From NCBI RefSeq assembly GCF_024448895.1, contig NZ_JAMOIC010000005.1:124001-188000 (forward strand): a stretch of DNA of 64,000 nucleotides, written 5' to 3'. This DNA comes from Stutzerimonas stutzeri. GTDB lineage: Bacteria; Pseudomonadota; Gammaproteobacteria; Pseudomonadales; Pseudomonadaceae. The translations under genes and the position numbers were made by a program. Shown here in pieces: positions 1 to 64,000 of this stretch; within the stretch, counting starts at the first letter, position 1, and every line of letters starts with the position of its first letter. The notes under the pieces were generated by a model that saw only the letters and a list, made by a program, of their open reading frames with translations, was not told the DNA's origin and searched no databases.

Positions 1-739
1 AACCACCGGTACCGCCGGCGCACTGGGCGATGTCGGCTGCCTTGGCCGCGTCGTTGCTGACATAGAAGCGGAAGGGCTGGCGATTACAGGCCGACGGCGC
101 TAGCGTCGCGGCGCGCACGGCTTGCTCGATCAGCTCATTGCTGACGGGCTTGTCCTGATACCAGCGCACCGAGCGGCGGCGACGGAAAAGCACCATGAGT
201 TCGTCGTAGCTGACTGGGCATTCCGGCAGATCGCTGTGCGGGTAAGGCACGCAGCGGCTGGGGTCATCGTCGCGCTGGGTGCTGGAAAACTCGCGTCGTG
301 CCGAGTCGATCCGCGGCGTGCTCTGCACCGCTCCGAAATAGTCGGTGAGCACATCATTGGCCCAACGTTGCTGACCGGTCATGACGCCGCCCTTGGTGGC
401 ATCGGCAAAGCAGCGTACGGTCGGGCCGATGTAATCTTCGGCAAAGGTGCTGCGCCGGGGGCGCATGATCAGGCCTTTCTCCAGCCGGTGAACATTGCGG
501 CGCAGGAACGCATTGTTTTCGCCCTTGCCCTGCATCAGCCGGGCGAACTGCAGGCGCCCCAGTAGCACCGCACGGTGCTCGCGGTCGAACTCGCGGCTGA
601 TCAGGCAGTAGTAGACCGAGGACAGAAATCCGTTGCTGGAGAACAACCGGACCATTCCCAGGCGAGTGTTGTCCCGGGCGGCCTTGAGCAGGTCTTTGAC
701 CGGCTCCGGCAAGATTCGAACAAGGGACTTTAAGCTCAT
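1..739 (-). CDS. Nitroreductase-family protein of a polysaccharide cluster (partial, C-terminus cut by window edge)
   Basis: About 246 N-terminal residues are visible; the gene runs off the left edge. The first ~150 residues are a lead-in region I do not recognise. They are followed by a nitroreductase-like start with FRRRRSVRWY, then ELIEQAVRAATLAPS and NRQPFRFYV, which matches the FMN-binding beginning of the family. The ATG overlaps the stop of the upstream flippase gene as ATGA, so the two genes are translationally coupled. Context suggests a cytoplasmic modifying role in an exopolysaccharide or O-antigen pathway. That role is inference: the substrate cannot be read from sequence. The long N-terminal extension is unusual for a plain nitroreductase of ~200 residues. 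Confidence 0.75.
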   Translation of the reverse strand, partial: MSLKSLVRILPEPVKDLLKAARDNTRLGMVRLFSSNGFLSSVYYCLISREFDREHRAVLLGRLQFARLMQGKGENNAFLRRNVHRLEKGLIMRPRRSTFAEDYIGPTVRCFADATKGGVMTGQQRWANDVLTDYFGAVQSTPRIDSARREFSSTQRDDDPSRCVPYPHSDLPECPVSYDELMVLFRRRRSVRWYQDKPVSNELIEQAVRAATLAPSACNRQPFRFYVSNDAAKAADIAQCAGGTGG

Positions 740-2064
740 CGGGTAACTCCTACGGCACTGAATGCATAACGGACTGGACTGAACATCGACTTGGTCATCA
801 TGAAGAACACGGGCCGGGTCTTCTTGTGCACCAGCAGCGCGGCATACGAGGCGATCGCATAGGAAATCAGCGTTGCCATGGCCGCGCCCTCGCCGCCATA
901 ACGGGGGATCAGCAGCATGTTCAGACCTATGTTCGCCAGTGCGCCGAGCCCTTGGGTGATCAGAGAGAACATCAGTGCACCCTCGATCAGAATCCAGCGA
1001 CTGAACGCCGCGCGCATGAAGATGAACACGCCCGCCCAGATATGGATGGTGAGAATGGATGCGGAGTTCTGGTATTCGGCACCGAATAACAACGCGATCA
1101 GGGGGCCGGCGACGAGTGACACCAGTATCGCTACCACGATTGCGAGAATGAAAAGGACATCGAACAGCTGCTGGAAGCGATGGTTGAAGCGAGCCGGGTC
1201 GGCTTCATGCAGCTTGATCAGCTTGGGGAAGAACGACGCAACGATGGCCGTAGGCAGGAAGTACCAGGCTTCGGACAGCTGCGCGGCGACGGCGTAAACG
1301 CCCACTTCCTCGGCGCCCACCATCCACTTGAGCATGACCTGATCGATCTTCATGTAGACGACCGCGAAGATCGAGCCCAGGTAGATGATCCAGCCTTGGC
1401 TCAGCAGCTCCTTGGCCTTGGCGAAACTGGCCTTCCAGGTCGTCAGCGAGACTGCCGTCGTGCCCTTGTAGAGCATCGCCAGGATCAGCGCGGCAAGCAT
1501 GAACTGCGCGGTGTGGGCAAAGGCGAAGGCCACCACCCCTGCACCGCTGAGGACCAGCGCGACCTTGATCCCGGCGGCTATGACCAATGAAGTGGATTTG
1601 GCGATCGCCGGGTACTTCGCCTGGACCTGAGACTGGAACCAGTATTCCACCACGTCGAAGGTCTGAAAAAAGATGGCCGATGCCACGATCAGCAGCATCC
1701 AGAATTCCGTGCTGCCGATCTGCTCGAACGTCAGGGTATAGATGAGGATCAGGGCATAGCCAATCGCCATTCCGGCGAGTTTCAGCATGAAGGTGGTACC
1801 TAGGGTTTCCGGTACTTTGTCCGGCTTCTTAACCACTTCACGTACCACCAGGCCTGCCAGGCCCATATGACCGGCCGAAGCGAATATGGCAGTCATTGAA
1901 ATGGCGTAAGCGAGAATGCCGAATTGCTCGGGGCCAAGGTAGCGCGCCAGCAGCACGGCCGTGACAAACCCCACACCGATGTTTAATAGCCGTTCGGCCA
2001 TCATCCAGGAGGCGTTGAAGAGGTAGAGCTTGAGTTTGTCGAAGAGGGATTTGATCGCGGTCAT
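736..2064 (-). CDS. Polysaccharide flippase (Wzx/PST family, MOP superfamily)
   Basis: A 442-residue, very hydrophobic protein with about twelve predicted membrane segments. It has the N-terminal pattern of oligosaccharide flippases: an amphipathic start, then ERLLNIGVGFVTAVLLARYLGPEQFG, where the LGPEQFG turn is typical of Wzx/RfbX proteins. Family role: moving undecaprenyl-linked glycan units across the inner membrane. An AGGAG lies a few bases before the ATG. The stop codon overlaps the start of the nitroreductase-family gene, which marks them as one operon. Glycosyltransferases and a polymerase are not in the window, so the glycan is unknown. An export role for another lipid-linked glycan cannot be excluded. 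Confidence 0.85.
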   Translation of the reverse strand: MTAIKSLFDKLKLYLFNASWMMAERLLNIGVGFVTAVLLARYLGPEQFGILAYAISMTAIFASAGHMGLAGLVVREVVKKPDKVPETLGTTFMLKLAGMAIGYALILIYTLTFEQIGSTEFWMLLIVASAIFFQTFDVVEYWFQSQVQAKYPAIAKSTSLVIAAGIKVALVLSGAGVVAFAFAHTAQFMLAALILAMLYKGTTAVSLTTWKASFAKAKELLSQGWIIYLGSIFAVVYMKIDQVMLKWMVGAEEVGVYAVAAQLSEAWYFLPTAIVASFFPKLIKLHEADPARFNHRFQQLFDVLFILAIVVAILVSLVAGPLIALLFGAEYQNSASILTIHIWAGVFIFMRAAFSRWILIEGALMFSLITQGLGALANIGLNMLLIPRYGGEGAAMATLISYAIASYAALLVHKKTRPVFFMMTKSMFSPVRYAFSAVGVTR

Positions 2065-2474
2065 CGAGTGGCCTGGCTCCTGAAGGCTGCTGGCTCCGTA
2101 ATGGCAGTCAATTGCCTAATCTGTTGCGCTGGAGTGTGGCGACGCACAGCTGACCGCAAGAAGGGCCTCATGTTCCGGTTCATGCCCACCGGAAATGTAT
2201 CGAGACGGTTACCAACGCGGCAGAAGCGAGGCGGCTATTTGCGTCTAGGTCGCGTATTTCGGGCTTCTTACCGCTAAGGCTTGTTCGTCGACGAAGGCGT
2301 CGCAGAGGGAGGTAAAGGATCACCAAGCCGACGTATGACGTCCAACACCGATGCTTGAGAATGATGGCCATACTTAATCCGTGGTGGCCTTTTCATTTCA
2401 AAAGTTGAACTTTTGCCATCATGGCAGTTCATACCCATGCTGCCGATGCTGGCCGCTCCCTGACCCGCCCCGCC
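2065..2474. other. Non-coding leader between flippase operon and GGA-rich RNA candidate
   Basis: No convincing reading frame is seen on either strand. The region holds two adjacent palindromes near 2399-2426 (listed separately) and must contain the promoter of the minus-strand flippase operon. The 3' half is likely also upstream control sequence for the plus-strand RNA candidate that ends at 2652. Confidence 0.5.
2399..2426. promoter_or_regulatory. Two abutting palindromes, possible operator
   Basis: CAAAAGT-TGA-ACTTTTG (2399-2415) is followed at once by TGCCAT-C-ATGGCA (2414-2426). Both are perfect inverted repeats in a divergent non-coding region, as expected of regulator binding sites. 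The regulator is not identifiable from sequence, and neither arm matches the GacA upstream element TGTAAG-N6-CTTACA. Confidence 0.4.
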
Positions 2475-2652
2475 GCGTCATGGATCGCCTAGCACGGCGC
2501 CCAGCCCTGGATGTTTGGGCTGCGGTATGGCTGCCGCGACGGATCTCGCAAGCGCCAGGACTGGCGTAAGGAATCGCTGCAAGGAGCGGCTAAAAGGACA
2601 GGACACAGCCCAAACAGAAAAGCCCCGCATCGTTTGATGCGGGGCTTTTTTG
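2475..2652 (+). ncRNA. GGA-rich small RNA candidate, RsmZ/RsmY-like (5' end uncertain)
   Basis: Eight GGA triplets (starting at 2482, 2509, 2541, 2558, 2570, 2583, 2596 and 2601) lie just before a strong intrinsic terminator. Several sit in hairpin loops: CGCCA-GGAC-TGGCG (2553-2566), GCTGC-AAGGA-GCGGC (2576-2590) and CAGCCC...GGGCTG (2502-2522). GGA in hairpin loops plus a terminal stem is the hallmark of RNAs that sequester the RsmA/CsrA translational repressor. I see no TGTAAG-N6-CTTACA GacA site upstream, so control and the transcript start are unclear. The exact RsmY or RsmZ identity is not assigned. Confidence 0.6.
2618..2652 (+). terminator. Rho-independent terminator of the GGA-rich RNA
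   Basis: An 11-bp perfect stem (AGCCCCGCATC, 2621-2631, with GATGCGGGGCT, 2636-2646) closes a GTTT loop and is followed by a run of T. An A-run on the other side makes it potentially bidirectional. Confidence 0.85.
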
Positions 2653-2770
2653 TTTTTAGGTGAATCAGACCAGACTGCTCTCTTTCAGAAGGGCAGAGTG
2701 GCATCGCTGGATGATGGCCCCAATAGCCTGAGTCCCATGGCGAAGGAGCGTTATTGGCGGATTGAGGGCG

Positions 2771-3172
2771 TCATACTGCTTCGTCACGCTTAAGCAGCGC
2801 GCGCTCAACCTCAGCCCAAGGAACATGTTTGCGAATAGCTGCTGCCCTTGTTGGCATCGGCATGTCGTTCGAGGACGCTGTCTTGGCCGCGTCGACCAGC
2901 CTTGTCGGGACCCGGGAAGCTTCTATCAGCCACAACAACATCTTCGGTTCGACGATTCGGTTGTACACGTTCCGTGCCCCGCGCGCGTCGGCGCTGGCGC
3001 GAGCGTAGCTGCCCGTACCCGCTGTAGGATTCAGCCACCCGAGCCAGTGAGCCTTCTGAGTGGTGTACTTGTTGTAGCCCGGTGTCCTGAGCGGAACAGG
3101 GTCATCGGAGGGTAATGCTTCGATTGCTTGGATCAGCCATTCGACGCTTGCTTGGTCAGACGTTTGGGTCAT
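2771..3172 (-). CDS. Unknown 133-residue protein, last gene of the defence island
   Basis: I do not recognise a named family. The protein is soluble, with no signal or membrane segment. It has a conserved-looking core with YNKYTTQKAHWLGWL, then VYNRIVEPKMLLWLIEAS, and ends with AAIRKHVPWAEVERAL. The ATG at 3172 has GAGAA five bases upstream. A TTG at 3184 overlaps the stop of the preceding 56-codon frame and could start a protein four residues longer. It lies downstream of mrr and two other unknown genes on the same strand, so it probably belongs to the same transcription unit. Function unknown; an accessory role in the restriction locus is only inference from position. Confidence 0.7.
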   Translation of the reverse strand: MTQTSDQASVEWLIQAIEALPSDDPVPLRTPGYNKYTTQKAHWLGWLNPTAGTGSYARASADARGARNVYNRIVEPKMLLWLIEASRVPTRLVDAAKTASSNDMPMPTRAAAIRKHVPWAEVERALLKRDEAV

Positions 3173-3180
3173 CAATATTC

Positions 3181-3351
3181 TCAACTTCTCAAATCTAACT
3201 TTTCATCATCGGTGACCTTGACGGGCACCAGTGACTCATGGATCTGCAAACTCACAGTGAGACCTACTGCGCTGGCCTGGATATTGGCTCGGGCGTCAGC
3301 AACGTCCGTCGTGCTCTGCCTGAATGAGCGGCTATAGCAGCTAATTGCCAT
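3181..3351 (-). CDS. Small unknown protein, 56 residues
   Basis: A short open frame starts MAISCYSRSFRQ and ends TDDEKLDLRS. It fills the gap between the 293-residue gene and the last island gene. Its ATG overlaps the end of the 293-residue gene by 11 bases. Its TGA overlaps a possible TTG start of the next frame and lies nine bases before that frame's ATG. This tail-to-head packing, plus an amphipathic segment with VGLTVSLQIHESLVPV, argues that it is translated. No motif is recognised. It has no strong Shine-Dalgarno of its own, which fits translational coupling. It could also be a chance frame in a non-coding spacer. Confidence 0.45.
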   Translation of the reverse strand: MAISCYSRSFRQSTTDVADARANIQASAVGLTVSLQIHESLVPVKVTDDEKLDLRS

Positions 3352-4222
3352 CAAGTCTTTCTGTTGCGTTTAGATGAGGATGGGCGAAGCGTTGGCGGTC
3401 ATGGTTGATGCTGGCCACTACATCATGCAGACCGGCCTGCAGCAGGCTGGCTTCGGTGTCCTCGCGCAGTTGCGCCAGCCATGGTGAGTCGCCTGAGAAA
3501 TGGCCCCAGAACTCATGGTCTGCTTCAAGCGGGTGCGGCTTGGCTTTCCACATCAATTCAGGAATCAGCCCTTGGCAGAGAATTAGCCTGCGTAGGTTTG
3601 CTTTCGGCAAGATCGCGCGGCGCATGATGGCGCCATTCAAATGCGCTAGAGCCAGAATCTGCATCAAATGCAGCACGCTCGGGGTGTGGTTGAAGTGTGC
3701 ACCCTCGGTCAGGTGGTAATAACGGCTTAGATAGGCGTCGCCGAGCTCGGAAAGCTCTTCAAGCACCACGGCGTAGTAGCCCGACGAGGCGGGCGTTATG
3801 GCCGAGGCGTCGTTGGTGAGTAGGTGGAGCTTGTAGATGGCTCCGTCATCAGGGCGTGGGGCATGATCACTAAACCACGCCTGCAGTTCGCCAGGGCTCT
3901 TGTAGCTGTCAATCTGCGTATGCGCCTGCTCAGATGCGCCATCCAACCAGTCTGGATTCAGGGCGAGGAAATCCGCCACCCAGTCAACATGGGACTGTTT
4001 GATAACTTTCTTAAGTTCGTCGGCAGTCGACAGCTCGAACTGTGTCAACTGCAGATCGGCGGGCAAGAGCCGGTTGATTTGCGTCCGCTCGAATCCGTGG
4101 GCCTCGAATGCTTCCAGGATGCGTGCGGCTTGGCGGCGAGCCGGGTTGGCGCGGTTTTGTAGCCAGCTGACTAGTCGGCCAAAAGGACCCAACAGGGAGT
4201 TGGCGGTTTGCAGCAATTCCAT
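3341..4222 (-). CDS. Unknown 293-residue cytoplasmic protein of the defence island
   Basis: No catalytic motif was recognised. The N-terminal ~100 residues read like a small helical regulatory domain: ILEAFEAHGFERTQINRLLP, later WVADFLALNPDWLDG. The latter resembles the helix and WLxG turn seen in repressor-like or stand-alone helix-turn-helix proteins. The rest is mostly helical, with YYAVVLEELSELGDAYLSRYYHL in the middle. There is no signal peptide or membrane segment. It is downstream of mrr with an 80-bp gap and followed by two overlapping small frames. Possible roles are a regulator or a defence accessory factor. Both are inference from context, and the helix-turn-helix reading is weak. 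Confidence 0.7.
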   Translation of the reverse strand: MELLQTANSLLGPFGRLVSWLQNRANPARRQAARILEAFEAHGFERTQINRLLPADLQLTQFELSTADELKKVIKQSHVDWVADFLALNPDWLDGASEQAHTQIDSYKSPGELQAWFSDHAPRPDDGAIYKLHLLTNDASAITPASSGYYAVVLEELSELGDAYLSRYYHLTEGAHFNHTPSVLHLMQILALAHLNGAIMRRAILPKANLRRLILCQGLIPELMWKAKPHPLEADHEFWGHFSGDSPWLAQLREDTEASLLQAGLHDVVASINHDRQRFAHPHLNATERLDGN

Positions 4223-4302
4223 AAGCGATCCTTGCGACTGAAAAGCTGGCGTTAGCGCCGTCTAGGCGAATGAGTGAACAGAGGGGGCGTGCCGGGGATT
4301 GC

Positions 4303-5238
4303 TCAGCCAAGTGATTCGTCGAAGTAATCGCTGTCGAGCCTTGGCACCTTGTAAAGCTGCGAGCTGACGCCGACCTCGTGATCGAGCATCAGGTTGACCA
4401 GGCGTTTGCCATCGACCAGCACCAGGCCTTCGACCGAGCGGGAGAAGTCGACGGCCTGGGCGGTGAAGCCGGAGGTTGTAATGAACACGCCGCGTCTGGC
4501 TTTCTGCCCGGCCAGTGCGCCGTAGAAGGCCTGCAGTTCCGGACGGCCGACGGTGCTTTGCCAACGCTTGGCCTGCACGTAGACCTTCTCAAGCCCCAGC
4601 GCGTCCAGTGAGATCACCCCGTCGATGCCACCATCGCCGCTGCCGCCCACCTGCTGAAGGGCCTGGCGGTTCGCGCCGTAGCCCAGGCTGTGCAACACAT
4701 CGAGCACGATATGTTCGAAGCGAGTCGGGCTGGCCTGCAGCAAGCTATCCAGCAGATCACCCGCAACGCTGGTGCGCAACTCGAGTAGGGCCTGGTCCAG
4801 CCGCTCCTGTGGGCTGCTGGTGGCGATTTCGGCCTGGGTGATCAGTGCCTGAGTGTCGCTGCTCCCATCCAGCGAGGCGGCGTCCGGCGCCGGCTTCAGC
4901 TTCACACTCATGAAGCTCATCGCCAGATGCTTGACCTGCTCAGAGCTCAGCGGAGCCGGGTTGGCCTGGGCGAAGGCGAGGCCGTCGTCGGACAGTTTCC
5001 AGTAGCCGTGCTTGGCACTGCTGGAATAGCCGGCGCGCTTGAGCCGATCGTGCGCCCAGCCTGCGCGATTCTTGTAGGTGGCCTGGCCGCTGGAGGTGGT
5101 CTCCTGTCGCTGCATTTCATTCAGGCCGAGCGCCTGAGCGGCCGCTTCGTGAGCCTCACCCGCCGTGGCACCTTCGGGGCGGGCGGCGAGAAAACGCAGG
5201 ATGGGCTCGATGAACTGGTCGTAGGTCGGGACGGACAT
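4303..5238 (-). CDS. mrr: Mrr-type modification-dependent restriction endonuclease
   Basis: At 311 residues it is the usual length of Mrr. Residues ~1-95 form the N-terminal winged-helix Mrr_N domain (IEPILRFLAARPEGAT, later LKRAGY and GYWKLSDDG). Residues ~165-285 form the PD-(D/E)xK-like catalytic domain: FEHIVLDVLHSLGY (174-187), GGSGDGGIDGVI (198-209, catalytic Asp206), VQAKRW with Gln222 and Lys224, then FITTSGFT. Family role: cleavage of DNA carrying foreign methylation. It follows hsdS by 28 bp on the same strand, so it probably belongs to the hsd transcription unit, as in classical immigration-control regions. All catalytic residues appear intact. Confidence 0.93.
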   Translation of the reverse strand: MSVPTYDQFIEPILRFLAARPEGATAGEAHEAAAQALGLNEMQRQETTSSGQATYKNRAGWAHDRLKRAGYSSSAKHGYWKLSDDGLAFAQANPAPLSSEQVKHLAMSFMSVKLKPAPDAASLDGSSDTQALITQAEIATSSPQERLDQALLELRTSVAGDLLDSLLQASPTRFEHIVLDVLHSLGYGANRQALQQVGGSGDGGIDGVISLDALGLEKVYVQAKRWQSTVGRPELQAFYGALAGQKARRGVFITTSGFTAQAVDFSRSVEGLVLVDGKRLVNLMLDHEVGVSSQLYKVPRLDSDYFDESLG

Positions 5239-5266
5239 GGGCTCGGTATCTTCCTGAAGTGAGGGA

Positions 5267-6640
5267 TCAGCTCAGCGTAGCCGCTCGGCGACCGCGCTTG
5301 GCCTTGGGCGCAGCGGCGCGTTGGGCTTTGATGCGTTCCAGCAGCACGCTGGCTGGCTCGTCGTTTGGGTCCTGCGGCACCAGTTCGCCGCGGAATGCCT
5401 TGGCGAGGATGCTTTGGGTCAGGCGGTCAATGTGTGCCTGGGCAGCTTTGAGGCGGGCTTCGAGTTGGTCGGCGAAGGCGAAGAGCTGTTCGACGCGGCG
5501 GACTATTTCGGTTTGTTCCTCTATTGCAGGATCCGGAAGCTCAATCTCTTTCAACACCGAAGCCTTGATGCCCTTAACTGTTGATCCAGTAGAGCGGCGA
5601 GTCAGTTCTTCTTGCAGGAGTGGTGACTGTAAGGCTATGGCGGCGAAGCCCGACGAGAAGCCTTCGTAAAATTGAAGGCAGATTGCCCGTTGCGCCAACG
5701 CGAACCTTTCCTCGATATCGATTGTGGCAACGTTCCCAAGCGGTGCCTCGGTTGTTATCACAACATCTCCAACCTGGGGGATCCCACGTGTCATCCAGCC
5801 CTCATACGCTTCGGGGCGAATAAACTCTTGAGGCTCTCTAGAGAGATACCCCTGTCTGATGTTCTTAGCGGTGATAAGCGGTATACCCGACTCAACTTTT
5901 TCCGGTGTCTTCCCGCGATAGTCGATGAAACGTGCAAGCACACCAAGCTTTCTACTCGGGTAAACGAAGGGCTGATCTTCAGGAATTTGACAGCTAGCGC
6001 GACGCCACTCTTCCGTCAACCGCCCGGAAACGGCGGCGGCGAGGACGGATTGGCGGAAGCGTTTGAGCAGCGCGGGTATGCCGTCGATGCGGGCTTTCAG
6101 AGTATCGACCTGGGCCAGCAGCTCGTCGAGCTTGGCGGCGATGCGGGTTTGTTCGGCCAGCGGCGGCAGAGGCATATGAATCTCTCTCAGTGCTTGCTGG
6201 GAGATATTGCGCATCGATAACTGATTGCCCGTTGCTAGGCTTTCGATTTGCTCACGGCCAGCCTGAGAGCGCAGACAGACTAGCAGCCACGGCTTGGCCT
6301 CGTCAGGGAGCACAAGGCGCAGCACCTTGTCGCTGAGGTAGAGGTTCTTTGAGATTCTCTTGACCATCACGCACGAGCCAACCAGCTCAAGCGTATTGGC
6401 TCGCGAAATCAGGAAATCGCCGAGCTGAATCTTTTCTTCAGGTTTGAGATGCGATGAGTCGAATAGTGTTTTGCTTTCCTGCTCATCGAACTCGCCCCAA
6501 GTAACTGCGCTGATCTTTACCAGCCCATCTTCCGTTCCTTGCGGAGGGCGCTCATTGCACCTGACGCTTTTGCCCGTCTCAATGCGTTCGACAATGTCGC
6601 CGAGCGTGCAAGCAGTCCAACCAGCAGGCAGATCACTCAT
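5267..6640 (-). CDS. hsdS: Type I restriction-modification specificity subunit HsdS
   Basis: At 457 residues it has the two-fold HsdS layout. The first target recognition domain (~1-150) begins LPAGWTACTLGDIVERIETG. The central conserved region (~155-215) reads LPPLAEQTRIAAKLDELLAQVD and contains the helical spacer. The second target recognition domain covers ~220-385, and the distal conserved region (~390-450) has EEQTEIVRRVEQLFAFADQLEARL. The DNA of both recognition domains is visibly less GC-rich than neighbouring genes, as expected from frequent exchange. Its ATG overlaps the end of hsdM by 8 bp. The recognised bipartite DNA sequence cannot be deduced. The gene looks intact. Confidence 0.95.
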   Translation of the reverse strand: MSDLPAGWTACTLGDIVERIETGKSVRCNERPPQGTEDGLVKISAVTWGEFDEQESKTLFDSSHLKPEEKIQLGDFLISRANTLELVGSCVMVKRISKNLYLSDKVLRLVLPDEAKPWLLVCLRSQAGREQIESLATGNQLSMRNISQQALREIHMPLPPLAEQTRIAAKLDELLAQVDTLKARIDGIPALLKRFRQSVLAAAVSGRLTEEWRRASCQIPEDQPFVYPSRKLGVLARFIDYRGKTPEKVESGIPLITAKNIRQGYLSREPQEFIRPEAYEGWMTRGIPQVGDVVITTEAPLGNVATIDIEERFALAQRAICLQFYEGFSSGFAAIALQSPLLQEELTRRSTGSTVKGIKASVLKEIELPDPAIEEQTEIVRRVEQLFAFADQLEARLKAAQAHIDRLTQSILAKAFRGELVPQDPNDEPASVLLERIKAQRAAAPKAKRGRRAATLS

Positions 6641-8174
6641 CGTCGGCCCCCACTCCCAACCCCATCACCTCCGCCATCAACTGCTTCTGCGCCACCACTT
6701 CATCTCCAGCCCCCAACGCCTTCATCAGTTCCTCCAGCTCATGCAGCGCCTCGGTCAGTTCGGCCATGGCTTCGCCGGCCAGCACTTCCGGGGCGGGGAG
6801 GTCGGCGGCGTCAAGGCTGCTTTCATCCTTCAGCCAGCTGATATCCAGCGAGTCGCTGCGTTCGCGGATCTGCTCGCGGGTAAAGCAGCGGAAGCGGCTG
6901 GCTTCGCCGATGCCCTCGGCGTTCTCGGCGCGCGGGCTGCTGCCGTTCGGGTCTTCGCCATAGGCGTCTTCGAACGGCTTGAGGTGGGTGGGGCCGAAGG
7001 GGGTGCGCTTGCCGAAGCTGGGCATGTTGCTGCGCAGGTCATAGATCCACACGCGACTGGTGCAGTGCTCTTCCTGGCGCGGGTTGTCGGCCGTGCCCTT
7101 CTGGAAGAACAACACGTTGGTCTTCACGCCCTGGGCGTAGAAGATGCCGGTGGGCAGTCGGAGGATGGTGTGCAGGTTGCACTTGTCCATCAGGTCGCGG
7201 CGCACGTCGGTGCCGACGCCGGCCTCGAACAGCACGTTGTCCGGCAGCACCACGGCGGCGCGCCCGCCGGGCTTTAGGCCGCGGTAGATATGCTGGAGAA
7301 AGGCCAGCTGTTTGTTGCCGGTGCGGTAGGTGAGGTCGTCGCGGGTCGGCCCGCCGCCGCCCTTGGCGGTGCCGAATGGCGGGTTGGAAAGAATCACGTC
7401 GACCTTGGGCAGCCCTGCGCCGGTCTGACCGAGGGCGTTGCCCAGGTGCACAACGCCTTCTGCGTCGCCTTCCATGCCATGCAGCAGGCAGTTCATCAGC
7501 GCCAGCCGGCGGGTGCCGGACACCAGCTCGACGCCCACGTAGGCGTCGGTGCGCTGGAAGCGGCGGTCTTTTTCGTTCAGCTCGTAGAGGTCGTCGGTGT
7601 GCTGCTTGATGTAGGCGTCGGCGGCGATGAGAAAGCCCGCGGTGCCGGCGGCCGGGTCCTGGATGGTCTCGCCCGGCTGTGGCTTGACGCAGCGGATGAT
7701 GCTGTCTATCAGCGGGCGTGGGGTGAAGTACTGGCCGGCACCGGACTTGGTCTCGCTGGCGTTCTTCTCCAGCAGGCCTTCGTAGAGATCACCGAGGCCA
7801 TCCTCGCGGGCGCTGAACCAGTCGATGCCGTCGAGGCTTTTGATCAGTTGCTCGAGGTGGCGCGGCTCCTTGAGGCGGGTCTGGGCATCTGCATAGATAG
7901 CGGTGATCAGCGGGTCCGGGTTCTTGCCCAGGTCCAGAAGCATTTGCCGGTAATGGTCGAGCAGGTTGAGTCCGGACTCACCGGCGAGATCCGGCCAGCG
8001 CGCGCCTTCGGGCAGCTTGTGGCCAAAGCTGTCGTTGTTCTGTACCTGCTCGTATTCCATCTTGATGAACAACAGCAGCACCAGCTCGGTGACGTAATCG
8101 CTGTAGTTGATGCCGTCGTCGCGCAGGACGTCGCAGAGGTTCCAGAGCTTCTGGACGATGTCGGAGTTGGTCAT
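6633..8174 (-). CDS. hsdM: Type I restriction-modification DNA methyltransferase subunit HsdM
   Basis: At 513 residues this is a full-length N6-adenine methyltransferase. It has the helical HsdM N-terminal domain (LWNLCDVLRDDGINYSDYV), the SAM-binding motif I DPAAGTAGFLIAA, and the catalytic motif IV SNPPFG. GQYFTPRPLIDSI precedes motif I, as is standard. It forms the M2S trimethyl complex with the adjacent HsdS and protects host sites by adenine methylation. It is separated from hsdR by the inserted Abi_2 gene. Nothing suggests inactivation, so methylation is expected to work even if the HsdR next door does not. Confidence 0.96.
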   Translation of the reverse strand: MTNSDIVQKLWNLCDVLRDDGINYSDYVTELVLLLFIKMEYEQVQNNDSFGHKLPEGARWPDLAGESGLNLLDHYRQMLLDLGKNPDPLITAIYADAQTRLKEPRHLEQLIKSLDGIDWFSAREDGLGDLYEGLLEKNASETKSGAGQYFTPRPLIDSIIRCVKPQPGETIQDPAAGTAGFLIAADAYIKQHTDDLYELNEKDRRFQRTDAYVGVELVSGTRRLALMNCLLHGMEGDAEGVVHLGNALGQTGAGLPKVDVILSNPPFGTAKGGGGPTRDDLTYRTGNKQLAFLQHIYRGLKPGGRAAVVLPDNVLFEAGVGTDVRRDLMDKCNLHTILRLPTGIFYAQGVKTNVLFFQKGTADNPRQEEHCTSRVWIYDLRSNMPSFGKRTPFGPTHLKPFEDAYGEDPNGSSPRAENAEGIGEASRFRCFTREQIRERSDSLDISWLKDESSLDAADLPAPEVLAGEAMAELTEALHELEELMKALGAGDEVVAQKQLMAEVMGLGVGADDE

Positions 8175-8211
8175 GGGGTACTCGCTTCAAACAGTATTTA
8201 AGTAGCAGGCG

Positions 8212-9204
8212 TCAGAGCGGCGCGTGCCAGAAGGGGTCGTCTTGCCAGTGTTGTGGAAAGCCCATGGCGCGCAGGTCGACCTCGGGGAAGTCGGCCAGCA
8301 ACTCATGCAGGCGCTTGTCCCAACTGGTGTGGGGGCTCGTCTGGCGCATCAAGTGATTCAGGATGGATAGCACCGGATACATGCGCTTGTGCGTACCTGT
8401 TTTCAGGTGCTCGGGCCAAGGGAACCTAGGCTTTTCTGGCAGCTTGGGTCGAATACCCAATTCGCGGTTCCAGAGGCGAGCGTGGTGGGCGCAGATATTT
8501 CGAATGGTGGTCAGAGTGTGCAGCCACGACTCCATCAGCGGTGCTACCAGATTCAAGCGCCGTGCGATGGATTTGCGATCAGAGTCGTGTGCAAGCCCGG
8601 CATAGAGATGAGATAGGTCCCCGAGCGTCAGTTCTTCCACCATTGCCCAGCCCGGCATCAGCTCTGGATTTCGGTAGGTCAGCGGGTAGTGGCGCGCGTA
8701 GCTCTCATGGGCGCGCTGTCGCTTCAGGTACGCCTTGCGCTCATCGTCGGGAAGCCGGTCGATGTTCTTGCACTCACGCGCATAGTCGCGCAAGGCACGC
8801 ACTTGTTTATCGCGGATGGTATCGAGCAGGCGTTCATGGTTGTACTGGTGCTTAAAGACTTGGGCATCCAGATACCAATGAACCCCACGGCTGGGGCCCA
8901 TGTGGTTGCTGATCATTGCGCGGGCTGCCACCTCCACCCGCTCCACGGCATCCATTACCAGCAGTCGCAGGCGGCGGTCAAAATCGTAAAGACAAGTCAG
9001 GTTGCGGAAACCTACGTCGGTACGGAAGCCATGTTGTGGGTCGTCGACGCGCTGGAAGGGGCGCATGTAAGGCGTCAAACGGAAGAAGCTGACCGCTTCG
9101 AGGAAGTGCCGGGCGCGCGCTTCGTTCTGGATCTGCAGGCCGCGTGCCTTGAGCAGGGCGATCTGCTCGTCAATGTCGATAGCGGGTTTGTCGAAGGTTC
9201 TCAT
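8212..9204 (-). CDS. Abi_2 family protein (AbiD/AbiF-like abortive-infection protein)
   Basis: At 330 residues it has the usual Abi_2 length and layout. It opens with FDKPAIDIDEQIALLKARGL, followed by the family-typical FLEAVSFFRLTPYMRPF (34-50) and LYDFDRRLRLLVMDAVERVE. The C-terminal RNICAHHARLWNR (from 235) carries an R-x4-H signature (Arg235, His240) like that of HEPN ribonucleases. Family role: abortive infection that stops phage growth, probably by RNA cleavage. RNase activity here is inferred from the motif. The gene sits between hsdR and hsdM on the same strand. A short structured, terminator-ended RNA lies directly upstream and may hold it in check. Confidence 0.88.
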   Translation of the reverse strand: MRTFDKPAIDIDEQIALLKARGLQIQNEARARHFLEAVSFFRLTPYMRPFQRVDDPQHGFRTDVGFRNLTCLYDFDRRLRLLVMDAVERVEVAARAMISNHMGPSRGVHWYLDAQVFKHQYNHERLLDTIRDKQVRALRDYARECKNIDRLPDDERKAYLKRQRAHESYARHYPLTYRNPELMPGWAMVEELTLGDLSHLYAGLAHDSDRKSIARRLNLVAPLMESWLHTLTTIRNICAHHARLWNRELGIRPKLPEKPRFPWPEHLKTGTHKRMYPVLSILNHLMRQTSPHTSWDKRLHELLADFPEVDLRAMGFPQHWQDDPFWHAPL

Positions 9205-9223
9205 GCGACAAAACCTACAGGCA

Positions 9224-9286
9224 TAAAAAACCCGCTCAATTTGTGCGTAACTGCCGAGGCAGCCATAGGCATGGCGGGTGTATTGC
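9224..9286 (-). ncRNA. Structured RNA upstream of the Abi_2 gene (abiF-RNA-like candidate)
   Basis: The minus strand has a promoter-like pair and then a compact hairpin array ending in a T-run 19 bases before the Abi_2 ATG. An outer stem ACCCGC/GCGGGT (9274-9279 with 9230-9235) encloses CCAT-GCCT-ATGG and CTGC-CTCG-GCAG hairpins and a single-stranded stretch. Six T follow the outer stem. Conserved structured RNAs of this kind are known upstream of Abi_2-domain genes (the abiF RNA motif). I could not check the match to that model. Confidence 0.5.
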
Positions 9287-9291
9287 GCGCA

Positions 9292-9320
9292 AGACTATTC
9301 ACTACGGTCGGTTTTTGCAA
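9292..9320 (-). promoter_or_regulatory. Candidate sigma-70 promoter for the Abi_2-associated RNA
   Basis: On the minus strand TTGCAA (9320-9315) is followed after 17 bases by TAGTCT (9297-9292). This would start a transcript near 9285, just ahead of the hairpin array. The -10 match is weak. Confidence 0.35.
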
Positions 9321-9349
9321 GAGCCAGCGTTTGAAGGCGATCACCGGTT

Positions 9350-11842
9350 TCAACTTGCTTGCGTCCACAGCTGGCCGTTGATCTCTTCCAGAACCACCGC
9401 GAGATGACCGCCGAGCATCTTGTCCAGCCGAGTGCTGCCGCCGTCATTTCTGAAGGCTTCGCCAATCTGTTTCTCGTCGATCACCACTTCGTGGACCAGC
9501 TGTTTGGCCAGGCGCTCTAGCCATTTGCGTTGGACTGGGGTCCATGGCTGCAAGGCGTAGATGCTCTGCATAGCCTTGGCCACGCGCTGCTCGAATGGAA
9601 GCAGGGCCTCGCCGAGGGCCGCGCGGCGGATGAAGCCGACAATGCTTGCCGCGATCTCCTGATTGGTCTGGTTGCGCCAGGCGCTCTGCAGGTTCACTTC
9701 GCTGTAGCCATGCCCGTCGAGCAGCAGGCGCACTTCGCGCAGTTGTTCGCGGGTTAGGTCCTGTGGGCGGTTGAAGGACTCGATCTCGAAGTCGAGCTCG
9801 TCTTCGAGTTCGGCCACGTCCACCTCGCCAGTGCTGGTATCGATAACGCTAACGGTCTCGCCACGGGCGAAATGGATGCCGTTCTGGCTGAGCAGGGTCT
9901 GGTAGCGGATCGGCGGTTCGTGATCGATGAGCCAGTCGTCGGCCACGGCTTCGCGGTAGCTGTAGGTGAAGATCGGTGCGCCGAAGACTTCGCTGGTGTG
10001 CTTGGCCGGCGTAGCGGTGAGGCCGATGCGGCAGGCGTCAAAGTAGTCGAGCACGCGACGGTACTGCGAGAGGTACTGGCTGAAGTCGCGCACTGCCAGC
10101 TCGCCTTCGGTCATTTCCTGATCAAGCGTGTAACCACGGTGGGCTTCGTCGACGATGATGCAGTCGAAGGCGTCGATGGGTGGCGGGTTGTCCGACTGGA
10201 AGATGCGCCGGACCATGGCCTGCACAGTGGCAACCTGAACACGTGTTTCGGCCTCGGCGGCCATGTCGCCCAGTTCCTTGACGTCGTAGATCTGGGCCAG
10301 GGTGTGGTTCTGCTCCAAGGTCGCTTCGTTGAAAGCCTCAATGGCCTGCTGGCCGAGCGCGCTGCGGTCGACCAGAAAGAGGATGCGGCGGAAGCGCTCG
10401 GCCTTCAGCAGGCGATACATCAGGCCAATGATGGTGCGCGTCTTGCCGGTGCCTGTTGCCATAGCCAGCAGACATTGGCGGCGGTTGTCGGCGAGCGCCT
10501 GTTCGACGGCGCGAATGGCGTTTTCCTGATAGTCGCGCAGCTTGAGATAGGCAAAGCCTTCCTGCTGGAGTTTCGACTCGGCCTCTTCGCGGCTGCGCTG
10601 AAGCAGGTCGCGCAGGCCGTCCGGGGTGTGGAAGTCCTGCAGCGGACGGCGCAGGTTGGCCGGGCTGCGCAGGTCACGGAACCAGATGCCGGACTGTTCG
10701 GCGAGCTGCCTGATGTAGGGGCGGCCATTGCAAGCGAAGGCGAAGGGGACCTTGAAGTAGCCGCCCTGGCCGTCCGCCCAGCCTGCATCATGCCCGGCCG
10801 GATCCAGATCACCTGTAATGGTCAGCTGACGTGCATAGCGCTCGGCCTGGGGGATGCGGTCAGCAATGTTGATGCGCTTGCGTTTGGCTTCAACGATGGC
10901 AACCGGGGTGAGACCGGCGAACAGCACGTAGTCGGCGTTTTCTTTCGGCTTGCTGGTCGGCCATTCGGCAATCGCCTTGTTTTTACCCTTTTCCGGGCGC
11001 GCACCCTTGCTATAGGTGAGGTCGAGCGAGTCGGCTTCCCAACCGGCATCGTTCAACTGCTGGTCGATGAGGATGCGGGTGAGGTCTTCGTTGAGGTCGA
11101 ACTGGCTGCTGGCCTGCTGTGTCCTGCGTGTGACTTGCTGGGCAGCCTGTGGCTGATTCTCTAGCTGATCCTGCAGCGCCAGCAGGCGTGCTTCGAACTC
11201 ACCGCGAGACTTGGCCAGTTCCGCCTCGCGTTCCATAGCGATTTGCTCGTAGACGCGCGCTTCCTCGTTCATCTGGTCAACGAGACTGGCTTGCTCTTCC
11301 TTTTCTCGTCCCAATAGCTCGGCTAGTTGGTTGTTACTTTCTAGTTGCTGACGGCTGTCGCCGAGCTCGGCGCGCAACTTCTCGATCTGCTCCTGCAGCT
11401 GGCGCAGCGGCGCGCTGGGGTCGGCAGGGGTGACAAAAGGTCCTGGCTTGAAGGCGCTGCCCGCGTCACTGAACGACTGGTGATACCAGATGGAGAGCGC
11501 GCGGGCGACCTTCAACCCATCCAGCGCCTCGCGGTGCTGGGTGCGGAATTCGTGGGTGGCCTTGTTGCCCTCAATTCGCAGGGTGTGGAATAGGTTGCGG
11601 ATGTTAGCGTCGAGCTGGATCTCGCGGCTTAGCCGGTACAGCAGGTCTGACTGCGAGGTGGTGCCGTCCAGCTCGATGCCGGCCCGCGCCGCAAGATCCT
11701 GCGCCAGTGCCTCGCCGAGTTGGCGGAGCTTGATCAGCGTCGTATTGGGGTCGCTGGCGAACACGCGCTCGGCCGCATTGGCGAGCTGGAAGAAAACCGG
11801 AGCATGTTCTTTGAAAAAGGCGAAGTTACTGCTCTCTGGCAT
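9350..11842 (-). CDS. hsdR: Type I restriction endonuclease subunit HsdR, internally deleted (RecA2 domain missing)
   Basis: The frame is open for 830 residues, while this HsdR family usually has about 1,100-1,170. Present in order: a DUF4145-like N-terminal region (~1-125), a coiled stretch (~145-235), the nuclease core (Asp304, Glu318, Lys320 in VEAKRKR), helicase motif I ATGTGKT (462-468), DEAH (565-568) and TAT (609-611). After DELDFEIESFN (to 691) the protein jumps to RPQDLTREQLREVRLLLDG, which is the family's C-terminal subunit-interaction region. No motif V or VI (such as TGID or GRxxR) occurs anywhere. An in-frame loss of roughly 300 codons at about 9764-9772 explains this. DNA translocation, and so restriction, should be lost. 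Confidence 0.88.
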   Translation of the reverse strand: MPESSNFAFFKEHAPVFFQLANAAERVFASDPNTTLIKLRQLGEALAQDLAARAGIELDGTTSQSDLLYRLSREIQLDANIRNLFHTLRIEGNKATHEFRTQHREALDGLKVARALSIWYHQSFSDAGSAFKPGPFVTPADPSAPLRQLQEQIEKLRAELGDSRQQLESNNQLAELLGREKEEQASLVDQMNEEARVYEQIAMEREAELAKSRGEFEARLLALQDQLENQPQAAQQVTRRTQQASSQFDLNEDLTRILIDQQLNDAGWEADSLDLTYSKGARPEKGKNKAIAEWPTSKPKENADYVLFAGLTPVAIVEAKRKRINIADRIPQAERYARQLTITGDLDPAGHDAGWADGQGGYFKVPFAFACNGRPYIRQLAEQSGIWFRDLRSPANLRRPLQDFHTPDGLRDLLQRSREEAESKLQQEGFAYLKLRDYQENAIRAVEQALADNRRQCLLAMATGTGKTRTIIGLMYRLLKAERFRRILFLVDRSALGQQAIEAFNEATLEQNHTLAQIYDVKELGDMAAEAETRVQVATVQAMVRRIFQSDNPPPIDAFDCIIVDEAHRGYTLDQEMTEGELAVRDFSQYLSQYRRVLDYFDACRIGLTATPAKHTSEVFGAPIFTYSYREAVADDWLIDHEPPIRYQTLLSQNGIHFARGETVSVIDTSTGEVDVAELEDELDFEIESFNRPQDLTREQLREVRLLLDGHGYSEVNLQSAWRNQTNQEIAASIVGFIRRAALGEALLPFEQRVAKAMQSIYALQPWTPVQRKWLERLAKQLVHEVVIDEKQIGEAFRNDGGSTRLDKMLGGHLAVVLEEINGQLWTQAS

Positions 11843-12009
11843 GTTCCATCCCTTGAATTTCGCCCGCCGGCTATTCGGAGGGTTTGGTCTTGGGATGATG
11901 ATGCCAGACGAATATCGCCGATGTAATCAAAGAGCCTGAAAACGACTCAAGAGAGAAGGTGGGAAAGGCGGGACTCGTTTCTTATCGATGTAGCCACCTT
12001 CGGAACAAA

Positions 12010-12038
12010 AAAAAGCCCACATCGCTGTGGGCCTTTCT
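12010..12038 (-). terminator. Rho-independent terminator after tRNA-Thr
   Basis: Stem GCCCACA-TCGC-TGTGGGC. On the minus strand it is followed by eight T, directly after the tRNA 3' end. Confidence 0.85.
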
Positions 12039-12043
12039 TTATA

Positions 12044-12119
<76 letters not shown>

Positions 12120-12194
12120 TAAAAGATGGGCGCCATTATAGCCATTGCTCGCCGGGAGTAAACTGTTTGTTGCCAGTTGTTTGCATGACTTCGT

Positions 12195-13427
12195 TCAAGT
12201 GGTTGCGCGCGCGAGGCCGCGCTCGGCAATGAGCATCAGATTACGTGGTGTCAGTTCGGCTGGGCAGAAGGTGCCAAGCCGGACCGCATAACCGTTTTCA
12301 GCGAGTAAAAGTGCGCGATCTAGCAGCAGCCAGAGTTCCAGCGGCCGGCGGAACAGGCCCCGCAGCAGCTCCAGGTTGCGCACCTCGGCAAGCCGCTGCC
12401 AGCCGCGCTGTTCGAGCGCGCCCCAGTCCAGGGGCGGTGGGTTCGGTAGCTTTTTCATCGCCGCCAGGTCGCGGCAATACAGCTCGAAGGTCTTTTTCAG
12501 CCAGCCGCCGGGCAGAGAAGGTGTCGGCAGGTACTCATTCGTACCCCGCAAGCCGCGTTGCAGGAGATCAAAGCCGAGACGCCAGGCCATTGACTGGTCC
12601 CGTTGGCGACGCTCGCGCGCTCCGGCGGTTACCGTTTCGCTTAAAGGCAGACCCAGGTCGTCCCGGGATAACTTGAGGGCCGATTCGGTCGCCATTTTGG
12701 ACAGGGGCTGGTAGCCCTCGGTCTCGATGCGGTTGTAGCAACAGGGTGCAATTGCCAATTGCGGGCAGCGCCGCTCGATACTCAGCTTGATCAGTCGCAC
12801 GTGAAGATCGCCGCAGGCATGCAGGGCTACGGGAGTGATGCTGGAGCCAAGCCGGGCTTTGACCTCGTCTCTCATGACGTCCTGCTGCTGGTGATGGGCG
12901 TCTATGCCCAGCCGCTGGCTTAGATGAGCACCGGCAGCCACCAACGCAGGGTCCCACTCGAGACAGGTAAGGGCGCCGCTGCGGCGTGAGAGCTGGCGCC
13001 CCAGATGCCCTTTGCCGGCACACCAGTCAAGCCAGTGGCCGGGGCGTTGGTTAAACGAAAGGGCGGAGTTGAACGCCTGGATTTGCAGCCATTTGCGGCC
13101 AGGTACATCGACTGAATGGCGCGCGTCAACTTCGGGGGCGATGGTTCGGGGCAACTCGGACACTGCACTCAGTACACTCGCTTCAGCCGCCAGGGCAGGG
13201 AAAGGGGCGGGAGCGATGAGCGTCTCGGGGTGGTTGTGCGCGGCCTCTGCGTCTTCCAGCGAGCGATTGCGCAGCCAGCATGCGAGCTCGGGATGATCAG
13301 CTTCCCAGTCCAGTTGATGATTGGTGAACGGGCGGGGCCGCCACAGCGACTGGTACTGCAACAGGAACGCGTCGAGCCTTTGAAAGCGCTCGGCAAGCAT
13401 GGCGGGGCAGCATAGGTCGGTAGACAT
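12195..13427 (-). CDS. SAM-dependent methyltransferase (METTL25-like / Methyltransf_32)
   Basis: A 410-residue soluble protein. After a ~130-residue lead-in, the SAM-binding motif LDWCAGKGHLGRQL (133-146) and acidic LEWDP follow. Next comes VALHACGDLHVRLI and a cysteine pair in IAPCCYNR. HACGDL plus PCCY is the pattern of the Methyltransf_32 family, whose eukaryotic members include METTL25. The substrate is unknown. The gene is monocistronic, between tRNA-Thr and the TRAP transporter. The methyltransferase fold is secure; any claim on its target would be a guess. Confidence 0.82.
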   Translation of the reverse strand: MSTDLCCPAMLAERFQRLDAFLLQYQSLWRPRPFTNHQLDWEADHPELACWLRNRSLEDAEAAHNHPETLIAPAPFPALAAEASVLSAVSELPRTIAPEVDARHSVDVPGRKWLQIQAFNSALSFNQRPGHWLDWCAGKGHLGRQLSRRSGALTCLEWDPALVAAGAHLSQRLGIDAHHQQQDVMRDEVKARLGSSITPVALHACGDLHVRLIKLSIERRCPQLAIAPCCYNRIETEGYQPLSKMATESALKLSRDDLGLPLSETVTAGARERRQRDQSMAWRLGFDLLQRGLRGTNEYLPTPSLPGGWLKKTFELYCRDLAAMKKLPNPPPLDWGALEQRGWQRLAEVRNLELLRGLFRRPLELWLLLDRALLLAENGYAVRLGTFCPAELTPRNLMLIAERGLARATT

Positions 13428-13488
13428 TGGTAGGCAGAGATGGGGGCTCGGCCCCTATGGTCTCGCTAAATGACTTGGCCGAAAAGCG

Positions 13489-13512
13489 AGACGCCCGTCG
13501 AAACGGGCGTCT
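13489..13512 (-). terminator. Terminator hairpin downstream of the TRAP permease genes
   Basis: A perfect 10-bp stem AGACGCCCGT / ACGGGCGTCT closes a CGAA tetraloop just past the dctM-type stop. The following sequence is only weakly T-rich. Confidence 0.65.
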
Positions 13513-13518
13513 GCTTGG

Positions 13519-14895
13519 CTATTTTCCGTAAACCTGCTCTGGGAGCCAGGTGACCAGCCCCGGGAACTGGTAGGCAATGACCAACAACAGGATCTGAATC
13601 AGGATGAACGGCACCACTCCTTTGTAAATGGTGCTCGTGGGGACTGATTTGGGCGTAACGCCGCGCAGGTAAAACAACGCGAAACCGAACGGCGGGGTAA
13701 GGAACGACGTCTGCAGGTTCAGGGCGATCATCACGCCGAGCCAGACAGGGTCCAGACCCATTGCCAGCAGCACCGGACCGACTATCGGTACCACCACGAA
13801 CGTGATCTCGATGAAGTCCAGAATGAAGCCCAGCAGGAAGATCACCACCATCACCAGGAAGAAGGCGCCGAGCACGCCGCCTGGCAGTTGGGCAAATACA
13901 TCCTCGATCAGCGCTTCGCCGCCAAAGCCGCGGAACACCAGCGAGAACAGCGATGCGCCAATCAGGATCAGAAACACCATGGCACTGATTTCGGTCGTGC
14001 CGTACGCCACCTCGCGCAGCTGGCCGAAGTTCAGCTTGCCTTTATAGAAGGCCAGGAACATCGCACCGAGCGCACCCAGCGCCGCGGCCTCGGTTGGTGT
14101 TGCGTAGCCCGCGAGGATCGAGCCTAGCACCGCGCTGATCAGCAGCAGCGGCGGCACTAGGGCGTTGATCAACTTGCCCCATTCGATCGGGCCGAGCTCT
14201 TCCTGCGGCAGGGCCGGCAGTTTCTTCGGCTGGAAGATGGCCACGCCGATGATGTAGAGGATGTACAGGCCGACCAGCAGCAAGCCGGGCAGAAGGGCGC
14301 CGACGAACAGGTCGCCGACCGAGACGGTCTTCGGCGAGAAGATGCCCATCTTCAGCTGCGCCTGCTGGTAGGCGCTGGACATCACGTCGCCCAGCAATAC
14401 CAGCACGATCGAGGGTGGAATGATCTGCCCCAGGGTGCCCGTAGCGGCGAGAGTGCCTGTGGAGATGGCCGGGTCATAGCCGCGGCGCAGCATGGTCGGC
14501 AGCGCCAGCAGGCCCATGGTCACCACGGTGGCGCCGACGATGCCGGTACTGGCTGCAAGGAGCGCACCTACGACACAGACTGAAATTGCCAGGCCGCCAC
14601 GCAAGGTGCCGAACAGACGGGACATGGATTCGAGCAGGTCTTCTGCAACCCGGCTCTTTTCCAGCATCACGCCCATGAACACGAACAGTGGAACGGCCAG
14701 CATGGTCTGGTTGTTCATGATGCCGAACAGGCGGTTTGGCAGGGCGCTCAGGTAGCCGCCGTCGAAGGTGCCGGTGACGATGCCGAGGCCGGCGAACAGG
14801 AGTGAAACGCCGCCGAGGGTAAAGGCGACCGGGTAGCCAGCCATCAAGGCGGCGCAGATGCTGATGAACAGCAGGATTGCCATCAACTCAGCCAT
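13519..14895 (-). CDS. dctM: TRAP transporter large permease (DctM type)
   Basis: A 458-residue membrane protein with about twelve hydrophobic segments. Family hallmarks are the N-terminal GYPVAFTLGGVSLLFAGLGI, TGIVGATVVTMGLLALPTMLRRGYD, LAATGTLGQIIPPSIVLVLLGD and a C-terminal NLQTSFLTPPFGFALFYLRGV. It is the ion-coupled transport subunit of a tripartite ATP-independent periplasmic transporter in the inner membrane. Its ATG overlaps the end of the small-permease gene by 8 bp. The binding-protein gene is divergent and of the TakP type, so 2-oxo acids or related carboxylates are likely substrates; that is inference. Confidence 0.93.
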   Translation of the reverse strand: MAELMAILLFISICAALMAGYPVAFTLGGVSLLFAGLGIVTGTFDGGYLSALPNRLFGIMNNQTMLAVPLFVFMGVMLEKSRVAEDLLESMSRLFGTLRGGLAISVCVVGALLAASTGIVGATVVTMGLLALPTMLRRGYDPAISTGTLAATGTLGQIIPPSIVLVLLGDVMSSAYQQAQLKMGIFSPKTVSVGDLFVGALLPGLLLVGLYILYIIGVAIFQPKKLPALPQEELGPIEWGKLINALVPPLLLISAVLGSILAGYATPTEAAALGALGAMFLAFYKGKLNFGQLREVAYGTTEISAMVFLILIGASLFSLVFRGFGGEALIEDVFAQLPGGVLGAFFLVMVVIFLLGFILDFIEITFVVVPIVGPVLLAMGLDPVWLGVMIALNLQTSFLTPPFGFALFYLRGVTPKSVPTSTIYKGVVPFILIQILLLVIAYQFPGLVTWLPEQVYGK

Positions 14896-15433
14896 GCTTC
14901 ACCTCCTGCTCTGGCAGACGGCCAGCCATGGTGTACGCGGCTTTGATGACCTCGGAAACGCCTTGCAGGATGAGGCAAGCCACCAGGACGAGGATGATGC
15001 TTTTCTGCAGATACACGAACTTGAGCCCGCCCGATTCGCTGGAGCCTTCTAGCGTTGCCCAAGAGTTGGCGACATAGTCCCAGCTGGCCCAGCCGAGAAA
15101 TAGGCAGACAGGCAAGAGAAACAGCAGCGTGCCGAGCACTTCGACCAAGGCCTGGTAGCGCGGGGTGAAACGCTGATAGAAGATGTCGACGCGGACATGG
15201 CCGTTACGTTGCAGGACCCAGGCGGCGGCACCCATGAAGACCAGTGCGTGTGCGTAAAGGACGGCCTCCTGCAAGGCCGTCGCACCAATGCCGAATCCGT
15301 AGCGCAGCACCACGACAACGGCAGTACCCAGAACTAGAAACATGGTCAGCCAGGCGCAGGCCTGTCCGAAGCGGGCGTTCACCGCATCGATCACTCTGGC
15401 GAGACCGAGCAGTGGAGGGGCATGGTTCGACAT
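14888..15433 (-). CDS. dctQ: TRAP transporter small permease (DctQ type)
   Basis: 181 residues with four hydrophobic segments, as expected for DctQ. It shows RNGHVRVDIFYQRF, the family's cytoplasmic-loop signature, after a segment ending in MGAAAWVLQ. It pairs with the large permease encoded just downstream by an 8-bp gene overlap. The start ATG lies downstream of a control region shared with the divergent binding-protein gene. That region carries repeated TACGTAGT motifs. Confidence 0.9.
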   Translation of the reverse strand: MSNHAPPLLGLARVIDAVNARFGQACAWLTMFLVLGTAVVVVLRYGFGIGATALQEAVLYAHALVFMGAAAWVLQRNGHVRVDIFYQRFTPRYQALVEVLGTLLFLLPVCLFLGWASWDYVANSWATLEGSSESGGLKFVYLQKSIILVLVACLILQGVSEVIKAAYTMAGRLPEQEVKHG

Positions 15434-15507
15434 GGCAGATCCTTTATTGTTATGGCCAGACGGCCGGCGATTCTAGGCGTCTGTGCGAAGGTGTCGCAAC
15501 CGGCAGT

Positions 15508-15534
15508 ACTACGTACGTAGTGCATGTACGTAGT
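15508..15534. promoter_or_regulatory. Palindromic repeat operator between divergent TRAP genes
   Basis: ACTACGTACGTAGT (15508-15521) is a perfect 14-bp palindrome. TACGTAGT recurs exactly at 15527-15534, 13 bp after its first copy. The position between the permease operon and the binding-protein gene fits a regulator site controlling both. The regulator is unknown. Confidence 0.5.
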
Positions 15535-15627
15535 CGCGGCGCTTGAGTGAGGGGTAGCCATATGATAGCTAGAACCACCTGATTTCGGTGTTCCGAGATT
15601 CAGCATTACAACAACAAGGAGTGACTC

Positions 15628-16728
15628 ATGAAACGTCGTCAAATTCTGGCCGCCGCTGGCGTTGGTCTGGCCGCGACCGCACTGGCCGGTTGCAACAAGG
15701 AAGCCGAAACCGCGAGCAAGCCCGAAGGCACCGCAAGCACCGAGAAATTCAACTGGAAGATGGTCACTTCGTGGCCCAAGAACTTCCCTGGCGTGGGCGT
15801 TGGCGCGGAAAACTTCGCCAAGCTGGTCAACGAGATGAGCAGCGGTCGCTTGACGGTCAAGGTGTACGCAGCGGGCGAGCTGGTTCCGGCGCTGGAAGTG
15901 TTCGATGCGGTCTCGCGCGGCACCGCCGAAATGGGTCACGGCGCCCCTTATTACTGGAAGGGTAAGGTACCCGCGGCGCAATTCTTCTGCGCATTGCCGT
16001 TCGGTCCCAACGCTCAAGAAATGAACGCCTGGCTGCACCGCGGCGGCGGCATGGAGCTGTGGGAAGAGGTATACAAACCCTATGGCGTACTGCCGATGGC
16101 CTGTGGCGCTACCGGAGTGCAGACCGCGGGCTGGTTCAACAAGGAAATCAATTCCGTTCAGGATTTCGAGGGCCTGAAGATGCGGACCCCTGGTCTGGGC
16201 GGCGAAGTACTGACGAAGATGGGCGGCACCGTGGTCAACATGCCGGCCGGTGAAATATTCACTGCGCTGCAGACCGGAGCCATCGACGCGACCGAGTGGA
16301 TCGGCCCGTACAACGATCTCGCGCTGGGTCTGCACAAAGCCTCGAAGTACTACTACACGCCGGGCTGGCAGGAGCCGAACGTCACCTTCGAGCTGGATGT
16401 AAACCTTAAAGCCTGGGATACCCTGCCTGATGACCTGAAAGCCATCGTTCGCGCCGCAGCCCGCGCCGTCAACGGTGACATGCTCGACGACTACAACGCC
16501 AAGAACATGGAAGCGCTGGAGCAGCTGCGCGAGCAGGGCGTCGAAGTTCGCCGGCTACCCGATGAAGTGCTGGCCCGACTGAAGGAAGTGGCGGCCGAAG
16601 TGGTTGACGCATCCGCTGCAGCGGATCCGGTCGCGGCTAAGGTGTGGGAGCAGCAGAACGCCTACCTCAAGCGACTGTACGAGTACGCCGAGTTGAACGA
16701 GAAGGATATCTACAACATCCGCGGTTGA
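15628..16728 (+). CDS. dctP: TRAP transporter substrate-binding protein, TakP-like, Tat/lipoprotein signal
   Basis: 366 residues. The N-terminus MKRRQILAAAGVGLAATALAGC has a twin-arginine pair and a lipobox ending at Cys22, so a lipid-anchored, Tat-exported protein is likely. The mature part has the TakP-type signatures VTSWPKNFPGVGVGAE, VYAAGELVPALEVFDAVSRG, MRTPGLGGEVL and DATEWIGPYND. This subgroup is known for binding 2-oxo monocarboxylates such as pyruvate; that specificity is inferred. An AAGGAG precedes the ATG, and an intrinsic terminator follows the stop. It is transcribed away from the permease genes, unlike the common dctPQM order. Confidence 0.93.
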   Translation: MKRRQILAAAGVGLAATALAGCNKEAETASKPEGTASTEKFNWKMVTSWPKNFPGVGVGAENFAKLVNEMSSGRLTVKVYAAGELVPALEVFDAVSRGTAEMGHGAPYYWKGKVPAAQFFCALPFGPNAQEMNAWLHRGGGMELWEEVYKPYGVLPMACGATGVQTAGWFNKEINSVQDFEGLKMRTPGLGGEVLTKMGGTVVNMPAGEIFTALQTGAIDATEWIGPYNDLALGLHKASKYYYTPGWQEPNVTFELDVNLKAWDTLPDDLKAIVRAAARAVNGDMLDDYNAKNMEALEQLREQGVEVRRLPDEVLARLKEVAAEVVDASAAADPVAAKVWEQQNAYLKRLYEYAELNEKDIYNIRG

Positions 16729-16748
16729 TCTCCGAGCCGCGAAACGGA

Positions 16749-16778
16749 AAACGCCGCCTCGTTGGGCGGCGTTTTTTT
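16749..16778 (+). terminator. Bidirectional intrinsic terminator between dctP and osmC
   Basis: Stem CGCCGCC (16752-16758) / GGCGGCG (16765-16771), loop TCGTTG, then seven T. A-rich sequence on the other side serves the convergent osmC gene. Confidence 0.88.
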
Positions 16779-16788
16779 GTCTGCCGGA

Positions 16789-17214
16789 TCAGCTTTCCAG
16801 TGTGGCGCTCAGACTGATCTGCGCGTTCAGCACCTTGGAAACGGGGCAGCCTTCCTTCGCCTTGTTGGCGATTTGCTGGAACTGGCTTTCGTCTGCGCCG
16901 GGGATCTTCGCGTTCAGCGTCAGCGCGATGGCCGTGATGGAAAAGCCTTCGCCGTCCTTATCCAGGGTGACTTCAGCCTTGGTATCTATGCGTTCGGCGG
17001 TAAGGCCGGCCTGACCAAGCATCATCGACAGTGCCATGGAGAAACAGCCGGCATGCGCCGCTCCGATCAGCTCTTCCGGGTTGGTGCCCGGTGTGTCTTC
17101 GAAGCGGGTATTGAAGCCGTAAGGATTGTCCTTCAGCGCGCCGCTCTGGGTGCTGATGGTGCCCTTGCCGATTTTCAGATCACCTTGCCAGACGGCGGAT
17201 GCGGTTTTTTTCAT
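16789..17214 (-). CDS. osmC: OsmC-type organic hydroperoxide reductase
   Basis: 141 residues, the exact size class of OsmC. The two redox cysteines are Cys57 in GAAHAGCFSMALSMML and Cys123 in AKEGCPVSKVL, at the spacing of E. coli OsmC (59/125). LNAKIPG and PGTNPEELIGAAHA are also family-typical. It reduces organic hydroperoxides in the cytoplasm and in relatives is induced by osmotic or stationary stress. It is convergent with dctP across a shared terminator. The sequence fits OsmC better than Ohr, but the Ohr/OsmC boundary was judged by eye. Confidence 0.93.
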   Translation of the reverse strand: MKKTASAVWQGDLKIGKGTISTQSGALKDNPYGFNTRFEDTPGTNPEELIGAAHAGCFSMALSMMLGQAGLTAERIDTKAEVTLDKDGEGFSITAIALTLNAKIPGADESQFQQIANKAKEGCPVSKVLNAQISLSATLES

Positions 17215-17304
17215 GATTTCTCCAGATGCTGCGAATGGATGGAAGGCGGTGCATACGAGCCACCTTGTGGGCGAGACCGCCGACAGTCGATCGCCGTACT
17301 CGTG

Positions 17305-17613
17305 CTACTGCTGCTCTGCGGCGAGAATGGCGTTCGCCAACTGCATGTCGCTCGCCTGCAGCTGCGGTTGTTCAGCGCGTACTTTCAATAGCATCGCTTC
17401 CAGATACGGCCCGCGAATGGCGCCGTCGCTGGCGACGAAGCTGCCAGCATCCTCTTGCGCGGCTGCGACCAGCTTGTCGTCACGGAAGGTCATGTACGTG
17501 GACGCAGTGGTCGCGCCCGAAGACAGGATCTGCCGGACGAAACCGCTGTCCGCCATGGCTGCGCCGAAGGGCACGCAGGTCAGGGTGATTGCCGCCAGTA
17601 TCGTTTTACGCAT
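17305..17613 (-). CDS. DUF2388 family exported small protein
   Basis: 102 residues with a clear signal peptide (MRKTILAAITLTCVPFGAAMA). The mature part has SGFVRQILSSGATTASTYMTFRDDKLVAAAQEDA and ASDGAIRGPYLEAMLLKVR. This matches the DUF2388 family, which is largely confined to Pseudomonas. No cysteine remains after processing. It is predicted periplasmic, with unknown function. It stands alone between osmC and the large sensor kinase, 90 bp before osmC in the direction of transcription. Confidence 0.85.
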   Translation of the reverse strand: MRKTILAAITLTCVPFGAAMADSGFVRQILSSGATTASTYMTFRDDKLVAAAQEDAGSFVASDGAIRGPYLEAMLLKVRAEQPQLQASDMQLANAILAAEQQ

Positions 17614-17683
17614 GATCTCTACCTCTGCTGGTTCCTTCAGTAGAGAGTGCGGCGTGGTCGGCAGAGTTCCTTGCCGCTTGCCG

Positions 17684-20600
17684 CTAGCCGCTGCGCTCGA
17701 TCAGCTGGCGAACCTTGGCGGCAAGCATGTCGATACTGAAGGGCTTGGCCAGCATGTCCATCCCAGGGCCAAGGAATTCGCCGCGTACTTCAGCATTCGG
17801 TGCATAGCCGGTAATGAACAGCACGCGCAGATCCGGTCGGTGCTGCCTGGCGATCTCCGCCAGCTGCCGGCCATTGATGCCCGGTAAGCCAATATCGCTC
17901 ACCAGCAGATCGATACGCTGATCGCCCATCAGATAAGGCTGTGCCGTGCTGCCATCGACGGCTTCGAGCACCTGGTAACCGAGTTCCTGCAGCACCTCAA
18001 CCACCAGCATGCGCACCGCCGCCTCATCCTCGACGACCAGCACGGTTTCGTCACTCTGAGCGCCTTGCACAGCCACTGGCGTGTCGTAATGCTCTTCCAG
18101 CGGCTCTGCCCGGGCCCGGTTGCGTGGCAGAAACAGGGTGATCAAGGTGCCTTCGCCCGGCGTGCTATCGATACGTACGTGGCCACCGGTCTGCTTGACG
18201 AAGCCATAGACCATAGACAGGCCAAGACCGGTTCCCTGGCCGATAGGTTTGGTCGTGAAGAACGGGTCGAATGCCTTGGCGACCACTTCGGCGGGCATGC
18301 CGCAACCGTTGTCGGCCACGCTGAGGGTGACGTACTCCCCTGGTTCGGGGCCGTCGCGCTGAGCGCTGTTGATTTGCACCGAACCGGTCTGGATGACGAG
18401 CTTGCCGCCTTCGCTCATGGCGTCGCGTGCGTTGATCACCAGATTGAGCAGCGCATTCTCCAACTGGTGCGCATCGGTATAGGCCAGCCATGGGTCTTTC
18501 TGCAGGCGGGTGTCGAATTCGATGTGCTCGGCCATGGTGCGGCGCAGCATGTCTTCCATCGACTCCACCAGCTGATTGACGTCGACGGGTTGGGGATCGA
18601 GCGACTGGCGCCTGGCGAACGCAAGTAGTCGATGGGTCAGCGCAGCGGCGCGATTGGCCGAACTCGTTGCGGCGTCGACGTAACGGCCGAGGTCATCCAC
18701 CCGACCGTTGGCGACTCGCCGTTGAATGAAATCCAGTGCGCCCAGAACACCCGTCAGCATGTTGTTGAAGTCATGGGCGAGGCCGCCGGTCAGCTGTCCG
18801 ATGGCTTCCATTTTCTGTGCGTGGCGCAGCGTCTCTTCGGCACGCTCACGTTCGCCCATCTCGACGTGCAGCAGGTGGTTGATCTCAGCCAGCTCGCGGG
18901 TACGTTCGGCAACGCGGCGTTCGAGGTTGTCGTTCAGCTCACGCAGGGCTTCTTCGGCTGTGACCTGGGCGGTGATGTCGGTGTTGGTGCCAAACCAGTG
19001 GGTTACCTGCCCGAAGTCGTCGCGAATCGGCAGTGCCCGGGCGAGGAACCAGCGGTATTTGCCGTCCTTGCCGCGCAAGGGGAAGGTTTCTTCCCAGATC
19101 GAGCCGATCGCCACGGCCCGTTTCATCGAGGCGCTCACACGTACGTGATGGTCAGGATGATGCACGGAGCGCCACCCGAGTGCGCGCATGGCTTCGAGCG
19201 TTGTGCCGGTGTAGTCGTACCACCGCTTGTTGTACCAGTAGATTCGCCCTGCGGGATCGGCCATCCAGGCGAACTGACTCATGTTGTCCGCCAGGGTGCG
19301 GAACTGCTCTTCGCTGGCGCGCAGGGCACTTTCGGCACGCATGCGCTCGTCGGCCGTCCAGGCCCGGTCCGCGACTTCGCGAATGAAGGAAATGTCTTCC
19401 TCGGCCCACTGCCGTGGCCGGTCCTGCAGCAGGATCAGCGCAGCCCTGAGGACGCCCTGTTCCTGCAACGGCACGCACACCAGACTCTGGATGCGCCGCA
19501 GCCGCAGACTTGCGGCCTGAGCGGCGGTACGCGGGTCATGCAGCACGTCGTCGACCACCACCAGTTCGTCGTTCTGCAGGTCGTAGATGAAGTCGCCGTA
19601 GTCGGCGAAGCACATGCGTTCGGTGTAGTCGCCCAGCGCGCCGTCGCTCCAGTAGCGCTCGACGGTGGCGTACTGGCCGCCCGGCTCGATGGCCAGGAAG
19701 GCGGCACGTGTCACCTTGAGCGTCATGCCCAGCGCTCGCACGGCGGCGGTGACAATGGTCACGCTGTCAGGTTGGCCGCGCAGCAGGTCGCCCAGTTCCA
19801 TCAGCACCGACTGGCGCTGTTCGGTGATCTGGCGCTCCTGAATCTGTTCCTCGAGCAAGGCGTTCATGCGCAGTAGCTTCAAGGCGGCGTTGCGCTCGGC
19901 AGTGATTTCCCTGGCTGTGCCGAGCAGTCGAACCTTGCCATCGGCATCCAGCAGGCGGCGGCCTCGATTGGTCAGCCAGCGGAACTGGCCGCTGCCCTCG
20001 TCGTACACCCGGTAGTCAAGATTCAGCTCGCCTCCGCCAACGCCATCCAGCGCATTACGGAATGCGGTGATCAACGCGCGGCGATCATCGGCATGCACGC
20101 GTGCAAGAAACTCGTCCACGGACAGCTCCGACTCGCTGGGGGCCAGTCCTGCGAGTGCCTTGAGCTGGGAATCCCAATGCACCGAGTTGTGCTCGAAGTC
20201 GTAGTCCCAGACGCCGATCGCGGCGATCTCGTTGGCCAGGCTGACGCGCTGTTCGGCTTCGAGCAGGGCTTTGCGGGCTCGCGCGCGGTCCGATGCGGCG
20301 CGGATACGCTCGGCCACTTCGCGTACCAGCGAGATGTCGGCCTGGCTCCAACCGCGCGGTTGGAGGCTGGCGAAAAGCAGAAAGCTGCCATTGGCGGACT
20401 GTTCCAGCAGCGGAGTCAGCAACAGGCTGCGGTAGCCCAGATGGTCGTGCAGGGAGCCGCAATTGCCATGGCAGTCGGCTTCGTCGAGCAGGTCTTCGAA
20501 GGGCACGATCAGCCCTTGGGTCAGCCGCAGGCGCAGGGTCTGGGCACAGCCGCCAAGCAGGTAGGGCTCGGCTCGTGACTTTCCGGCCGTCTCGGGCCAG

Positions 20601-22453
20601 TGCTGGTCGATGATCAGGCCGTCGCGCTCGTCGAGATGACCTTCGCAGATGCAATCTGCTCCCATCAGATGGGCCAGCCGCTCGGCCATCATGTCGGCCA
20701 AACCGATGCGGCTACCGCTGTCGTGCAGCCGGTCGCTGAGCTCGAGCAGATAGGACTGCTGCGCATCGCTCCGGGCTCGCTCGCTGATGTCGGTGAAGGT
20801 GCAGATGGCGCCATGCAGCACCTCGTCCCGGTAGAGCGGGGCGACGCGATATTCCACCGGAAGGCTGGTGCCATCGAGGCGGAAGAACAACTCGTATTCA
20901 ACGTGGGCTGGCTCGCCAGTCTTGGCGGTCCGCTGGATCGGGCACTCTTCTACCGGGTAGGGCGAGCCGTCCGGGTGGCTGTGATGGATTAGCTGATGCA
21001 GCTGGCGTCCGATCACTTCATCCTTGCTGGCGAAGCCGAGCAGGTTGACGAAGGCCTCGTTGCAGAGCGTGACCAGGCCATTGGTGTCGATGGAGTAGAA
21101 GCCTTCGCTGGCTGCATCCAACAGGCTGCGGGTAAACGCTTCGCTCTCGAGACGCTTGATCTCTGCCAGGCGGCGCTCATGTATGTCCTGTGCCACCAGG
21201 ACCCAGTGGAGCAAGCGGCCATCGCAATCGTAGACAGGTGCACCGCTGCCCTGAAACCAGCGCTGGCTGCCGTCTGCGGCCAGCAACGGCACTTCGAAAT
21301 TACCGGCCTGGCCCGATTTCAGCGCGCTGCGCCATTGTTGCAGGACGGCGTCGCGGTGATCCGGTGCTACGGCTGCAAGCCAGCCCATGCCGGACGATGC
21401 TTCGGCGCTCATGCCAGTGAAATCGCACCAGTAGCGATTGCAGAAGATGAGGTGTCCGTTGGCGTCGCATTGCCAGATGACCTGGGGGCTGAGGTCGACC
21501 AGCGCGCGGTAGCGCTCTTCGGCTTCGCGTATGGCGGCCTGCTCGTGCAGGCGCTCGGTCAGGTCGCGCAGGATCTGCACGAAGCCCAGATGATGGCCGC
21601 GATCATCCTTGAGCGGCATTTGCACGCCGCTGGCCCAGAAGTGACTGCCGTCCTTGCGGTGATGCCAGCGTTCGTTGATCGCCGAGCCTTCTCGCGCTGC
21701 GGTCGCCATCTCGGCCCCGGGTGCCCCGCGGGCTACGTCTTCCTCGATGAACAGGCGTGAAGCGGACGTGCCGATGATTTCATCTGGCTGCCATCCGAGA
21801 ATGCGCTCAGCGCCCTGATTCCAGCTGGTGATCTGGCCGTGAATATCGGTCGTGAGGATGGCGTAATCCACAGCGCTATCGATGATCTGCCGATTGCGCT
21901 CATTGGCCACACGGCTACGCCGCAGTTCAAGCAGCGCCATGACCTGTCGACCCAGCGCCTGCAAGTGGGCGCGCTGACGCTCCGACAGTTGACGCGGCTC
22001 GTTGTCCAGGACGCACAGCGTGCCCAGCGGAAGTCCGTCGGGGGTGCGCAGTACCGCGGCGGCGTAAAAGCCGGTCGAGCCCTTGGCCAGCGGTTCGTCG
22101 GCGAGGTCCTCGATCACCAGCGGTTCGGAATGGGCGATGGCCCTGGCGCAGAGCGATTCGTCACGGGGGCGATTGCCGTGATCGACATTCACCGAAGCTT
22201 TCACCCACTGGCGATGCCGGTCGATGAAGACGATGGCGGCGCTGGGGCTGGCGCATAGCTCGGCGGCGAGGAGTACCAGATCATCGAAGGCCGCCTCGGC
22301 CGGGGTATCGAGAATTCGGTATCGAGCCAGCGCGGCCAGCCGGTCAGCTTCATTCCATGTGTTGACTAAATTCTTGTCGTTCAAAACTTCTGCTCGGCTA
22401 TCCGTGGCGGCAAAAAAGATCGTGGTGTTCAAGCTTGTGTGACGGTCCCCCAT
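17684..22453 (-). CDS. Multi-PAS/GAF hybrid sensor histidine kinase, cytoplasmic, 1589 residues
   Basis: Domains in order: GAF (~36-165, starting after [13 protein letters not shown]), PAS (~190-300), PAS (~320-435), PAS (~445-560), GAF (~575-710), PAS (~725-845), GAF (~870-1040), PAS (~1055-1170). Then a short coiled link leads to HisKA with the phospho-acceptor His1227 ([11 protein letters not shown]), HATPase_c ([20 protein letters not shown]), and a receiver with Asp1520 in [10 protein letters not shown]. There is no membrane segment or signal peptide, so it senses in the cytosol. No dedicated response regulator is adjacent. The start is uncertain because no Shine-Dalgarno precedes the ATG at 22453. 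Confidence 0.92.
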
Positions 22454-22602
22454 GAACGGGTGGATGCTGTCGTCAATTGCAGAGTCTAGGCGGTTCGCAC
22501 GTTACCGGCGCATGTATCGGTGGCAAGTAGACCTCGGTATACGGGCAATCTGCCAGAGCCGCCGGTCCGGTCCCGAGCGGTTGCGCGTAACAGCCGATTG
22601 AC

Positions 22603-24252
22603 TTACTGGGACACGTCGAATGGGCGAGCAGGTAACGTGAGGCCGCGGTCGGCTGCTTGCAAGGCGTCCAGTAGCGCAGGGTCGCGGTGGTATACATCCG
22701 GCCGAAAGCGCGGTTGGCCATCGCGATCGGCTTCGGCTGTCCAATAGGCCAATAGTATCGGCGTTGATTCGGCTGGGCGGAATTCGTACGTCTTACCCGC
22801 GTCCAGCAGCCCGGCTACCCGGTCGCGCTCGGGCTGGGTCAGCAGCAGATCGATCAGCTGCATGACCGACTCGACTCTGACACAGCCTGAGCTGAACGCG
22901 CGTTGCGAGCGGGCGAAGAGCCCCTGGCTCGGCGTGTCATGCAGGTAGATCGAGTAGGGGTTGGCGAAGCGGATCACCACCCTGCCGAGTGGATTGTCCG
23001 GCCCCGCCGCCTGACGCAGCAGGATCCGGCCCGGGTTGTTCCAGTCGATAGTCGCCGGATCGAGCACCGCACCCTGGTAGTCCAGGACCTGCAGCTTGTG
23101 TTCCGCGAGGTAGTCGAGGCTCTCGCGGATTCGCGGCAGTTTGTCTTCACGCAGGATGGTTGGTGGCACCGTCCAGGTCGGGTTGAGCGTGAGGCGGGTG
23201 ACGTTCGACTTGATCGACGGAGTCTGTCGGGTATCGCGGCCTACCTGGCCGCGAGCCTCCCATTGCGGGCTGTTGTCGCGAAAGAAGATCACCCGGCCAC
23301 CGGCGATGTCCACCAGCAACGAGCGCGGCTCGATATCGCCGGCAAGCCAGCGGAAGCGTTCAAGGTTCACCCGCAGCTGATTCAGTCGGTCTTGTGGCGT
23401 CGCGTTCAATGCAGCAAGGGTGCCGCTGCCGAGGACGCCATCGTCCTGCAGTGCATGGCGTCGCTGAAAGCCCTTGAGCGCCTCTTCAAGAGGCTGGCTG
23501 TAGAGATTCTCGGCGGCGTCTGGCGCGATGACCTCGTCTTGCAGGTCTCCGTCGGCGCTCAGCCGTTGCCGAAGCAGTGGCACACGAGGGTCGGTCATGC
23601 CGGGACGCAACGTCTTTCCGGCGGGAATCGGAAGGTGGTCGGGCAAGGGCTCGCTGCGCAATCGCGCATAGGCCTTGCGCAGATTGAGGTACTGCTCCAG
23701 CGACGGACGCGCCTTGTTGAAGGCGTGCTCCAGCTGAGTCAATCCCTCGGCGGCGATCAGCAGCAGGCGCTCATCGGCTTGCTGTTGCGCGCTCACATCT
23801 GGGCTGCGCCATACCGGTTCGGTGCGATCTTGCGGCAGTCGGCCCTGGGCCAGATGACGCAGCGCGGACAAGTAGGCGTGACTTACGAAGATATCGCTGC
23901 ACTCGCGGTCGCGGGGATGCGGCGTGGCGGTCTGCATCACCCGACGAATGGTCTCGAGCTGATAGTCCGCTGGATCGATGCCGTCGTCCGCCAGCGCTAG
24001 AAGTTGAACAAGCAGCTCGTCGACCTGCTGATATGACGTCCACAGTGGCTCGTAGTGTTGACGGCGATAGAGCTCAGATAGCCGCTCTAGAGCGGTTTCG
24101 TCGATCTCCTCCCAAGCCTTGCCGCAGGCATTGGGCAAATCCTGCAGGACCGGCTCCAGGGAACCATCTGAAGTCAACGTCGGGTCAGCCGTAACCGATC
24201 CGGCGCCAGAAGCGAGGATGGCGAGCAGAAAGAATGTATGTTTTTTGTACAA
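22603..24252 (-). CDS. L,D-transpeptidase of the YcbB/LdtD class
   Basis: 549 residues starting at TTG, with AGGAG seven bases upstream. Order: signal peptide (to about SVTA), an LdtD-type helical region, a peptidoglycan-binding domain (~220-290, with LPLLRQ-like repeats and LQDDGVLGSGTLAALN), and the YkuD catalytic domain. The latter has His438 in YLHDTPSQGLF and Cys457 in SSGCVRVE. Family role: making 3-3 cross-links in periplasmic peptidoglycan, bypassing penicillin-binding proteins. Length and insertion in the catalytic domain match LdtD rather than ErfK-type anchoring enzymes. It is divergent from a second YkuD-type gene. Confidence 0.9.
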   Translation of the reverse strand: MYKKHTFFLLAILASGAGSVTADPTLTSDGSLEPVLQDLPNACGKAWEEIDETALERLSELYRRQHYEPLWTSYQQVDELLVQLLALADDGIDPADYQLETIRRVMQTATPHPRDRECSDIFVSHAYLSALRHLAQGRLPQDRTEPVWRSPDVSAQQQADERLLLIAAEGLTQLEHAFNKARPSLEQYLNLRKAYARLRSEPLPDHLPIPAGKTLRPGMTDPRVPLLRQRLSADGDLQDEVIAPDAAENLYSQPLEEALKGFQRRHALQDDGVLGSGTLAALNATPQDRLNQLRVNLERFRWLAGDIEPRSLLVDIAGGRVIFFRDNSPQWEARGQVGRDTRQTPSIKSNVTRLTLNPTWTVPPTILREDKLPRIRESLDYLAEHKLQVLDYQGAVLDPATIDWNNPGRILLRQAAGPDNPLGRVVIRFANPYSIYLHDTPSQGLFARSQRAFSSGCVRVESVMQLIDLLLTQPERDRVAGLLDAGKTYEFRPAESTPILLAYWTAEADRDGQPRFRPDVYHRDPALLDALQAADRGLTLPARPFDVSQ

Positions 24253-24490
24253 CGCCTCACTCCTGGCTGACCAGCTGACTGCTAGACTCCGCCGCTCGAA
24301 CTGCCGTGGCGTCTGGAAAACCAGGCTCTTTCAGGCTATTGGATCATGATCGATCAGACGATGTGGGAGCCTGTCAGGTCCCGTCTGATTTAACTATCGC
24401 TACTGTAATTGATTGCTTTGGCCTGGTAGCGAACTGGGTCGTCAACCGACAGGGAATGTTCGGAATTGGCGGCGCCGAGGTGTTCTGACA

Positions 24491-25201
24491 ATGATGAGTT
24501 CGCTACGTAGCCTCTGTATGGCAGCGGGATTGCTTCTGTCTTCCCCGCTGATGGCGGCCAGCGCTGACTATCGGCCGGTCGTGGAGTCACTTTCTCGTGT
24601 CGCCCCGACACTGGATGTTCAAGTCCTCACCCATGCGGTGGCCGCGATGCAATGCGCGGTCAACAACGGCGCAGCTCCCGCGCAACGACTGGCGGTGATC
24701 GATTTCTCGTTGCCGTCTTCGGAACGCCGTCTCTGGATCTTTGACCTTAAGCAGCGGCGATTGTTGCTCGAGGAATTCGTCGCCCATGGGATGAAGTCCG
24801 GGGAAAACCTCGCTACCCGTTTCTCCAATGTCCTGGGCAGTCATCAGTCGAGCATCGGTCTGTTCCGTACCGCTGAAAGCTATAGCGGCAAGCATGGCTA
24901 CTCGCTGCGCATGGACGGGCTCGAGCCTGGTGTGAACGATCTGGCGCGCGAGCGGGCGATCGTTATTCATCCGGCCGACTACGTGAACCCGGCCTGGATC
25001 GCGACCCAGGGCCGCATCGGTCGCAGCCAGGGTTGCCCCGCGGTACGCCCGGAAGTGGCGCGTATGGTGGTCGATAGCCTGAAGGGCGGGCAGTTCATGT
25101 TTTCCTGGTATCCGGATCAGGAATGGCTGCAGTCGTCTGCCTACCTCAATTGCGAACCGAGTCAGGTGGCCACGCTGCTGGCATCCAAGTCTGGGGGCTA
25201 G
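24491..25201 (+). CDS. Murein L,D-transpeptidase catalytic-domain protein (YkuD_2 type)
   Basis: About 236 residues, starting at the tandem ATGATG with GAGG ten bases before. The open frame extends further upstream without support. A signal peptide (SLRSLCMAAGLLLSSPLMA) is followed by a YkuD_2-like domain: VIDFSLPSSERRLWIFDL, VAHGMKSGEN, and the catalytic RIGRSQGCPAVR with Cys182. This family lacks the HxxP...SxGC(V/I)R pattern of classical L,D-transpeptidases. The predicted location is the periplasm, acting on peptidoglycan. It is divergent from the LdtD-class gene across 238 bp. Confidence 0.85.
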   Translation: MMSSLRSLCMAAGLLLSSPLMAASADYRPVVESLSRVAPTLDVQVLTHAVAAMQCAVNNGAAPAQRLAVIDFSLPSSERRLWIFDLKQRRLLLEEFVAHGMKSGENLATRFSNVLGSHQSSIGLFRTAESYSGKHGYSLRMDGLEPGVNDLARERAIVIHPADYVNPAWIATQGRIGRSQGCPAVRPEVARMVVDSLKGGQFMFSWYPDQEWLQSSAYLNCEPSQVATLLASKSGG

Positions 25202-25341
25202 AAGAATTTGTTTGCGGCCGGCTGAGGCGATGGACCGCCGATGGGTTCGGCACTGCACGGTTTGCGCGGATCCGATCCATCTTGTCTTGCTGGCAGCGAG
25301 GTGGATTTAAAAAGCGACATCCACCCTACGCCAGGCTTTAG

Positions 25342-27126
25342 CTACCTCTGCTCGCTCTGCGGGGTGACCCGGAGCACTTCTTCCAATGTGGTCAAACCTG
25401 CCGCGATTTTCTGCGCGCCGGACAGGCGCAGGCTATGCATGCCGTCCTTGAAGGCTTGACGGCGTAAGGCGATGAGATCGGTGTCGGCTGTGATCAGCGG
25501 CTTGATCGCGTCATTAAGCAGCATGATCTCGTAAACGCCCGCACGTCCTCGGTAGCCCGTGTCGCGGCATTCGATGCAGCCAACCGCCTGATGCGCATTG
25601 CTCGGCAGTGGCGCGTTCCAGGGCTTGGTCAGCGCCTGCCAGTCGTCGGCATCCAATTGGATTGGCGCCTTGCAGTGGGGGCACAGCGTGCGCACCAGAC
25701 GCTGGGCCATTACGCCGAGCAGCGTTGCGCGAAGCAGGTAGTGAGGTACACCCAATTCCAATAGGCGAGTGATGGCGCTCGGTGCGTCGTTGGTGTGTAG
25801 CGTCGAAAGCACCAAGTGGCCGGTCAGCGCGGCCTGGATAGCCATTTCGGCGGTTTCCAGATCACGGATCTCGCCAACCATGATGATGTCCGGATCTTGT
25901 CGCATCAGTGCGCGCACGCCGCTGGCGAAGGTCAGGTCGATGTTGTGCTGCACTTGCATCTGGTTGAAGGCGCCCTCGATCATCTCGATCGGGTCCTCGA
26001 TGGTGCAGACGTTTACTTCCGGCGTCGCCAACTGCTTGAGCGTGGTGTACAGCGTGGTGGTCTTGCCCGAACCGGTCGGCCCGGTGACGAGGATGATGCC
26101 GTTGGGCTGGCCGGTCATGGTCTGCCAGCGGCGCAGGTCTTCGGCGGAAAAACCCAGCTGATCGAACCCCTTGAGCAGCACTTCGGGATCGAAGATCCGC
26201 ATCACCATCTTTTCACCGAACGCAGTCGGCAGGGTCGAGAGGCGCAGCTCGACCTCGCCGCCATCTGGCGTTTTGGTCTTGACCCGACCGTCCTGCGGCT
26301 TCCGCTTCTCGGCGACGTTCATGCGCCCCAGCGATTTGAGCCGGCTGACCACCGCCATAGCCACCTGGGGCGGGAATTGATAGACGTTGTGCAGCACGCC
26401 GTCGATGCGAAAACGCACGCTGCCCTGCTCGCGGCGCGGTTCGATGTGGATGTCGCTGGCACGCTGGTCGAAAGCATACTGGAATAGCCAGTCGACGATG
26501 TTCACCACATGGGCGTCGTTGGCGTCGGGCTCCTGGTCGCTGGCGCCGAGGTTAAGCAGCTGCTCGAAGTTGCCGGTTCCGCTGATCTTCTGATCATTGG
26601 CGGTAGCGCCGCTGACCGACTTGGCCAGCCGATAGAACTCCACCGTGAAACGCTGCAGGTCGACCGGATTGGCCACCATACGCTTGATCGGTCGTTTGAG
26701 CACATGGGTGAGGTTGGCTTCCCAGCTCTTCACGAAAGGCTGGCTGCTGGCGATGGTGACCGCTGAATTGTCCACCGCCACGGCGAGGATCTTGTGCCGC
26801 TGTGCGAAGGCGTATGACATCAACGGCGTGACCGCGGCAACGTTGATTTTCAGCGGGTCGATACGCAGATAAGGCTGCCCTGCCTGCTCGGCGAGCCAGA
26901 CGGTCAGCGTTTCGAGGTCCAGTTTCTTACCGGGGCGGGCCAGGTCATCGAGTTGCTGAGCGCCGAGAAACTCCAGCGGATGTTGCTGGCTGTTTGCCGC
27001 ACTGCGGCGCTGAGTCAGGCACTGTTCGGCGGTTTCCTGCTGCAGTCGACCCTGAGCGACCAGATCGCGCAGCAGGTCGTTGAGATCGAGGAAGCGGTCC
27101 TGGGCAGGCGAATTCAACACGGGCAT
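25342..27126 (-). CDS. GspE/PilB-like secretion ATPase (orphan)
   Basis: 594 residues with the type II secretion / type IV pilus assembly ATPase layout. An N-terminal N1-like domain covers ~10-165. The catalytic core has Walker A GPTGSGKT (349-356), the Asp box around EDPIEMIEG, Walker B DPDIIMVGEIRD (~410-422) and a His box STLHTNDAPSAITRL. A tetracysteine zinc site (CPHC ... CIEC) lies before the C-terminal GYRGRAGVYEIM. It powers pseudopilus or pilus assembly at the inner membrane in relatives. No other secretion genes are nearby, so which machine it drives is unknown. Confidence 0.92.
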   Translation of the reverse strand: MPVLNSPAQDRFLDLNDLLRDLVAQGRLQQETAEQCLTQRRSAANSQQHPLEFLGAQQLDDLARPGKKLDLETLTVWLAEQAGQPYLRIDPLKINVAAVTPLMSYAFAQRHKILAVAVDNSAVTIASSQPFVKSWEANLTHVLKRPIKRMVANPVDLQRFTVEFYRLAKSVSGATANDQKISGTGNFEQLLNLGASDQEPDANDAHVVNIVDWLFQYAFDQRASDIHIEPRREQGSVRFRIDGVLHNVYQFPPQVAMAVVSRLKSLGRMNVAEKRKPQDGRVKTKTPDGGEVELRLSTLPTAFGEKMVMRIFDPEVLLKGFDQLGFSAEDLRRWQTMTGQPNGIILVTGPTGSGKTTTLYTTLKQLATPEVNVCTIEDPIEMIEGAFNQMQVQHNIDLTFASGVRALMRQDPDIIMVGEIRDLETAEMAIQAALTGHLVLSTLHTNDAPSAITRLLELGVPHYLLRATLLGVMAQRLVRTLCPHCKAPIQLDADDWQALTKPWNAPLPSNAHQAVGCIECRDTGYRGRAGVYEIMLLNDAIKPLITADTDLIALRRQAFKDGMHSLRLSGAQKIAAGLTTLEEVLRVTPQSEQR

Positions 27127-27345
27127 TAGGCCTTTCGAACGTGGCGGAGACGAAGGGCAAGCTTGCCGTTAAAACCGCGCGTTGTCTGCCTGACCGGTCC
27201 AACTTTGCGGCCTCGTCGCGACGATCGACGGATGGCGACGCACCTGAGCGAAGCGCCGACTGCGGCGGTAAGCAGTGGACGTCGCTTTTTTGTATTCACC
27301 GTGGCTCCGCTGTCAGAGCGCCATCTGATGAGTCGGTACAGTCAT

Positions 27346-27460
27346 GTAGGGTGGGCTTCAGCCCACCAGATTCTGGTGGGCGGGCACAGGTCAGGCGCCG
27401 GTAACGCGACTTTGCGATAGCGGTGGGCTAAAGCGGAGCGCCGCCCGGCCACCCTATGCT
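27346..27460. repeat. REP pair (REPIN-like)
   Basis: GTAGGGTGGGCTTCAGCCCACC at 27346-27367 and an inverted, partly degenerate partner CGGTGGGCTAAAGC...CCACCCTATGC at about 27421-27458 flank ~50 bp. The same core recurs at 33661-33757 and 39524-39588. It lies in the 351-bp gap between the GspE-like gene and the CYTH gene, which otherwise shows no gene. Confidence 0.8.
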
Positions 27461-27477
27461 GAGTGCCAGTCTCGAGC

Positions 27478-28845
27478 CTATTTTTTTGTCAGCAGCTTCC
27501 AGGGCTTGAGTGTCCAGACCACTCGCCCCTGTTCTATCCGGGAATGGAGCTGCTCGTCGTCCAATGGCTGGCCGGCCAGTTCGTAGAGCTTGGCCAGTTC
27601 GCCGTAGAGGCGGTCGATTTCCGGAAGTTCGAGCGTTGTACGAGCCAGATGCAGCCAGACCAGCAGGCGCTCCATGCGTGGACGTTGTTCGGCGAGGTCT
27701 TCGGGTTGCTGCTGATAACGCAGCAGTTGCAACGCTTCGGCTTCTTCGCCGAGCTGGCGAGGCAGCCAGTTGCCCAGCTCAGCGGCGCCTTGACGGTTGC
27801 CGCGGTTGTTGCGATCAGCCGTCCAGCCGCGCTGCAGCAGCCACAGGGAGGCCTTCAGCGAGAACAGGCCCCAGCGGGGTTGGGCCAGTTCGGCAGCGAA
27901 TTCGTCGGGCGCGCTTTTGCGGGTGGCTTCATCGTCCTGGCCGGCCTCGATACGCGGACGCCAGTCCTGAATCAGTGCATCGAGCTGTTCACGCAGCTCG
28001 CGGCTGCTGGCGCGCGGTGCGGCCTGGCCGAGGCTGCCAAGCAAGGCGCGCAATTCCACCAGCTGTTGCAGCCACTCGCCCAGCAACTTCCAGCGGCCAT
28101 TGAAGCGGTATTGCTCAGCCAGCCGCTGGCTATTGCCGAGCAACTGCCAGGCCAGAGCGGCGAAGGCATCATCGAGCGGCATCGTTGCGTCGAGTTGGGG
28201 CGCTGGCAGGCTTAGCGAGTAGCTGTCGGCGTCATACAGACGGTAGCCGCGCTCGGCCTTGCTGATATCGCAGGGCATCAGCGCAAGGTCGGCGGCCAGT
28301 TCTGCGGCCAGCTCCAGCAGGGCTTCGGGTTCACCCTGGCGCAGCTCAAGTTCCATCTCGCAGATCTCTTCGCTCTGCTTGCCTACCACGACCTTGCCCA
28401 GGTCCAGCGCTGCTTCGATGACCACCTTGGCCTTGCCGCGGCCCCAGGCAATTTCGGCTTTCTCGCGAACGAAATCAGTGGTGAAAATCGGCTTCAGGGT
28501 TTTCTTGTCCAGCTCGGCAAGGCTGGCTGGCCAGCACTCGTCGTCGAGTTTCTTGGTGTCCAGCTTGGCCTTGTCCAAATACCAGTCCCATTCGTTGCGC
28601 TCGGACAGCCCGGCAACGCTCTGGCCACGGCTCTTGAGAGTCTGGATGAACTGGTCGCCGTCGCGACGCAGGCGCAGCGCAACTTTCGCCTGAGCCAGCT
28701 CGCGCTCGGGCGTGTCGAAATATTGATTGAAGAGTTCGTGGCGTTCCCAGCCGCTCTTGTTGCGCTTTTTCAGCAGCGGATGGTCGCGTAGTGCTGCCAG
28801 AGTTTCGCGGCTGGCGCGCAGCTTGATTTCGGTTTCTTTCTGCAT
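27478..28845 (-). CDS. CYTH-domain inorganic triphosphatase (YgiF-like)
   Basis: 455 residues. The N-terminus carries the CYTH signature ExExK (Glu4, Glu6, Lys8 in KETEIKL). Further tunnel residues follow: YFDTPERELAQAKVALRLRR, QTLKSRG, and an acidic CEMELELRQGE strand near 185-195. The C-terminal ~240 residues are helical, as in YgiF-type proteins with a CHAD-related tail. Family activity: metal-dependent hydrolysis of tripolyphosphate. It is divergent from the PhoU-like/Pit pair, a sensible phosphate-metabolism neighbourhood. The CHAD-like part is poor in the usual histidines. Confidence 0.88.
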   Translation of the reverse strand: MQKETEIKLRASRETLAALRDHPLLKKRNKSGWERHELFNQYFDTPERELAQAKVALRLRRDGDQFIQTLKSRGQSVAGLSERNEWDWYLDKAKLDTKKLDDECWPASLAELDKKTLKPIFTTDFVREKAEIAWGRGKAKVVIEAALDLGKVVVGKQSEEICEMELELRQGEPEALLELAAELAADLALMPCDISKAERGYRLYDADSYSLSLPAPQLDATMPLDDAFAALAWQLLGNSQRLAEQYRFNGRWKLLGEWLQQLVELRALLGSLGQAAPRASSRELREQLDALIQDWRPRIEAGQDDEATRKSAPDEFAAELAQPRWGLFSLKASLWLLQRGWTADRNNRGNRQGAAELGNWLPRQLGEEAEALQLLRYQQQPEDLAEQRPRMERLLVWLHLARTTLELPEIDRLYGELAKLYELAGQPLDDEQLHSRIEQGRVVWTLKPWKLLTKK

Positions 28846-28953
28846 GTGCCTGGACGATGCCTATAGTGAATATATTTCAGCTTGATGACGTGCGGTGGCG
28901 GCCGCCAGGGGCCGTCCGTATACTTGCCGCCTTCTGAAGCCGGGGTGCTCCCT

Positions 28954-29631
28954 ATGCCAATCAATCCTTTCGTCAGCCTGTTCGGACGCTCACCCATCGG
29001 TCCGATGCAGCAGCACATGGCCAAGTCTCACGAGTGCGCGGCCAATCTGGTTCCGCTGTTCCAGGCGATCACGACAGAAGACTGGGATCGGGTCGAACAG
29101 ATCCAGAAAGAGATGTCCCGACTGGAAAACGAGGCCGACAAGCTCAAGAAGAGCGTCCGCCAGCATCTGCCGAAGAGCCTGTTTCTGCCTGTTCCGCGCT
29201 CGGATCTGCTGGAGCTGCTGAGTGTACAGGACAAAATTGCCAACCGTGCCAAGGACATCGCCGGGCTGATGCTGGGGCGCTGCATGACCATCCCGCCTGC
29301 CCTGCAGCCGGAAATGCTTGCCTTCGTTCAGCGCAGCGTCGACGCCAGCTGCCAGGCCTTGAAGGCGCTCAAGGAACTGGACTCGCTGTTGGAAACCGGC
29401 TTTGCCGGCCGAGAAGCTACCCTGGTGGAAAAGATGGTCGAGGAGCTCGAGGAAATCGAGCGTGAAACCGACCGTATGCAGATCACGGTGCGCCGTGCGC
29501 TGTTCAAGCTGGAAAAGGAATTGCCGCCAGTAGACGTGATGTTTCTCTACAAGATCATCGAATGGATCGGTGACGTGGCTGACCGTGCCGAGCGCGTCGG
29601 CAACCGTCTGGAACAACTGCTGGCGCGCTGA
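28954..29631 (+). CDS. DUF47 / PhoU-like phosphate transport regulator (TIGR00153)
   Basis: 225 residues from the ATG at 28954; a longer upstream frame has no support. It is all-helical, with MPINPFVSLFGRSPIGPMQQHM at the start, the PhoU-like acidic pattern QIQKEMSRLENEADKLKK, and a second EEIERETDRMQ helix that likely binds metal. It ends with KIIEWIGDVADRAERVGNRLE. Proteins of this family are encoded next to Pit transporters and are thought to modulate them. Here the pit gene follows after 39 bp on the same strand. Predicted cytoplasmic. Confidence 0.9.
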   Translation: MPINPFVSLFGRSPIGPMQQHMAKSHECAANLVPLFQAITTEDWDRVEQIQKEMSRLENEADKLKKSVRQHLPKSLFLPVPRSDLLELLSVQDKIANRAKDIAGLMLGRCMTIPPALQPEMLAFVQRSVDASCQALKALKELDSLLETGFAGREATLVEKMVEELEEIERETDRMQITVRRALFKLEKELPPVDVMFLYKIIEWIGDVADRAERVGNRLEQLLAR

Positions 29632-29670
29632 GGCGCCAGCATCCTTTCTGGGTTCAACAGGTAATTCCTT

Positions 29671-30936
29671 ATGTCTTTTATCGCGGAATACGGCTTCGTA
29701 CTCCTGGTGCTTGCCTGCGCATTCGGTTTCTTCATGGCTTGGGGCGTGGGCGCCAATGACGTGGCAAACGCCATGGGTACTTCGGTCGGGTCCCGGGCGC
29801 TGACCATCAAGCAGGCCATTGTTGTGGCCATGATCTTCGAGTTTTGCGGTGCCTATCTGGCCGGTGGCGAAGTCACCGAGACCATCAAGAACGGCATCGT
29901 CGACGCGGAGGTGATCTCCCCTGACTTGATGGTGCTGGGCATGATGTCGGCGTTGCTGGCCGCCGGCACCTGGCTGTTGATCGCCACCATGAAAGGCTGG
30001 CCGGTTTCCACCACGCATTCGATCATCGGCGCGGTCATCGGCTTTGCCGCCGTGGGTGTGTCTACCGATGCCGTGCATTGGGACGCCATTGGCCCGATCG
30101 TGGCGAGCTGGGTGGTGACGCCGATGCTCTCGGGCATCGTTGCGTTCGGGCTGTTCATGAGCGTGCAAAAGCTCATCATCAACACCGATGATCCGTTCCT
30201 CAACGCAAAGCGCTTCGTACCGCTGTACATGTTCCTGACCGGATTCATGGTTGCGCTGATGACGGTTACCAAGGGCCTCAAGCATGTCGGCCTGACCCTG
30301 AGCAGCGGCCAGGGCATCCTGATGGCGTTTGCCATCGGCGTGCTGGTGATGTTGGTCGGGATTGGATTGCTGTCGCGGATCAAGGTCGACGTCGAGGCTG
30401 ATCGCACCTTCCACTATGCCAGTGTGGAAAAGGTTTTTGCCGTACTGATGATCTTCACTGCCTGTTCCATGGCCTTTGCCCATGGCGCCAACGACGTGGC
30501 AAATGCCGTTGGTCCGCTGGCGGCTGTGGTTGGTGTCATCCAGTCCGGTGGCGCGGCGGAAATCGCCGCCAAGTCGGCAGTGCCGGGTTGGGTGCTCTTG
30601 CTCGGCGCAGTAGGTATCGTCATCGGTCTGGCCACTTATGGTTACAAGGTGATTGCCACTATCGGCAAGGAAATCACCGAGCTGACGCCGAGCCGTGGCT
30701 TCGCCGCGGAATTGGCGACTGCGACCACGGTGGTTGGTGCCTCCGCGATCGGTCTACCGGTGTCGACTACCCATACGCTGGTTGGCGCGGTGCTGGGCAT
30801 TGGCATCGCGCGCGGTATCGGCGCTCTGAACCTTGGCGTGGTTGGGTCGATTTTCATGTCCTGGCTGATCACTCTGCCCGCCGGCGCCTTCCTGGCGATC
30901 GTTTTCTTCACCATCCTCAAGGCAATCTTTGTCTGA
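29671..30936 (+). CDS. pit: Low-affinity inorganic phosphate transporter, Pit family
   Basis: 421 residues with about ten membrane segments and the two inverted Pit signatures: VGANDVANAMGTSVGS (27-41) and HGANDVANAVGP (near 270). PVSTTHTLVGAVLG and PVSTTHSIIGAVIGF are the matching substrate-site repeats. It takes up metal-phosphate with protons across the inner membrane. It is the second gene of a DUF47-pit operon. Length and motifs are those of the intact family. Confidence 0.94.
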   Translation: MSFIAEYGFVLLVLACAFGFFMAWGVGANDVANAMGTSVGSRALTIKQAIVVAMIFEFCGAYLAGGEVTETIKNGIVDAEVISPDLMVLGMMSALLAAGTWLLIATMKGWPVSTTHSIIGAVIGFAAVGVSTDAVHWDAIGPIVASWVVTPMLSGIVAFGLFMSVQKLIINTDDPFLNAKRFVPLYMFLTGFMVALMTVTKGLKHVGLTLSSGQGILMAFAIGVLVMLVGIGLLSRIKVDVEADRTFHYASVEKVFAVLMIFTACSMAFAHGANDVANAVGPLAAVVGVIQSGGAAEIAAKSAVPGWVLLLGAVGIVIGLATYGYKVIATIGKEITELTPSRGFAAELATATTVVGASAIGLPVSTTHTLVGAVLGIGIARGIGALNLGVVGSIFMSWLITLPAGAFLAIVFFTILKAIFV

Positions 30937-31034
30937 TCGCCCTGCCGCCGCTGTTTTTACCCAGCGGTAAAGCTGCGGCGGCGCGTTTCATGTTTCACTG
31001 AGCACCACATTATTCGTCTTTCAGGAGGCTGTCG

Positions 31035-32192
31035 GTGCCCATCCCCTCGCTTAAAGACCAATTCGCTGCGCTGATTGCCGCGCCGTCGGTGAGCTGCACC
31101 CAGGCCCATTGGGACCAGACCAACCGTCCGGTCATCGACCTGCTCGCAGGATGGCTCGGTGACCTCGGTTTCGCCTGTGAGGTGCAGGAGATCACCCCCG
31201 GCAAATTCAACTTGCTCGCCAGCTACGGCAGCGGCCCGGGCGGTCTGGTCCTGGCCGGACACAGCGATACCGTGCCTTTCGATGCCGAGTTGTGGACAGC
31301 CGAGCCACTGCAGTTGCGCGAAGCCGATGACCGCTGGTACGGCCTTGGCGTTTGCGACATGAAAAGTTTTTTCGCGCTGGTCATCGAGGCCGTGCTGCCA
31401 TTGCTCGACAAGCCGTTCCGCCAGCCGCTGCTGATCCTCGCGACCTGTGACGAGGAAAGCTCCATGTCCGGCGCCCGCGCGCTGGCCGATGCCGGGCGCC
31501 CACTGGGGCGTGCGGCAGTGATCGGCGAGCCGACAGGACTGCGCCCGGTGCGTTTGCATAAGGGCATCATGATGGAAGGTATCGAGATTCACGGGCAGAG
31601 CGGCCATTCCTCCAATCCGGCCTATGGGCACAGCGCGCTGGAGGCGATGCACGACGTCATGGGCGAGCTGATCACGCTGAGGCGCGAGTGGCAGAGTCAG
31701 TACAACAACCCGCTGTTCGACGTACCGCAGCCAACGCTCAATCTCGGCTGTATCCATGGCGGCGACAACCCTAATCGCATCTGCGGCCAGTGCTCGCTGG
31801 AATATGACCTCAGGCCCTTGCCCGGCATGGATCCGGCGCAGCTGCGCGAAGCGATTGCCGGGCGCTTGCGTCCGGTTGCCGAAAAGCATCAGGTGAAGAT
31901 CGATCTCGCGCCGCTGTTTCCCAGTGTGCCGGCCTTTGACCAGGGCGCCGATGGCGAACTGGTCAAGCTTGCAGAACGGCTCACCGGGCATGCTGCCGAG
32001 GCAGTGGCCTTCGCCACCGAAGCGCCTTATCTTCAGCAGCTTGGGTGCGAGACGCTGGTGCTTGGCCCAGGTGATATCGCCTGCGCCCACCAGCCTGACG
32101 AGTATCTGGATCTGGACCGAATCGAACCCACCGTGAGGTTGCTACGCGGAATGATCGAACACTATTGCCTGCAACCGGCGAGCCGAGGATAG
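31035..32192 (+). CDS. argE: Acetylornithine deacetylase
   Basis: 385 residues starting at GTG, with a perfect AGGAGG six bases upstream. It is an M20-family metal hydrolase: His76 and Asp78 in LAGHSDTVPFD, the CDMKSFFAL zinc ligand, the catalytic glutamate pair in ATCDEESSMSGARAL, and the dimerisation-domain EIHGQSGHSSNPAYGHSALEAMH. It removes the acetyl group from N2-acetylornithine in arginine biosynthesis. It is followed at once by argA, which makes the pathway's first intermediate. This fits ArgE rather than a succinyl-diaminopimelate desuccinylase. Confidence 0.93.
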   Translation: MPIPSLKDQFAALIAAPSVSCTQAHWDQTNRPVIDLLAGWLGDLGFACEVQEITPGKFNLLASYGSGPGGLVLAGHSDTVPFDAELWTAEPLQLREADDRWYGLGVCDMKSFFALVIEAVLPLLDKPFRQPLLILATCDEESSMSGARALADAGRPLGRAAVIGEPTGLRPVRLHKGIMMEGIEIHGQSGHSSNPAYGHSALEAMHDVMGELITLRREWQSQYNNPLFDVPQPTLNLGCIHGGDNPNRICGQCSLEYDLRPLPGMDPAQLREAIAGRLRPVAEKHQVKIDLAPLFPSVPAFDQGADGELVKLAERLTGHAAEAVAFATEAPYLQQLGCETLVLGPGDIACAHQPDEYLDLDRIEPTVRLLRGMIEHYCLQPASRG

Positions 32193-32294
32193 GAGCAGGT
32201 TTGGCGATCTGATCGCGAGGTGAATCTGCTCCATGCAACCCGTTCCTTGACCCGGCTCCCGGACTGAAAAAGCTGCTACCTGAAGGCTTCTGCA

Positions 32295-33596
32295 ATGCAC
32301 AACTATGTCACTTGGCTGCGCGATTCATCCCCCTATATCAATTCCCATCGTGACCGCACCTTCGTGGTCATGCTGCCCGGCGATGGCCTGGAACACCCCA
32401 ACTTCGCCAACATTGTCCACGACCTGGTGCTGTTGCACAGCCTTGGCGTGCGGCTGGTGCTGGCGTTTGGCTCGCGCCCGCAGATCGAAGAGCGGCTCGC
32501 TGCGCGGGGTATCGAGCCGCGCTTCTACCGTGACCTGCGCATCACCGATTCAGCGACGCTGGAGTGCGTGATTGATGCAGTCGGGCACATGCGCATTGCC
32601 CTCGAAGCGCGGCTGTCGATGGACATGGCCGCATCGCCGATGCAGGGAGCGCGATTGCGCGTGGCCAGTGGCAACTTCGTTACAGCCCGGCCAATCGGTG
32701 TGCTCGATGGCGTCGACTATCACCACACCGGTGAAGTGCGCCGGGTCGATCGCAAGGGAATCGGTCGTTTGCTGGACGAGCGCACCATCGTGCTGCTGTC
32801 ACCGCTGGGTTATTCGCCCACCGGGGAGATTTTCAATATCGCCTGTGAAGACATCGCCACGCGCGCTGCCATCGATCTGCAGGCCGACAAGCTGGTGCTT
32901 TACGGGGCCGAGCGGGGCCTGCGCGACGAAAGCGGCAGGCTGGTACGCGAACTGCGGCCGCCGCAGATTCCGGCCTATCTTGAGCGCCTCGTCGGCACTT
33001 ACCAGGCCGAATTGCTCGACGCCGCCGCCCAGGCCTGCAAGGGCGGCGTGCGGCGCAGCCACGTCATCAGCTACGCCGAGGACGGCTCTCTGCTCAACGA
33101 GCTGTTCACCCGTGACGGCGGCGACGGCACGCTGGTGACCCAGGAGCAGTTCGAACAGCTGCGTGAGGCGACCATCGAAGACGTCGGCGGCCTTATCGAT
33201 CTGATCACGCCGCTGGAAGAGCAGGGCATCCTGGTGCGCCGCTCGCGCGAGGTGTTGGAGCGCGAAGTGGAGCAATTCAGCATCGTCGAGCGCGACGGCC
33301 TGATCATCGCCTGCGCAGCGCTCTATCCCATCGCTGATTCGGATTCCGGTGAATTGGCGTGTCTGGCGGTGAATCCCGAATACCGCCACGGCGGGCGCGG
33401 CGACGAACTGCTTGAGCGCATCGAAGCCCGGGCGCGCAGGCTGGGCTTGAAAACTCTGTTCGTGCTCACCACCCGCACCGCGCACTGGTTCCGTGAGCGT
33501 GGCTTCGAGCCCAGTGGCGTCGAGCGGTTACCGGCGGCGCGTGCCTCGCTGTACAACTTCCAGCGCAACTCGAAGATTTTCGAAAAGGCGCTTTAG
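32295..33596 (+). CDS. argA: N-acetylglutamate synthase
   Basis: 433 residues with the classical two-domain ArgA layout. The N-terminal amino-acid-kinase fold (~1-290) begins WLRDSSPYINSHRDRTFVVMLPGDGLEHPNF and provides arginine feedback. The C-terminal GNAT acetyltransferase (~295-433) has the acetyl-CoA loop VNPEYRHGGRGDELLERIE and ends near RASLYNFQRNSKIFEK. It catalyses the first committed step of arginine biosynthesis. It follows argE by 102 bp on the same strand. A REP pair lies after the gene, before the convergent gshA. Confidence 0.96.
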   Translation: MHNYVTWLRDSSPYINSHRDRTFVVMLPGDGLEHPNFANIVHDLVLLHSLGVRLVLAFGSRPQIEERLAARGIEPRFYRDLRITDSATLECVIDAVGHMRIALEARLSMDMAASPMQGARLRVASGNFVTARPIGVLDGVDYHHTGEVRRVDRKGIGRLLDERTIVLLSPLGYSPTGEIFNIACEDIATRAAIDLQADKLVLYGAERGLRDESGRLVRELRPPQIPAYLERLVGTYQAELLDAAAQACKGGVRRSHVISYAEDGSLLNELFTRDGGDGTLVTQEQFEQLREATIEDVGGLIDLITPLEEQGILVRRSREVLEREVEQFSIVERDGLIIACAALYPIADSDSGELACLAVNPEYRHGGRGDELLERIEARARRLGLKTLFVLTTRTAHWFRERGFEPSGVERLPAARASLYNFQRNSKIFEKAL

Positions 33597-33660
33597 CTGT
33601 TCTGGTGTTTGGGCTCGTTTGTTGTCCCCCCACGGCTGCAAGCGGCAGCTATGGGGGACG

Positions 33661-33757
33661 GTAGGGTGGGCTTCAGCCCACCAAAGTGAGTGCCGGCGTA
33701 CAACAGACGAGGCATAGGGCGATTGAGAGGCAAGCGGTGGGCTAAAGCCCACCCTGC
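33661..33757. repeat. REP pair (REPIN-like)
   Basis: GTAGGGTGGGCTTCAGCCCACC at 33661-33682 and GCGGTGGGCTAAAGCCCACCCTGC at 33734-33757 face each other across ~50 bp. Both arms are nearly perfect palindromes. They sit between convergent argA and gshA and match the repeats near 27.4 and 39.5 kb. Confidence 0.88.
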
Positions 33758-33830
33758 TGCCGGGGCAGAACCTGAGAGCCAATAAAAAGAGGAGAAGGTT
33801 CAAGCAAAGCCGCGATGGCCCGATTTGACT

Positions 33831-33850
33831 CGCCAGCCGTGGAGCTGGCG
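33831..33850. repeat. Short hairpin downstream of gshA
   Basis: Perfect 7-bp stem CGCCAGC-CGTGGA-GCTGGCG. There is no T-run, so it is not called a terminator. Confidence 0.4.
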
Positions 33851-33876
33851 CGTCTACCGGTCGCCGTAACTACGGT

Positions 33877-35466
33877 TTACGGCGCGTTCAGGCTCGTCAG
33901 GCTGCGCTGATAGTCTTCGACGAAGCTGTCGAAATCCAGCGTGTCTTCGGCTTCCATGGTGGCTTGTTGCGCCAGGGATTGCTTAGCGGTCTGATCGAAC
34001 CAGGCCATATCCGCTGCCGTCAGTGGTTGTGCGCGGAAATGCTCGGCGTGCAGGCGCGTCTGGCGCAGCGCAAACTGGCTGAAGCTCTCATCGTGGGCGC
34101 GTAGCGCTTCGAGTACCTGGGCTGATGGTGTCAGGCTGCTGTCTGCAACCTTCGCCTGTTGTGCAGAAAGTGCCTCGACGTGCGCGTCGCCGCCATGACT
34201 GCGGTCCAGTATTGCAGCGACCTTGCTGATTTCCCCGAGCAACTCACTCGCCCAGTCCTGAAGGCTGATGCTCTCGCCGCGGCGGCGCAGTTCCAGACCG
34301 GGCTTGCGGCCTTCCTTGACTACCTTGAGGAAATTGTCATTGCTGGCGCGGCATTCGCCTTCGACCAGGCAGGGGCTCTCCTGCAAGGTGCAGAACAGCA
34401 GGAAGGCGTCGAGGAAACGTGCTTCCTGGAGGTCGATGCCCAGCGGCAGGAATGGGTTGATGTCCAGGCAGCGCACTTCGATGTACTGAATGCCGCGCGC
34501 GCGCAAGGCGTGCAACGGGCGTTCGCCGGTGCCCGTGACGCGCTTGGGGCGGATGTTCGAGTAGTACTCGTTCTCGATCTGCAGGACGTTGGTGTTCAGC
34601 TGCTGCCAGTTGCCTTCCGCGTCCTTGGTACCCAGCGCCGCGTACTCGGGGTAGGGCGTCGATACCGCCTTGTGCAGGCTGGTGGTGTAGCTCGGCAGGT
34701 CGTCATAACAAGGCGTGAGCCCGGCCTGGGCATTGCTCTGATAGCCCAGATCGCTCATGCGCAGGCTGGTAGCGTAGGGCAGATAGAGGGTGTCGTCGTC
34801 GAGCTGCTGGAGCTGGTGCGAGCGGCCTCGCATGAAGCTGGCGTCCAGAGCTGGCGAAGCGCCGAACAGATACATCAGCAGCCAGCTGTAGCGGCGGAAG
34901 TTGCGGATCAGCGCGATGTAGCGAGAAGACTGGTACTCCTGCGCGGATCGCTTGTCCCCATCATCGGCCTGCAACGTCGCCCACAACGCTTCCGGAAGCG
35001 AGAAGTTGTAGTGAATGCCGGCGATGCACTGCATGGTTTTGCCGTACCGAAGGGCCAGGCCCTGGCGGTACACATACTTGAGCCGGCCGATGTTGGAGCT
35101 GCCGTATTCGGCAATCGGAATCTGTGGCTCTGCCGGCAGCTGGCCCGGCATTGAAGGGCTCCAGAGGAATTCGTCGCCCAGCTTGCTGTAGGTGTACCGA
35201 TGAATGGCGTCCAGCTCAGTGAGCGTCTTCTGCGGATCGGTTTCGGTGCCGGTGATGAATTCCAGCAGCGCTTCGGAATAATCCGTGGTGATCTTCGGAT
35301 GCGTCAGCGCCGAACCCAGCGCCCGCGGGTGCGGCGTCAGCGCCAGTTGACCATCGTTATCGACGCGCAGGCATTCACGCTCGATCCCATGCAGGCATTG
35401 CGAGAGCAGCGACAGGTTGTGGTGCTCGGCCAGCAACGCCAGGCGGTGGGAGAGAAGATCGCTCAA
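33877..35466 (-). CDS. gshA: Glutamate-cysteine ligase (type 1)
   Basis: 529 residues, typical of the proteobacterial GshA. It starts [31 protein letters not shown], containing the GIERE metal/ATP motif. It continues with [25 protein letters not shown], and [17 protein letters not shown] in the central core. It joins glutamate and cysteine in the first step of glutathione synthesis, in the cytoplasm. It is convergent with argA and followed by a gap with REPs. The motifs look complete, and no gshB lies in the window. Confidence 0.96.
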
Positions 35467-35744
35467 TTGGGAATTCCTTCACGCATCAGTCGGCACAATA
35501 TGGGGGTGGATCTTACGCTCTACAAGAGGCCGTCAGCGTTGGACCGCGCACCGCTACAGAGCGTTTCCAGCGCAGGGCGGTTCCTGCTCTATTCGCGGGG
35601 CGCTCGGTCTTTCGGATTGCGCTGGGCCGCGTGACGAGGCCAGGCAAGGGGCCGGCTCCGCCAGCGCTCTTCCCGGGCGACAGCGGGCTCAGCGCGGAAT
35701 CGATGAGTGAGTCGCAAGCTGGTCCTGGGCTGCGACCCATTGAC

Positions 35745-36131
35745 TCACATGACCGAAAAGGTCGCTTGAGCCTTGGCTATCAGTTTTTCACCCTGGTGGA
35801 CGTCAGCTTCGATCACCTGGGTTCGCCGGCCGCCATGCACCACCCAGGCGCGGCAGGTCAGCTCGCCTTCGGTCACCGGGCGAATGTAGTTGACCTTGCA
35901 CTCCAGGGTCACGCTGTTTGGTTCGCCGTTGTTGAGGCTGTGGCTGGCCTGGCCCATGGCCGTGTCGATCAGCGAGAACAGCGCGCCGCCGTGCAGCTTG
36001 CCGTGCAGGTTGCGCAAGCCATCATGCATGGCCAGACGCAGCAGCGCTTCTCCATTTGCGACCTCGACAATCTCAAGGCCCAGCAGGCGCCCGAAAGCGC
36101 TGCTGCTTCCCACTGACTCGGCTTCACGCAC
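35745..36131 (-). CDS. PaaI-type hotdog thioesterase
   Basis: 128 residues of a single hotdog domain. The active-site stretch LRNLHGKLHGGALFSLIDTAMG carries the HGG turn and the catalytic Asp of the PaaI subgroup. VTLECKVNYIRPVTEGELTCRAWVVHGGRRT is the usual second half. It should hydrolyse an aryl- or acyl-CoA, substrate unknown. It starts one base past the tex stop codon position, directly upstream of nothing else on its strand, so co-transcription from tex is likely. Confidence 0.88.
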   Translation of the reverse strand: MREAESVGSSSAFGRLLGLEIVEVANGEALLRLAMHDGLRNLHGKLHGGALFSLIDTAMGQASHSLNNGEPNSVTLECKVNYIRPVTEGELTCRAWVVHGGRRTQVIEADVHQGEKLIAKAQATFSVM

Positions 36132-36132
36132 C

Positions 36133-38454
36133 TTATTTCCTCAGGTTCTTGGCATTGGCAAACAGCGCCGCCATGGCGTTGTTGGCCGGCGCCGGTTTGG
36201 TCTCCGGCTTAGCGGACGCGCGCTCGCCGCGACCCTGTCCGCTGCGGTTGTTGCCGCCGCCGCGCATGTTTTCCGGCTTTTCGCCGGGGGTGTCACTCAT
36301 GCGCATGGACAGGCCGACGCGTTTGCGCGGGATATCCACTTCCATGACCTTTACCTTGACGATGTCGCCGGCCTTGACTACTTCGTAGGGGTCCTTGACG
36401 AACTTCTCCGACAGCGCCGAGATGTGCACCAGGCCATCCTGATGCACGCCGATGTCGACGAAGGCACCGAAGTTGGTCACGTTGGTGACCACACCTTCGA
36501 GCACCATGCCAGGGGTCAGATCGCTCAGCTTTTCCACGCCATCCTGGAACTCGGCCGTTTTGAACTCGGGGCGCGGATCGCGGCCGGGCTTTTCCAGCTC
36601 CTGAAGAATGTCGCTGACGGTGACCAGACCGAAGCTCTCATCAGTGAATTGCTTGGGATCGAGGCGCTTGAGGAAGGCCGAGTCGCCGATCAACGAGCGG
36701 ATATCGCGGCCGGTGTCGGTGGCGATGCGCTTGACCAGCGGGTAGGTCTCGGGGTGCACCGCCGAGGCGTCCAGCGGGTTGCTGCCATTCATCACACGGA
36801 GAAAGCCCGCGGCCTGCTCGAAAGTCTTGTCACCCAGCCGCGGCACCTTTTTCAGCTCGCTGCGCGCCTTGAACGCGCCGTTGGCGTCACGGTAGGCGAC
36901 GATGTTTTGCGCCAGGGTGGTGTTGAGGCCGGAGATGCGCGCCAGCAGCGCCACCGAGGCGGTGTTGACGTCCACGCCGACGGCGTTCACGCAGTCCTCG
37001 ACCACTGCATCCAGCGAGCGTGCCAGCTTGAGCTGGGAAACGTCGTGCTGGTACTGGCCGACGCCGATGGCTTTCGGTTCGATCTTCACCAGTTCGGCCA
37101 ACGGGTCTTGCAGGCGGCGCGCGATGGATACGGCGCCGCGAATCGAAACGTCCAGATCCGGGAATTCCTTGGCGGCCAGTTCCGAGGCCGAGTAAACCGA
37201 AGCGCCGGCTTCGGAGACCATGACCTTGGTCAGCTTGAGGCCTGGTACCTGCTTGATCAGGTCGGCGGCGAGCTTGTCCGTTTCGCGGCTGGCTGTGCCG
37301 TTGCCAATGGCGATCAGGTCTACAGCATGCTTGGCGCAGAGCTTGGCCAGCACGGCCAGTGTGCCGTCCCAGTCGTTGCGAGGTGCATGCGGATAAACGG
37401 TGGCGGTATCGAGCAACTTGCCGGTGGCATCGACCACCGCGACTTTGCAGCCGGTACGCAGGCCCGGGTCGAGGCCCAGGGTAGCGCGTGGGCCAGCGGG
37501 GGCGGCCAGCAGCAGGTCATGCATGTTACGGGCGAAAACGCCGATGGCGTCGTCCTCGGCTTTTTCGCGCAGCTCGCCGAGCAGGTCGGTTTCCAGGTGC
37601 GTGTAGAGCTTTACCTTCCAGGTCCAGCGCACCACTTCGCCGAGCCACTTGTCCGCTGCGCGTCCGCGGTTGGAGATACCGAAGCGCTCGCCGATCATGA
37701 CTTCGCCCGGGTGCATGGTGCCCGGCGCCTCGTCTCCGACCTTCAGGCTGACGCTGAGCACACCTTCGTTGCGACCACGGAAGATCGCCAGTGCGCGGTG
37801 CGACGGGGCGCTCTTGAGCGGCTCGTCATGCTCGAAATAATCACTGAACTTGGCTCCTTCGTGCTCCTTGCCCGGCACCAGGCGCGCACTCAGGGTGGCG
37901 TTGTGGCTGAGGAAGTCGCGCAGCTTGGCCAGCAGGTTGGCATCTTCGGCGAAGCGCTCCATAAGGATGTACTTGGCGCCTTCGAGTACCGCCTTGACGT
38001 CAGCGAAGCCTTTCTCGGCATCGACGAAGCGGGCGGCCTCGCTTTCAGGATTGAGCTCGGGATCGGCAAAGATCGCGTCGGCCAATTCGCCGAGACCGGC
38101 TTCCAGGGCGATCTGGCCCTTGGTACGGCGCTTCTGCTTGTAGGGCAGGTAAAGGTCTTCGAGACGGGTCTTGGTGTCGGCAAGGTCAATCTCGCGCTTC
38201 AGCTCGGGCGTGAGCTTGCCCTGTTCCTCGATACTGGCAAGGATCGACGCGCGACGGTCATCCAGCTCGCGCATATAGCGCAAGCGTTCCTCGAGCATGC
38301 GCAGCTGAGTGTCGTCGAGGCTGCCGGTGACTTCCTTGCGGTATCGGGCGATGAAAGGCACGGTGGAGCCTTCGTCGAGCAGCGCCACGGTGGCGGCAAC
38401 CTGTTGCGGGCGCACGCCCAGTTCTGCGGCGATGCGGGAGTTGATGCTGTCCAT
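36133..38454 (-). CDS. tex: Tex, RNA-binding transcription accessory protein
   Basis: About 773 residues from the ATG at 38454, preceded by AGGTAGG. The open frame continues upstream without support. Order: N-terminal helical domain ([38 protein letters not shown]), a YqgF-like RNase fold ([20 protein letters not shown]), a helix-hairpin-helix pair ([23 protein letters not shown]), a wHTH region, and a C-terminal S1 domain ([31 protein letters not shown]). The tail is Gly/Arg/Lys-rich. It binds nucleic acids and supports transcription; relatives are essential or affect toxin expression. Confidence 0.96.
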
Positions 38455-38683
38455 GAACCTACCTGGGTCAGTCAAACCATGCAGGCCGTGCCTGCGCGAA
38501 AGGGCGCGATTATAAGGGCAGCAGAGCATTTGAGGCCGCAAGCCGGACGAAAAACCCGGGCCAGGCGCACCGACTCATTCTTTTGGCCCTCGGCCAGGCA
38601 CCGCAAAATCTGCTAACAATGGCTGTCAGTTGCGTTTACTTCACTGCGCGCATAATGCGCCGTCGATCATTCCGGGAGTTCTC

Positions 38684-39418
38684 ATGAGCAGCACCGCACC
38701 TGCCAACGAAGGCGAAAAGATCCTGATTGTTGACGATGACGCCCGTCTGCGGCGCTTGCTCGAGCGCTTTCTCGATGAGCAGGGTTACCGCGTTCGGACG
38801 GTGGAAAGTGCCGAGCAGATGGACCGTCTGCTTAGCCGCGAGCTGTTTCATCTCGTAGTGCTGGACCTGATGATGCCGGGCGAGGACGGCCTGTCGGCCT
38901 GTAACCGGCTGCGCACCGGCGGCAATCAGATTCCGATCATCATGCTCACTGCCAAGGGCGACGAGGCGAGCCGGATTCAGGGACTGGAGCAGGGCGCCGA
39001 CGATTATCTGGCCAAGCCCTTCAACCCTCGTGAGTTGCTGGCGCGGATTCGTGCGGTGCTTCGCCGTCAGGCGCCACAGGTGCCAGGCGCGCCGGGCAGC
39101 GAAGACGAGACCGTCACCTTTGGTGACTACGAATTGTTCCTCGGCACCCGTGAGCTGAAGAAGGGCGATCAGGTGCACATGCTCACCACCGGTGAATTCG
39201 CCGTGCTCAAGGCGCTGGTGCAGCACGCTCGCGAGCCACTGACCCGCGACAAGCTGATGAACCTGGCCCGCGGTCGCGAGTGGGATGCGCTCGAACGTTC
39301 CATCGATGTGCAGATTTCCCGCCTGCGCCGGCTGATCGAGCCGGACCCATCCAAGCCGCGTTATATCCAGACCGTTTGGGGCGTTGGCTATGTGTTCGTG
39401 CCCGATGGCAACAAATAG
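38684..39418 (+). CDS. ompR: Osmolarity response regulator OmpR
   Basis: About 244 residues from the ATG at 38684, with GGGAG just upstream. The receiver has the acidic pair in ILIVDDDARLRRLLERF, phospho-acceptor Asp in VVLDLMMPGEDG, and conserved LTAKG and YLAKPF. The winged-helix effector ends RSIDVQISRLRRLIEPDPSKPRYIQTVWGVGYVF, the OmpR signature. It controls porin and envelope genes with EnvZ. The partner gene follows, but after an unusually long gap with a REP. It is divergent from tex, with 229 bp between starts. Confidence 0.95.
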   Translation: MSSTAPANEGEKILIVDDDARLRRLLERFLDEQGYRVRTVESAEQMDRLLSRELFHLVVLDLMMPGEDGLSACNRLRTGGNQIPIIMLTAKGDEASRIQGLEQGADDYLAKPFNPRELLARIRAVLRRQAPQVPGAPGSEDETVTFGDYELFLGTRELKKGDQVHMLTTGEFAVLKALVQHAREPLTRDKLMNLARGREWDALERSIDVQISRLRRLIEPDPSKPRYIQTVWGVGYVFVPDGNK

Positions 39419-39523
39419 CAGCCGGCTCATGCTGGCGGCGCTGAGCCCGATTGGGGTGCAGTGCTTTTCTCAGGCTGCAACACTGGATGGCTTGCGGATC
39501 ACGTTGTGAGTCATCAGTCTCCC

Positions 39524-39588
39524 AGGGTGGGCTTTAGCCCACCACCCTTGTCCGACTCGGTTGGCTAAAGCGAAGCAGCGTCCGACCC
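39524..39588. repeat. REP element inside the ompR-envZ gap
   Basis: AGGGTGGGCTTTAGCCCACC at 39524-39543 with a degenerate inverted partner GGTTGGCTAAAGCG...GTCCGACCC ending near 39588. It shares the core of the two other REP pairs in the window. It lies within the ~240 bases between the ompR stop and the likely envZ start. Confidence 0.72.
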
Positions 39589-39658
39589 AGTCTTCACTGT
39601 GAAACCCCACATCGCTGGCCTCTTGGTCCAGCCTCCCGCGGTCAAAATCGGCTTGTTT

Positions 39659-40993
39659 ATGAAAACCCCGCTCTGGTTCCCGCAAAGCTTCTTCGCCCGC
39701 ACCCTTTGGATGGTGCTGATCGTCGTCCTCTTCTCCAAGGTACTGATGCTGGTGTACCTGATGATGAACGAGGACGTCATGGTCGATCGGCAGTACAGCC
39801 ACGGCGCCGCGTTGACGCTTCGCGCTTACTGGGCGGCTGACGAGCAGAACCGCGAACGTATTGCCGAGGCTGCCGGGGTGCAGCGGGTTAGCGCGGAGGA
39901 TGTGCCGCCGAGCGAATATCACTGGCCTTACACGGAGATCTTCCAGCGGCAGATGCAGACGGAACTCGGTGAGGGTACGGAGGTGCGGGTGCGCATTCAG
40001 CCTGACACGGCGATCTGGGTGCGTGCACCGCGCCTCGGACCTGACTGGCTGCAGGTGCCGCTGTACGCCTACCCGCTGCGCGGACAGCGGATCTGGAGCG
40101 TGCTCGGCTGGTTCCTCGGCATCGGTTTGTTGTCCACTGCGGCGGCCTGGATTTTCGTCAGCCAGCTCAACCTGCCACTCAAGCGACTTGTCTATGCGGC
40201 GCGGCAGATCGGCAAGGGCCGCAGCGTGCGGCTGCCCATCAGCGATACACCGAGCGAAATGACCGAGGTCTACCGTGCCTTCAATCAGATGGCCGAGGAC
40301 GTCGAACAGGCCGGACGCGAGCGGGAGCTGATGCTGGCAGGTGTCTCTCACGACCTGCGCACCCCGCTGACCCGCCTGCGGCTGTCGCTCGAACTGATGT
40401 CCAGCGATGCCGAACTCACCGAAGACATGGTTCGTGATATCGAGGACATGAATGCCATCCTCGACCAGTTTCTCGCCTTCGTTCGCGACGGCAGCGACGA
40501 GCCGGTGGAGAGCGTCGACCTCGGCGAGCTGGTTCGTGAAGTCGTCGCGCCCTATAACCAGTACGGCGACACTGTGCGGTTGTGCGTCGAGCCGATGCCA
40601 GAGCTGGCGTTGCGACGCGTGTCGATCAAGCGTTTGCTGGTCAACCTGATCGAGAATGCGCTGCGTTATGGCGGCCATGGTGTCGAGGTCGCAGCCTATG
40701 TGTCCGGAGACAGCAGTGCGCCCTATGTGGCGTTGAGCGTGCTGGATCGAGGAGCGGGGATCGATCCGAGCGAGCTGGGGGAGATATTCAATCCGTTTAT
40801 CCGTGGCGACCGCGCCCGCGGTGGGCAGGGCGCTGGACTGGGATTGGCGATCGTCAAACGTATCGCTTCGCAGCACGGCGGGGTGGTGGAGCTGCGCAAT
40901 CGTGATGGTGGCGGGCTGGAGGCCAGGGTCAGCTTGCCGCTGGGTCTGCTGCTACCGCGTGCGGCGGTGCAGCAGAACGGAACGAAACACTGA
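39659..40993 (+). CDS. envZ: Osmosensor histidine kinase EnvZ
   Basis: About 444 residues if it starts at the ATG at 39659 (MKTPLWFPQSFFARTLWMVL). A GTG at 39599 is in frame. Neither has a clear Shine-Dalgarno. It has one N-terminal membrane segment, a short periplasmic domain, a second segment (~150-170), a HAMP domain (LNLPLKRLVYAARQIGKG), HisKA with AGVSHDLRTPLTRLRLSLELM, and HATPase_c (NLIENALRYGG, GLGLAIVKRIASQHGG). It phosphorylates OmpR. The 240-bp spacing to ompR is longer than usual, so its expression may be partly uncoupled. Confidence 0.93.
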   Translation: MKTPLWFPQSFFARTLWMVLIVVLFSKVLMLVYLMMNEDVMVDRQYSHGAALTLRAYWAADEQNRERIAEAAGVQRVSAEDVPPSEYHWPYTEIFQRQMQTELGEGTEVRVRIQPDTAIWVRAPRLGPDWLQVPLYAYPLRGQRIWSVLGWFLGIGLLSTAAAWIFVSQLNLPLKRLVYAARQIGKGRSVRLPISDTPSEMTEVYRAFNQMAEDVEQAGRERELMLAGVSHDLRTPLTRLRLSLELMSSDAELTEDMVRDIEDMNAILDQFLAFVRDGSDEPVESVDLGELVREVVAPYNQYGDTVRLCVEPMPELALRRVSIKRLLVNLIENALRYGGHGVEVAAYVSGDSSAPYVALSVLDRGAGIDPSELGEIFNPFIRGDRARGGQGAGLGLAIVKRIASQHGGVVELRNRDGGGLEARVSLPLGLLLPRAAVQQNGTKH

Positions 40994-41023
40994 GGGGCGT
41001 TGCTGCGCTTCGCAGGGCGCCAC

Positions 41024-41929
41024 TCAACCCTTGCCTTTGGTCCGTGTCAGGTGGGGGCCGGCGTTCTTTTCCAGGTACTGGATGATCAGCCCGGCAACGT
41101 CCTTGCCAGTGGTTTCCTCGATGCCCGCCAAGCCCGGCGAGGAATTCACTTCCATCACCAGCGGGCCGTGGTTGGAGCGCAGGATATCGACGCCGGCCAC
41201 GCTGAGGCCCATTACCTTGGCCGCGCGGATGGCGGTCATGCGTTCTTCCGGGGTGATCTTGATCAGGCTGGCGGTGCCGCCGCGGTGCAGGTTGGAACGG
41301 AATTCGCCGGGCTTGGCCTGGCGCTTCATGGCGGCGATCACCTTGTCGCCGACAACGAAGCAGCGGATGTCCGCGCCGCCGGCTTCCTTGATGTATTCCT
41401 GAACCATGATGTCCTGCTTGAGGCCCATGAAGGCCTCGATCACCGACTCGGCCGCCGTGGCGGTTTCGCACATGACCACGCCGATTCCCTGGGTGCCTTC
41501 GAGCACCTTGATCACCAGTGGTGCGCCGTTGACCATCTGGATCAGGTCGGCGATGTCATCCGGTGAGTGCGCAAAGCCGGTCACCGGCAGGCCGATGCCG
41601 CGACGCGAGAGCAATTGCAAAGAGCGCAACTTGTCGCGCGAACGGGCGATCGCCACTGATTCGTTAAGCGGGAAAACACCCTGCATCTCGAACTGGCGCA
41701 GCACGGCGCAGCCATAAAAAGTGACCGAGGCGCCGATCCGCGGAATCACCGCATCGAAGCCCTCGAGCGGACGGCCGCGGTAGTGAATCTGTGGCTTGTG
41801 GCTGGCGATGTTCATGTACGCGCGCAGGGTATCGATTACCACGACCTCATGGCCGCGTTGCTGGCCAGCCTCCACAAGGCGGCGGGTCGAATATAAACGA
41901 GGGTTGCGCGACAGCACGGCGATTTTCAT
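41024..41929 (-). CDS. rimK: Ribosomal protein S6 / peptide glutamate ligase RimK
   Basis: 301 residues, the standard RimK length, beginning [22 protein letters not shown]. It is an ATP-grasp ligase: GINxxx-like N-domain [16 protein letters not shown]-site [32 protein letters not shown], and the metal-binding [14 protein letters not shown]. It adds glutamates to the C-terminus of ribosomal protein S6 in relatives and tunes the proteome. Its ATG overlaps the TGA of the upstream protease-like gene as ATGA. It is convergent with envZ. Confidence 0.95.
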
Positions 41930-42393
41930 TGGGCACCGGGAGAGGTAAGGGTCTGGGGTTTTTCCTGCACGTAAGTGCGTGCAGGGTCGACCAGCCATTT
42001 GCCGTCCATCAAGGCTTTTGACCCAAGCAGGAGGCGATAGCGCATGGTCTTGCGGCAGGTAAGGGTAAATTCCACGGGCCATAGATGATCGCCCAGCGCG
42101 AGCAGCGTTCGGACGACGTAGCGAGTTTGCACGTGCCCGTTGGAGCTCTTGATGATTTTGCGGGTGACCAGCGGCGCTTCGCAGCGGTGACGACGCTGCA
42201 CCAGGGTGCCCAGATGAGCAGTGAATCGAACCCAGCGCTTGCCTTCGCGTTCGAATTCGCTGATGTCTGTGGCATGCAGGGCCGAGGTGCTGGCGCCAGT
42301 ATCGATCTTCGCGCGCAGACCGACCACGCCGAGCTCAGGCAAGGCGATCCATTCGCGCAAACCGATGATTGTCTGGAGGTCGGGATTGTTCAA
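41926..42393 (-). CDS. rimB: Retropepsin-like ATP-dependent zinc protease family protein (RimB-like)
   Basis: About 155 residues from a TTG at 42393 (start uncertain). The frame is open further upstream into the divergent hslR start, with an ATG only at 42549. The core [16 protein letters not shown] holds the DTGA aspartyl-protease motif, followed by [28 protein letters not shown] and [13 protein letters not shown]. This is the DUF785 family. In other pseudomonads the equivalent RimB works with RimK on S6 glutamylation. Translational coupling to rimK supports that role here. Confidence 0.85.
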
Positions 42394-42494
42394 AAAGCGT
42401 ATCCAGTAGATTTCCGCGCATTCTAGACAGGGCGCATGACAACCGCACCCGTCTTGTGACCCTATGACAACGTAACGACAAACAGAGTTGAACA

Positions 42495-42890
42495 ATGAGC
42501 GAGAAAGACGACGGCAAGGTCCGTTTGGACAAGTGGTTATGGGCGGCACGGTTCTTTAAGACACGGGCCCTGGCAAAGGCGGCCATCGAGGGCGGCAAGG
42601 TTCACTGCCGCGGCGAGCGGTGCAAGCCGAGCAAGGAGCCCAAGATTGGCGAAGAGCTGGTGATTAGGCTCGGCTTCGATGAGCGCACCGTGGTCATCCA
42701 GGCGCTGTCAGCGGTACGCAAGGGCGCGCCGGAAGCACAGCTGCTCTATTCCGAAACCGCCGAAAGCCTGGTTCGCCGCGAAAACGCCGCAGCCATGCGT
42801 AAGTCCGGCAGCCTGGGCGTGGAAACCGATGGCAAGCCGAGCAAGAAGCAACGTCGCGCCTTGCAGCGCTTTCGCTCGGACGCAGGTTGA
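42495..42890 (+). CDS. hslR: Heat-shock protein 15, S4 RNA-binding
   Basis: 131 residues. The S4 domain starts VRLDKWLWAARFFKTRALAKAAIEGGKVHCRGERCKPS, followed by PKIGEELVIRL. A basic C-terminal tail (KPSKKQRRALQRFRSD) is typical of Hsp15. In relatives it binds 50S subunits carrying stalled nascent chains. The start ATG shows only a weak upstream purine stretch. It lies 127 bp before hslO on the same strand, the conserved pairing in gamma-proteobacteria. Confidence 0.94.
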   Translation: MSEKDDGKVRLDKWLWAARFFKTRALAKAAIEGGKVHCRGERCKPSKEPKIGEELVIRLGFDERTVVIQALSAVRKGAPEAQLLYSETAESLVRRENAAAMRKSGSLGVETDGKPSKKQRRALQRFRSDAG

Positions 42891-43017
42891 ATGCCGCCGG
42901 TTGGACGGTCGCCACTTTCGCCCTAGAATGCGGTCCCTTCTCTCAGGCGCCGGTAAAGACGCAAAGGCTCGCCGAGTCTCGCATCCCTTACCGCTCTGAT
43001 CGCCACCTGCTCTGGTC

Positions 43018-43917
43018 ATGCCCATGCTCGATTCCGATTACACCCAGCGTTTCCTTTTCGATGACACCGACGTGCGCGGCGAGTGGGTCGGGCTTGAACG
43101 CAGCTACGCCGAGGTGCTGGCCAAGCACAATTATCCGGAGCCGGTCGCTCAACTGCTCGGTGAACTCCTCGCGGCAGCTGCCTTGCTGGTCGGCACCCTG
43201 AAGTTCGACGGCTTGATGGTGCTGCAGGCGCGTTCTTCCGGCGCGGTGCCGCTGCTGATGGTCGAATGTTCCAGCGACCGGGAAGTCCGCGGAATTGCCC
43301 GTTATGACGAGTCGCTGCTGTCCGCTGATGCGACCTTTTCGGAGCTGATGCCCGACGGCGTCCTGGCGATGACCATCGACCCGGCCAACGGGCAGCGTTA
43401 TCAGGGCATCGTTGCGCTGGATGGCGTGACCTTGGCCGATAGCCTGTCCAACTATTTCGCCTCCTCCGAGCAATTGCCGACGCGCTTCTGGCTCGCTGCC
43501 GACGGCCGTCGTGCCTGCGGCATGTTGCTGCAGCAGCTCCCGGCCGATCGCATCCGTGACGGCGAAGAGCGCGAAGCCAGCTGGCAGCACCTGCGCACCC
43601 TGGCCGATACCTTGTCCGCCGAGGAGTTGCTCGGTCTCGACACCCAGACGGTACTGCATCGCCTCTATCACGAAGAGCAGGTTCGCCTGTTCGAGCCACG
43701 CGCAATCGTGTTCCGCTGCAGTTGCTCACGTGAGCGCTCGGCCAACGCGGTGATCAGCCTTGGTCACCAGGATGCTGAGCAGCTATTGGCAGAGCAGGGC
43801 GGGGCCATCACCATCGATTGCCAGTTTTGCAACCACAGCTACCGCTTCGACGCGGCCGATATTGCCCAGCTGTTCGCTGGCGCCGGAACCGCAGGACCCT
43901 CCGGCACGCGCCATTAA
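43018..43917 (+). CDS. hslO: Redox-regulated chaperone Hsp33
   Basis: 299 residues (or 297 from a second ATG). The N-terminal chaperone core reads [21 protein letters not shown], with later [15 protein letters not shown]. The C-terminal redox switch has the four zinc cysteines Cys234, Cys236 (CSC), Cys268 and Cys271 (CQFC), all present. On oxidation it releases zinc and holds unfolding proteins. It follows hslR. No clear promoter was identified in the 127-bp gap. Confidence 0.95.
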
Positions 43918-44007
43918 AAGGGAGGGGGCGTAGAACCTTTTCGCCATTACGCCCTCATACCCAGCGCAGCGTCATTTCTGTCATAATCGCGCGCACTTTT
44001 TTTCGGT

Positions 44008-44031
44008 GTAGTCCACTGTTCCGTGGGCTAC
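44008..44031 (+). promoter_or_regulatory. Leader hairpin upstream of pckA
   Basis: Nine-base-pair stem GTAGTCCAC / GTGGGCTAC (one G-T pair) with loop TGTTCC, 41 bases before the pckA ATG. A CATAAT -10-like box lies at 43982-43987, so the hairpin would be at the 5' end of the mRNA. No riboswitch class is recognised. Confidence 0.4.
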
Positions 44032-44071
44032 AACAGCATGGAGGATTCGGCCCAAGGCCGACGGGAAACTC

Positions 44072-45613
44072 ATGACGCAAGCCACTAACGCCGTGTACAT
44101 CGATATCAGCACCGCTCAACTGATTGAAGAAGCCATCCAGCGCGGTGAGGGTGAATTGGCCGCCAATGGCGCGCTCGTCGTGAAAACCGGCCATCGGACC
44201 GGTCGTTCGCCAGCTGATCGCTTCATCGTCGAAGAGCCCAGCACCAAGGATTCCATTGCGTGGGGCCCGATCAACCGTCCGTTCCCCGCCGACAAGTTCG
44301 ACGCCCTGTGGGATCGCGTCGAGGCCTTCAACAAGGCTCAGGATCACTTCGTTTCCCACGTTCATGTAGGTTCTTCCGAAGGCCACTACCTGCCAGTCAA
44401 GATGTCCACCGCGACGGCTTGGCAGAACCTCTTCGGTCGCCAGTTGTTCATCAATCCCGAGCAGTACAACCCAGCCGGGAAAGACGAATGGCAAGTGCTT
44501 AACGTTGCCAACTTCGAATGCTCACCTGAGCGCGACGGCACCAATTCCGACGGTTGCGTGATCATCAACTTCGCCCAGAAGAAGGTCCTGATCGCGGGCA
44601 TGCGTTACGCCGGTGAAATGAAGAAGGCCATGTTCTCAGTGCAGAACTACCTGCTGCCGGAAGTGGACGTGCTGCCGATGCACTGCGCGGCGAACATTGG
44701 CGATGATGGCGATGTCACCCTGTTCTTCGGTCTGTCCGGCACCGGCAAGACCACCCTCTCGGCCGACGAGTCACGCCACCTGATCGGCGACGACGAGCAC
44801 GGTTGGGGCACCGGCGTGGTGTTCAACATTGAAGGCGGTTGCTACGCCAAGTGCATCGACCTGTCCGAGAAGAACGAGCCGGTAATCTGGAAAGCCATCC
44901 AGTTCGGGACCGTGCTGGAAAACGTCGTACTCAACGACGAGCGCGTCGCTGATTACACCGACGATAGCCTGACCCAGAACAGCCGCGCCGCTTACCCGCT
45001 GGAGTACGTTGAGAAGCGCTCCGAGAAGAACCTCGGTGGCGAGCCGAACGCGGTGATCTTCCTGACCTGCGACCTGACCGGCGTTCTACCGCCCGTCTCG
45101 ATCCTCAATGAAGAGCAGGCGGCCTACCACTTCCTTTCTGGCTACACCGCGCTGGTCGGCTCCACCGAAATGGGCTCGGGCAGCGGCATCAAGTCGACCT
45201 TTTCCACCTGCTTCGGCGCGCCATTTTTCCCGCGTCCGGCCGGTGTCTACGCCGAGCTGCTGATCAAACGCATCCAAGCGTTCGGCTCCAAGGTCTATCT
45301 GGTCAACACCGGCTGGACTGGCGGTGGTTACGGTGTCGGCAAGCGTTTCAACATCCCGACCACCCGTGCGGTGATTGCAGCGATCCAGAGCGGCGCGCTG
45401 ATCGGTGCCGAAACCGAGCACCTGCCGATCATCAACCTCGACGTGCCGAAGGCCGTTGCCGGTGTCGACACCCAGCTGCTCAACCCGCGCAACACCTGGT
45501 CCGACGGCAACGCCTACGACGAAGCGGCGAAGGAGCTGGCGAACAAGTTCATCGAGAACTTCAAGAAGTTCGACGTCTCCGACGCCATCAAGGCCGCTGG
45601 CCCGCAGCTGTAA
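44072..45613 (+). CDS. pckA: Phosphoenolpyruvate carboxykinase (ATP)
   Basis: 513 residues, the usual length. Signatures: [21 protein letters not shown] near the N-terminus, FMCANIG-like [21 protein letters not shown], and P-loop GLSGTGKT (220-227) followed by [32 protein letters not shown] and [14 protein letters not shown] complete the active site. It converts oxaloacetate to phosphoenolpyruvate with ATP in gluconeogenesis. GGGA lies a few bases before the ATG, and an intrinsic terminator follows the stop. All active-site motifs look intact. Confidence 0.97.
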
Positions 45614-45635
45614 ATCGCAGCGCATCAGCCTGACA

Positions 45636-45662
45636 AAAAGCCGCCCTCGGGCGGCTTTTTCG
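45636..45662 (+). terminator. Rho-independent terminator of pckA
   Basis: AGCCGCC-CTC-GGGCGGCT hairpin followed by five T, 23 bases after the pckA stop. Confidence 0.9.
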
Positions 45663-45884
45663 TGGGCGCTCATATGAGTCGAACAGGCTTGGTAGATGGA
45701 AGAAACCGCGCTCTGTTGCGCCTGCAAGCGTCGGCACCCTTCCGCCGCCTGAGGCCCGCTTTCGTGGGACTAGGACCTCCACAGATCGGGCGAGCCGATA
45801 GATTCCATCAGCCGAGGCGGATGGATTCGATGGATGCCCGGGCATAGCATAGCGGCCACGTTTACACCCCATTGGAGCTACGCC

Positions 45885-46487
45885 ATGCAGATCGAAGAAG
45901 CCATCCAGACTCGTCGCGCCGTCAAAGCCTACGACGCCAGCTTTCAACTCAGCCGTGAAGAAAAGGACGAACTGCTGCAGATAGCATTGCTCGCGCCGTC
46001 TGCCTTCAACCTGCAGCACGTACGTTTCGTCGAAGTCAGCGACCCGGCACTGCGCGCGCAGATCCGCGAGGTGGGCTGGAACCAGGCACAAATGACCGAC
46101 GCCTCGATGCTGGTGGTGGTCTGCGCGCAGCTCGACAGCTGGGAAAAGAATGTCCGCCGCGTTTGGGAAGGCGCGCCGAGCGAAGTGCAGGATTACATGG
46201 CCGGCGCCATCGACAACTACTACCGCGGCAAGCCGCAGGTGCAGCGTGACGAGGCCATGCGCAGCTGTGGTCTGATGGCGCAGACGCTGATGCTGGCCGC
46301 GCGTGGGAAAGGGCTGGACTCGTGCCCTATGGACGGTTTCGACTTCGACGCGGTGGCCAAGCTGATCAACCTGCCGGACAACCACGTCATCGCCATGATG
46401 GTCGCTGTGGGCAAGCGAGCGGCTGACCCCAAGCCGCGCATTGGCAAGCTTCCGCTGGAAGAGGTCATCATTCGCGATCGTTTCTGA
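45885..46487 (+). CDS. NAD(P)H-dependent nitroreductase-family oxidoreductase
   Basis: 200 residues from the ATG at 45885, with GGAG eight bases upstream. It starts IEEAIQTRRAVKAYD with PSAFNLQHVRFVEV, the FMN-phosphate-binding opening of the nitroreductase family. LAARGKGLDSCPMDGFD and VGKRAADPKPRIGKLPLEEVI close the domain. It is a soluble flavoenzyme acting on an unknown substrate. It is monocistronic, between pckA and a convergent DUF2790 gene. Confidence 0.88.
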   Translation: MQIEEAIQTRRAVKAYDASFQLSREEKDELLQIALLAPSAFNLQHVRFVEVSDPALRAQIREVGWNQAQMTDASMLVVVCAQLDSWEKNVRRVWEGAPSEVQDYMAGAIDNYYRGKPQVQRDEAMRSCGLMAQTLMLAARGKGLDSCPMDGFDFDAVAKLINLPDNHVIAMMVAVGKRAADPKPRIGKLPLEEVIIRDRF

Positions 46488-46523
46488 TTGCCCTGGGCAA
46501 ATCCACGCCCCACTGAAGAAGTG

Positions 46524-46551
46524 CGCCGATCGGCCTGAAGGCGGATCGGCG
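46524..46551. terminator. Hairpin between convergent nitroreductase and DUF2790 genes
   Basis: Perfect 8-bp arms CGCCGATC / GATCGGCG around a 12-base loop. The T-content after it is modest, so terminator function is likely but not certain. Confidence 0.5.
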
Positions 46552-46576
46552 GTTGCTTGTCTCGAACTTCTGCTGC

Positions 46577-46825
46577 TTAGTTCTGGTTCTTGCAGCTGTC
46601 GGCCAGGGTTCGGTAGGCGAGCTTGCGGACTTCCCCTGAAGGATCCCGATAGGTCATGACAGCATCTGTCACTTCGCAATAGGGCGTTGGCTGAATCTTG
46701 ATGGAGACCACCGAAGCAATATCGAGTCGGGTGCCATAGGTGTAAGGCTCGGGTTCGCTGCTGTTGGCATGGGCAAGCGAGGCGGCTGAAAGAAGCAAGG
46801 CAGCTGTAGCAAGGGTAACGCGCAT
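46577..46825 (-). CDS. DUF2790 family exported protein
   Basis: 82 residues from the ATG at 46825. A signal peptide (MRVTLATAALLLSAASLAHA) is followed by SEPEPYTYGTRLDIASVVSI and PTPYCEVTDAVMTYRDPSGEVRKLAYRTLADSC. The YTYGTRLDI stretch and the two cysteines define the DUF2790 family, found almost only in Pseudomonas. It is probably periplasmic with one disulfide. Function unknown; some relatives respond to metal or stress. It is convergent with the nitroreductase gene. Confidence 0.85.
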   Translation of the reverse strand: MRVTLATAALLLSAASLAHANSSEPEPYTYGTRLDIASVVSIKIQPTPYCEVTDAVMTYRDPSGEVRKLAYRTLADSCKNQN

Positions 46826-47141
46826 GGCAGGAAATCCTGTTTCTGGTCTGTAGGTCCGTTCCTGTTCGCGGGGCGGGATCACCTGATCCAGCGGCGCTTA
46901 TGCTTGTTTTCAGGAGCCCGACGATCGTAAAACTTGCTAGCTTGCTAACGATAATTGCCGATGCCAATCCAGCCGATTGACTGAAATGCCTGGCCGTTTC
47001 GCTTGTTGCCTGTCCTCTGCCTTTCTGGAGGGCCGGCTCGATACGCTTTCCAGACGGCTGACCGTTACCCTCCCGCCGCTTTGCAGTACCGTCTCCCTCC
47101 TTTTGCTACCCTCCGGCCTCCAGTCAAAGGAGTGACTCCGC

Positions 47142-49067
47142 ATGATCGAACAGACCCTCAAGCAGACTTTCGGCTACGACGGCTTTCGTCCCGGCCAGGA
47201 TCAGGCCATTCGCGCTGTGGTGGCCGGGCGCTCGGCGGCCGCTATCTTTCCCACCGGGTCGGGCAAGTCCTTGTGTTATCAGCTGCCGGCGCTGCTATTG
47301 CCTCATCTCACCTTGGTCGTTTCGCCGCTGTTGGCGCTTATGCAGGACCAGCTAGCTTTCCTGCATCGGCACGGCATCGCCGCAGCCAGCATCGACTCGG
47401 CGCAGAGCCGCGAGCAGGCCAGCGACACCATGGCCCGAGCCAAGTCCGGCGAACTGAAAATCCTGATGATTTCGGTGGAGCGGCTCAAGAACGAACGCTT
47501 CCGTAACTTCATCAGCCAAGTGCCGATCTCGTTGCTGGTCGTCGATGAGGCGCATTGCATTTCCGAGTGGGGGCACAACTTTCGCCCGGATTACCTCAAG
47601 CTTCCCGACTACCAGCGCCAATTCAATATCCCGCAGGTGCTGCTGCTGACCGCCACGGCGACACCGCCCGTGATTGCCGATATGCAGAGCAAGTTCGCCA
47701 TCGCCGCGGATGATGTGGTGACTACCGGCTTCTACCGGCCCAATCTCAATCTGTTGGTGGAGCCGGTCAGCGGCTTTAACAAGCAGCGCCGGCTGGTGGA
47801 ATGGCTGGCCGACAAGAGTGGTCAGCCGACCATCGTCTACGTCACCCAGCAGAAGACGGCCGAGCAGGTTGCCGAGCATCTGGCGCAGCGCGGCTTCCCG
47901 GCCAGCGCCTACCACGCCGGCATGGCCCACGAGTTGCGTGAGTCCATCCAGCGACGCTTCATGGCCGGCGAGCTGAACTGCATCGTTGCCACCATTGCCT
48001 TTGGTATGGGCATCGACAAATCGGACATCCGCAACGTGGTGCACTACGACCTGCCCAAGTCGGTGGAGAACTACAGCCAGGAGATCGGCCGTGCCGGCCG
48101 CGATGGCAAGCCATCGGATTGCCTGGTGCTGGCCAACCGGGACAGCCTCAGCGTGCTGCAGAATTTCGTCTATGGCGACACACCGGAGATCGATGGCATC
48201 CGCTGCGTACTCGATGAATTGCGTCAGGCAGGCGCTGGCGGGCAATGGGAGTTGATGCTCAACCAGCTGTCGGACCAGAGCAACATCCGCCAGTTGCCGC
48301 TGAAAACCCTGCTGGTGCAGTTGGAGCTGCGCGGCATCATCGCGCCACGCTTCGCCTATTTCGCCGAGTACCGCTTCAAGTACCTGCTCGAACCCGAGGT
48401 GCTGGTGGCGAAATTCGAAGGCGAGCGGCGGCAGTTCGTCGAGGCCATCGTGCACAGCTCGGCACGGGCGCGGACCTGGTGCACGCTGGATTTCGATGCG
48501 CTCTACCAGCAGCACGGTGCGGACCGTGGACGGGTGGTAAAGGCCCTGGAGTACTTCCAGGAAAAAGGCTGGATCGAGCTGGAGAGCAAGCAGATGACCG
48601 ACGTCTATGCGCTGCTCGATCCAGACTTCGACGCAGAGGGCTTGAGCATCGAACTGCATGAATACTTCAAGCAGCAAGAAGCGAGCGAGATCACCCGCAT
48701 CGACAACATGCTGGCGCTGTTCGAATCCAGCGAATGCCTGAGCCAGCGGTTGGCGGCCTATTTCGGGGACCAGCAGGCGCCGCAAAGGTGTGGCCATTGC
48801 TCGGTCTGTCGCGGGCAGGTTGCGCAACTTCCTGAGCCACCGGCGCTGGCACCGCTCAACGACGTCGCCCTCGACGCCCGCTGCGCCGAATTCAGTCAGC
48901 GTTTTACGCAGCTGAAGGGCGGTGCGCCCAGCGCCGAATGCCTGACGCGTTTTCTCTGCGGCATCAGCGTGCCGGTGTTCACCAAGCTCAAGGCGCGCCA
49001 GATCCCAGGCTTCGCCTCGCTGGAGGCTTATCCCTACGCCGAGGTTCGCGCGCGGCTGACGCGTTAG
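47142..49067 (+). CDS. RecQ-family ATP-dependent DNA helicase
   Basis: 641 residues with the RecQ helicase core: motif 0 FGYDGFRPGQDQAIRA, Walker A FPTGSGKS (36-43), DEAH in VVDEAHCISEWGHNFRPDYLKL, motif III TATAT, motif V AFGMGIDKSDIRNVVHYDLPKS and motif VI QEIGRAGRDG. A zinc-binding module ends in CGHCSVC near 550, and a short C-terminal region follows without an obvious HRDC domain. It unwinds DNA 3'-5' in recombination repair. Relative to E. coli RecQ the C-terminus differs, so it may be a RecQ paralogue rather than the main RecQ. Confidence 0.9.
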   Translation: MIEQTLKQTFGYDGFRPGQDQAIRAVVAGRSAAAIFPTGSGKSLCYQLPALLLPHLTLVVSPLLALMQDQLAFLHRHGIAAASIDSAQSREQASDTMARAKSGELKILMISVERLKNERFRNFISQVPISLLVVDEAHCISEWGHNFRPDYLKLPDYQRQFNIPQVLLLTATATPPVIADMQSKFAIAADDVVTTGFYRPNLNLLVEPVSGFNKQRRLVEWLADKSGQPTIVYVTQQKTAEQVAEHLAQRGFPASAYHAGMAHELRESIQRRFMAGELNCIVATIAFGMGIDKSDIRNVVHYDLPKSVENYSQEIGRAGRDGKPSDCLVLANRDSLSVLQNFVYGDTPEIDGIRCVLDELRQAGAGGQWELMLNQLSDQSNIRQLPLKTLLVQLELRGIIAPRFAYFAEYRFKYLLEPEVLVAKFEGERRQFVEAIVHSSARARTWCTLDFDALYQQHGADRGRVVKALEYFQEKGWIELESKQMTDVYALLDPDFDAEGLSIELHEYFKQQEASEITRIDNMLALFESSECLSQRLAAYFGDQQAPQRCGHCSVCRGQVAQLPEPPALAPLNDVALDARCAEFSQRFTQLKGGAPSAECLTRFLCGISVPVFTKLKARQIPGFASLEAYPYAEVRARLTR

Positions 49068-49083
49068 CCATTGGCGAAGAGCC

Positions 49084-51105
49084 TTAGCGCGCGGTCAGGC
49101 CGATCAGCCGGTCGGCGACGCCCTTGGTCTGGCGTGAGGTGCCGGCGGTTAGGTTGCTCGAGTTCTCCAGTGCGTCGAGCAGCCCGGTCAGCGAGCCGAC
49201 ACCAGCCGATTGCGTCTCGATGTGTTGCGCCACCGCGCGAATCTCGCTGGCCAGACGGTCGATGTCGGTGCCGATTTCCTCGGCGTTCTTGCCGGTGATC
49301 TCGGCCAGCTTACGTACCTCGTCGGCCACCACCGCAAAACCGCGGCCCATATCACCGGCGCGCGCCGCCTCGATCGCCGCATTGAGCGCTAACAGGTTGG
49401 TCTGCCCGGCGATCTGCTGGATTGTCTGCACCACCGACTGGATGCGCTGACTGGACTGCGCCAAGTCGCGGGCGCTGCTGACCACCTCGTCGGCCTGGTG
49501 GACCATCTGTTTGACCGAGCTGCCGGCCTGTTCAATGACGGTGCCCTGCTGATTGATGTTCAGCGTCAGGTCGTCCATCGACCCGTGCAGCTCGTTGGCG
49601 CACTGGCTCAGCTGCTCGGACATCGAGTGCCGTTCATGATCAGCCTGGGACAGCACCTGGCCAAGGTCGGCCAGGCCGCGGAACACCGGCCGGATGTGCT
49701 CATCCAGCCCGCTGACGTCCACGGCGCTGCTGTAATCCTGGCGCTTGAACTGCTCGATCTGCTTGACCACCACCTGGCTGAGGCCGGTTAGCTTCTTGAT
49801 CTGTCGGCGCAGGAAGAACGCTTTGAACTCACCGTGATAAGCGATGAAGTTGTCGGTGTACTCGTCGTGAAATTCGTCCTTGCCGTTGGTGCGAAAGAAA
49901 AACACAGCGGTCAGCGTCTGATTGAGGTTGAGGCCGAGAATCTCGCCGAAGGTCGAGTAACCGGCCACCGGTACGTCATCGAACACCGGGTCCATGCCGC
50001 CCAGTGCCTGCTCGTTGTTCAGCCGGCGCAAGATGCAGTCGTTGAGGATGCCCACCAACGGCTTGCCGGGCTTGTTCTGCATGAATCGTTGATAGTCGCG
50101 GCGGGTGGTTTCGGCCAGCGGCGTGCGCTTGACCATGATCAGCTCCTCGCCGGGCGCGACGTCGCAGAAAAGGTGGACGCGTTCGTTGGTGAAGTCGATC
50201 TGCGAGATCGAGCGGACGAACACTTCCTCGCCGACGCGAATGGCGAAGGAGTAGTCCGAGAGCCGCTGCTCCAGCTCCTGCGGCGCGCATTTGAGCGCCT
50301 CGCACAGCGCCTGGACCATGGTGCGGATGTTGCCGCGAGCGTCGACCACCTGGCTGATGTAGCGGTCTTCCAGGGAAGCGCTGAGTACGCTCAGGCTGAG
50401 TGGCGTCGGTTCGAAGTTCTGGCTCTTGAACACGCCGAAGCGTACGTCCCGCGCGCACTTGAGAAAGACGATCAGCGCGTGGTTCTGGTAGCTGCGTTTG
50501 CCGTCGTGCAGCTGGGTCTTCTGAAAATCCAGCTTGCCACCGGCCGAGCCGCCGACGAACAGGCAGGGGAAGCGACCGGACTCGTACAGCGCTTCCATGA
50601 AGAAGGACTCCGAAGCGGACAGGCCGTCAAAGAAGATATTCGCCAAGGTGTCGCGGTAATCAATCTTCATCGACACCTGCACCCGCTTGATCGACGCCGT
50701 GAGGCGCGCGATGCGCTCGCCCATCGACAGCCGCTGACCCTGGCCACGGATGTCCTCGCACTCCAGCGGCACACGGACGATCTCGGCAGCGGCGATGACG
50801 CTGGCGTCGAACAGCTGCAACACCACCCGATCCCATTGCGCGCCGGTCGCACAATAAAGCCGCTGGCCTTCGCTCGACAGCTCGCCCGCGGTAGTGCACA
50901 GGCTGACCGTTGCCTGCGGAAAACGCTGCGCCACCTGCCTGGCGACCTCATCCAGATTCACATGCGGCGAGACGAAGCCGGCAATGTAGGTCGGGTTGAA
51001 GCGCAGGGCGGCGAGTTGCTGTCCGAGCTGCGGAGCCGAGCAGAGCAGGCTCGCCGTGCCCGTGGATTGCGTATGGCCTGGCTTGAATCGGGAGAGCGAA
51101 ATCAT
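49084..51105 (-). CDS. FIST-domain cytoplasmic methyl-accepting chemotaxis protein
   Basis: About 673 residues from the ATG at 51105. The frame is open 17 codons further upstream. There is no membrane segment. A FIST N-terminal domain (~10-210: [52 protein letters not shown]) leads into FIST_C (~225-375, ending [10 protein letters not shown]). A receptor signalling domain (~430-660) carries the hairpin tip [42 protein letters not shown] domains are thought to bind small ligands such as amino acids. It is divergent from another receptor gene. Confidence 0.9.
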
Positions 51106-51225
51106 GAGCGTTACTCGCGCTGAGGAAGGAGGCGGGAAACTCGGCCGCTGCCGCACTGATCGGTGTGGGCCATCGGAGGCTGTCTGTTGTTATCGGCGGC
51201 AGTGCCGCGAGCCGCATGGCCGTTC

Positions 51226-51258
51226 GGTGCCGATAAAGTCATCCACTTTATCGGCACC
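51226..51258. promoter_or_regulatory. Large palindrome between divergent chemoreceptor genes
   Basis: GGTGCCGATAAAGT (51226-51239) and its exact inverse ACTTTATCGGCACC (51245-51258) flank CATCC. It has no T-run, so it is probably an operator or a structured element rather than a terminator. Each arm contains GCCGATAA, the flagellar sigma -10 sequence, but no matching -35 was found. Confidence 0.5.
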
Positions 51259-51428
51259 TGTATCGAAGATCGCCATGCCACTTTGGTCTTCATCCAAAAG
51301 TACTGGGTCAGGCGGCTAGTCAGGGTCTGCGGCGTACCAGCGGTGAATGTTGTGCAAAAAACGACCAGCGGCCTGCTGGGTCGCGGCCTTCGGCCGATAG
51401 CACTGACAAGCCCTTTTGGAGCGAAGCC

Positions 51429-53063
51429 ATGTCTCGCTTTCTCACCGATCTCGGATTCCGCTGGAAAATAACCCTGCCCATTGGCGCATTGGCCCTGTTG
51501 CTGATTCTGATGGGTGTCTTTGGCATGCGCGGCATCGAACGTGTCGCCGAGTCCACCGAACGGCTGGCGGACCGACGTCTGCCTGCTATAAGCCTCTTGC
51601 TCAACGCCGACCGTGACCTGTATCAGGCATTTCTTGCCGAGCGCAGCCTGCTCGACAGCGATGCCGGAGACCATGTGCAGTCGCTGCGTGACAGCCATGC
51701 GGAAAACGTCAAGCAGGCCTACGATCGGGTCCAGAAGTACGCCGCCATGCAGCCTGGCGCCGAAGCGATGGCGCTGGTCGAACAGTTCAATCGCGGATTT
51801 CAGCAGTGGTCTGAAGTCTCCCAGCGCGTGCTCAATCAGATTGATCTGGACCCACACGCGGCGAGTGCGCTGAGTTTCGGCGACAGCGAGGCGCGCTTCG
51901 ATGCGATGCGTGACGCCATCGACAAGCTGGGCGATCTTGAGGATGCCGCTGCGAACAGCGAAGGCAAGGCGGCCGTCGCAGAAGGGTCGGCGACGGCTAA
52001 ACAGCAGGGTGCGGTGCTGGCCGTGGGCTTGCTCGGGTGCGTGCTACTGGTGCTCGGCCTGCCGCTGGTGGTGCTGCGGCCGATGCGTCGCCTGCTGGAG
52101 CGCGTGCAGCAGATTGCCGAAGGCGATGGCGACCTGCGGGTACGGCTCGAGGTTCGTTCGGCCGACGAACTCGGGCAGTTGGGTAATGCCTTCAACCGCT
52201 TCCTCGACAAGTTGCAGCCGCTGATTGCGGAAGTTGGACGGGTGACCGGTGAGGTCGACGCCGCCGCGCGCGACATGGCGAGAATGGCGGCCACCAATGA
52301 CCAGCTGATCAGCAGCGAGCACGCTGCTGTCGATCAGGTCAGCACGGCTGCGACACAGATGAGCGCCGCCGTCCACGAGGTTGCGCAGAATGCGCAGGGT
52401 GCCTCCGACGCGGCCCTTGCAGCACAGACCCAGTCTCGCCAGGGCGCCGTCGTAGTCAGCGACACGGTTCAGTCGATCCGCCAGCTTGCCCAGGAAGTGG
52501 AAAGCACTTCGCAGACCATCGAGGCGCTGGCCGAAGAAACCAACAGCATTGGCGCGGTACTGGAAGTGATTCGTGGCATCGCCGAGCAGACCAATCTGCT
52601 GGCGCTGAACGCCGCCATCGAGGCGGCCAGGGCCGGTGAGCAAGGTCGCGGCTTCGCCGTGGTGGCCGATGAGGTGCGCGCGCTGGCCGGGCGCACTCAA
52701 GACTCGACCAAGGACATTCAGGTGCGTATCGAGCGCTTGCAGGGTGGTGTCGCGAAGGCGGTGCTGGCCATGCAAAGCGGTAGCGGCAAGGCGCGCGACA
52801 GCGTCGAGCGGGCAGCCGGGGTCGATCAGGTCCTGGCTGAGACGACTCACTCGGTGCAGCGTATCAACGACATGGCCGCGCAGATCGCTACAGCCTGCGA
52901 GGAGCAAAGCAGCGTTACCGAGGAAATTGCGCGCAACATCAGTGATATTCGCGATCTCTCCAACGACGCAGCGGCGAATTCGGCGAGCAGCATGCAAGCC
53001 AGTCAGCAGCTTTCAGCGCTGTCGCAGACACTGGCGACGCTGGTCGGCCGTTTTCAGGTTTGA
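51429..53063 (+). CDS. Methyl-accepting chemotaxis protein (4-helix-bundle sensor)
   Basis: 544 residues. It has an N-terminal membrane segment (~14-34, [20 protein letters not shown]), a four-helix-bundle periplasmic sensor (~35-190), a second segment (~195-215, [21 protein letters not shown]), and a HAMP domain ([20 protein letters not shown]). The cytoplasmic signalling domain has [38 protein letters not shown]. The ligand is not predictable from sequence. It is divergent from the FIST receptor, with a shared palindrome between. Confidence 0.93.
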
Positions 53064-53073
53064 CGCCGGGCGC

Positions 53074-53274
53074 TCAACAGGCGGCGAGCGCGCCCCCTAG
53101 CAACTTGCCGACGCCCGCGTCGGCCGGCAACAGCAGCAGGCTGATCAGAAAGACCAGCAGCAGGCCAAGGGCATACAACAGGTTGAGCCAACGCCGTCGT
53201 CGCCGTCGCCGTCGATGTGTCGGTGCCTGGTGGCGGGCCGTTTGGCCGTCAGGCTGGGCGTGGTTCTGATGCAT
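53074..53274 (-). CDS. Small basic single-pass membrane protein (66 residues)
   Basis: Starts MHQNHAQPDGQTARHQAPTHR, then a run of eight arginines (21-28), then a strong hydrophobic segment NLLYALGLLLVFLISLLLLP (~31-50), and ends with a short Gly/Ala tail. Basic-then-hydrophobic architecture suggests an inner-membrane protein with the N-terminus inside. It is convergent with the chemoreceptor gene, ending 10 bases from its stop. No family is recognised, and the upstream Shine-Dalgarno (GAGAC) is weak. A chance frame is possible. Confidence 0.5.
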   Translation of the reverse strand: MHQNHAQPDGQTARHQAPTHRRRRRRRRWLNLLYALGLLLVFLISLLLLPADAGVGKLLGGALAAC

Positions 53275-53516
53275 CGTTGTCTCGATGGAGCGGCGTCATG
53301 CGCCGCGGCCGTTCAGGGCGGCAGAGTAGATCGCAAATAGAGTCATAATGCCACTACTACGAGGGGCCGCTGATCGACGGCGCTACGCTGACCTGTTGCG
53401 CGGCCGTGCTGTTACAAACGGAAAAGCTCTTCTCGTTCGATCCTCCGGTGTTTGAGGGCATGTCGACCATACTCAACCGTCGATCTGCCGAATCGCCTTG
53501 CCCGGAGACCTCGCCA

Positions 53517-54434
53517 ATGCCTACGCGCCGCCAGATGCTTCATCGATCCGCCCTGTTAGCCACGCTCGCCGCGCTCGGGCCGTTGCTGCCGTCACTGGCG
53601 AGGGCGGCAGAGCCGCTGCGGATGCGCAAGATCCCGGCATCAGGCGAGATGTTGCCGGTGATCGGGCTGGGTACGTCGATCACGCACAATGTGAGCCTGG
53701 ATAGTGCAGAGATGCAGCAGCTGCTCGAAGTGCTGCGAGTATTGGTGGATGGTGGTGCCCAGCTGATCGACACCGCGCCCAGCTACGGCAACGCTGACCG
53801 CGTGGTGGGCGAGCTGGTGCAGCGGCATGGGGCGCGTGAGCAGGTCTTCCTGGCGACAAAGGTATCCTCCACCGGCCGTGACCGCGGCATGGCTCAGATC
53901 GAAGAGAGCTTCAAGGCACTGCAGACCGACACCATCGATCTGATCCAGGTGCACAACCTGCAGGACACCAGCACCCAGCTCGGCCTGCTGCGCGAGCTCA
54001 AGGAAGAGGGCCGAATTCGCTACATCGGGGTGACGCATTACGTCGAATCCGCCCATGATCGCCTGCTCGAAGTTCTCAAGCAGGAGCCCGTCGACTTCGT
54101 GCAGTTCAACTATTCGGTCAGCGAGCGCAACGCCGAAAAGCAGCTGCTGCCGTATTGCGCCGATGAGGGTATCGCCACGCTGATCAATCGACCTTTCACC
54201 CGCGGCAATCTGCTTTCACGGGTCAAGGACAAACCCCTTCCCGACTGGGCTTCCGAGATCGATGCCAGCTCGTGGGCGCAGCTGCTGCTCAAGTTCATTC
54301 TGGCTGAACCGGCGGTGACGGCGGTGATTCCTGCCACGTCCAACCCGCGGTACATGGCTGACAACATACTGGCCGGACAGGGGCGCTTGCCGGATGCGCG
54401 CCAGCGGAAATTGATCGTCGACGCCTTCCGTTGA
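53517..54434 (+). CDS. Exported aldo/keto reductase (Tat signal)
   Basis: 305 residues from the ATG at 53517, with GGAGA upstream. It starts MPTRRQMLHRSALLATLAALGPLLPSLARA, a twin-arginine signal with an Ala-x-Ala site. The catalytic barrel has LIDTAPSYGNAD (Asp and Tyr), FLATKVS (Lys) and LIQVHNLQD (His), the complete aldo/keto reductase tetrad. NRPFTRGNLLSRVKDK and VIPATSNPRYMADNI are in the NAD(P)H-binding part. The predicted location is periplasmic, which is odd for an NADPH-dependent family. The substrate is unknown. It lies 35 bp upstream of a transporter gene. Confidence 0.88.
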   Translation: MPTRRQMLHRSALLATLAALGPLLPSLARAAEPLRMRKIPASGEMLPVIGLGTSITHNVSLDSAEMQQLLEVLRVLVDGGAQLIDTAPSYGNADRVVGELVQRHGAREQVFLATKVSSTGRDRGMAQIEESFKALQTDTIDLIQVHNLQDTSTQLGLLRELKEEGRIRYIGVTHYVESAHDRLLEVLKQEPVDFVQFNYSVSERNAEKQLLPYCADEGIATLINRPFTRGNLLSRVKDKPLPDWASEIDASSWAQLLLKFILAEPAVTAVIPATSNPRYMADNILAGQGRLPDARQRKLIVDAFR

Positions 54435-54468
54435 CGCGTCTGTACGCCAACTTCGCGGAGGCTGAAGG

Positions 54469-55764
54469 GTGATCACAGTCGCCACGCGGGCCGCCGCGCT
54501 GGTCAACGCCCGGCCCGGCGAATTGCGCGCGGCCCTCGCCGGCTTCGGGCTGTTCTTCTGCCTGTTCTCCGGCTACTTCATGCTGCGCCCGATTCGCGAG
54601 TCGATGGGCATCCAGGGCGGCGTCGAGAATCTGCAGTGGCTGTTCACTGCGACCTTCTTCGCCATGCTGCTGGCAGTCCCGCTGTTCGCCTGGCTCAACT
54701 CGCGCGTGGCGCGCATTCACTATATCGACTGGGTATACGGCTTCTTCTGCGTCAACCTGCTGCTGTTTGCCGGGTTGTTCTACTTGCTGCGTGACAGCAT
54801 CTGGCTGGCGCGGGTGTTCTACGTGTGGATTTCGGTCTACAACCTGTTCGTGGTGTCAGTGGCCTGGAGCCTGATGGCCGATGTGTTCGACGCGCCGCAG
54901 GCACGGCGCCTGTTTGCCTTCATCGCCGCTGGCGCCAGTGTCGGTGGGCTGGTCGGGCCTGCCATGAGCGCCTTGCTGGTGGGCGTACTTGGCCAGTTTG
55001 GGCTGATGCTGTTGGCAGCGCTGCTGCTGGCGGCTGCGGTGGCGATCAAGCACTACCTGATGGATTGGCGCGAGGTATTGGGCGCGGGCAGGCCCGGCGC
55101 AGAGCATGCCGAAAGCCCCCGGCGACCGGTCGCCGGCAATCCGTTCAGCGGCCTCACTCGTGCGCTGGGCTCGGGATATCTGCTGGGTATCGCGGCCTTC
55201 GTACTGCTCCTGACCACCGCCAGCACCTTCCTCTATTTCGAGCAGGCCCGGCTGGTGGCCGAACTCTTCCCTGATCGGGCGGAGCAGGTGAGGGTCTTCG
55301 GCGCCATTGATTTCGTGGTGCAGGCCGGTGCGCTCCTGTCACAGCTGTTCATCACCGGGCGTATCGCTCAGCGGCTTGGCGTGAGGGTGTTGCTGACGGC
55401 GGTGCCGGTGCTCGTTTGCCTGGGCTTCGTCGGGCTGGCCCTGGCTCCGACGTTCGCGGTGTTGGCCGCGGTGATGATCGTGCGGCGCATCGGTGAGTAC
55501 GCCTTCGTCCGCCCGGGACGTGAAATGCTCTTCGCCCCGCTGGATGCCGAAAGCAAGTACAAGGCGAAGAACTTCATCGATACCGTCGTCTATCGCGGCG
55601 GCGATGCCATGAGCGGCTGGGCCAAGAGCCTGCTCGACAGCCTCGGCCAGGGTGCCTGGCTGGTGGCCCTCTTAGGTGCGTTCTGCGCGGGGATATGGGG
55701 CGTGGTGGGCTGGTTCCTCGGGGCTCGCGCCGATCAGGCCAGCCGGTCTTCGGAGCGCGATTAG
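54469..55764 (+). CDS. Tlc/NTT-like nucleotide exchanger family membrane protein (MFS-related)
   Basis: 431 residues starting at GTG, with GGAG upstream. About twelve membrane segments. FCLFSGYFMLRPIRESMGIQGG is the family's N-terminal signature. SVAWSLMADVFDAPQARRLFAFIAAGASVGGLVGPA and RIGEYAFVRPGREMLFAPLDAESKYKAKNFIDTVVYRGGDA are the core regions shared with ATP/ADP exchangers. True exchange in Chlamydia or Rickettsia needs extra residues I could not check, so the role here is open. It follows the exported aldo/keto reductase gene on the same strand. Confidence 0.8.
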   Translation: MITVATRAAALVNARPGELRAALAGFGLFFCLFSGYFMLRPIRESMGIQGGVENLQWLFTATFFAMLLAVPLFAWLNSRVARIHYIDWVYGFFCVNLLLFAGLFYLLRDSIWLARVFYVWISVYNLFVVSVAWSLMADVFDAPQARRLFAFIAAGASVGGLVGPAMSALLVGVLGQFGLMLLAALLLAAAVAIKHYLMDWREVLGAGRPGAEHAESPRRPVAGNPFSGLTRALGSGYLLGIAAFVLLLTTASTFLYFEQARLVAELFPDRAEQVRVFGAIDFVVQAGALLSQLFITGRIAQRLGVRVLLTAVPVLVCLGFVGLALAPTFAVLAAVMIVRRIGEYAFVRPGREMLFAPLDAESKYKAKNFIDTVVYRGGDAMSGWAKSLLDSLGQGAWLVALLGAFCAGIWGVVGWFLGARADQASRSSERD

Positions 55765-55831
55765 GCGAAGCATGTGGGACCGCGGAATTGCTGGCAAAAT
55801 GCCAACAATCTCACACTGACAGAATGTCACC

Positions 55832-56413
55832 ATGCGCGCCAAACCACTGCTCCTGCTTATCGCCTCCCTTGCCATAACTGGCTGCAGCATCAAGCAAACC
55901 GTCACCCCAGCCAGTCTGTCCGCTGAACTGGCGCCGGAAATCTGCACCATTCCTGCGCCTGGCTTGCGCGCAGGCTTCAACACCACATACCAGCAACTGC
56001 TTCGCGACAAGGGCTTCAGAACCCGGCAGCTGTCACCCGGGAGCAGCCCGGCTCGCTGCCCTCTCAGCACGACCTACACCGGTACATGGCGATGGGATCT
56101 GCTGCTGTACATGAACCACGCCGACATCCGGGTCTACGAGAAGGGCCGCCAGGTAGGGCAGGCCGAGTACGACGCACGCTGGGGAGGTGGTCGTCCCGAC
56201 AAGTTCATCAGTGCAGAAAACAAGATTGCCGAACTGACGGATCAGCTCTTCCCTCAAGGGGCAAGAGGCCTGGGCACGGTCGCTCCGCAGGCCGCTGTAA
56301 CCGCGCCGCTGAGCAAGGAGGTCTATCGCCAGGACCAGCTGCAGCGGCTGCAGGGCGAAGGGCTGCCCTATGAAGAATATCAGCGGCGCTACCGCCAAAT
56401 GATGCAGGACTAG
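55832..56413 (+). CDS. Sbal_3080-family lipoprotein
   Basis: 193 residues. The signal ends in SLAITGC (Cys18), a good lipobox. The mature part contains YTGTWRWDLLLYMNHADIRVYEKGRQVGQAEYDARWGGGRPDKFISAENKIAELTDQLFP, characteristic of the Sbal_3080 family of unknown function. A short charged C-terminal tail (YEEYQRRYRQMM) may be added to the family core. It is predicted to be anchored in the outer or inner membrane facing the periplasm. It is monocistronic. Confidence 0.82.
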   Translation: MRAKPLLLLIASLAITGCSIKQTVTPASLSAELAPEICTIPAPGLRAGFNTTYQQLLRDKGFRTRQLSPGSSPARCPLSTTYTGTWRWDLLLYMNHADIRVYEKGRQVGQAEYDARWGGGRPDKFISAENKIAELTDQLFPQGARGLGTVAPQAAVTAPLSKEVYRQDQLQRLQGEGLPYEEYQRRYRQMMQD

Positions 56414-56585
56414 CGTCTGACGCCGTCGGCGCGAGGCGATGCCCAGCGCGCGCACCGCTTCACTGACCTGGGTCAGCCGAGGTCAATCAACGTCTGGCGA
56501 CAATTCATACAGACGAAGCCGCTGAACCTCGGCGGTGCAGGCGCCTCGAACCTTAGTAGGTACGTCATCAATCAGGAGTAGTCGT

Positions 56586-57008
56586 ATGCAAGTTCAAGTC
56601 AACAGCCACCACATCCCCGGCAGTGTCGAGCTGCATGAATGGGTTGGTTCGACAGTAGAGGAGCGGCTGGAGCGGTTTGACGATTTCCTCACCCGCATCG
56701 AAGTTCACCTCAGCGACGAGAACGCACAAAAGGCCGGCGCCGATGACAAGCGCTGCCAGATCGAAGCCCGTCCCAAGGGTCATCAGGCCGTATCGGTCAC
56801 GCACAAGGCCGAGTCGGTTCAGCTCGCGGTCGATGGTGCGGCTGAGAAAATGCGTCATGCCCTTGAACATCTGATGGGCAAACTGGATACCAAGGTGCTC
56901 TCCGGTGGCGAGCTCAATGATCCGTTGCTCGACGAGCAACCACAGGCGGTCAAGGACGCCATGCTCGAGGAAGAGTTTCTCGAGAAACAAGACGCGCTCG
57001 ATAAGTAA
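56586..57008 (+). CDS. HPF/RaiA-family ribosome-associated protein
   Basis: 140 residues from the ATG at 56586, with AGGAG six bases upstream. The RaiA/HPF fold begins MQVQVNSHHIPGSVELHEWVGSTVEERLERFDDFLTRIEVHLSDENAQKAG. CQIEARPKGHQAVSVTHKAESVQLAVDGAAEKMRHALEHLMGKL follows. The acidic tail (EEEFLEKQDALDK) is not the long-HPF dimerisation domain. It probably binds the 30S A/P site and dampens translation in stress. It is not the rpoN-linked hpf, so it is a second copy of this family. Confidence 0.85.
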   Translation: MQVQVNSHHIPGSVELHEWVGSTVEERLERFDDFLTRIEVHLSDENAQKAGADDKRCQIEARPKGHQAVSVTHKAESVQLAVDGAAEKMRHALEHLMGKLDTKVLSGGELNDPLLDEQPQAVKDAMLEEEFLEKQDALDK

Positions 57009-57016
57009 GATCGCAG

Positions 57017-57037
57017 GCCCCGGTGCTCAACCGGGGC
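57017..57037 (+). terminator. Hairpin after the HPF-like gene
   Basis: GCCCCGG-TGCTCAA-CCGGGGC, nine bases after the stop codon. The T-run is short, so termination is likely but may be partial. Confidence 0.55.
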
Positions 57038-57146
57038 TGTCACTAACGCTCAGGCATTGAGCGAGACATCAATCTTTTCCCGCCACTCGGAACCCGCCCC
57101 AGCCGGTGCGTTTCGAATGCGCATTCCATCTATCCGGTAATTCCCC

Positions 57147-57710
57147 ATGCAAATCATCCTGGTGCGTCACGGGCGGCCCGATCATGGCGGTGCGTCCTGG
57201 AGCACCCCGGCCGGCATGAAGACCTGGGTCGAGCGCTACAACGCCGCAAACGTCGTCGGCCACGAGCGACCGGATACCCTGAGGCAGCTGGCCGCCTCCG
57301 CTGACATGGTGGTCTGCAGCTCGTTGCTGCGTTGTGTGGAATCTCGCGATCACCTGCATTGCGAATGCACGACAGAACCTGATCCGCTGTTCAAGGAGGC
57401 GCACCTTCCGCATCCCGAATGGACCTTTCCATTGATGCCTTCGCGTTTCTGGCGTCTCACGTTTCGAGCGGCATGGTTCCTGGGTTTCGCCAGCAATACC
57501 GAACCGGTCAGTGAGTCACGACGGCGCGCAAGCGCAGCCGCTGACAAGCTCATCGAGCTGGCGGAAACCCACGGCAACGTATTGCTGATGGGCCACAAGA
57601 TCATGAATGCACTGATCGCCACCGAGTTGCGCAGGCGCGGCTGGAAAGGACCGGCGATGCCGCTGCTGTCCGGCTATTGGCACCCGAGTCGTTACCGAAA
57701 GCCCTCGTGA
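57147..57710 (+). CDS. Histidine phosphatase (phosphoglycerate mutase superfamily)
   Basis: 187 residues. The phospho-histidine motif LVRHGRPDH (RHG at 7-9) opens the protein. CSSLLRCVESRDHLHC supplies the second arginine, and LLMGHKIMNALIATELRRRGW the distal histidine. The middle FPLMPSRFWRLTFRAAWFLGFASN is unusually hydrophobic for this family and may cover the substrate pocket. Substrate unknown; probably a small-molecule or phosphoprotein phosphatase in the cytoplasm. Monocistronic. Confidence 0.85.
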   Translation: MQIILVRHGRPDHGGASWSTPAGMKTWVERYNAANVVGHERPDTLRQLAASADMVVCSSLLRCVESRDHLHCECTTEPDPLFKEAHLPHPEWTFPLMPSRFWRLTFRAAWFLGFASNTEPVSESRRRASAAADKLIELAETHGNVLLMGHKIMNALIATELRRRGWKGPAMPLLSGYWHPSRYRKPS

Positions 57711-57871
57711 TTGCTCTTGTACCGAGTGGATAGCGAGTTGCCTGCGCGTCCGGTCAGTACCTGACTCCATTGCAAAAAGACAGCTATTCCCCCTCCAGCG
57801 GACCGCCCTGGTTTGCAAGCTGAAACGTTTCAGCTAACGTGTCGTGAGGTGCATAACAAAAAGGAACCTTC

Positions 57872-59086
57872 ATGACTCGTTTGCCACTCTTCTGCGGCCT
57901 GACCTTTTGCCTGGTGAATCCGGCAATCGCTTGGGAGCAGGTAATGATCGATCCAGAAACTCCCGCCAAAAACTGGCAAGTGACCAGTGAAGAGCTCGGC
58001 ATCAAGGCCGAGAAGCCATTCAAGGTCAGCATGCGCACGCTTCACGGTGGTCGTCAGGAAGGCGTCAGCCTGATCGAGATCGACAACGGTGCGATGCGGA
58101 TGACGGTGATTCCGACCCGCGGGATGAATGTCCTCGAAGCAGTAGCCGGCGATGTGCGCCTGGGCTGGGATTCCCCGGTGGACGAAGTGGTCAACCCGGC
58201 CTTTATAGAGCTCAATGGCCGCGAAGGGCTGGGCTGGCTGGAAGGGTTCAACGAGCTGGTAACCCGCTGCGGGTACGAGTGGGTCGGCCATCCTGGAAAA
58301 GACAATGGCGAGCTGCTCACTCTGCATGGCCGCGCCGCCAACATCCCGGCTTCGCGCGTGGTGCTGGAGATCGACGAGAAGCCGCCCTACGCCATCCGCC
58401 TGCGTGGCGAGTTGAAGGAAAAAGCATTCAAGAAGGTCGATTTCGCCATCCTGACCGAGTTGAGTACCGAGCCCGGCCGTCACGGTTTTTCGCTCCATGA
58501 CACCCTGACCAATCAGGGTGACTACGCTCATGAGTACCAGGCGCTGTACCACACCAACTTCGGCACGCCTTTACTGGAGGAGGGGGCTCGCTTCGTGGCG
58601 CCGGTCAAGCAGGTGTCGCCGTTCAACGCCAAGGCCGGGAAGGAGCTGGCTGATTGGCAGGCCTACCGCGGCCCGACCGCAGACTATGACGAGACCGTCT
58701 ACAATGTCGTGCCTTTCGCTGACGAGGAAGGGGAGACGCTGACCATGTTGCACAACCGGAATGCCGAACGCGGCGTGACCGTTGGATTCAATACACGTGA
58801 GCTGCCGGTTTTCTCGCTTTGGAAAAACACCGATACCGAAAAGCAGGGCTACGTGACCGGCCTTGAGCCCGGCACCAGTTATTCCTACAACCGTGCATAC
58901 CAGCGACCGCTGGGGTTGGTGCCAACCATCGAGCCGGGCGAGCAGAAGCATTTCCGTGTCAGCTACGAGTTGCTGTTGGACAAGGCAGCCGTGGCGGATG
59001 CGCGCTCCCGAATCGAAGCGATCCAGGGCGACCGCAAGACCGAGGTCAGGCAAGAGCCTCTGGTTGATCTGGATAAGAAGGGCTAA
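57872..59086 (+). CDS. DUF4432 aldose-1-epimerase-like protein, predicted exported
   Basis: 404 residues with a likely signal peptide (MTRLPLFCGLTFCLVNPAIA). The galactose-mutarotase-like fold of DUF4432 is recognised by VSLIEIDNGAMRMTVIPTRGMNVLEAVAGDVRLGWDSPVDEVVNP, later TLHGRAANIPASRV and YHTNFGTPLLEEGARFVAPV. Cytoplasmic relatives act on sugars or sugar acids; here export suggests a periplasmic carbohydrate enzyme. AAAAGGAA precedes the ATG. A possible RsmX-like sRNA gene begins about 150 bp downstream. Confidence 0.85.
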   Translation: MTRLPLFCGLTFCLVNPAIAWEQVMIDPETPAKNWQVTSEELGIKAEKPFKVSMRTLHGGRQEGVSLIEIDNGAMRMTVIPTRGMNVLEAVAGDVRLGWDSPVDEVVNPAFIELNGREGLGWLEGFNELVTRCGYEWVGHPGKDNGELLTLHGRAANIPASRVVLEIDEKPPYAIRLRGELKEKAFKKVDFAILTELSTEPGRHGFSLHDTLTNQGDYAHEYQALYHTNFGTPLLEEGARFVAPVKQVSPFNAKAGKELADWQAYRGPTADYDETVYNVVPFADEEGETLTMLHNRNAERGVTVGFNTRELPVFSLWKNTDTEKQGYVTGLEPGTSYSYNRAYQRPLGLVPTIEPGEQKHFRVSYELLLDKAAVADARSRIEAIQGDRKTEVRQEPLVDLDKKG

Positions 59087-59236
59087 TGAATGTTCAGCGC
59101 TGGACGCTGTGGGAAGGCGCGGTCGCGCTCACGCACCTCCCATCCCGGAGCGTCCATGTGCAGCCATAGCGAAAGGCTTACAACAGGTCGCGTCGATCGG
59201 CGATTTTACTCCTCAACCGAATTGCTTAATCTGCAC
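59087..59236. other. Non-coding region upstream of RsmX-like RNA copy 1
   Basis: No gene is seen. It holds the CTTACA-containing upstream element and a CTTAAT -10-like box of the sRNA described next. Confidence 0.5.
59165..59230 (+). promoter_or_regulatory. Candidate GacA-dependent promoter of sRNA copy 1
   Basis: CATAGCGAAAGGCTTACA (59165-59182) has a perfect right half of the GacA element TGTAAG-N6-CTTACA but a poor left half. A CTTAAT box follows at 59225-59230. The spacing puts the element about 64 bases before the likely start, where GacA elements normally sit. Confidence 0.5.
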
Positions 59237-59347
59237 CCACTCTGAAGCGCAGGACGCGCTCAGGATCAGGAAGATCGACCATCGCCAGGACGGCACTCGA
59301 AGGGACTTCGGATAAGGTCAGAAAGAACCCGCTTCGGCGGGTTTTTG
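59237..59347 (+). ncRNA. RsmX-like regulatory RNA, copy 1
   Basis: About 110 bases with six GGA triplets (from 59252, 59263, 59269, 59288, 59303, 59310). Most are in hairpin loops: GCGC-AGGA-CGCGC, GATC-AGGAA-GATC, GCC-AGGAC-GGC and CGAAG-GGA-CTTCG. It ends in a CCCGC-TTCG-GCGGG terminator with five T. This is the architecture of RsmX/Y/Z RNAs, which bind and sequester RsmA/CsrA proteins. A near-duplicate lies 2.28 kb away on the same strand. No reading frame competes here. Confidence 0.78.
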
Positions 59348-59475
59348 CTTTTCCGGAGATTAATATCCGGCCGATAACAGCTGCTTCAGCCAGCGCGGGT
59401 CTTAGTTTTGATCAGCCGCGCACTACACGTCTGTCCTCGACCCGCTGCGCTCAAATCACTATATAGCAGACACAA

Positions 59476-59503
59476 AAAAGCCCCGCCGGAGCGGGGCTTT
59501 TCT
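59476..59503 (-). terminator. Rho-independent terminator of the cold-shock gene
   Basis: AGCCCCGC-CGGA-GCGGGGCT stem, flanked by A-runs and T-runs. On the minus strand it is followed by six T, just past the csp stop. Confidence 0.88.
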
Positions 59504-59515
59504 TAATCAGGCGTC

Positions 59516-59728
59516 TTAGGAGACTTGAACCTGATCAGCCTGCATTCCCTTCTGGCCTTTAGTAGCCATGAAAGAAACAGCTTGGCCTTCGCTCAGGCTT
59601 TTAAAACCTGCGCTTTCGATCGAACGATAATGAACGAACAGGTCTTCGCTGCCGTCGGTCGGCGTAATGAAGCCGAAACCTTTTTCATCGTTGAACCACT
59701 TAACTGTGCCATTTTGACGAGTAGACAT
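59516..59728 (-). CDS. CspA-family cold-shock protein
   Basis: 70 residues of one cold-shock domain. RNP-1 is [19 protein letters not shown] and the start is [13 protein letters not shown]; both match CspA-type RNA chaperones. A 5' region longer than 200 bases, AT-rich, lies upstream, and long leaders are usual for cold-shock genes. It binds single-stranded RNA and counters secondary structure. Its terminator follows at once. It sits between the two RsmX-like RNAs on the opposite strand. It may equally be a constitutive paralogue such as CspD-like/CapB. Confidence 0.93.
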
Positions 59729-59962
59729 GAGTATCTCCCAGGTGTTTTAAGGCTGCAGCGCTGAACCGTTCGGCGCCGAGACTGAGAAGCGAGAAGCAAA
59801 ACGAACCGAGGAGATGAAACAGAGAAACATCATGCCGGGTGTCGAAGTGTTAATTGCGAAGCAGTGGTCACGAATATACGCAGATAAAAATATAAGTACA
59901 GCTTTTGTTTTATTTAGATTGATATTCGGCTGATTAACTGAAGCGAATTTCCAGTGTAATAG
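59729..59962. other. AT-rich leader and promoter region of the cold-shock gene
   Basis: Much lower GC than its surroundings, with no reading frame recognised. On the minus strand it likely carries the csp promoter and long untranslated leader. No specific -10/-35 pair is claimed. Confidence 0.45.
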
Positions 59963-60286
59963 CTAATTTTCAGTTAATTTTTCTGGCCTCCTTTCAGGAG
60001 AAATAAGTCCGATATTAATCCTTAGATATTTAGGTCTTTGTGCATATATATGCGCCGGCCGCCGTCTGGCTTTCGCATTATCAAAATAATCGCAAAACTG
60101 CTTCACGAGTAATGAGCGTCGTGTCCAAAGCGCCTTTGTTGTAGATGAAGCGGTAGAGAGGTCGCGCTGTAGCCGCGATCGCCGACCCTGCCTGCGATCA
60201 CGCCTTCCGAACTCGTCCCTGCGGTCTGCAAACCTTTCTTTTCGCATTAGACGATCTGCATCATTTCCTGGATCTTTTGAATCCAT
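59963..60286 (-). CDS. Possible 107-residue arginine-rich protein
   Basis: The open frame has an AAGGA five bases before its ATG, an unusually good ribosome site. The predicted protein is very basic (RRDEFGRRDRRQGRRSRLQRDL) and ends RINIGLISPERRPEKLTEN, with no recognised domain. The DNA is AT-rich at its 3' end and GC-rich at its 5' end, so codon use is uneven. It could be a real small gene or a chance frame in the csp upstream region. Confidence 0.3.
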   Translation of the reverse strand: MDSKDPGNDADRLMRKERFADRRDEFGRRDRRQGRRSRLQRDLSTASSTTKALWTRRSLLVKQFCDYFDNAKARRRPAHIYAQRPKYLRINIGLISPERRPEKLTEN

Positions 60287-60372
60287 TCGATTCCTTCAGA
60301 TGGGCAACATAGCTTCATCGGCCGGTACACACCGCCGGCCGGACAAGCGTTCTACCTATCGAGGAAATGATC

Positions 60373-61323
60373 ATGAGCACACTGAATCGCGCACTGACTC
60401 TTGCCGCCCTAACGCTGGCCACCGCCGTCACAGCACAAGCCGCTGGAGCTGTCGACTCCCGCTCTGCTGCAACCCTAGGCAGCGAACGCTCCGAAAGCTA
60501 TGTCACGACGAAGGACGGTGTCAGCCTCTACTACAAGGACTGGGGCCCGCGTGATGGCCAGGTCGTTACCTTCAGCCACGGTTGGCCACTAAATGCCGAT
60601 AGCTGGGAGTCGCAGATGATGTTCCTGGCGTCGAAAGGCTATCGCGTCGTCGCTCATGACCGCCGCGGCCATGGCCGCTCCAGCCAGCCGTGGGAAGGCA
60701 ACGACATGGACCATTACGCCGACGACCTTGCGGCTGTCCTCGAAGCACTGGACCTGAAGGATGCGACCCTTGTCGGCTTCTCGACCGGCGGCGGCGAGGT
60801 GGCGCGCTATATCGGTCGCCATGGCACGGAGCGTGTGAAGAAAGCAGTGCTGGTCGCTTCGGTGCCGCCGCTGATGCTTAAGACCGAGAGCAACCCCGAC
60901 GGCGTGCCGCAGGAGGTGTTCGACGGCCTCCGCCAGGCTTCGCTGGACAACCGTTCGCAGCTGTATCTGGATATCGCATCCGGCCCCTTCTTTGGCTACA
61001 ACCGTCCAGGTGCAACGCCGTCACAGGGGCTGATCCAGTCCTTCTGGGTGCAGGGCATGCAGGCAGGCCACAAGAACACCTACGATTCGATCGCCGCGTT
61101 TTCGGCTACCGATTTCCGCGAAGACCTGAAGAAATTCGATGTGCCCACGCTGGTGATTCATGGCGACGACGATCAGATCGTGCCGATTGATACCTCCGCC
61201 CGTGCCTCGGCGGCCATCGTCAAAGGTGCCGAGCTCATCGTGTATCCAGGCGCGCCCCACGGCCTGGCGGACACCCACAAGAACCGCCTTAACCAGGACC
61301 TGCTGGATTTCCTCAGAAAGTGA
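60373..61323 (+). CDS. Exported alpha/beta hydrolase (non-haem chloroperoxidase/esterase type)
   Basis: 316 residues from the ATG at 60373, seven bases after GAGGA; an ATG at 60367 is also in frame. A signal peptide ([17 protein letters not shown]) precedes the hydrolase fold. It shows the oxyanion-region [23 protein letters not shown], nucleophile GFSTGGGE, Asp in HGDDDQIVP and His in YPGAPHGL. This triad is that of cofactor-free chloroperoxidase/arylesterases, most of which are cytoplasmic. Substrate unknown. It lies between the two RsmX-like RNAs. Confidence 0.88.
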
Positions 61324-61334
61324 TGATGTCAAGG

Positions 61335-61357
61335 CCAGCTCCGCGATGCGGAGCTGG
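61335..61357 (+). terminator. Hairpin after the alpha/beta hydrolase gene
   Basis: Perfect 10-bp stem CCAGCTCCGC-GAT-GCGGAGCTGG, twelve bases after the stop. No T-run follows, so factor-independent termination is uncertain. Confidence 0.5.
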
Positions 61358-61444
61358 TCGCTGCCGCGGGCGCCCGTGATGGGCGGTCGGGGTTGCAATA
61401 CTGCTGAGCGTAGCGGGACAGCGGAACGACAGGTTTGTTTCAGC

Positions 61445-61509
61445 TATAGCGAAAGGCTTACAAGAATCCCAGACTTTGGCTCTTTTGTACCGGCATTCGG
61501 ATGCTTAAT
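61445..61509 (+). promoter_or_regulatory. Candidate GacA-dependent promoter of sRNA copy 2
   Basis: TATAGCGAAAGGCTTACA (61445-61462) shares 16 bases, AGCGAAAGGCTTACAA, with the site of copy 1. The CTTAAT box at 61504-61509 lies 42 bases on. The conservation of just this block and the -10, with divergent sequence between, suggests functional selection. Confidence 0.52.
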
Positions 61510-61515
61510 CTATGC

Positions 61516-61627
61516 CCATCTCTGAAGCGCAGGACGCGCTCAGGATCAAGGAAGATCGACCATCGCCAGGAGGGCACCCGGAAGGATTCGGAATGGTCAG
61601 GAAAAACCCGCTTCGGCGGGTTTTTTG
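61516..61627 (+). ncRNA. RsmX-like regulatory RNA, copy 2
   Basis: About 112 bases with eight GGA triplets (from 61532, 61543, 61550, 61569, 61580, 61584, 61590, 61600). It is near-identical to copy 1 over its first half. The hairpins GCGC-AGGA-CGCGC, GATC-AAGGAA-GATC and GCC-AGGAG-GGC are kept. The fourth is CCGGA-AGGA-TTCGG, which differs from copy 1 on both sides of the stem and still pairs. It ends in CCCGC-TTCG-GCGGG and six T. That pattern of compensatory change supports an RNA function. Confidence 0.8.
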
Positions 61628-61670
61628 TTGCTTGAGAAAAAAGTGCCTGCCTCCAGCACTCCCGCCGTGG

Positions 61671-62585
61671 CTATCGCTCACCTGTGCGGTTGCTGCCCAC
61701 CGCCACGATCTGTTCGATAAGCCACTGCAACGCTGCATCTCGCTCGCGCTGGGCGACACTGACGATGTCCAGCTGAAAGGTGCCGAGATCGAACGGCAAA
61801 TCGAAAAGCTGCAAGGGCAGCAATCCTGCGAAATGCCGGGCGAGGCCCGTCGGAAGCACAGCGGCAAGGTCGCTGCTGGCCACGATATGGGCCGCTTGCA
61901 GGTAGTTCGGTGTCGTGTAGACGACGTCTCGCTTAAGGTCGTGATCTTCCAGCCATTGATCCACCATGCCGCGGGTCTGCCCGCCATGAACCCACAGATG
62001 GCGCAGCCGCAGGAACCCCGGCAGATCTAGTTCACCCTCGATCAATGGATGGTGTTGGCGTAGCGCCACCTGCAGCGTTTCACTGGCCCAGCGGCGGCTG
62101 TGGAAGCGGGTCGGCACATCAAGGAACCGTCCGACCGCCAGATCGATCTCCCCGTTATCCAACGCTTCGGCGGGCAGGGAGGGCGTCAGGTGCTGGATCG
62201 CCAGCTGGATGCCCGGCGCCACCTTCGCCAGATGCGCCATCAGCGCGGGCATGCAGATCAGCTCTACATAGTCGGTCACGGCGATGACGAAGCGCTGCCG
62301 GCTGGTCGCTGGATCGAAGAAATCACCGGCATTGAGCGTGTGTTCGATCTGCAGCAAGGCATCGCGAATCGGCGCTTCGAGGCTCAGCGCGCGGGGCGTC
62401 GGTTGCATGGCCCGGCCGACCCGCACCAGCAGTGGATCATCGAGCAATTCACGCAACCGATTGAGCGCATTACTGACCGCCGGTTGGCTGAGTGACAGGC
62501 GCTCGGCGGCGCGTGAAACGTTGCGCTCTCGCAGCAAGGCGTCTAGCACGCGGAGCAGGTTAAGATCGAAGCTGTAGATATTCAT
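61671..62585 (-). CDS. LysR-family transcriptional regulator
   Basis: About 304 residues from the ATG at 62585, chosen because an operator-like repeat lies just upstream. The frame is open 12 codons further. The winged helix-turn-helix reads NLLRVLDALLRERNVSRAAERLSLSQPAVSNALNRLRELLDDPLLVR, and the rest is an effector domain with VAVTDYVE-like FVIAVTDYVELICMPALMAHL. The inducer is unknown. It is divergent from the 3-hydroxyacyl-CoA dehydrogenase operon, which it probably controls. Confidence 0.92.
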   Translation of the reverse strand: MNIYSFDLNLLRVLDALLRERNVSRAAERLSLSQPAVSNALNRLRELLDDPLLVRVGRAMQPTPRALSLEAPIRDALLQIEHTLNAGDFFDPATSRQRFVIAVTDYVELICMPALMAHLAKVAPGIQLAIQHLTPSLPAEALDNGEIDLAVGRFLDVPTRFHSRRWASETLQVALRQHHPLIEGELDLPGFLRLRHLWVHGGQTRGMVDQWLEDHDLKRDVVYTTPNYLQAAHIVASSDLAAVLPTGLARHFAGLLPLQLFDLPFDLGTFQLDIVSVAQRERDAALQWLIEQIVAVGSNRTGER

Positions 62586-62593
62586 CGGATGAA

Positions 62594-62622
62594 TTTGAAA
62601 CATCACAAGACTAAATTTCAAA
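62594..62622. promoter_or_regulatory. Candidate LysR-type binding site
   Basis: TTTGAAA (62594-62600) and its inverse TTTCAAA (62616-62622) are separated by 15 bases between the divergent LysR and dehydrogenase genes. This is a typical interrupted dyad for this regulator class. Confidence 0.5.
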
Positions 62623-62687
62623 AATAGTAGCGTCTTCGTCTATCGTTGGTCTCCAGTTTTTTCTGCCTTGCGACGAGGACTGCTGCA

Positions 62688-63926
62688 ATGAGCCAAGACC
62701 GCTTCGATATCCAGACCGCCGCCGTGATCGGTGCCGGCACCATGGGCCGCGGGATCGTCATGAGCCTGGCCAACGCCGGCGTGCAGGTGCTGTGGCTGGA
62801 CAACAACCCCGAGATGCTGGAGCAGGCGCTGGGCGTGGTGGCCGACACCTACGCGCACAACGTGCGCCAGGGTCGCATCGACGAGTCTCAGGCGCAGGCA
62901 CGCCGTGCCTGCATCACCAAAGCGGCTGATTACCAGGCGCTGGCCGATGTGGATCTGGTGATCGAGGCGGTCTACGAGAATCTCGAGCTCAAGCAGAACA
63001 TCTTTCGCGAGCTGGACGGCATCGTGAAGCCGAGCGGCATTCTTGCCAGCAACACCTCGGCGCTGGATATAGACGCCATCGCTGCAGTCACCAATCGCCC
63101 CGAACAGGTCGTAGGCCTGCACTTCTTCAGCCCGGCGCACATCATGAAGCTGCTGGAGATCGTCCGCGGCGCGAAGACTTCCAAAGCGGTGCTCGAAGCA
63201 TCCACCGCGCTCGGCAAGCGCATGGGCAAGGTCAGTGTGGTCGCCGGCAACTGCCCGGGCTTCATCGGCAACCGCATGCTCGCCACCTATGTGCGCGAGG
63301 CGCGGATGATGCTGCTCGAAGGCGCCTATCCGCATCAGGTGGACGCCGCGCTGCAGGGCTTCGGTTTTGCCATGGGCCCGTTCCGCATGTACGACGTGGT
63401 CGGCATCGACCTGGAGTGGCGCGCCCGTGAACTGTCCGGCAAGGGCAAGGATGAGCCTGAGGTGCAGGTCGACAATCGTCTCTGCGAGCTGGGCCGCTTC
63501 GGCCAGAAATCGCGCATGGGCTACTACCGCTACGCCGAGGGCAGTCGCCAGGCCGAGCACGATCCTGAGGTCGACGCGCTGGTGCAGCGTGAGTCCGAGC
63601 GGCTCGGCTATGAGCGTCGCGAGATTGGCAGTGAGGAAATCCTCGAGCGCTGCCTGCTGGCACTCGTCAACGAGGGTGCGAAGATCCTGCAGGAAGGCAT
63701 GGCCGAGTCCAGTACCGACATCGACACCGTCTGTCTCAATGGCTACGGCTTCCCGGCTGAAGTCGGCGGGCCGATGACCTGGGCCGATCGTCAGGGGCTT
63801 CCGGCCATTCGTGATCGCCTGAATGCCTTGGCCGAGCAGCACGGCGAGCACTGGAAGCCTGCCGAGCTGATCGACAGCCTGGCCACTCTTGGCGGCCGCT
63901 TCGCCGACCACAAGAAGGAGGCTTGA
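62688..63926 (+). CDS. 3-hydroxyacyl-CoA dehydrogenase
   Basis: 412 residues from the ATG at 62688. The NAD-binding fold starts AAVIGAGTMGRGIVMSLANAGVQVLWLDNN. The catalytic HFFSPAHIMKLLEIVRG and NCPGFIGNRMLATYVREA follow, and then two C-terminal helical domains. It oxidises (S)-3-hydroxyacyl-CoA in beta-oxidation. It lacks the enoyl-CoA hydratase half found in FadB, so it works as a stand-alone dehydrogenase. It is divergent from the LysR gene, and the next gene starts two bases after its stop. Confidence 0.93.
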   Translation: MSQDRFDIQTAAVIGAGTMGRGIVMSLANAGVQVLWLDNNPEMLEQALGVVADTYAHNVRQGRIDESQAQARRACITKAADYQALADVDLVIEAVYENLELKQNIFRELDGIVKPSGILASNTSALDIDAIAAVTNRPEQVVGLHFFSPAHIMKLLEIVRGAKTSKAVLEASTALGKRMGKVSVVAGNCPGFIGNRMLATYVREARMMLLEGAYPHQVDAALQGFGFAMGPFRMYDVVGIDLEWRARELSGKGKDEPEVQVDNRLCELGRFGQKSRMGYYRYAEGSRQAEHDPEVDALVQRESERLGYERREIGSEEILERCLLALVNEGAKILQEGMAESSTDIDTVCLNGYGFPAEVGGPMTWADRQGLPAIRDRLNALAEQHGEHWKPAELIDSLATLGGRFADHKKEA

Positions 63927-63928
63927 GC

Positions 63929-64000
63929 ATGGAATACAAGGCTCCCCTGCGTGACATGCGCTTCGTCCTGCACGAGCTGTTCGACGCCACCGGCCATTGC
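63929..64000 (+). CDS. Acyl-CoA dehydrogenase (5' end only)
   Basis: 24 N-terminal residues, MEYKAPLRDMRFVLHELFDA..., before the window edge. APLRDMRFVL at the very start is typical of the acyl-CoA dehydrogenases encoded after stand-alone 3-hydroxyacyl-CoA dehydrogenases in pseudomonads. It starts two bases after the dehydrogenase stop codon, so it is in the same operon. It would supply the first, FAD-dependent step of the same pathway. Only the start can be seen. Confidence 0.75.
   Translation, partial: MEYKAPLRDMRFVLHELFDATGHC

Follow-up and report, generated by a model that had tools for sequence, protein, structure and literature searches.

Two rsmX small RNA genes of Stutzerimonas stutzeri form an old pair with diverged promoters

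Results

The window, by which we mean the whole stretch of 64,000 nucleotides that was analysed, carries two small RNA genes on the forward strand at a distance of 2.28 kb, rsmX1 (59237..59347) and rsmX2 (61517..61626), both given here with their terminators. The covariance model of the Rfam family rsmX (RF02144, gathering score 56) matched each unit along the full model length, rsmX1 with 74.2 bits and rsmX2 with 96.4 bits. An earlier note on this DNA had proposed two RsmX-like sRNAs and suggested such a covariance search; both units are thus real and located as it stated. Across the RNA the two genes are 86.0% identical. Between them lie a cold-shock domain gene, csp (59516..59728, reverse strand; Pfam CSD, 100 bits), and an alpha/beta hydrolase gene (60367..61323, forward strand; Pfam Abhydrolase_1, 130.5 bits), whose product is putatively exported as read from its N-terminus. 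A search of the own genome detected no rsmX elsewhere at an E-value of 0.001, and one RsmY (77.5 bits) and one RsmZ (96.4 bits) were found over the cut-off. The genome also encodes one GacA/UvrY-type protein over the cut-off, one canonical CsrA and three divergent proteins of the CsrA family; the one of these three that was compared with known structures matches RsmF and RsmN (E 1.7e-12 and 2.1e-12).

Both units are preceded by a common promoter block, AGCGAAAGGCTTACAA, which occurs exactly twice in the window and is absent from the opposite strand, in agreement with the earlier note. The GacA-type upstream activating sequence (UAS) of 18 bases reads CATAGCGAAAGGCTTACA at rsmX1 (59165..59182, forward strand) and, with one base changed, TATAGCGAAAGGCTTACA at rsmX2 (61445..61462, forward strand). 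In both copies its centre lies about 64 bases ahead of the first base of the model, close to the spacing of roughly 60 bases that had been proposed for a GacA site. The CTTAAT box, a putative -10 element, is found on the forward strand at 59225..59230 and at 61504..61509. It follows the UAS at 42 bases in rsmX1, a spacing shared by the majority of upstream copies, and at 41 bases in rsmX2, which is likewise the usual value among those downstream copies that have a TTAATC box. A generic promoter scan of positions 59000-61800 reported no promoter of the sigma-70 type. Scanning the own genome for the UAS with up to three mismatches yielded five places, with zero or one mismatch at the two rsmX genes only, and the reversed-pattern control gave none. 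The rsmX form TATAGCGAAAGGCTTACA differs from the palindrome TGTAAG-N4-8-CTTACA, whose four perfect instances in the genome comprise a pair ahead of rsmY, one ahead of rsmZ and one at another place.

The left half of the GacA site had previously been taken as degenerate, and this has to be corrected. For Pseudomonas brassicacearum the rsmX UAS is printed as TATAGCGAAACGCTTACA in the available part of PMC7911923; it is identical to the UAS of rsmX2 at 17 of 18 bases, and TATAGC is therefore the regular left half of an rsmX site. Positions 3, 5, 6, 9, 13 and 15-18, including T3, G5 and C6 of the left half, are invariant in 45 of the 54 Stutzerimonas units, the set that remained after near-copies (four of relative G001 among them) and unit G026_B, which has no recognisable UAS, were dropped. 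Variation is seen in the same 45 units at position 4 (A in 32, G in 13) and at position 1 (T in 41). Given the good conservation of the left half across the genus and a P. brassicacearum site only one base apart, a decayed GacA site was rejected. Poorer UAS were noted in two single-copy genomes, G029 (six mismatches) and G031 (four mismatches).

As the earlier note had counted, there are six GGA triplets in rsmX1 and eight in rsmX2. Among 1725 sampled 111-base stretches of the window, a sample that includes both rsmX genes, the mean was 1.4, with at least six GGA in eight stretches and eight in two. The two surplus triplets of rsmX2 are located in the fourth stem and in the linker preceding the terminator. 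Both RNAs are predicted to fold in the same order, as rsmX does and as had been described: hairpin 1, hairpin 2, an outer stem enclosing the third and fourth hairpins, and the terminator. In each copy four of the predicted hairpin loops contain a GGA, which agrees with the proposed exposure of these motifs, and in the alignment three loop positions and one linker carry GGA in all 53 sequences and the fourth loop in 52 of 53. The folds are more stable than those of shuffled sequences (z -2.91 for rsmX1 and -3.53 for rsmX2), one of 200 shuffles being equally good in each case. At the 3' end of both RNAs a CCCGC-TTCG-GCGGG stem is followed by a run of T, so that the intrinsic terminators are confirmed; neither was listed by a generic terminator scan. 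This stem is helix 6 of the alignment, where 98.7% of cells are paired.

The consensus structure is supported in the genus by 47 distinct sequences (without G026_B, whose UAS is not recognisable), in which 95.3% of cells pair. Changes on both sides of a pair were counted for seven pairs, against a shuffled mean of 2.1, and none of 500 shuffles was as high; further standard pair types did not exceed the shuffles (171 of 500). Sliding the structure by one to three columns reduced pairing to 31-45%, a control which leans towards the structure because the two rsmX genes of the window were used to draw it. Hairpins 1 to 3, the outer stem and the terminator are also present in the RNAalifold consensus, where the fourth hairpin takes another form. 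On the 5' strand of this fourth hairpin, rsmX2 differs from rsmX1 in three columns (U-G to C-G, A-U to G-U and an innermost G to A), and on the 3' strand it lacks one base that is present in rsmX1. With this 3' base missing the innermost G-C pair is absent, and five pairs are left in rsmX2. Both strands of the hairpin thus differ while pairing is maintained, as had been claimed, yet between the two copies not one pair is exchanged on both sides; genus-wide, both-sided changes are found in three of its six pairs.

Related strains were surveyed for the pair, as the earlier note had suggested. Among 36 relatives of the same genus, this locus holds at least two rsmX copies in 19 (three in G026) and a single copy in 13; one relative shows a weak match only (33.8 bits) and three have none. 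One of the three rsmX-empty genomes is 71% complete, additional weak matches occur at other places in some genomes, and an initial copy survey had been run under stricter filters than these locus counts. In the 19 pairs the RNA identity is 85.5% between the two copies of one genome and 86.0% between upstream and downstream copies of different genomes, compared to 91.9% among upstream and 90.4% among downstream orthologues. Leaving out seven close relatives (12 pairs) gave 85.7 and 85.9% across the lines, 90.8% upstream and 90.5% downstream. Orthologues are more similar than copies of the same genome, the pattern expected if the duplication is old and has not been followed by homogenisation. 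Judged by sequence, the pairs behave like two lines of orthologues, one upstream and one downstream. Of the local duplication that had been put forward, the duplication itself stands, old and genus-wide; a recent event is rejected by the two-line pattern.

The trees give moderate support for the two lines. Thirty-three upstream and single copies are separated from the downstream copies at 94/88, below the starred level. In part-trees, from which the rows G026_B and G020_S were dropped, the promoter unites the downstream group at 86.7, and the RNA alone does not recover this group, although a constrained group was not rejected (AU p 0.493). On a gyrB tree, split at the midpoint, two-copy genomes occur on both sides and single-copy genomes are scattered; the two-copy label changes seven times, and well-supported branches force no fewer than four of these changes. 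Repeated losses are most simply the reason for this scatter. At nine diagnostic columns many single copies are upstream-like in the middle of the RNA and downstream-like at the 3' end. Three upstream copies carry this same 3' end, and hence a hybrid or converted state of the single copies looks the same as an ancestral one.

In the fullest form of the locus the order is HPF, histidine phosphatase, DUF4432, rsmX1, csp (reverse), hydrolase, rsmX2, LysR (reverse) and 3-hydroxyacyl-CoA dehydrogenase. The presence of DUF4432, csp and the hydrolase varies among loci, and LysR and the dehydrogenase are absent from the fetched stretch in part of them. Counting the own genome there are 20 multi-copy loci; 16 of them have csp between the copies, seven have a near full-length hydrolase there and one has a hydrolase fragment. 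The two genes are bracketed by the rsmX pair here, as had been pointed out, but they vary between species and are mere neighbours of the RNA genes, the hydrolase being variable cargo. A Megablast search of the region against plasmids returned 11 records that match in part, over 17-29% of the query and within the hydrolase part.

Discussion

Taken together, our results make it highly probable that the window contains two rsmX genes of a Stutzerimonas Gac/Rsm system which were kept from an old tandem duplication. The interpretation given in the earlier note was thereby borne out in part. By analogy with studied relatives, GacA bound at the UAS about 64 bases ahead of each RNA would turn on transcription; the RNAs of about 110 bases would expose GGA in four hairpin loops and in linkers and, alongside RsmY and RsmZ, would draw RsmA/CsrA-type proteins off their mRNA targets. 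In P. brassicacearum the tandem copy rsmX-2 is dependent on GacA, and its overexpression rescues a gacA mutant, as given in the available part of PMC7911923.

Why two copies are kept can be read in different ways. The view of the earlier note was that they are plain dose units, where more genes deliver more sponge under identical control, and we give it somewhat less than an even chance. UAS, -10 box and loop GGA motifs are kept in both copies, and in the accessible text of PMC7911923 both rsmX copies of P. brassicacearum are exclusively GacA-dependent. However, the spacers between UAS and box are only 42.4% identical within genomes, whereas identity is 57.0% within the upstream and 63.1% within the downstream line (43.7, 54.0 and 60.9%, respectively, without close relatives), and the downstream copy has more GGA triplets than the upstream copy in 15 of 19 pairs and an equal number in four. 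Promoters and GGA counts have thus stayed different in the genus, which argues against plain redundancy. Across 36 genomes the counts of rsmX copies and of CsrA-type genes are not correlated either (Spearman 0.01, p 0.94, kinship ignored), so that the idea of the protein number setting the copy number was rejected as well.

A second reading, in our opinion rather unlikely, is that the copies are separately controlled, with rsmX2 bearing beside its GacA site a site for an additional regulator, of which PsrA is the simplest candidate, and rsmX1 having none. Ahead of the UAS many downstream copies show a block that is missing from the upstream copies; in the window it reads GACAGCG-AACG and GTTTGTTTC. 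In the same 16 genomes, with four near-copies of G001 dropped here and in the dyad counts below, the 28 bases ahead of the UAS are better kept downstream (identity 0.452) than upstream (0.335); the column bootstrap of the difference ranges from 0.044 to 0.185, and the base-shuffled null identity is 0.255. Within this block, seven bases before the UAS of rsmX2, lies a putative PsrA-like dyad, GGAAC-N5-GTTTG (61423..61437, forward strand), with one mismatch to [CG]AAAC-N5-GTTT[CG]. Allowing up to two mismatches to [CG]AAAC-N2-5-GTTT[CG] in the 60 bases before the UAS, a motif picked after the block had been seen, matches were found in 11 of 16 downstream, two of 16 upstream and two of 13 single copies. 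The shuffled means were 2.1, 1.7 and 1.5, and the observed numbers were reached in 0, 157 and 141 of 300 shuffles, respectively. Nine of the 11 downstream matches begin 20-22 bases ahead of the UAS.

The regulator itself has a candidate in the genome, a PsrA-like gene that is divergent from lexA; the stretch between the two genes contains one exact site of the PsrA form and two sites with a single mismatch. Another exact site is situated 417 bases before a gene which we take to be rpoS, judging from its sequence and its position ahead of rsmZ. According to the available parts of PMC3510223 and PMC13104628, PsrA binds C/GAAAC-N2-4-GTTTG/C, psrA and rpoS are among its targets, it binds GAAACGGATCGTTTC at phlA with five bases between the half-sites, and, as cited there, it binds the rsmZ promoter of P. 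fluorescens CHA0. Against separate control stand, besides the post hoc choice of the motif, common ancestry, which swells the count, and the five of 16 downstream copies without the dyad at up to two mismatches, with two of the 11 matches placed elsewhere. One-mismatch matches are about equally frequent in the window (13) and in the reversed window (10), the PsrA-like protein reaches 238.9 bits, below the NCBIfam cut-off of 300, and in P. fluorescens 2P24 psrA had no effect on rsmX (PMC3510223). It is therefore only tentatively that we consider two inputs to one RsmA sponge since the duplication, in which rsmX1 would respond to GacA alone and rsmX2 to GacA together with another regulator, the fatty-acid sensor PsrA being the probable one. 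The possible extra control site ahead of rsmX2 only is the single new lead.

That the units are 3' parts of preceding mRNAs is very improbable: a same-strand gene does precede each of them, with stop codons ending at 59086 and 61323, but every unit comes with a conserved UAS and box of its own and persists while the upstream neighbour changes among relatives (hydrolase, reversed csp or neither).

Tandem rsmX genes are known from other pseudomonads. A pair is tabulated for P. stutzeri (printed as 'A150'), P. fluorescens F113 and other species in the available part of PMC7911923, and its start spacing in P. stutzeri of 239 bases matches the 240 bases of the pair in relative G010, which is why the tabulated pair is most likely this locus. 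The tandem pair was thus known before, and what is added here is that the duplication is old. In the accessible portion of the same paper, rsmX-1 and rsmX-2 of P. brassicacearum NFM421 belong to the same family, with tandem copies of about 110 bases and a UAS form one base apart; here, by contrast, the genes are 2.28 kb apart with csp and the hydrolase between them, and rsmX2 has eight GGA and a candidate PsrA-like dyad. The table lists multiple rsmX genes for P. syringae, with rsmX3 and rsmX4 in tandem like the genes described here, and five copies in total compared to two here; the 5' ends of these five match reported starts in the available text of PMC3247240. A PsrA site at the GacA UAS is described for CHA0 rsmZ (Humair 2010, as cited in PMC3510223 and PMC13104628), comparable to the candidate at rsmX2. 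There the site, CAAAGN4CTTTT, overlaps the UAS and was tested by mutation, whereas the GAAAC-N5-GTTTG-like dyad of rsmX2 precedes the UAS by seven bases and is read from sequence alone.

A literature search for 'Stutzerimonas' together with 'rsmX' found no paper. For strain A1501, RsmY and RsmZ were tested, one RsmA was stated and the authors inferred that no further Rsm RNA takes part in biofilm control, as far as the available part of PMC8249394 goes, and a second A1501 paper mentions rsmXYZ in general terms in its available part (PMC12459779). Since the A1501 work, in that available part, tested RsmY and RsmZ only, the role of rsmX in P. stutzeri is directly testable. Stutzerimonas combines an old pair, two copies that have remained unlike and a fair share of species with a single copy, and the genus thereby offers a natural test of why bacteria retain several copies of one protein-sponging RNA.

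Further candidate Rsm RNAs

Apart from the two rsmX genes, the genome contains a further candidate Rsm RNA on contig C9 (C9:172508-172625; stretch L075, 1509-1626, minus strand). It scores 41.3 bits with the RsmY model, which does not reach the gathering threshold of 57, carries six GGA triplets (counted by eye) and a terminator, and is preceded by TGTAAGCATTCGCCTACG, which is near the GacA palindrome in form and is centred about 64 bases upstream of the candidate's start. The fold of this candidate was no better than that of shuffled sequences (z -0.70).

A second locus, at window 2506-2652 on the plus strand, is possibly an Rsm-like RNA. The fold is very stable (z -5.75; none of 200 shuffles equally good), with several GGA in predicted loops and a strong terminator, and the RsmY model matches at 2527-2648 with 32.9 bits, below gathering (57). 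By alignment, its 5' part is common to a stretch of contig C6 (L078 885-1140, minus strand). Neither sequence was matched in a plasmid search, and no match to their common motif was found in the viral contigs searched.

The fourth perfect palindrome, TGTAAG-N6-CTTACA at C4:318972 (about 1501-1518 of L113), does not adjoin any known Rsm RNA, and an Rfam search of the surrounding L113 stretch with E up to 0.1 gave no match. In the csp gene region (window 59472-59793, minus strand), the cspA thermoregulator model scored 39.5 bits, below its gathering threshold of 78, and part of this match is the csp coding sequence itself.

Rsm RNAs and CsrA-family genes

At E 0.001, ten rsmX-model matches each were obtained in G141 and G152 and eight in G134, some perhaps below the cut-off; these three relatives form part of genus g27, within the same family.

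The three divergent CsrA-family genes of the window's own genome (C6:57544, C3:305804 and C9:51671; stretches L099-L101) are the highest count among 36 genomes, and one of the encoded proteins, used as query, is RsmN/RsmF-like. Weak RsmY-model matches (26.6 and 26.5 bits) are located at C9:41856 and C6:50191. Since two of the three genes lie 7-10 kb from such a match, islands may carry a regulator together with its own sponge.
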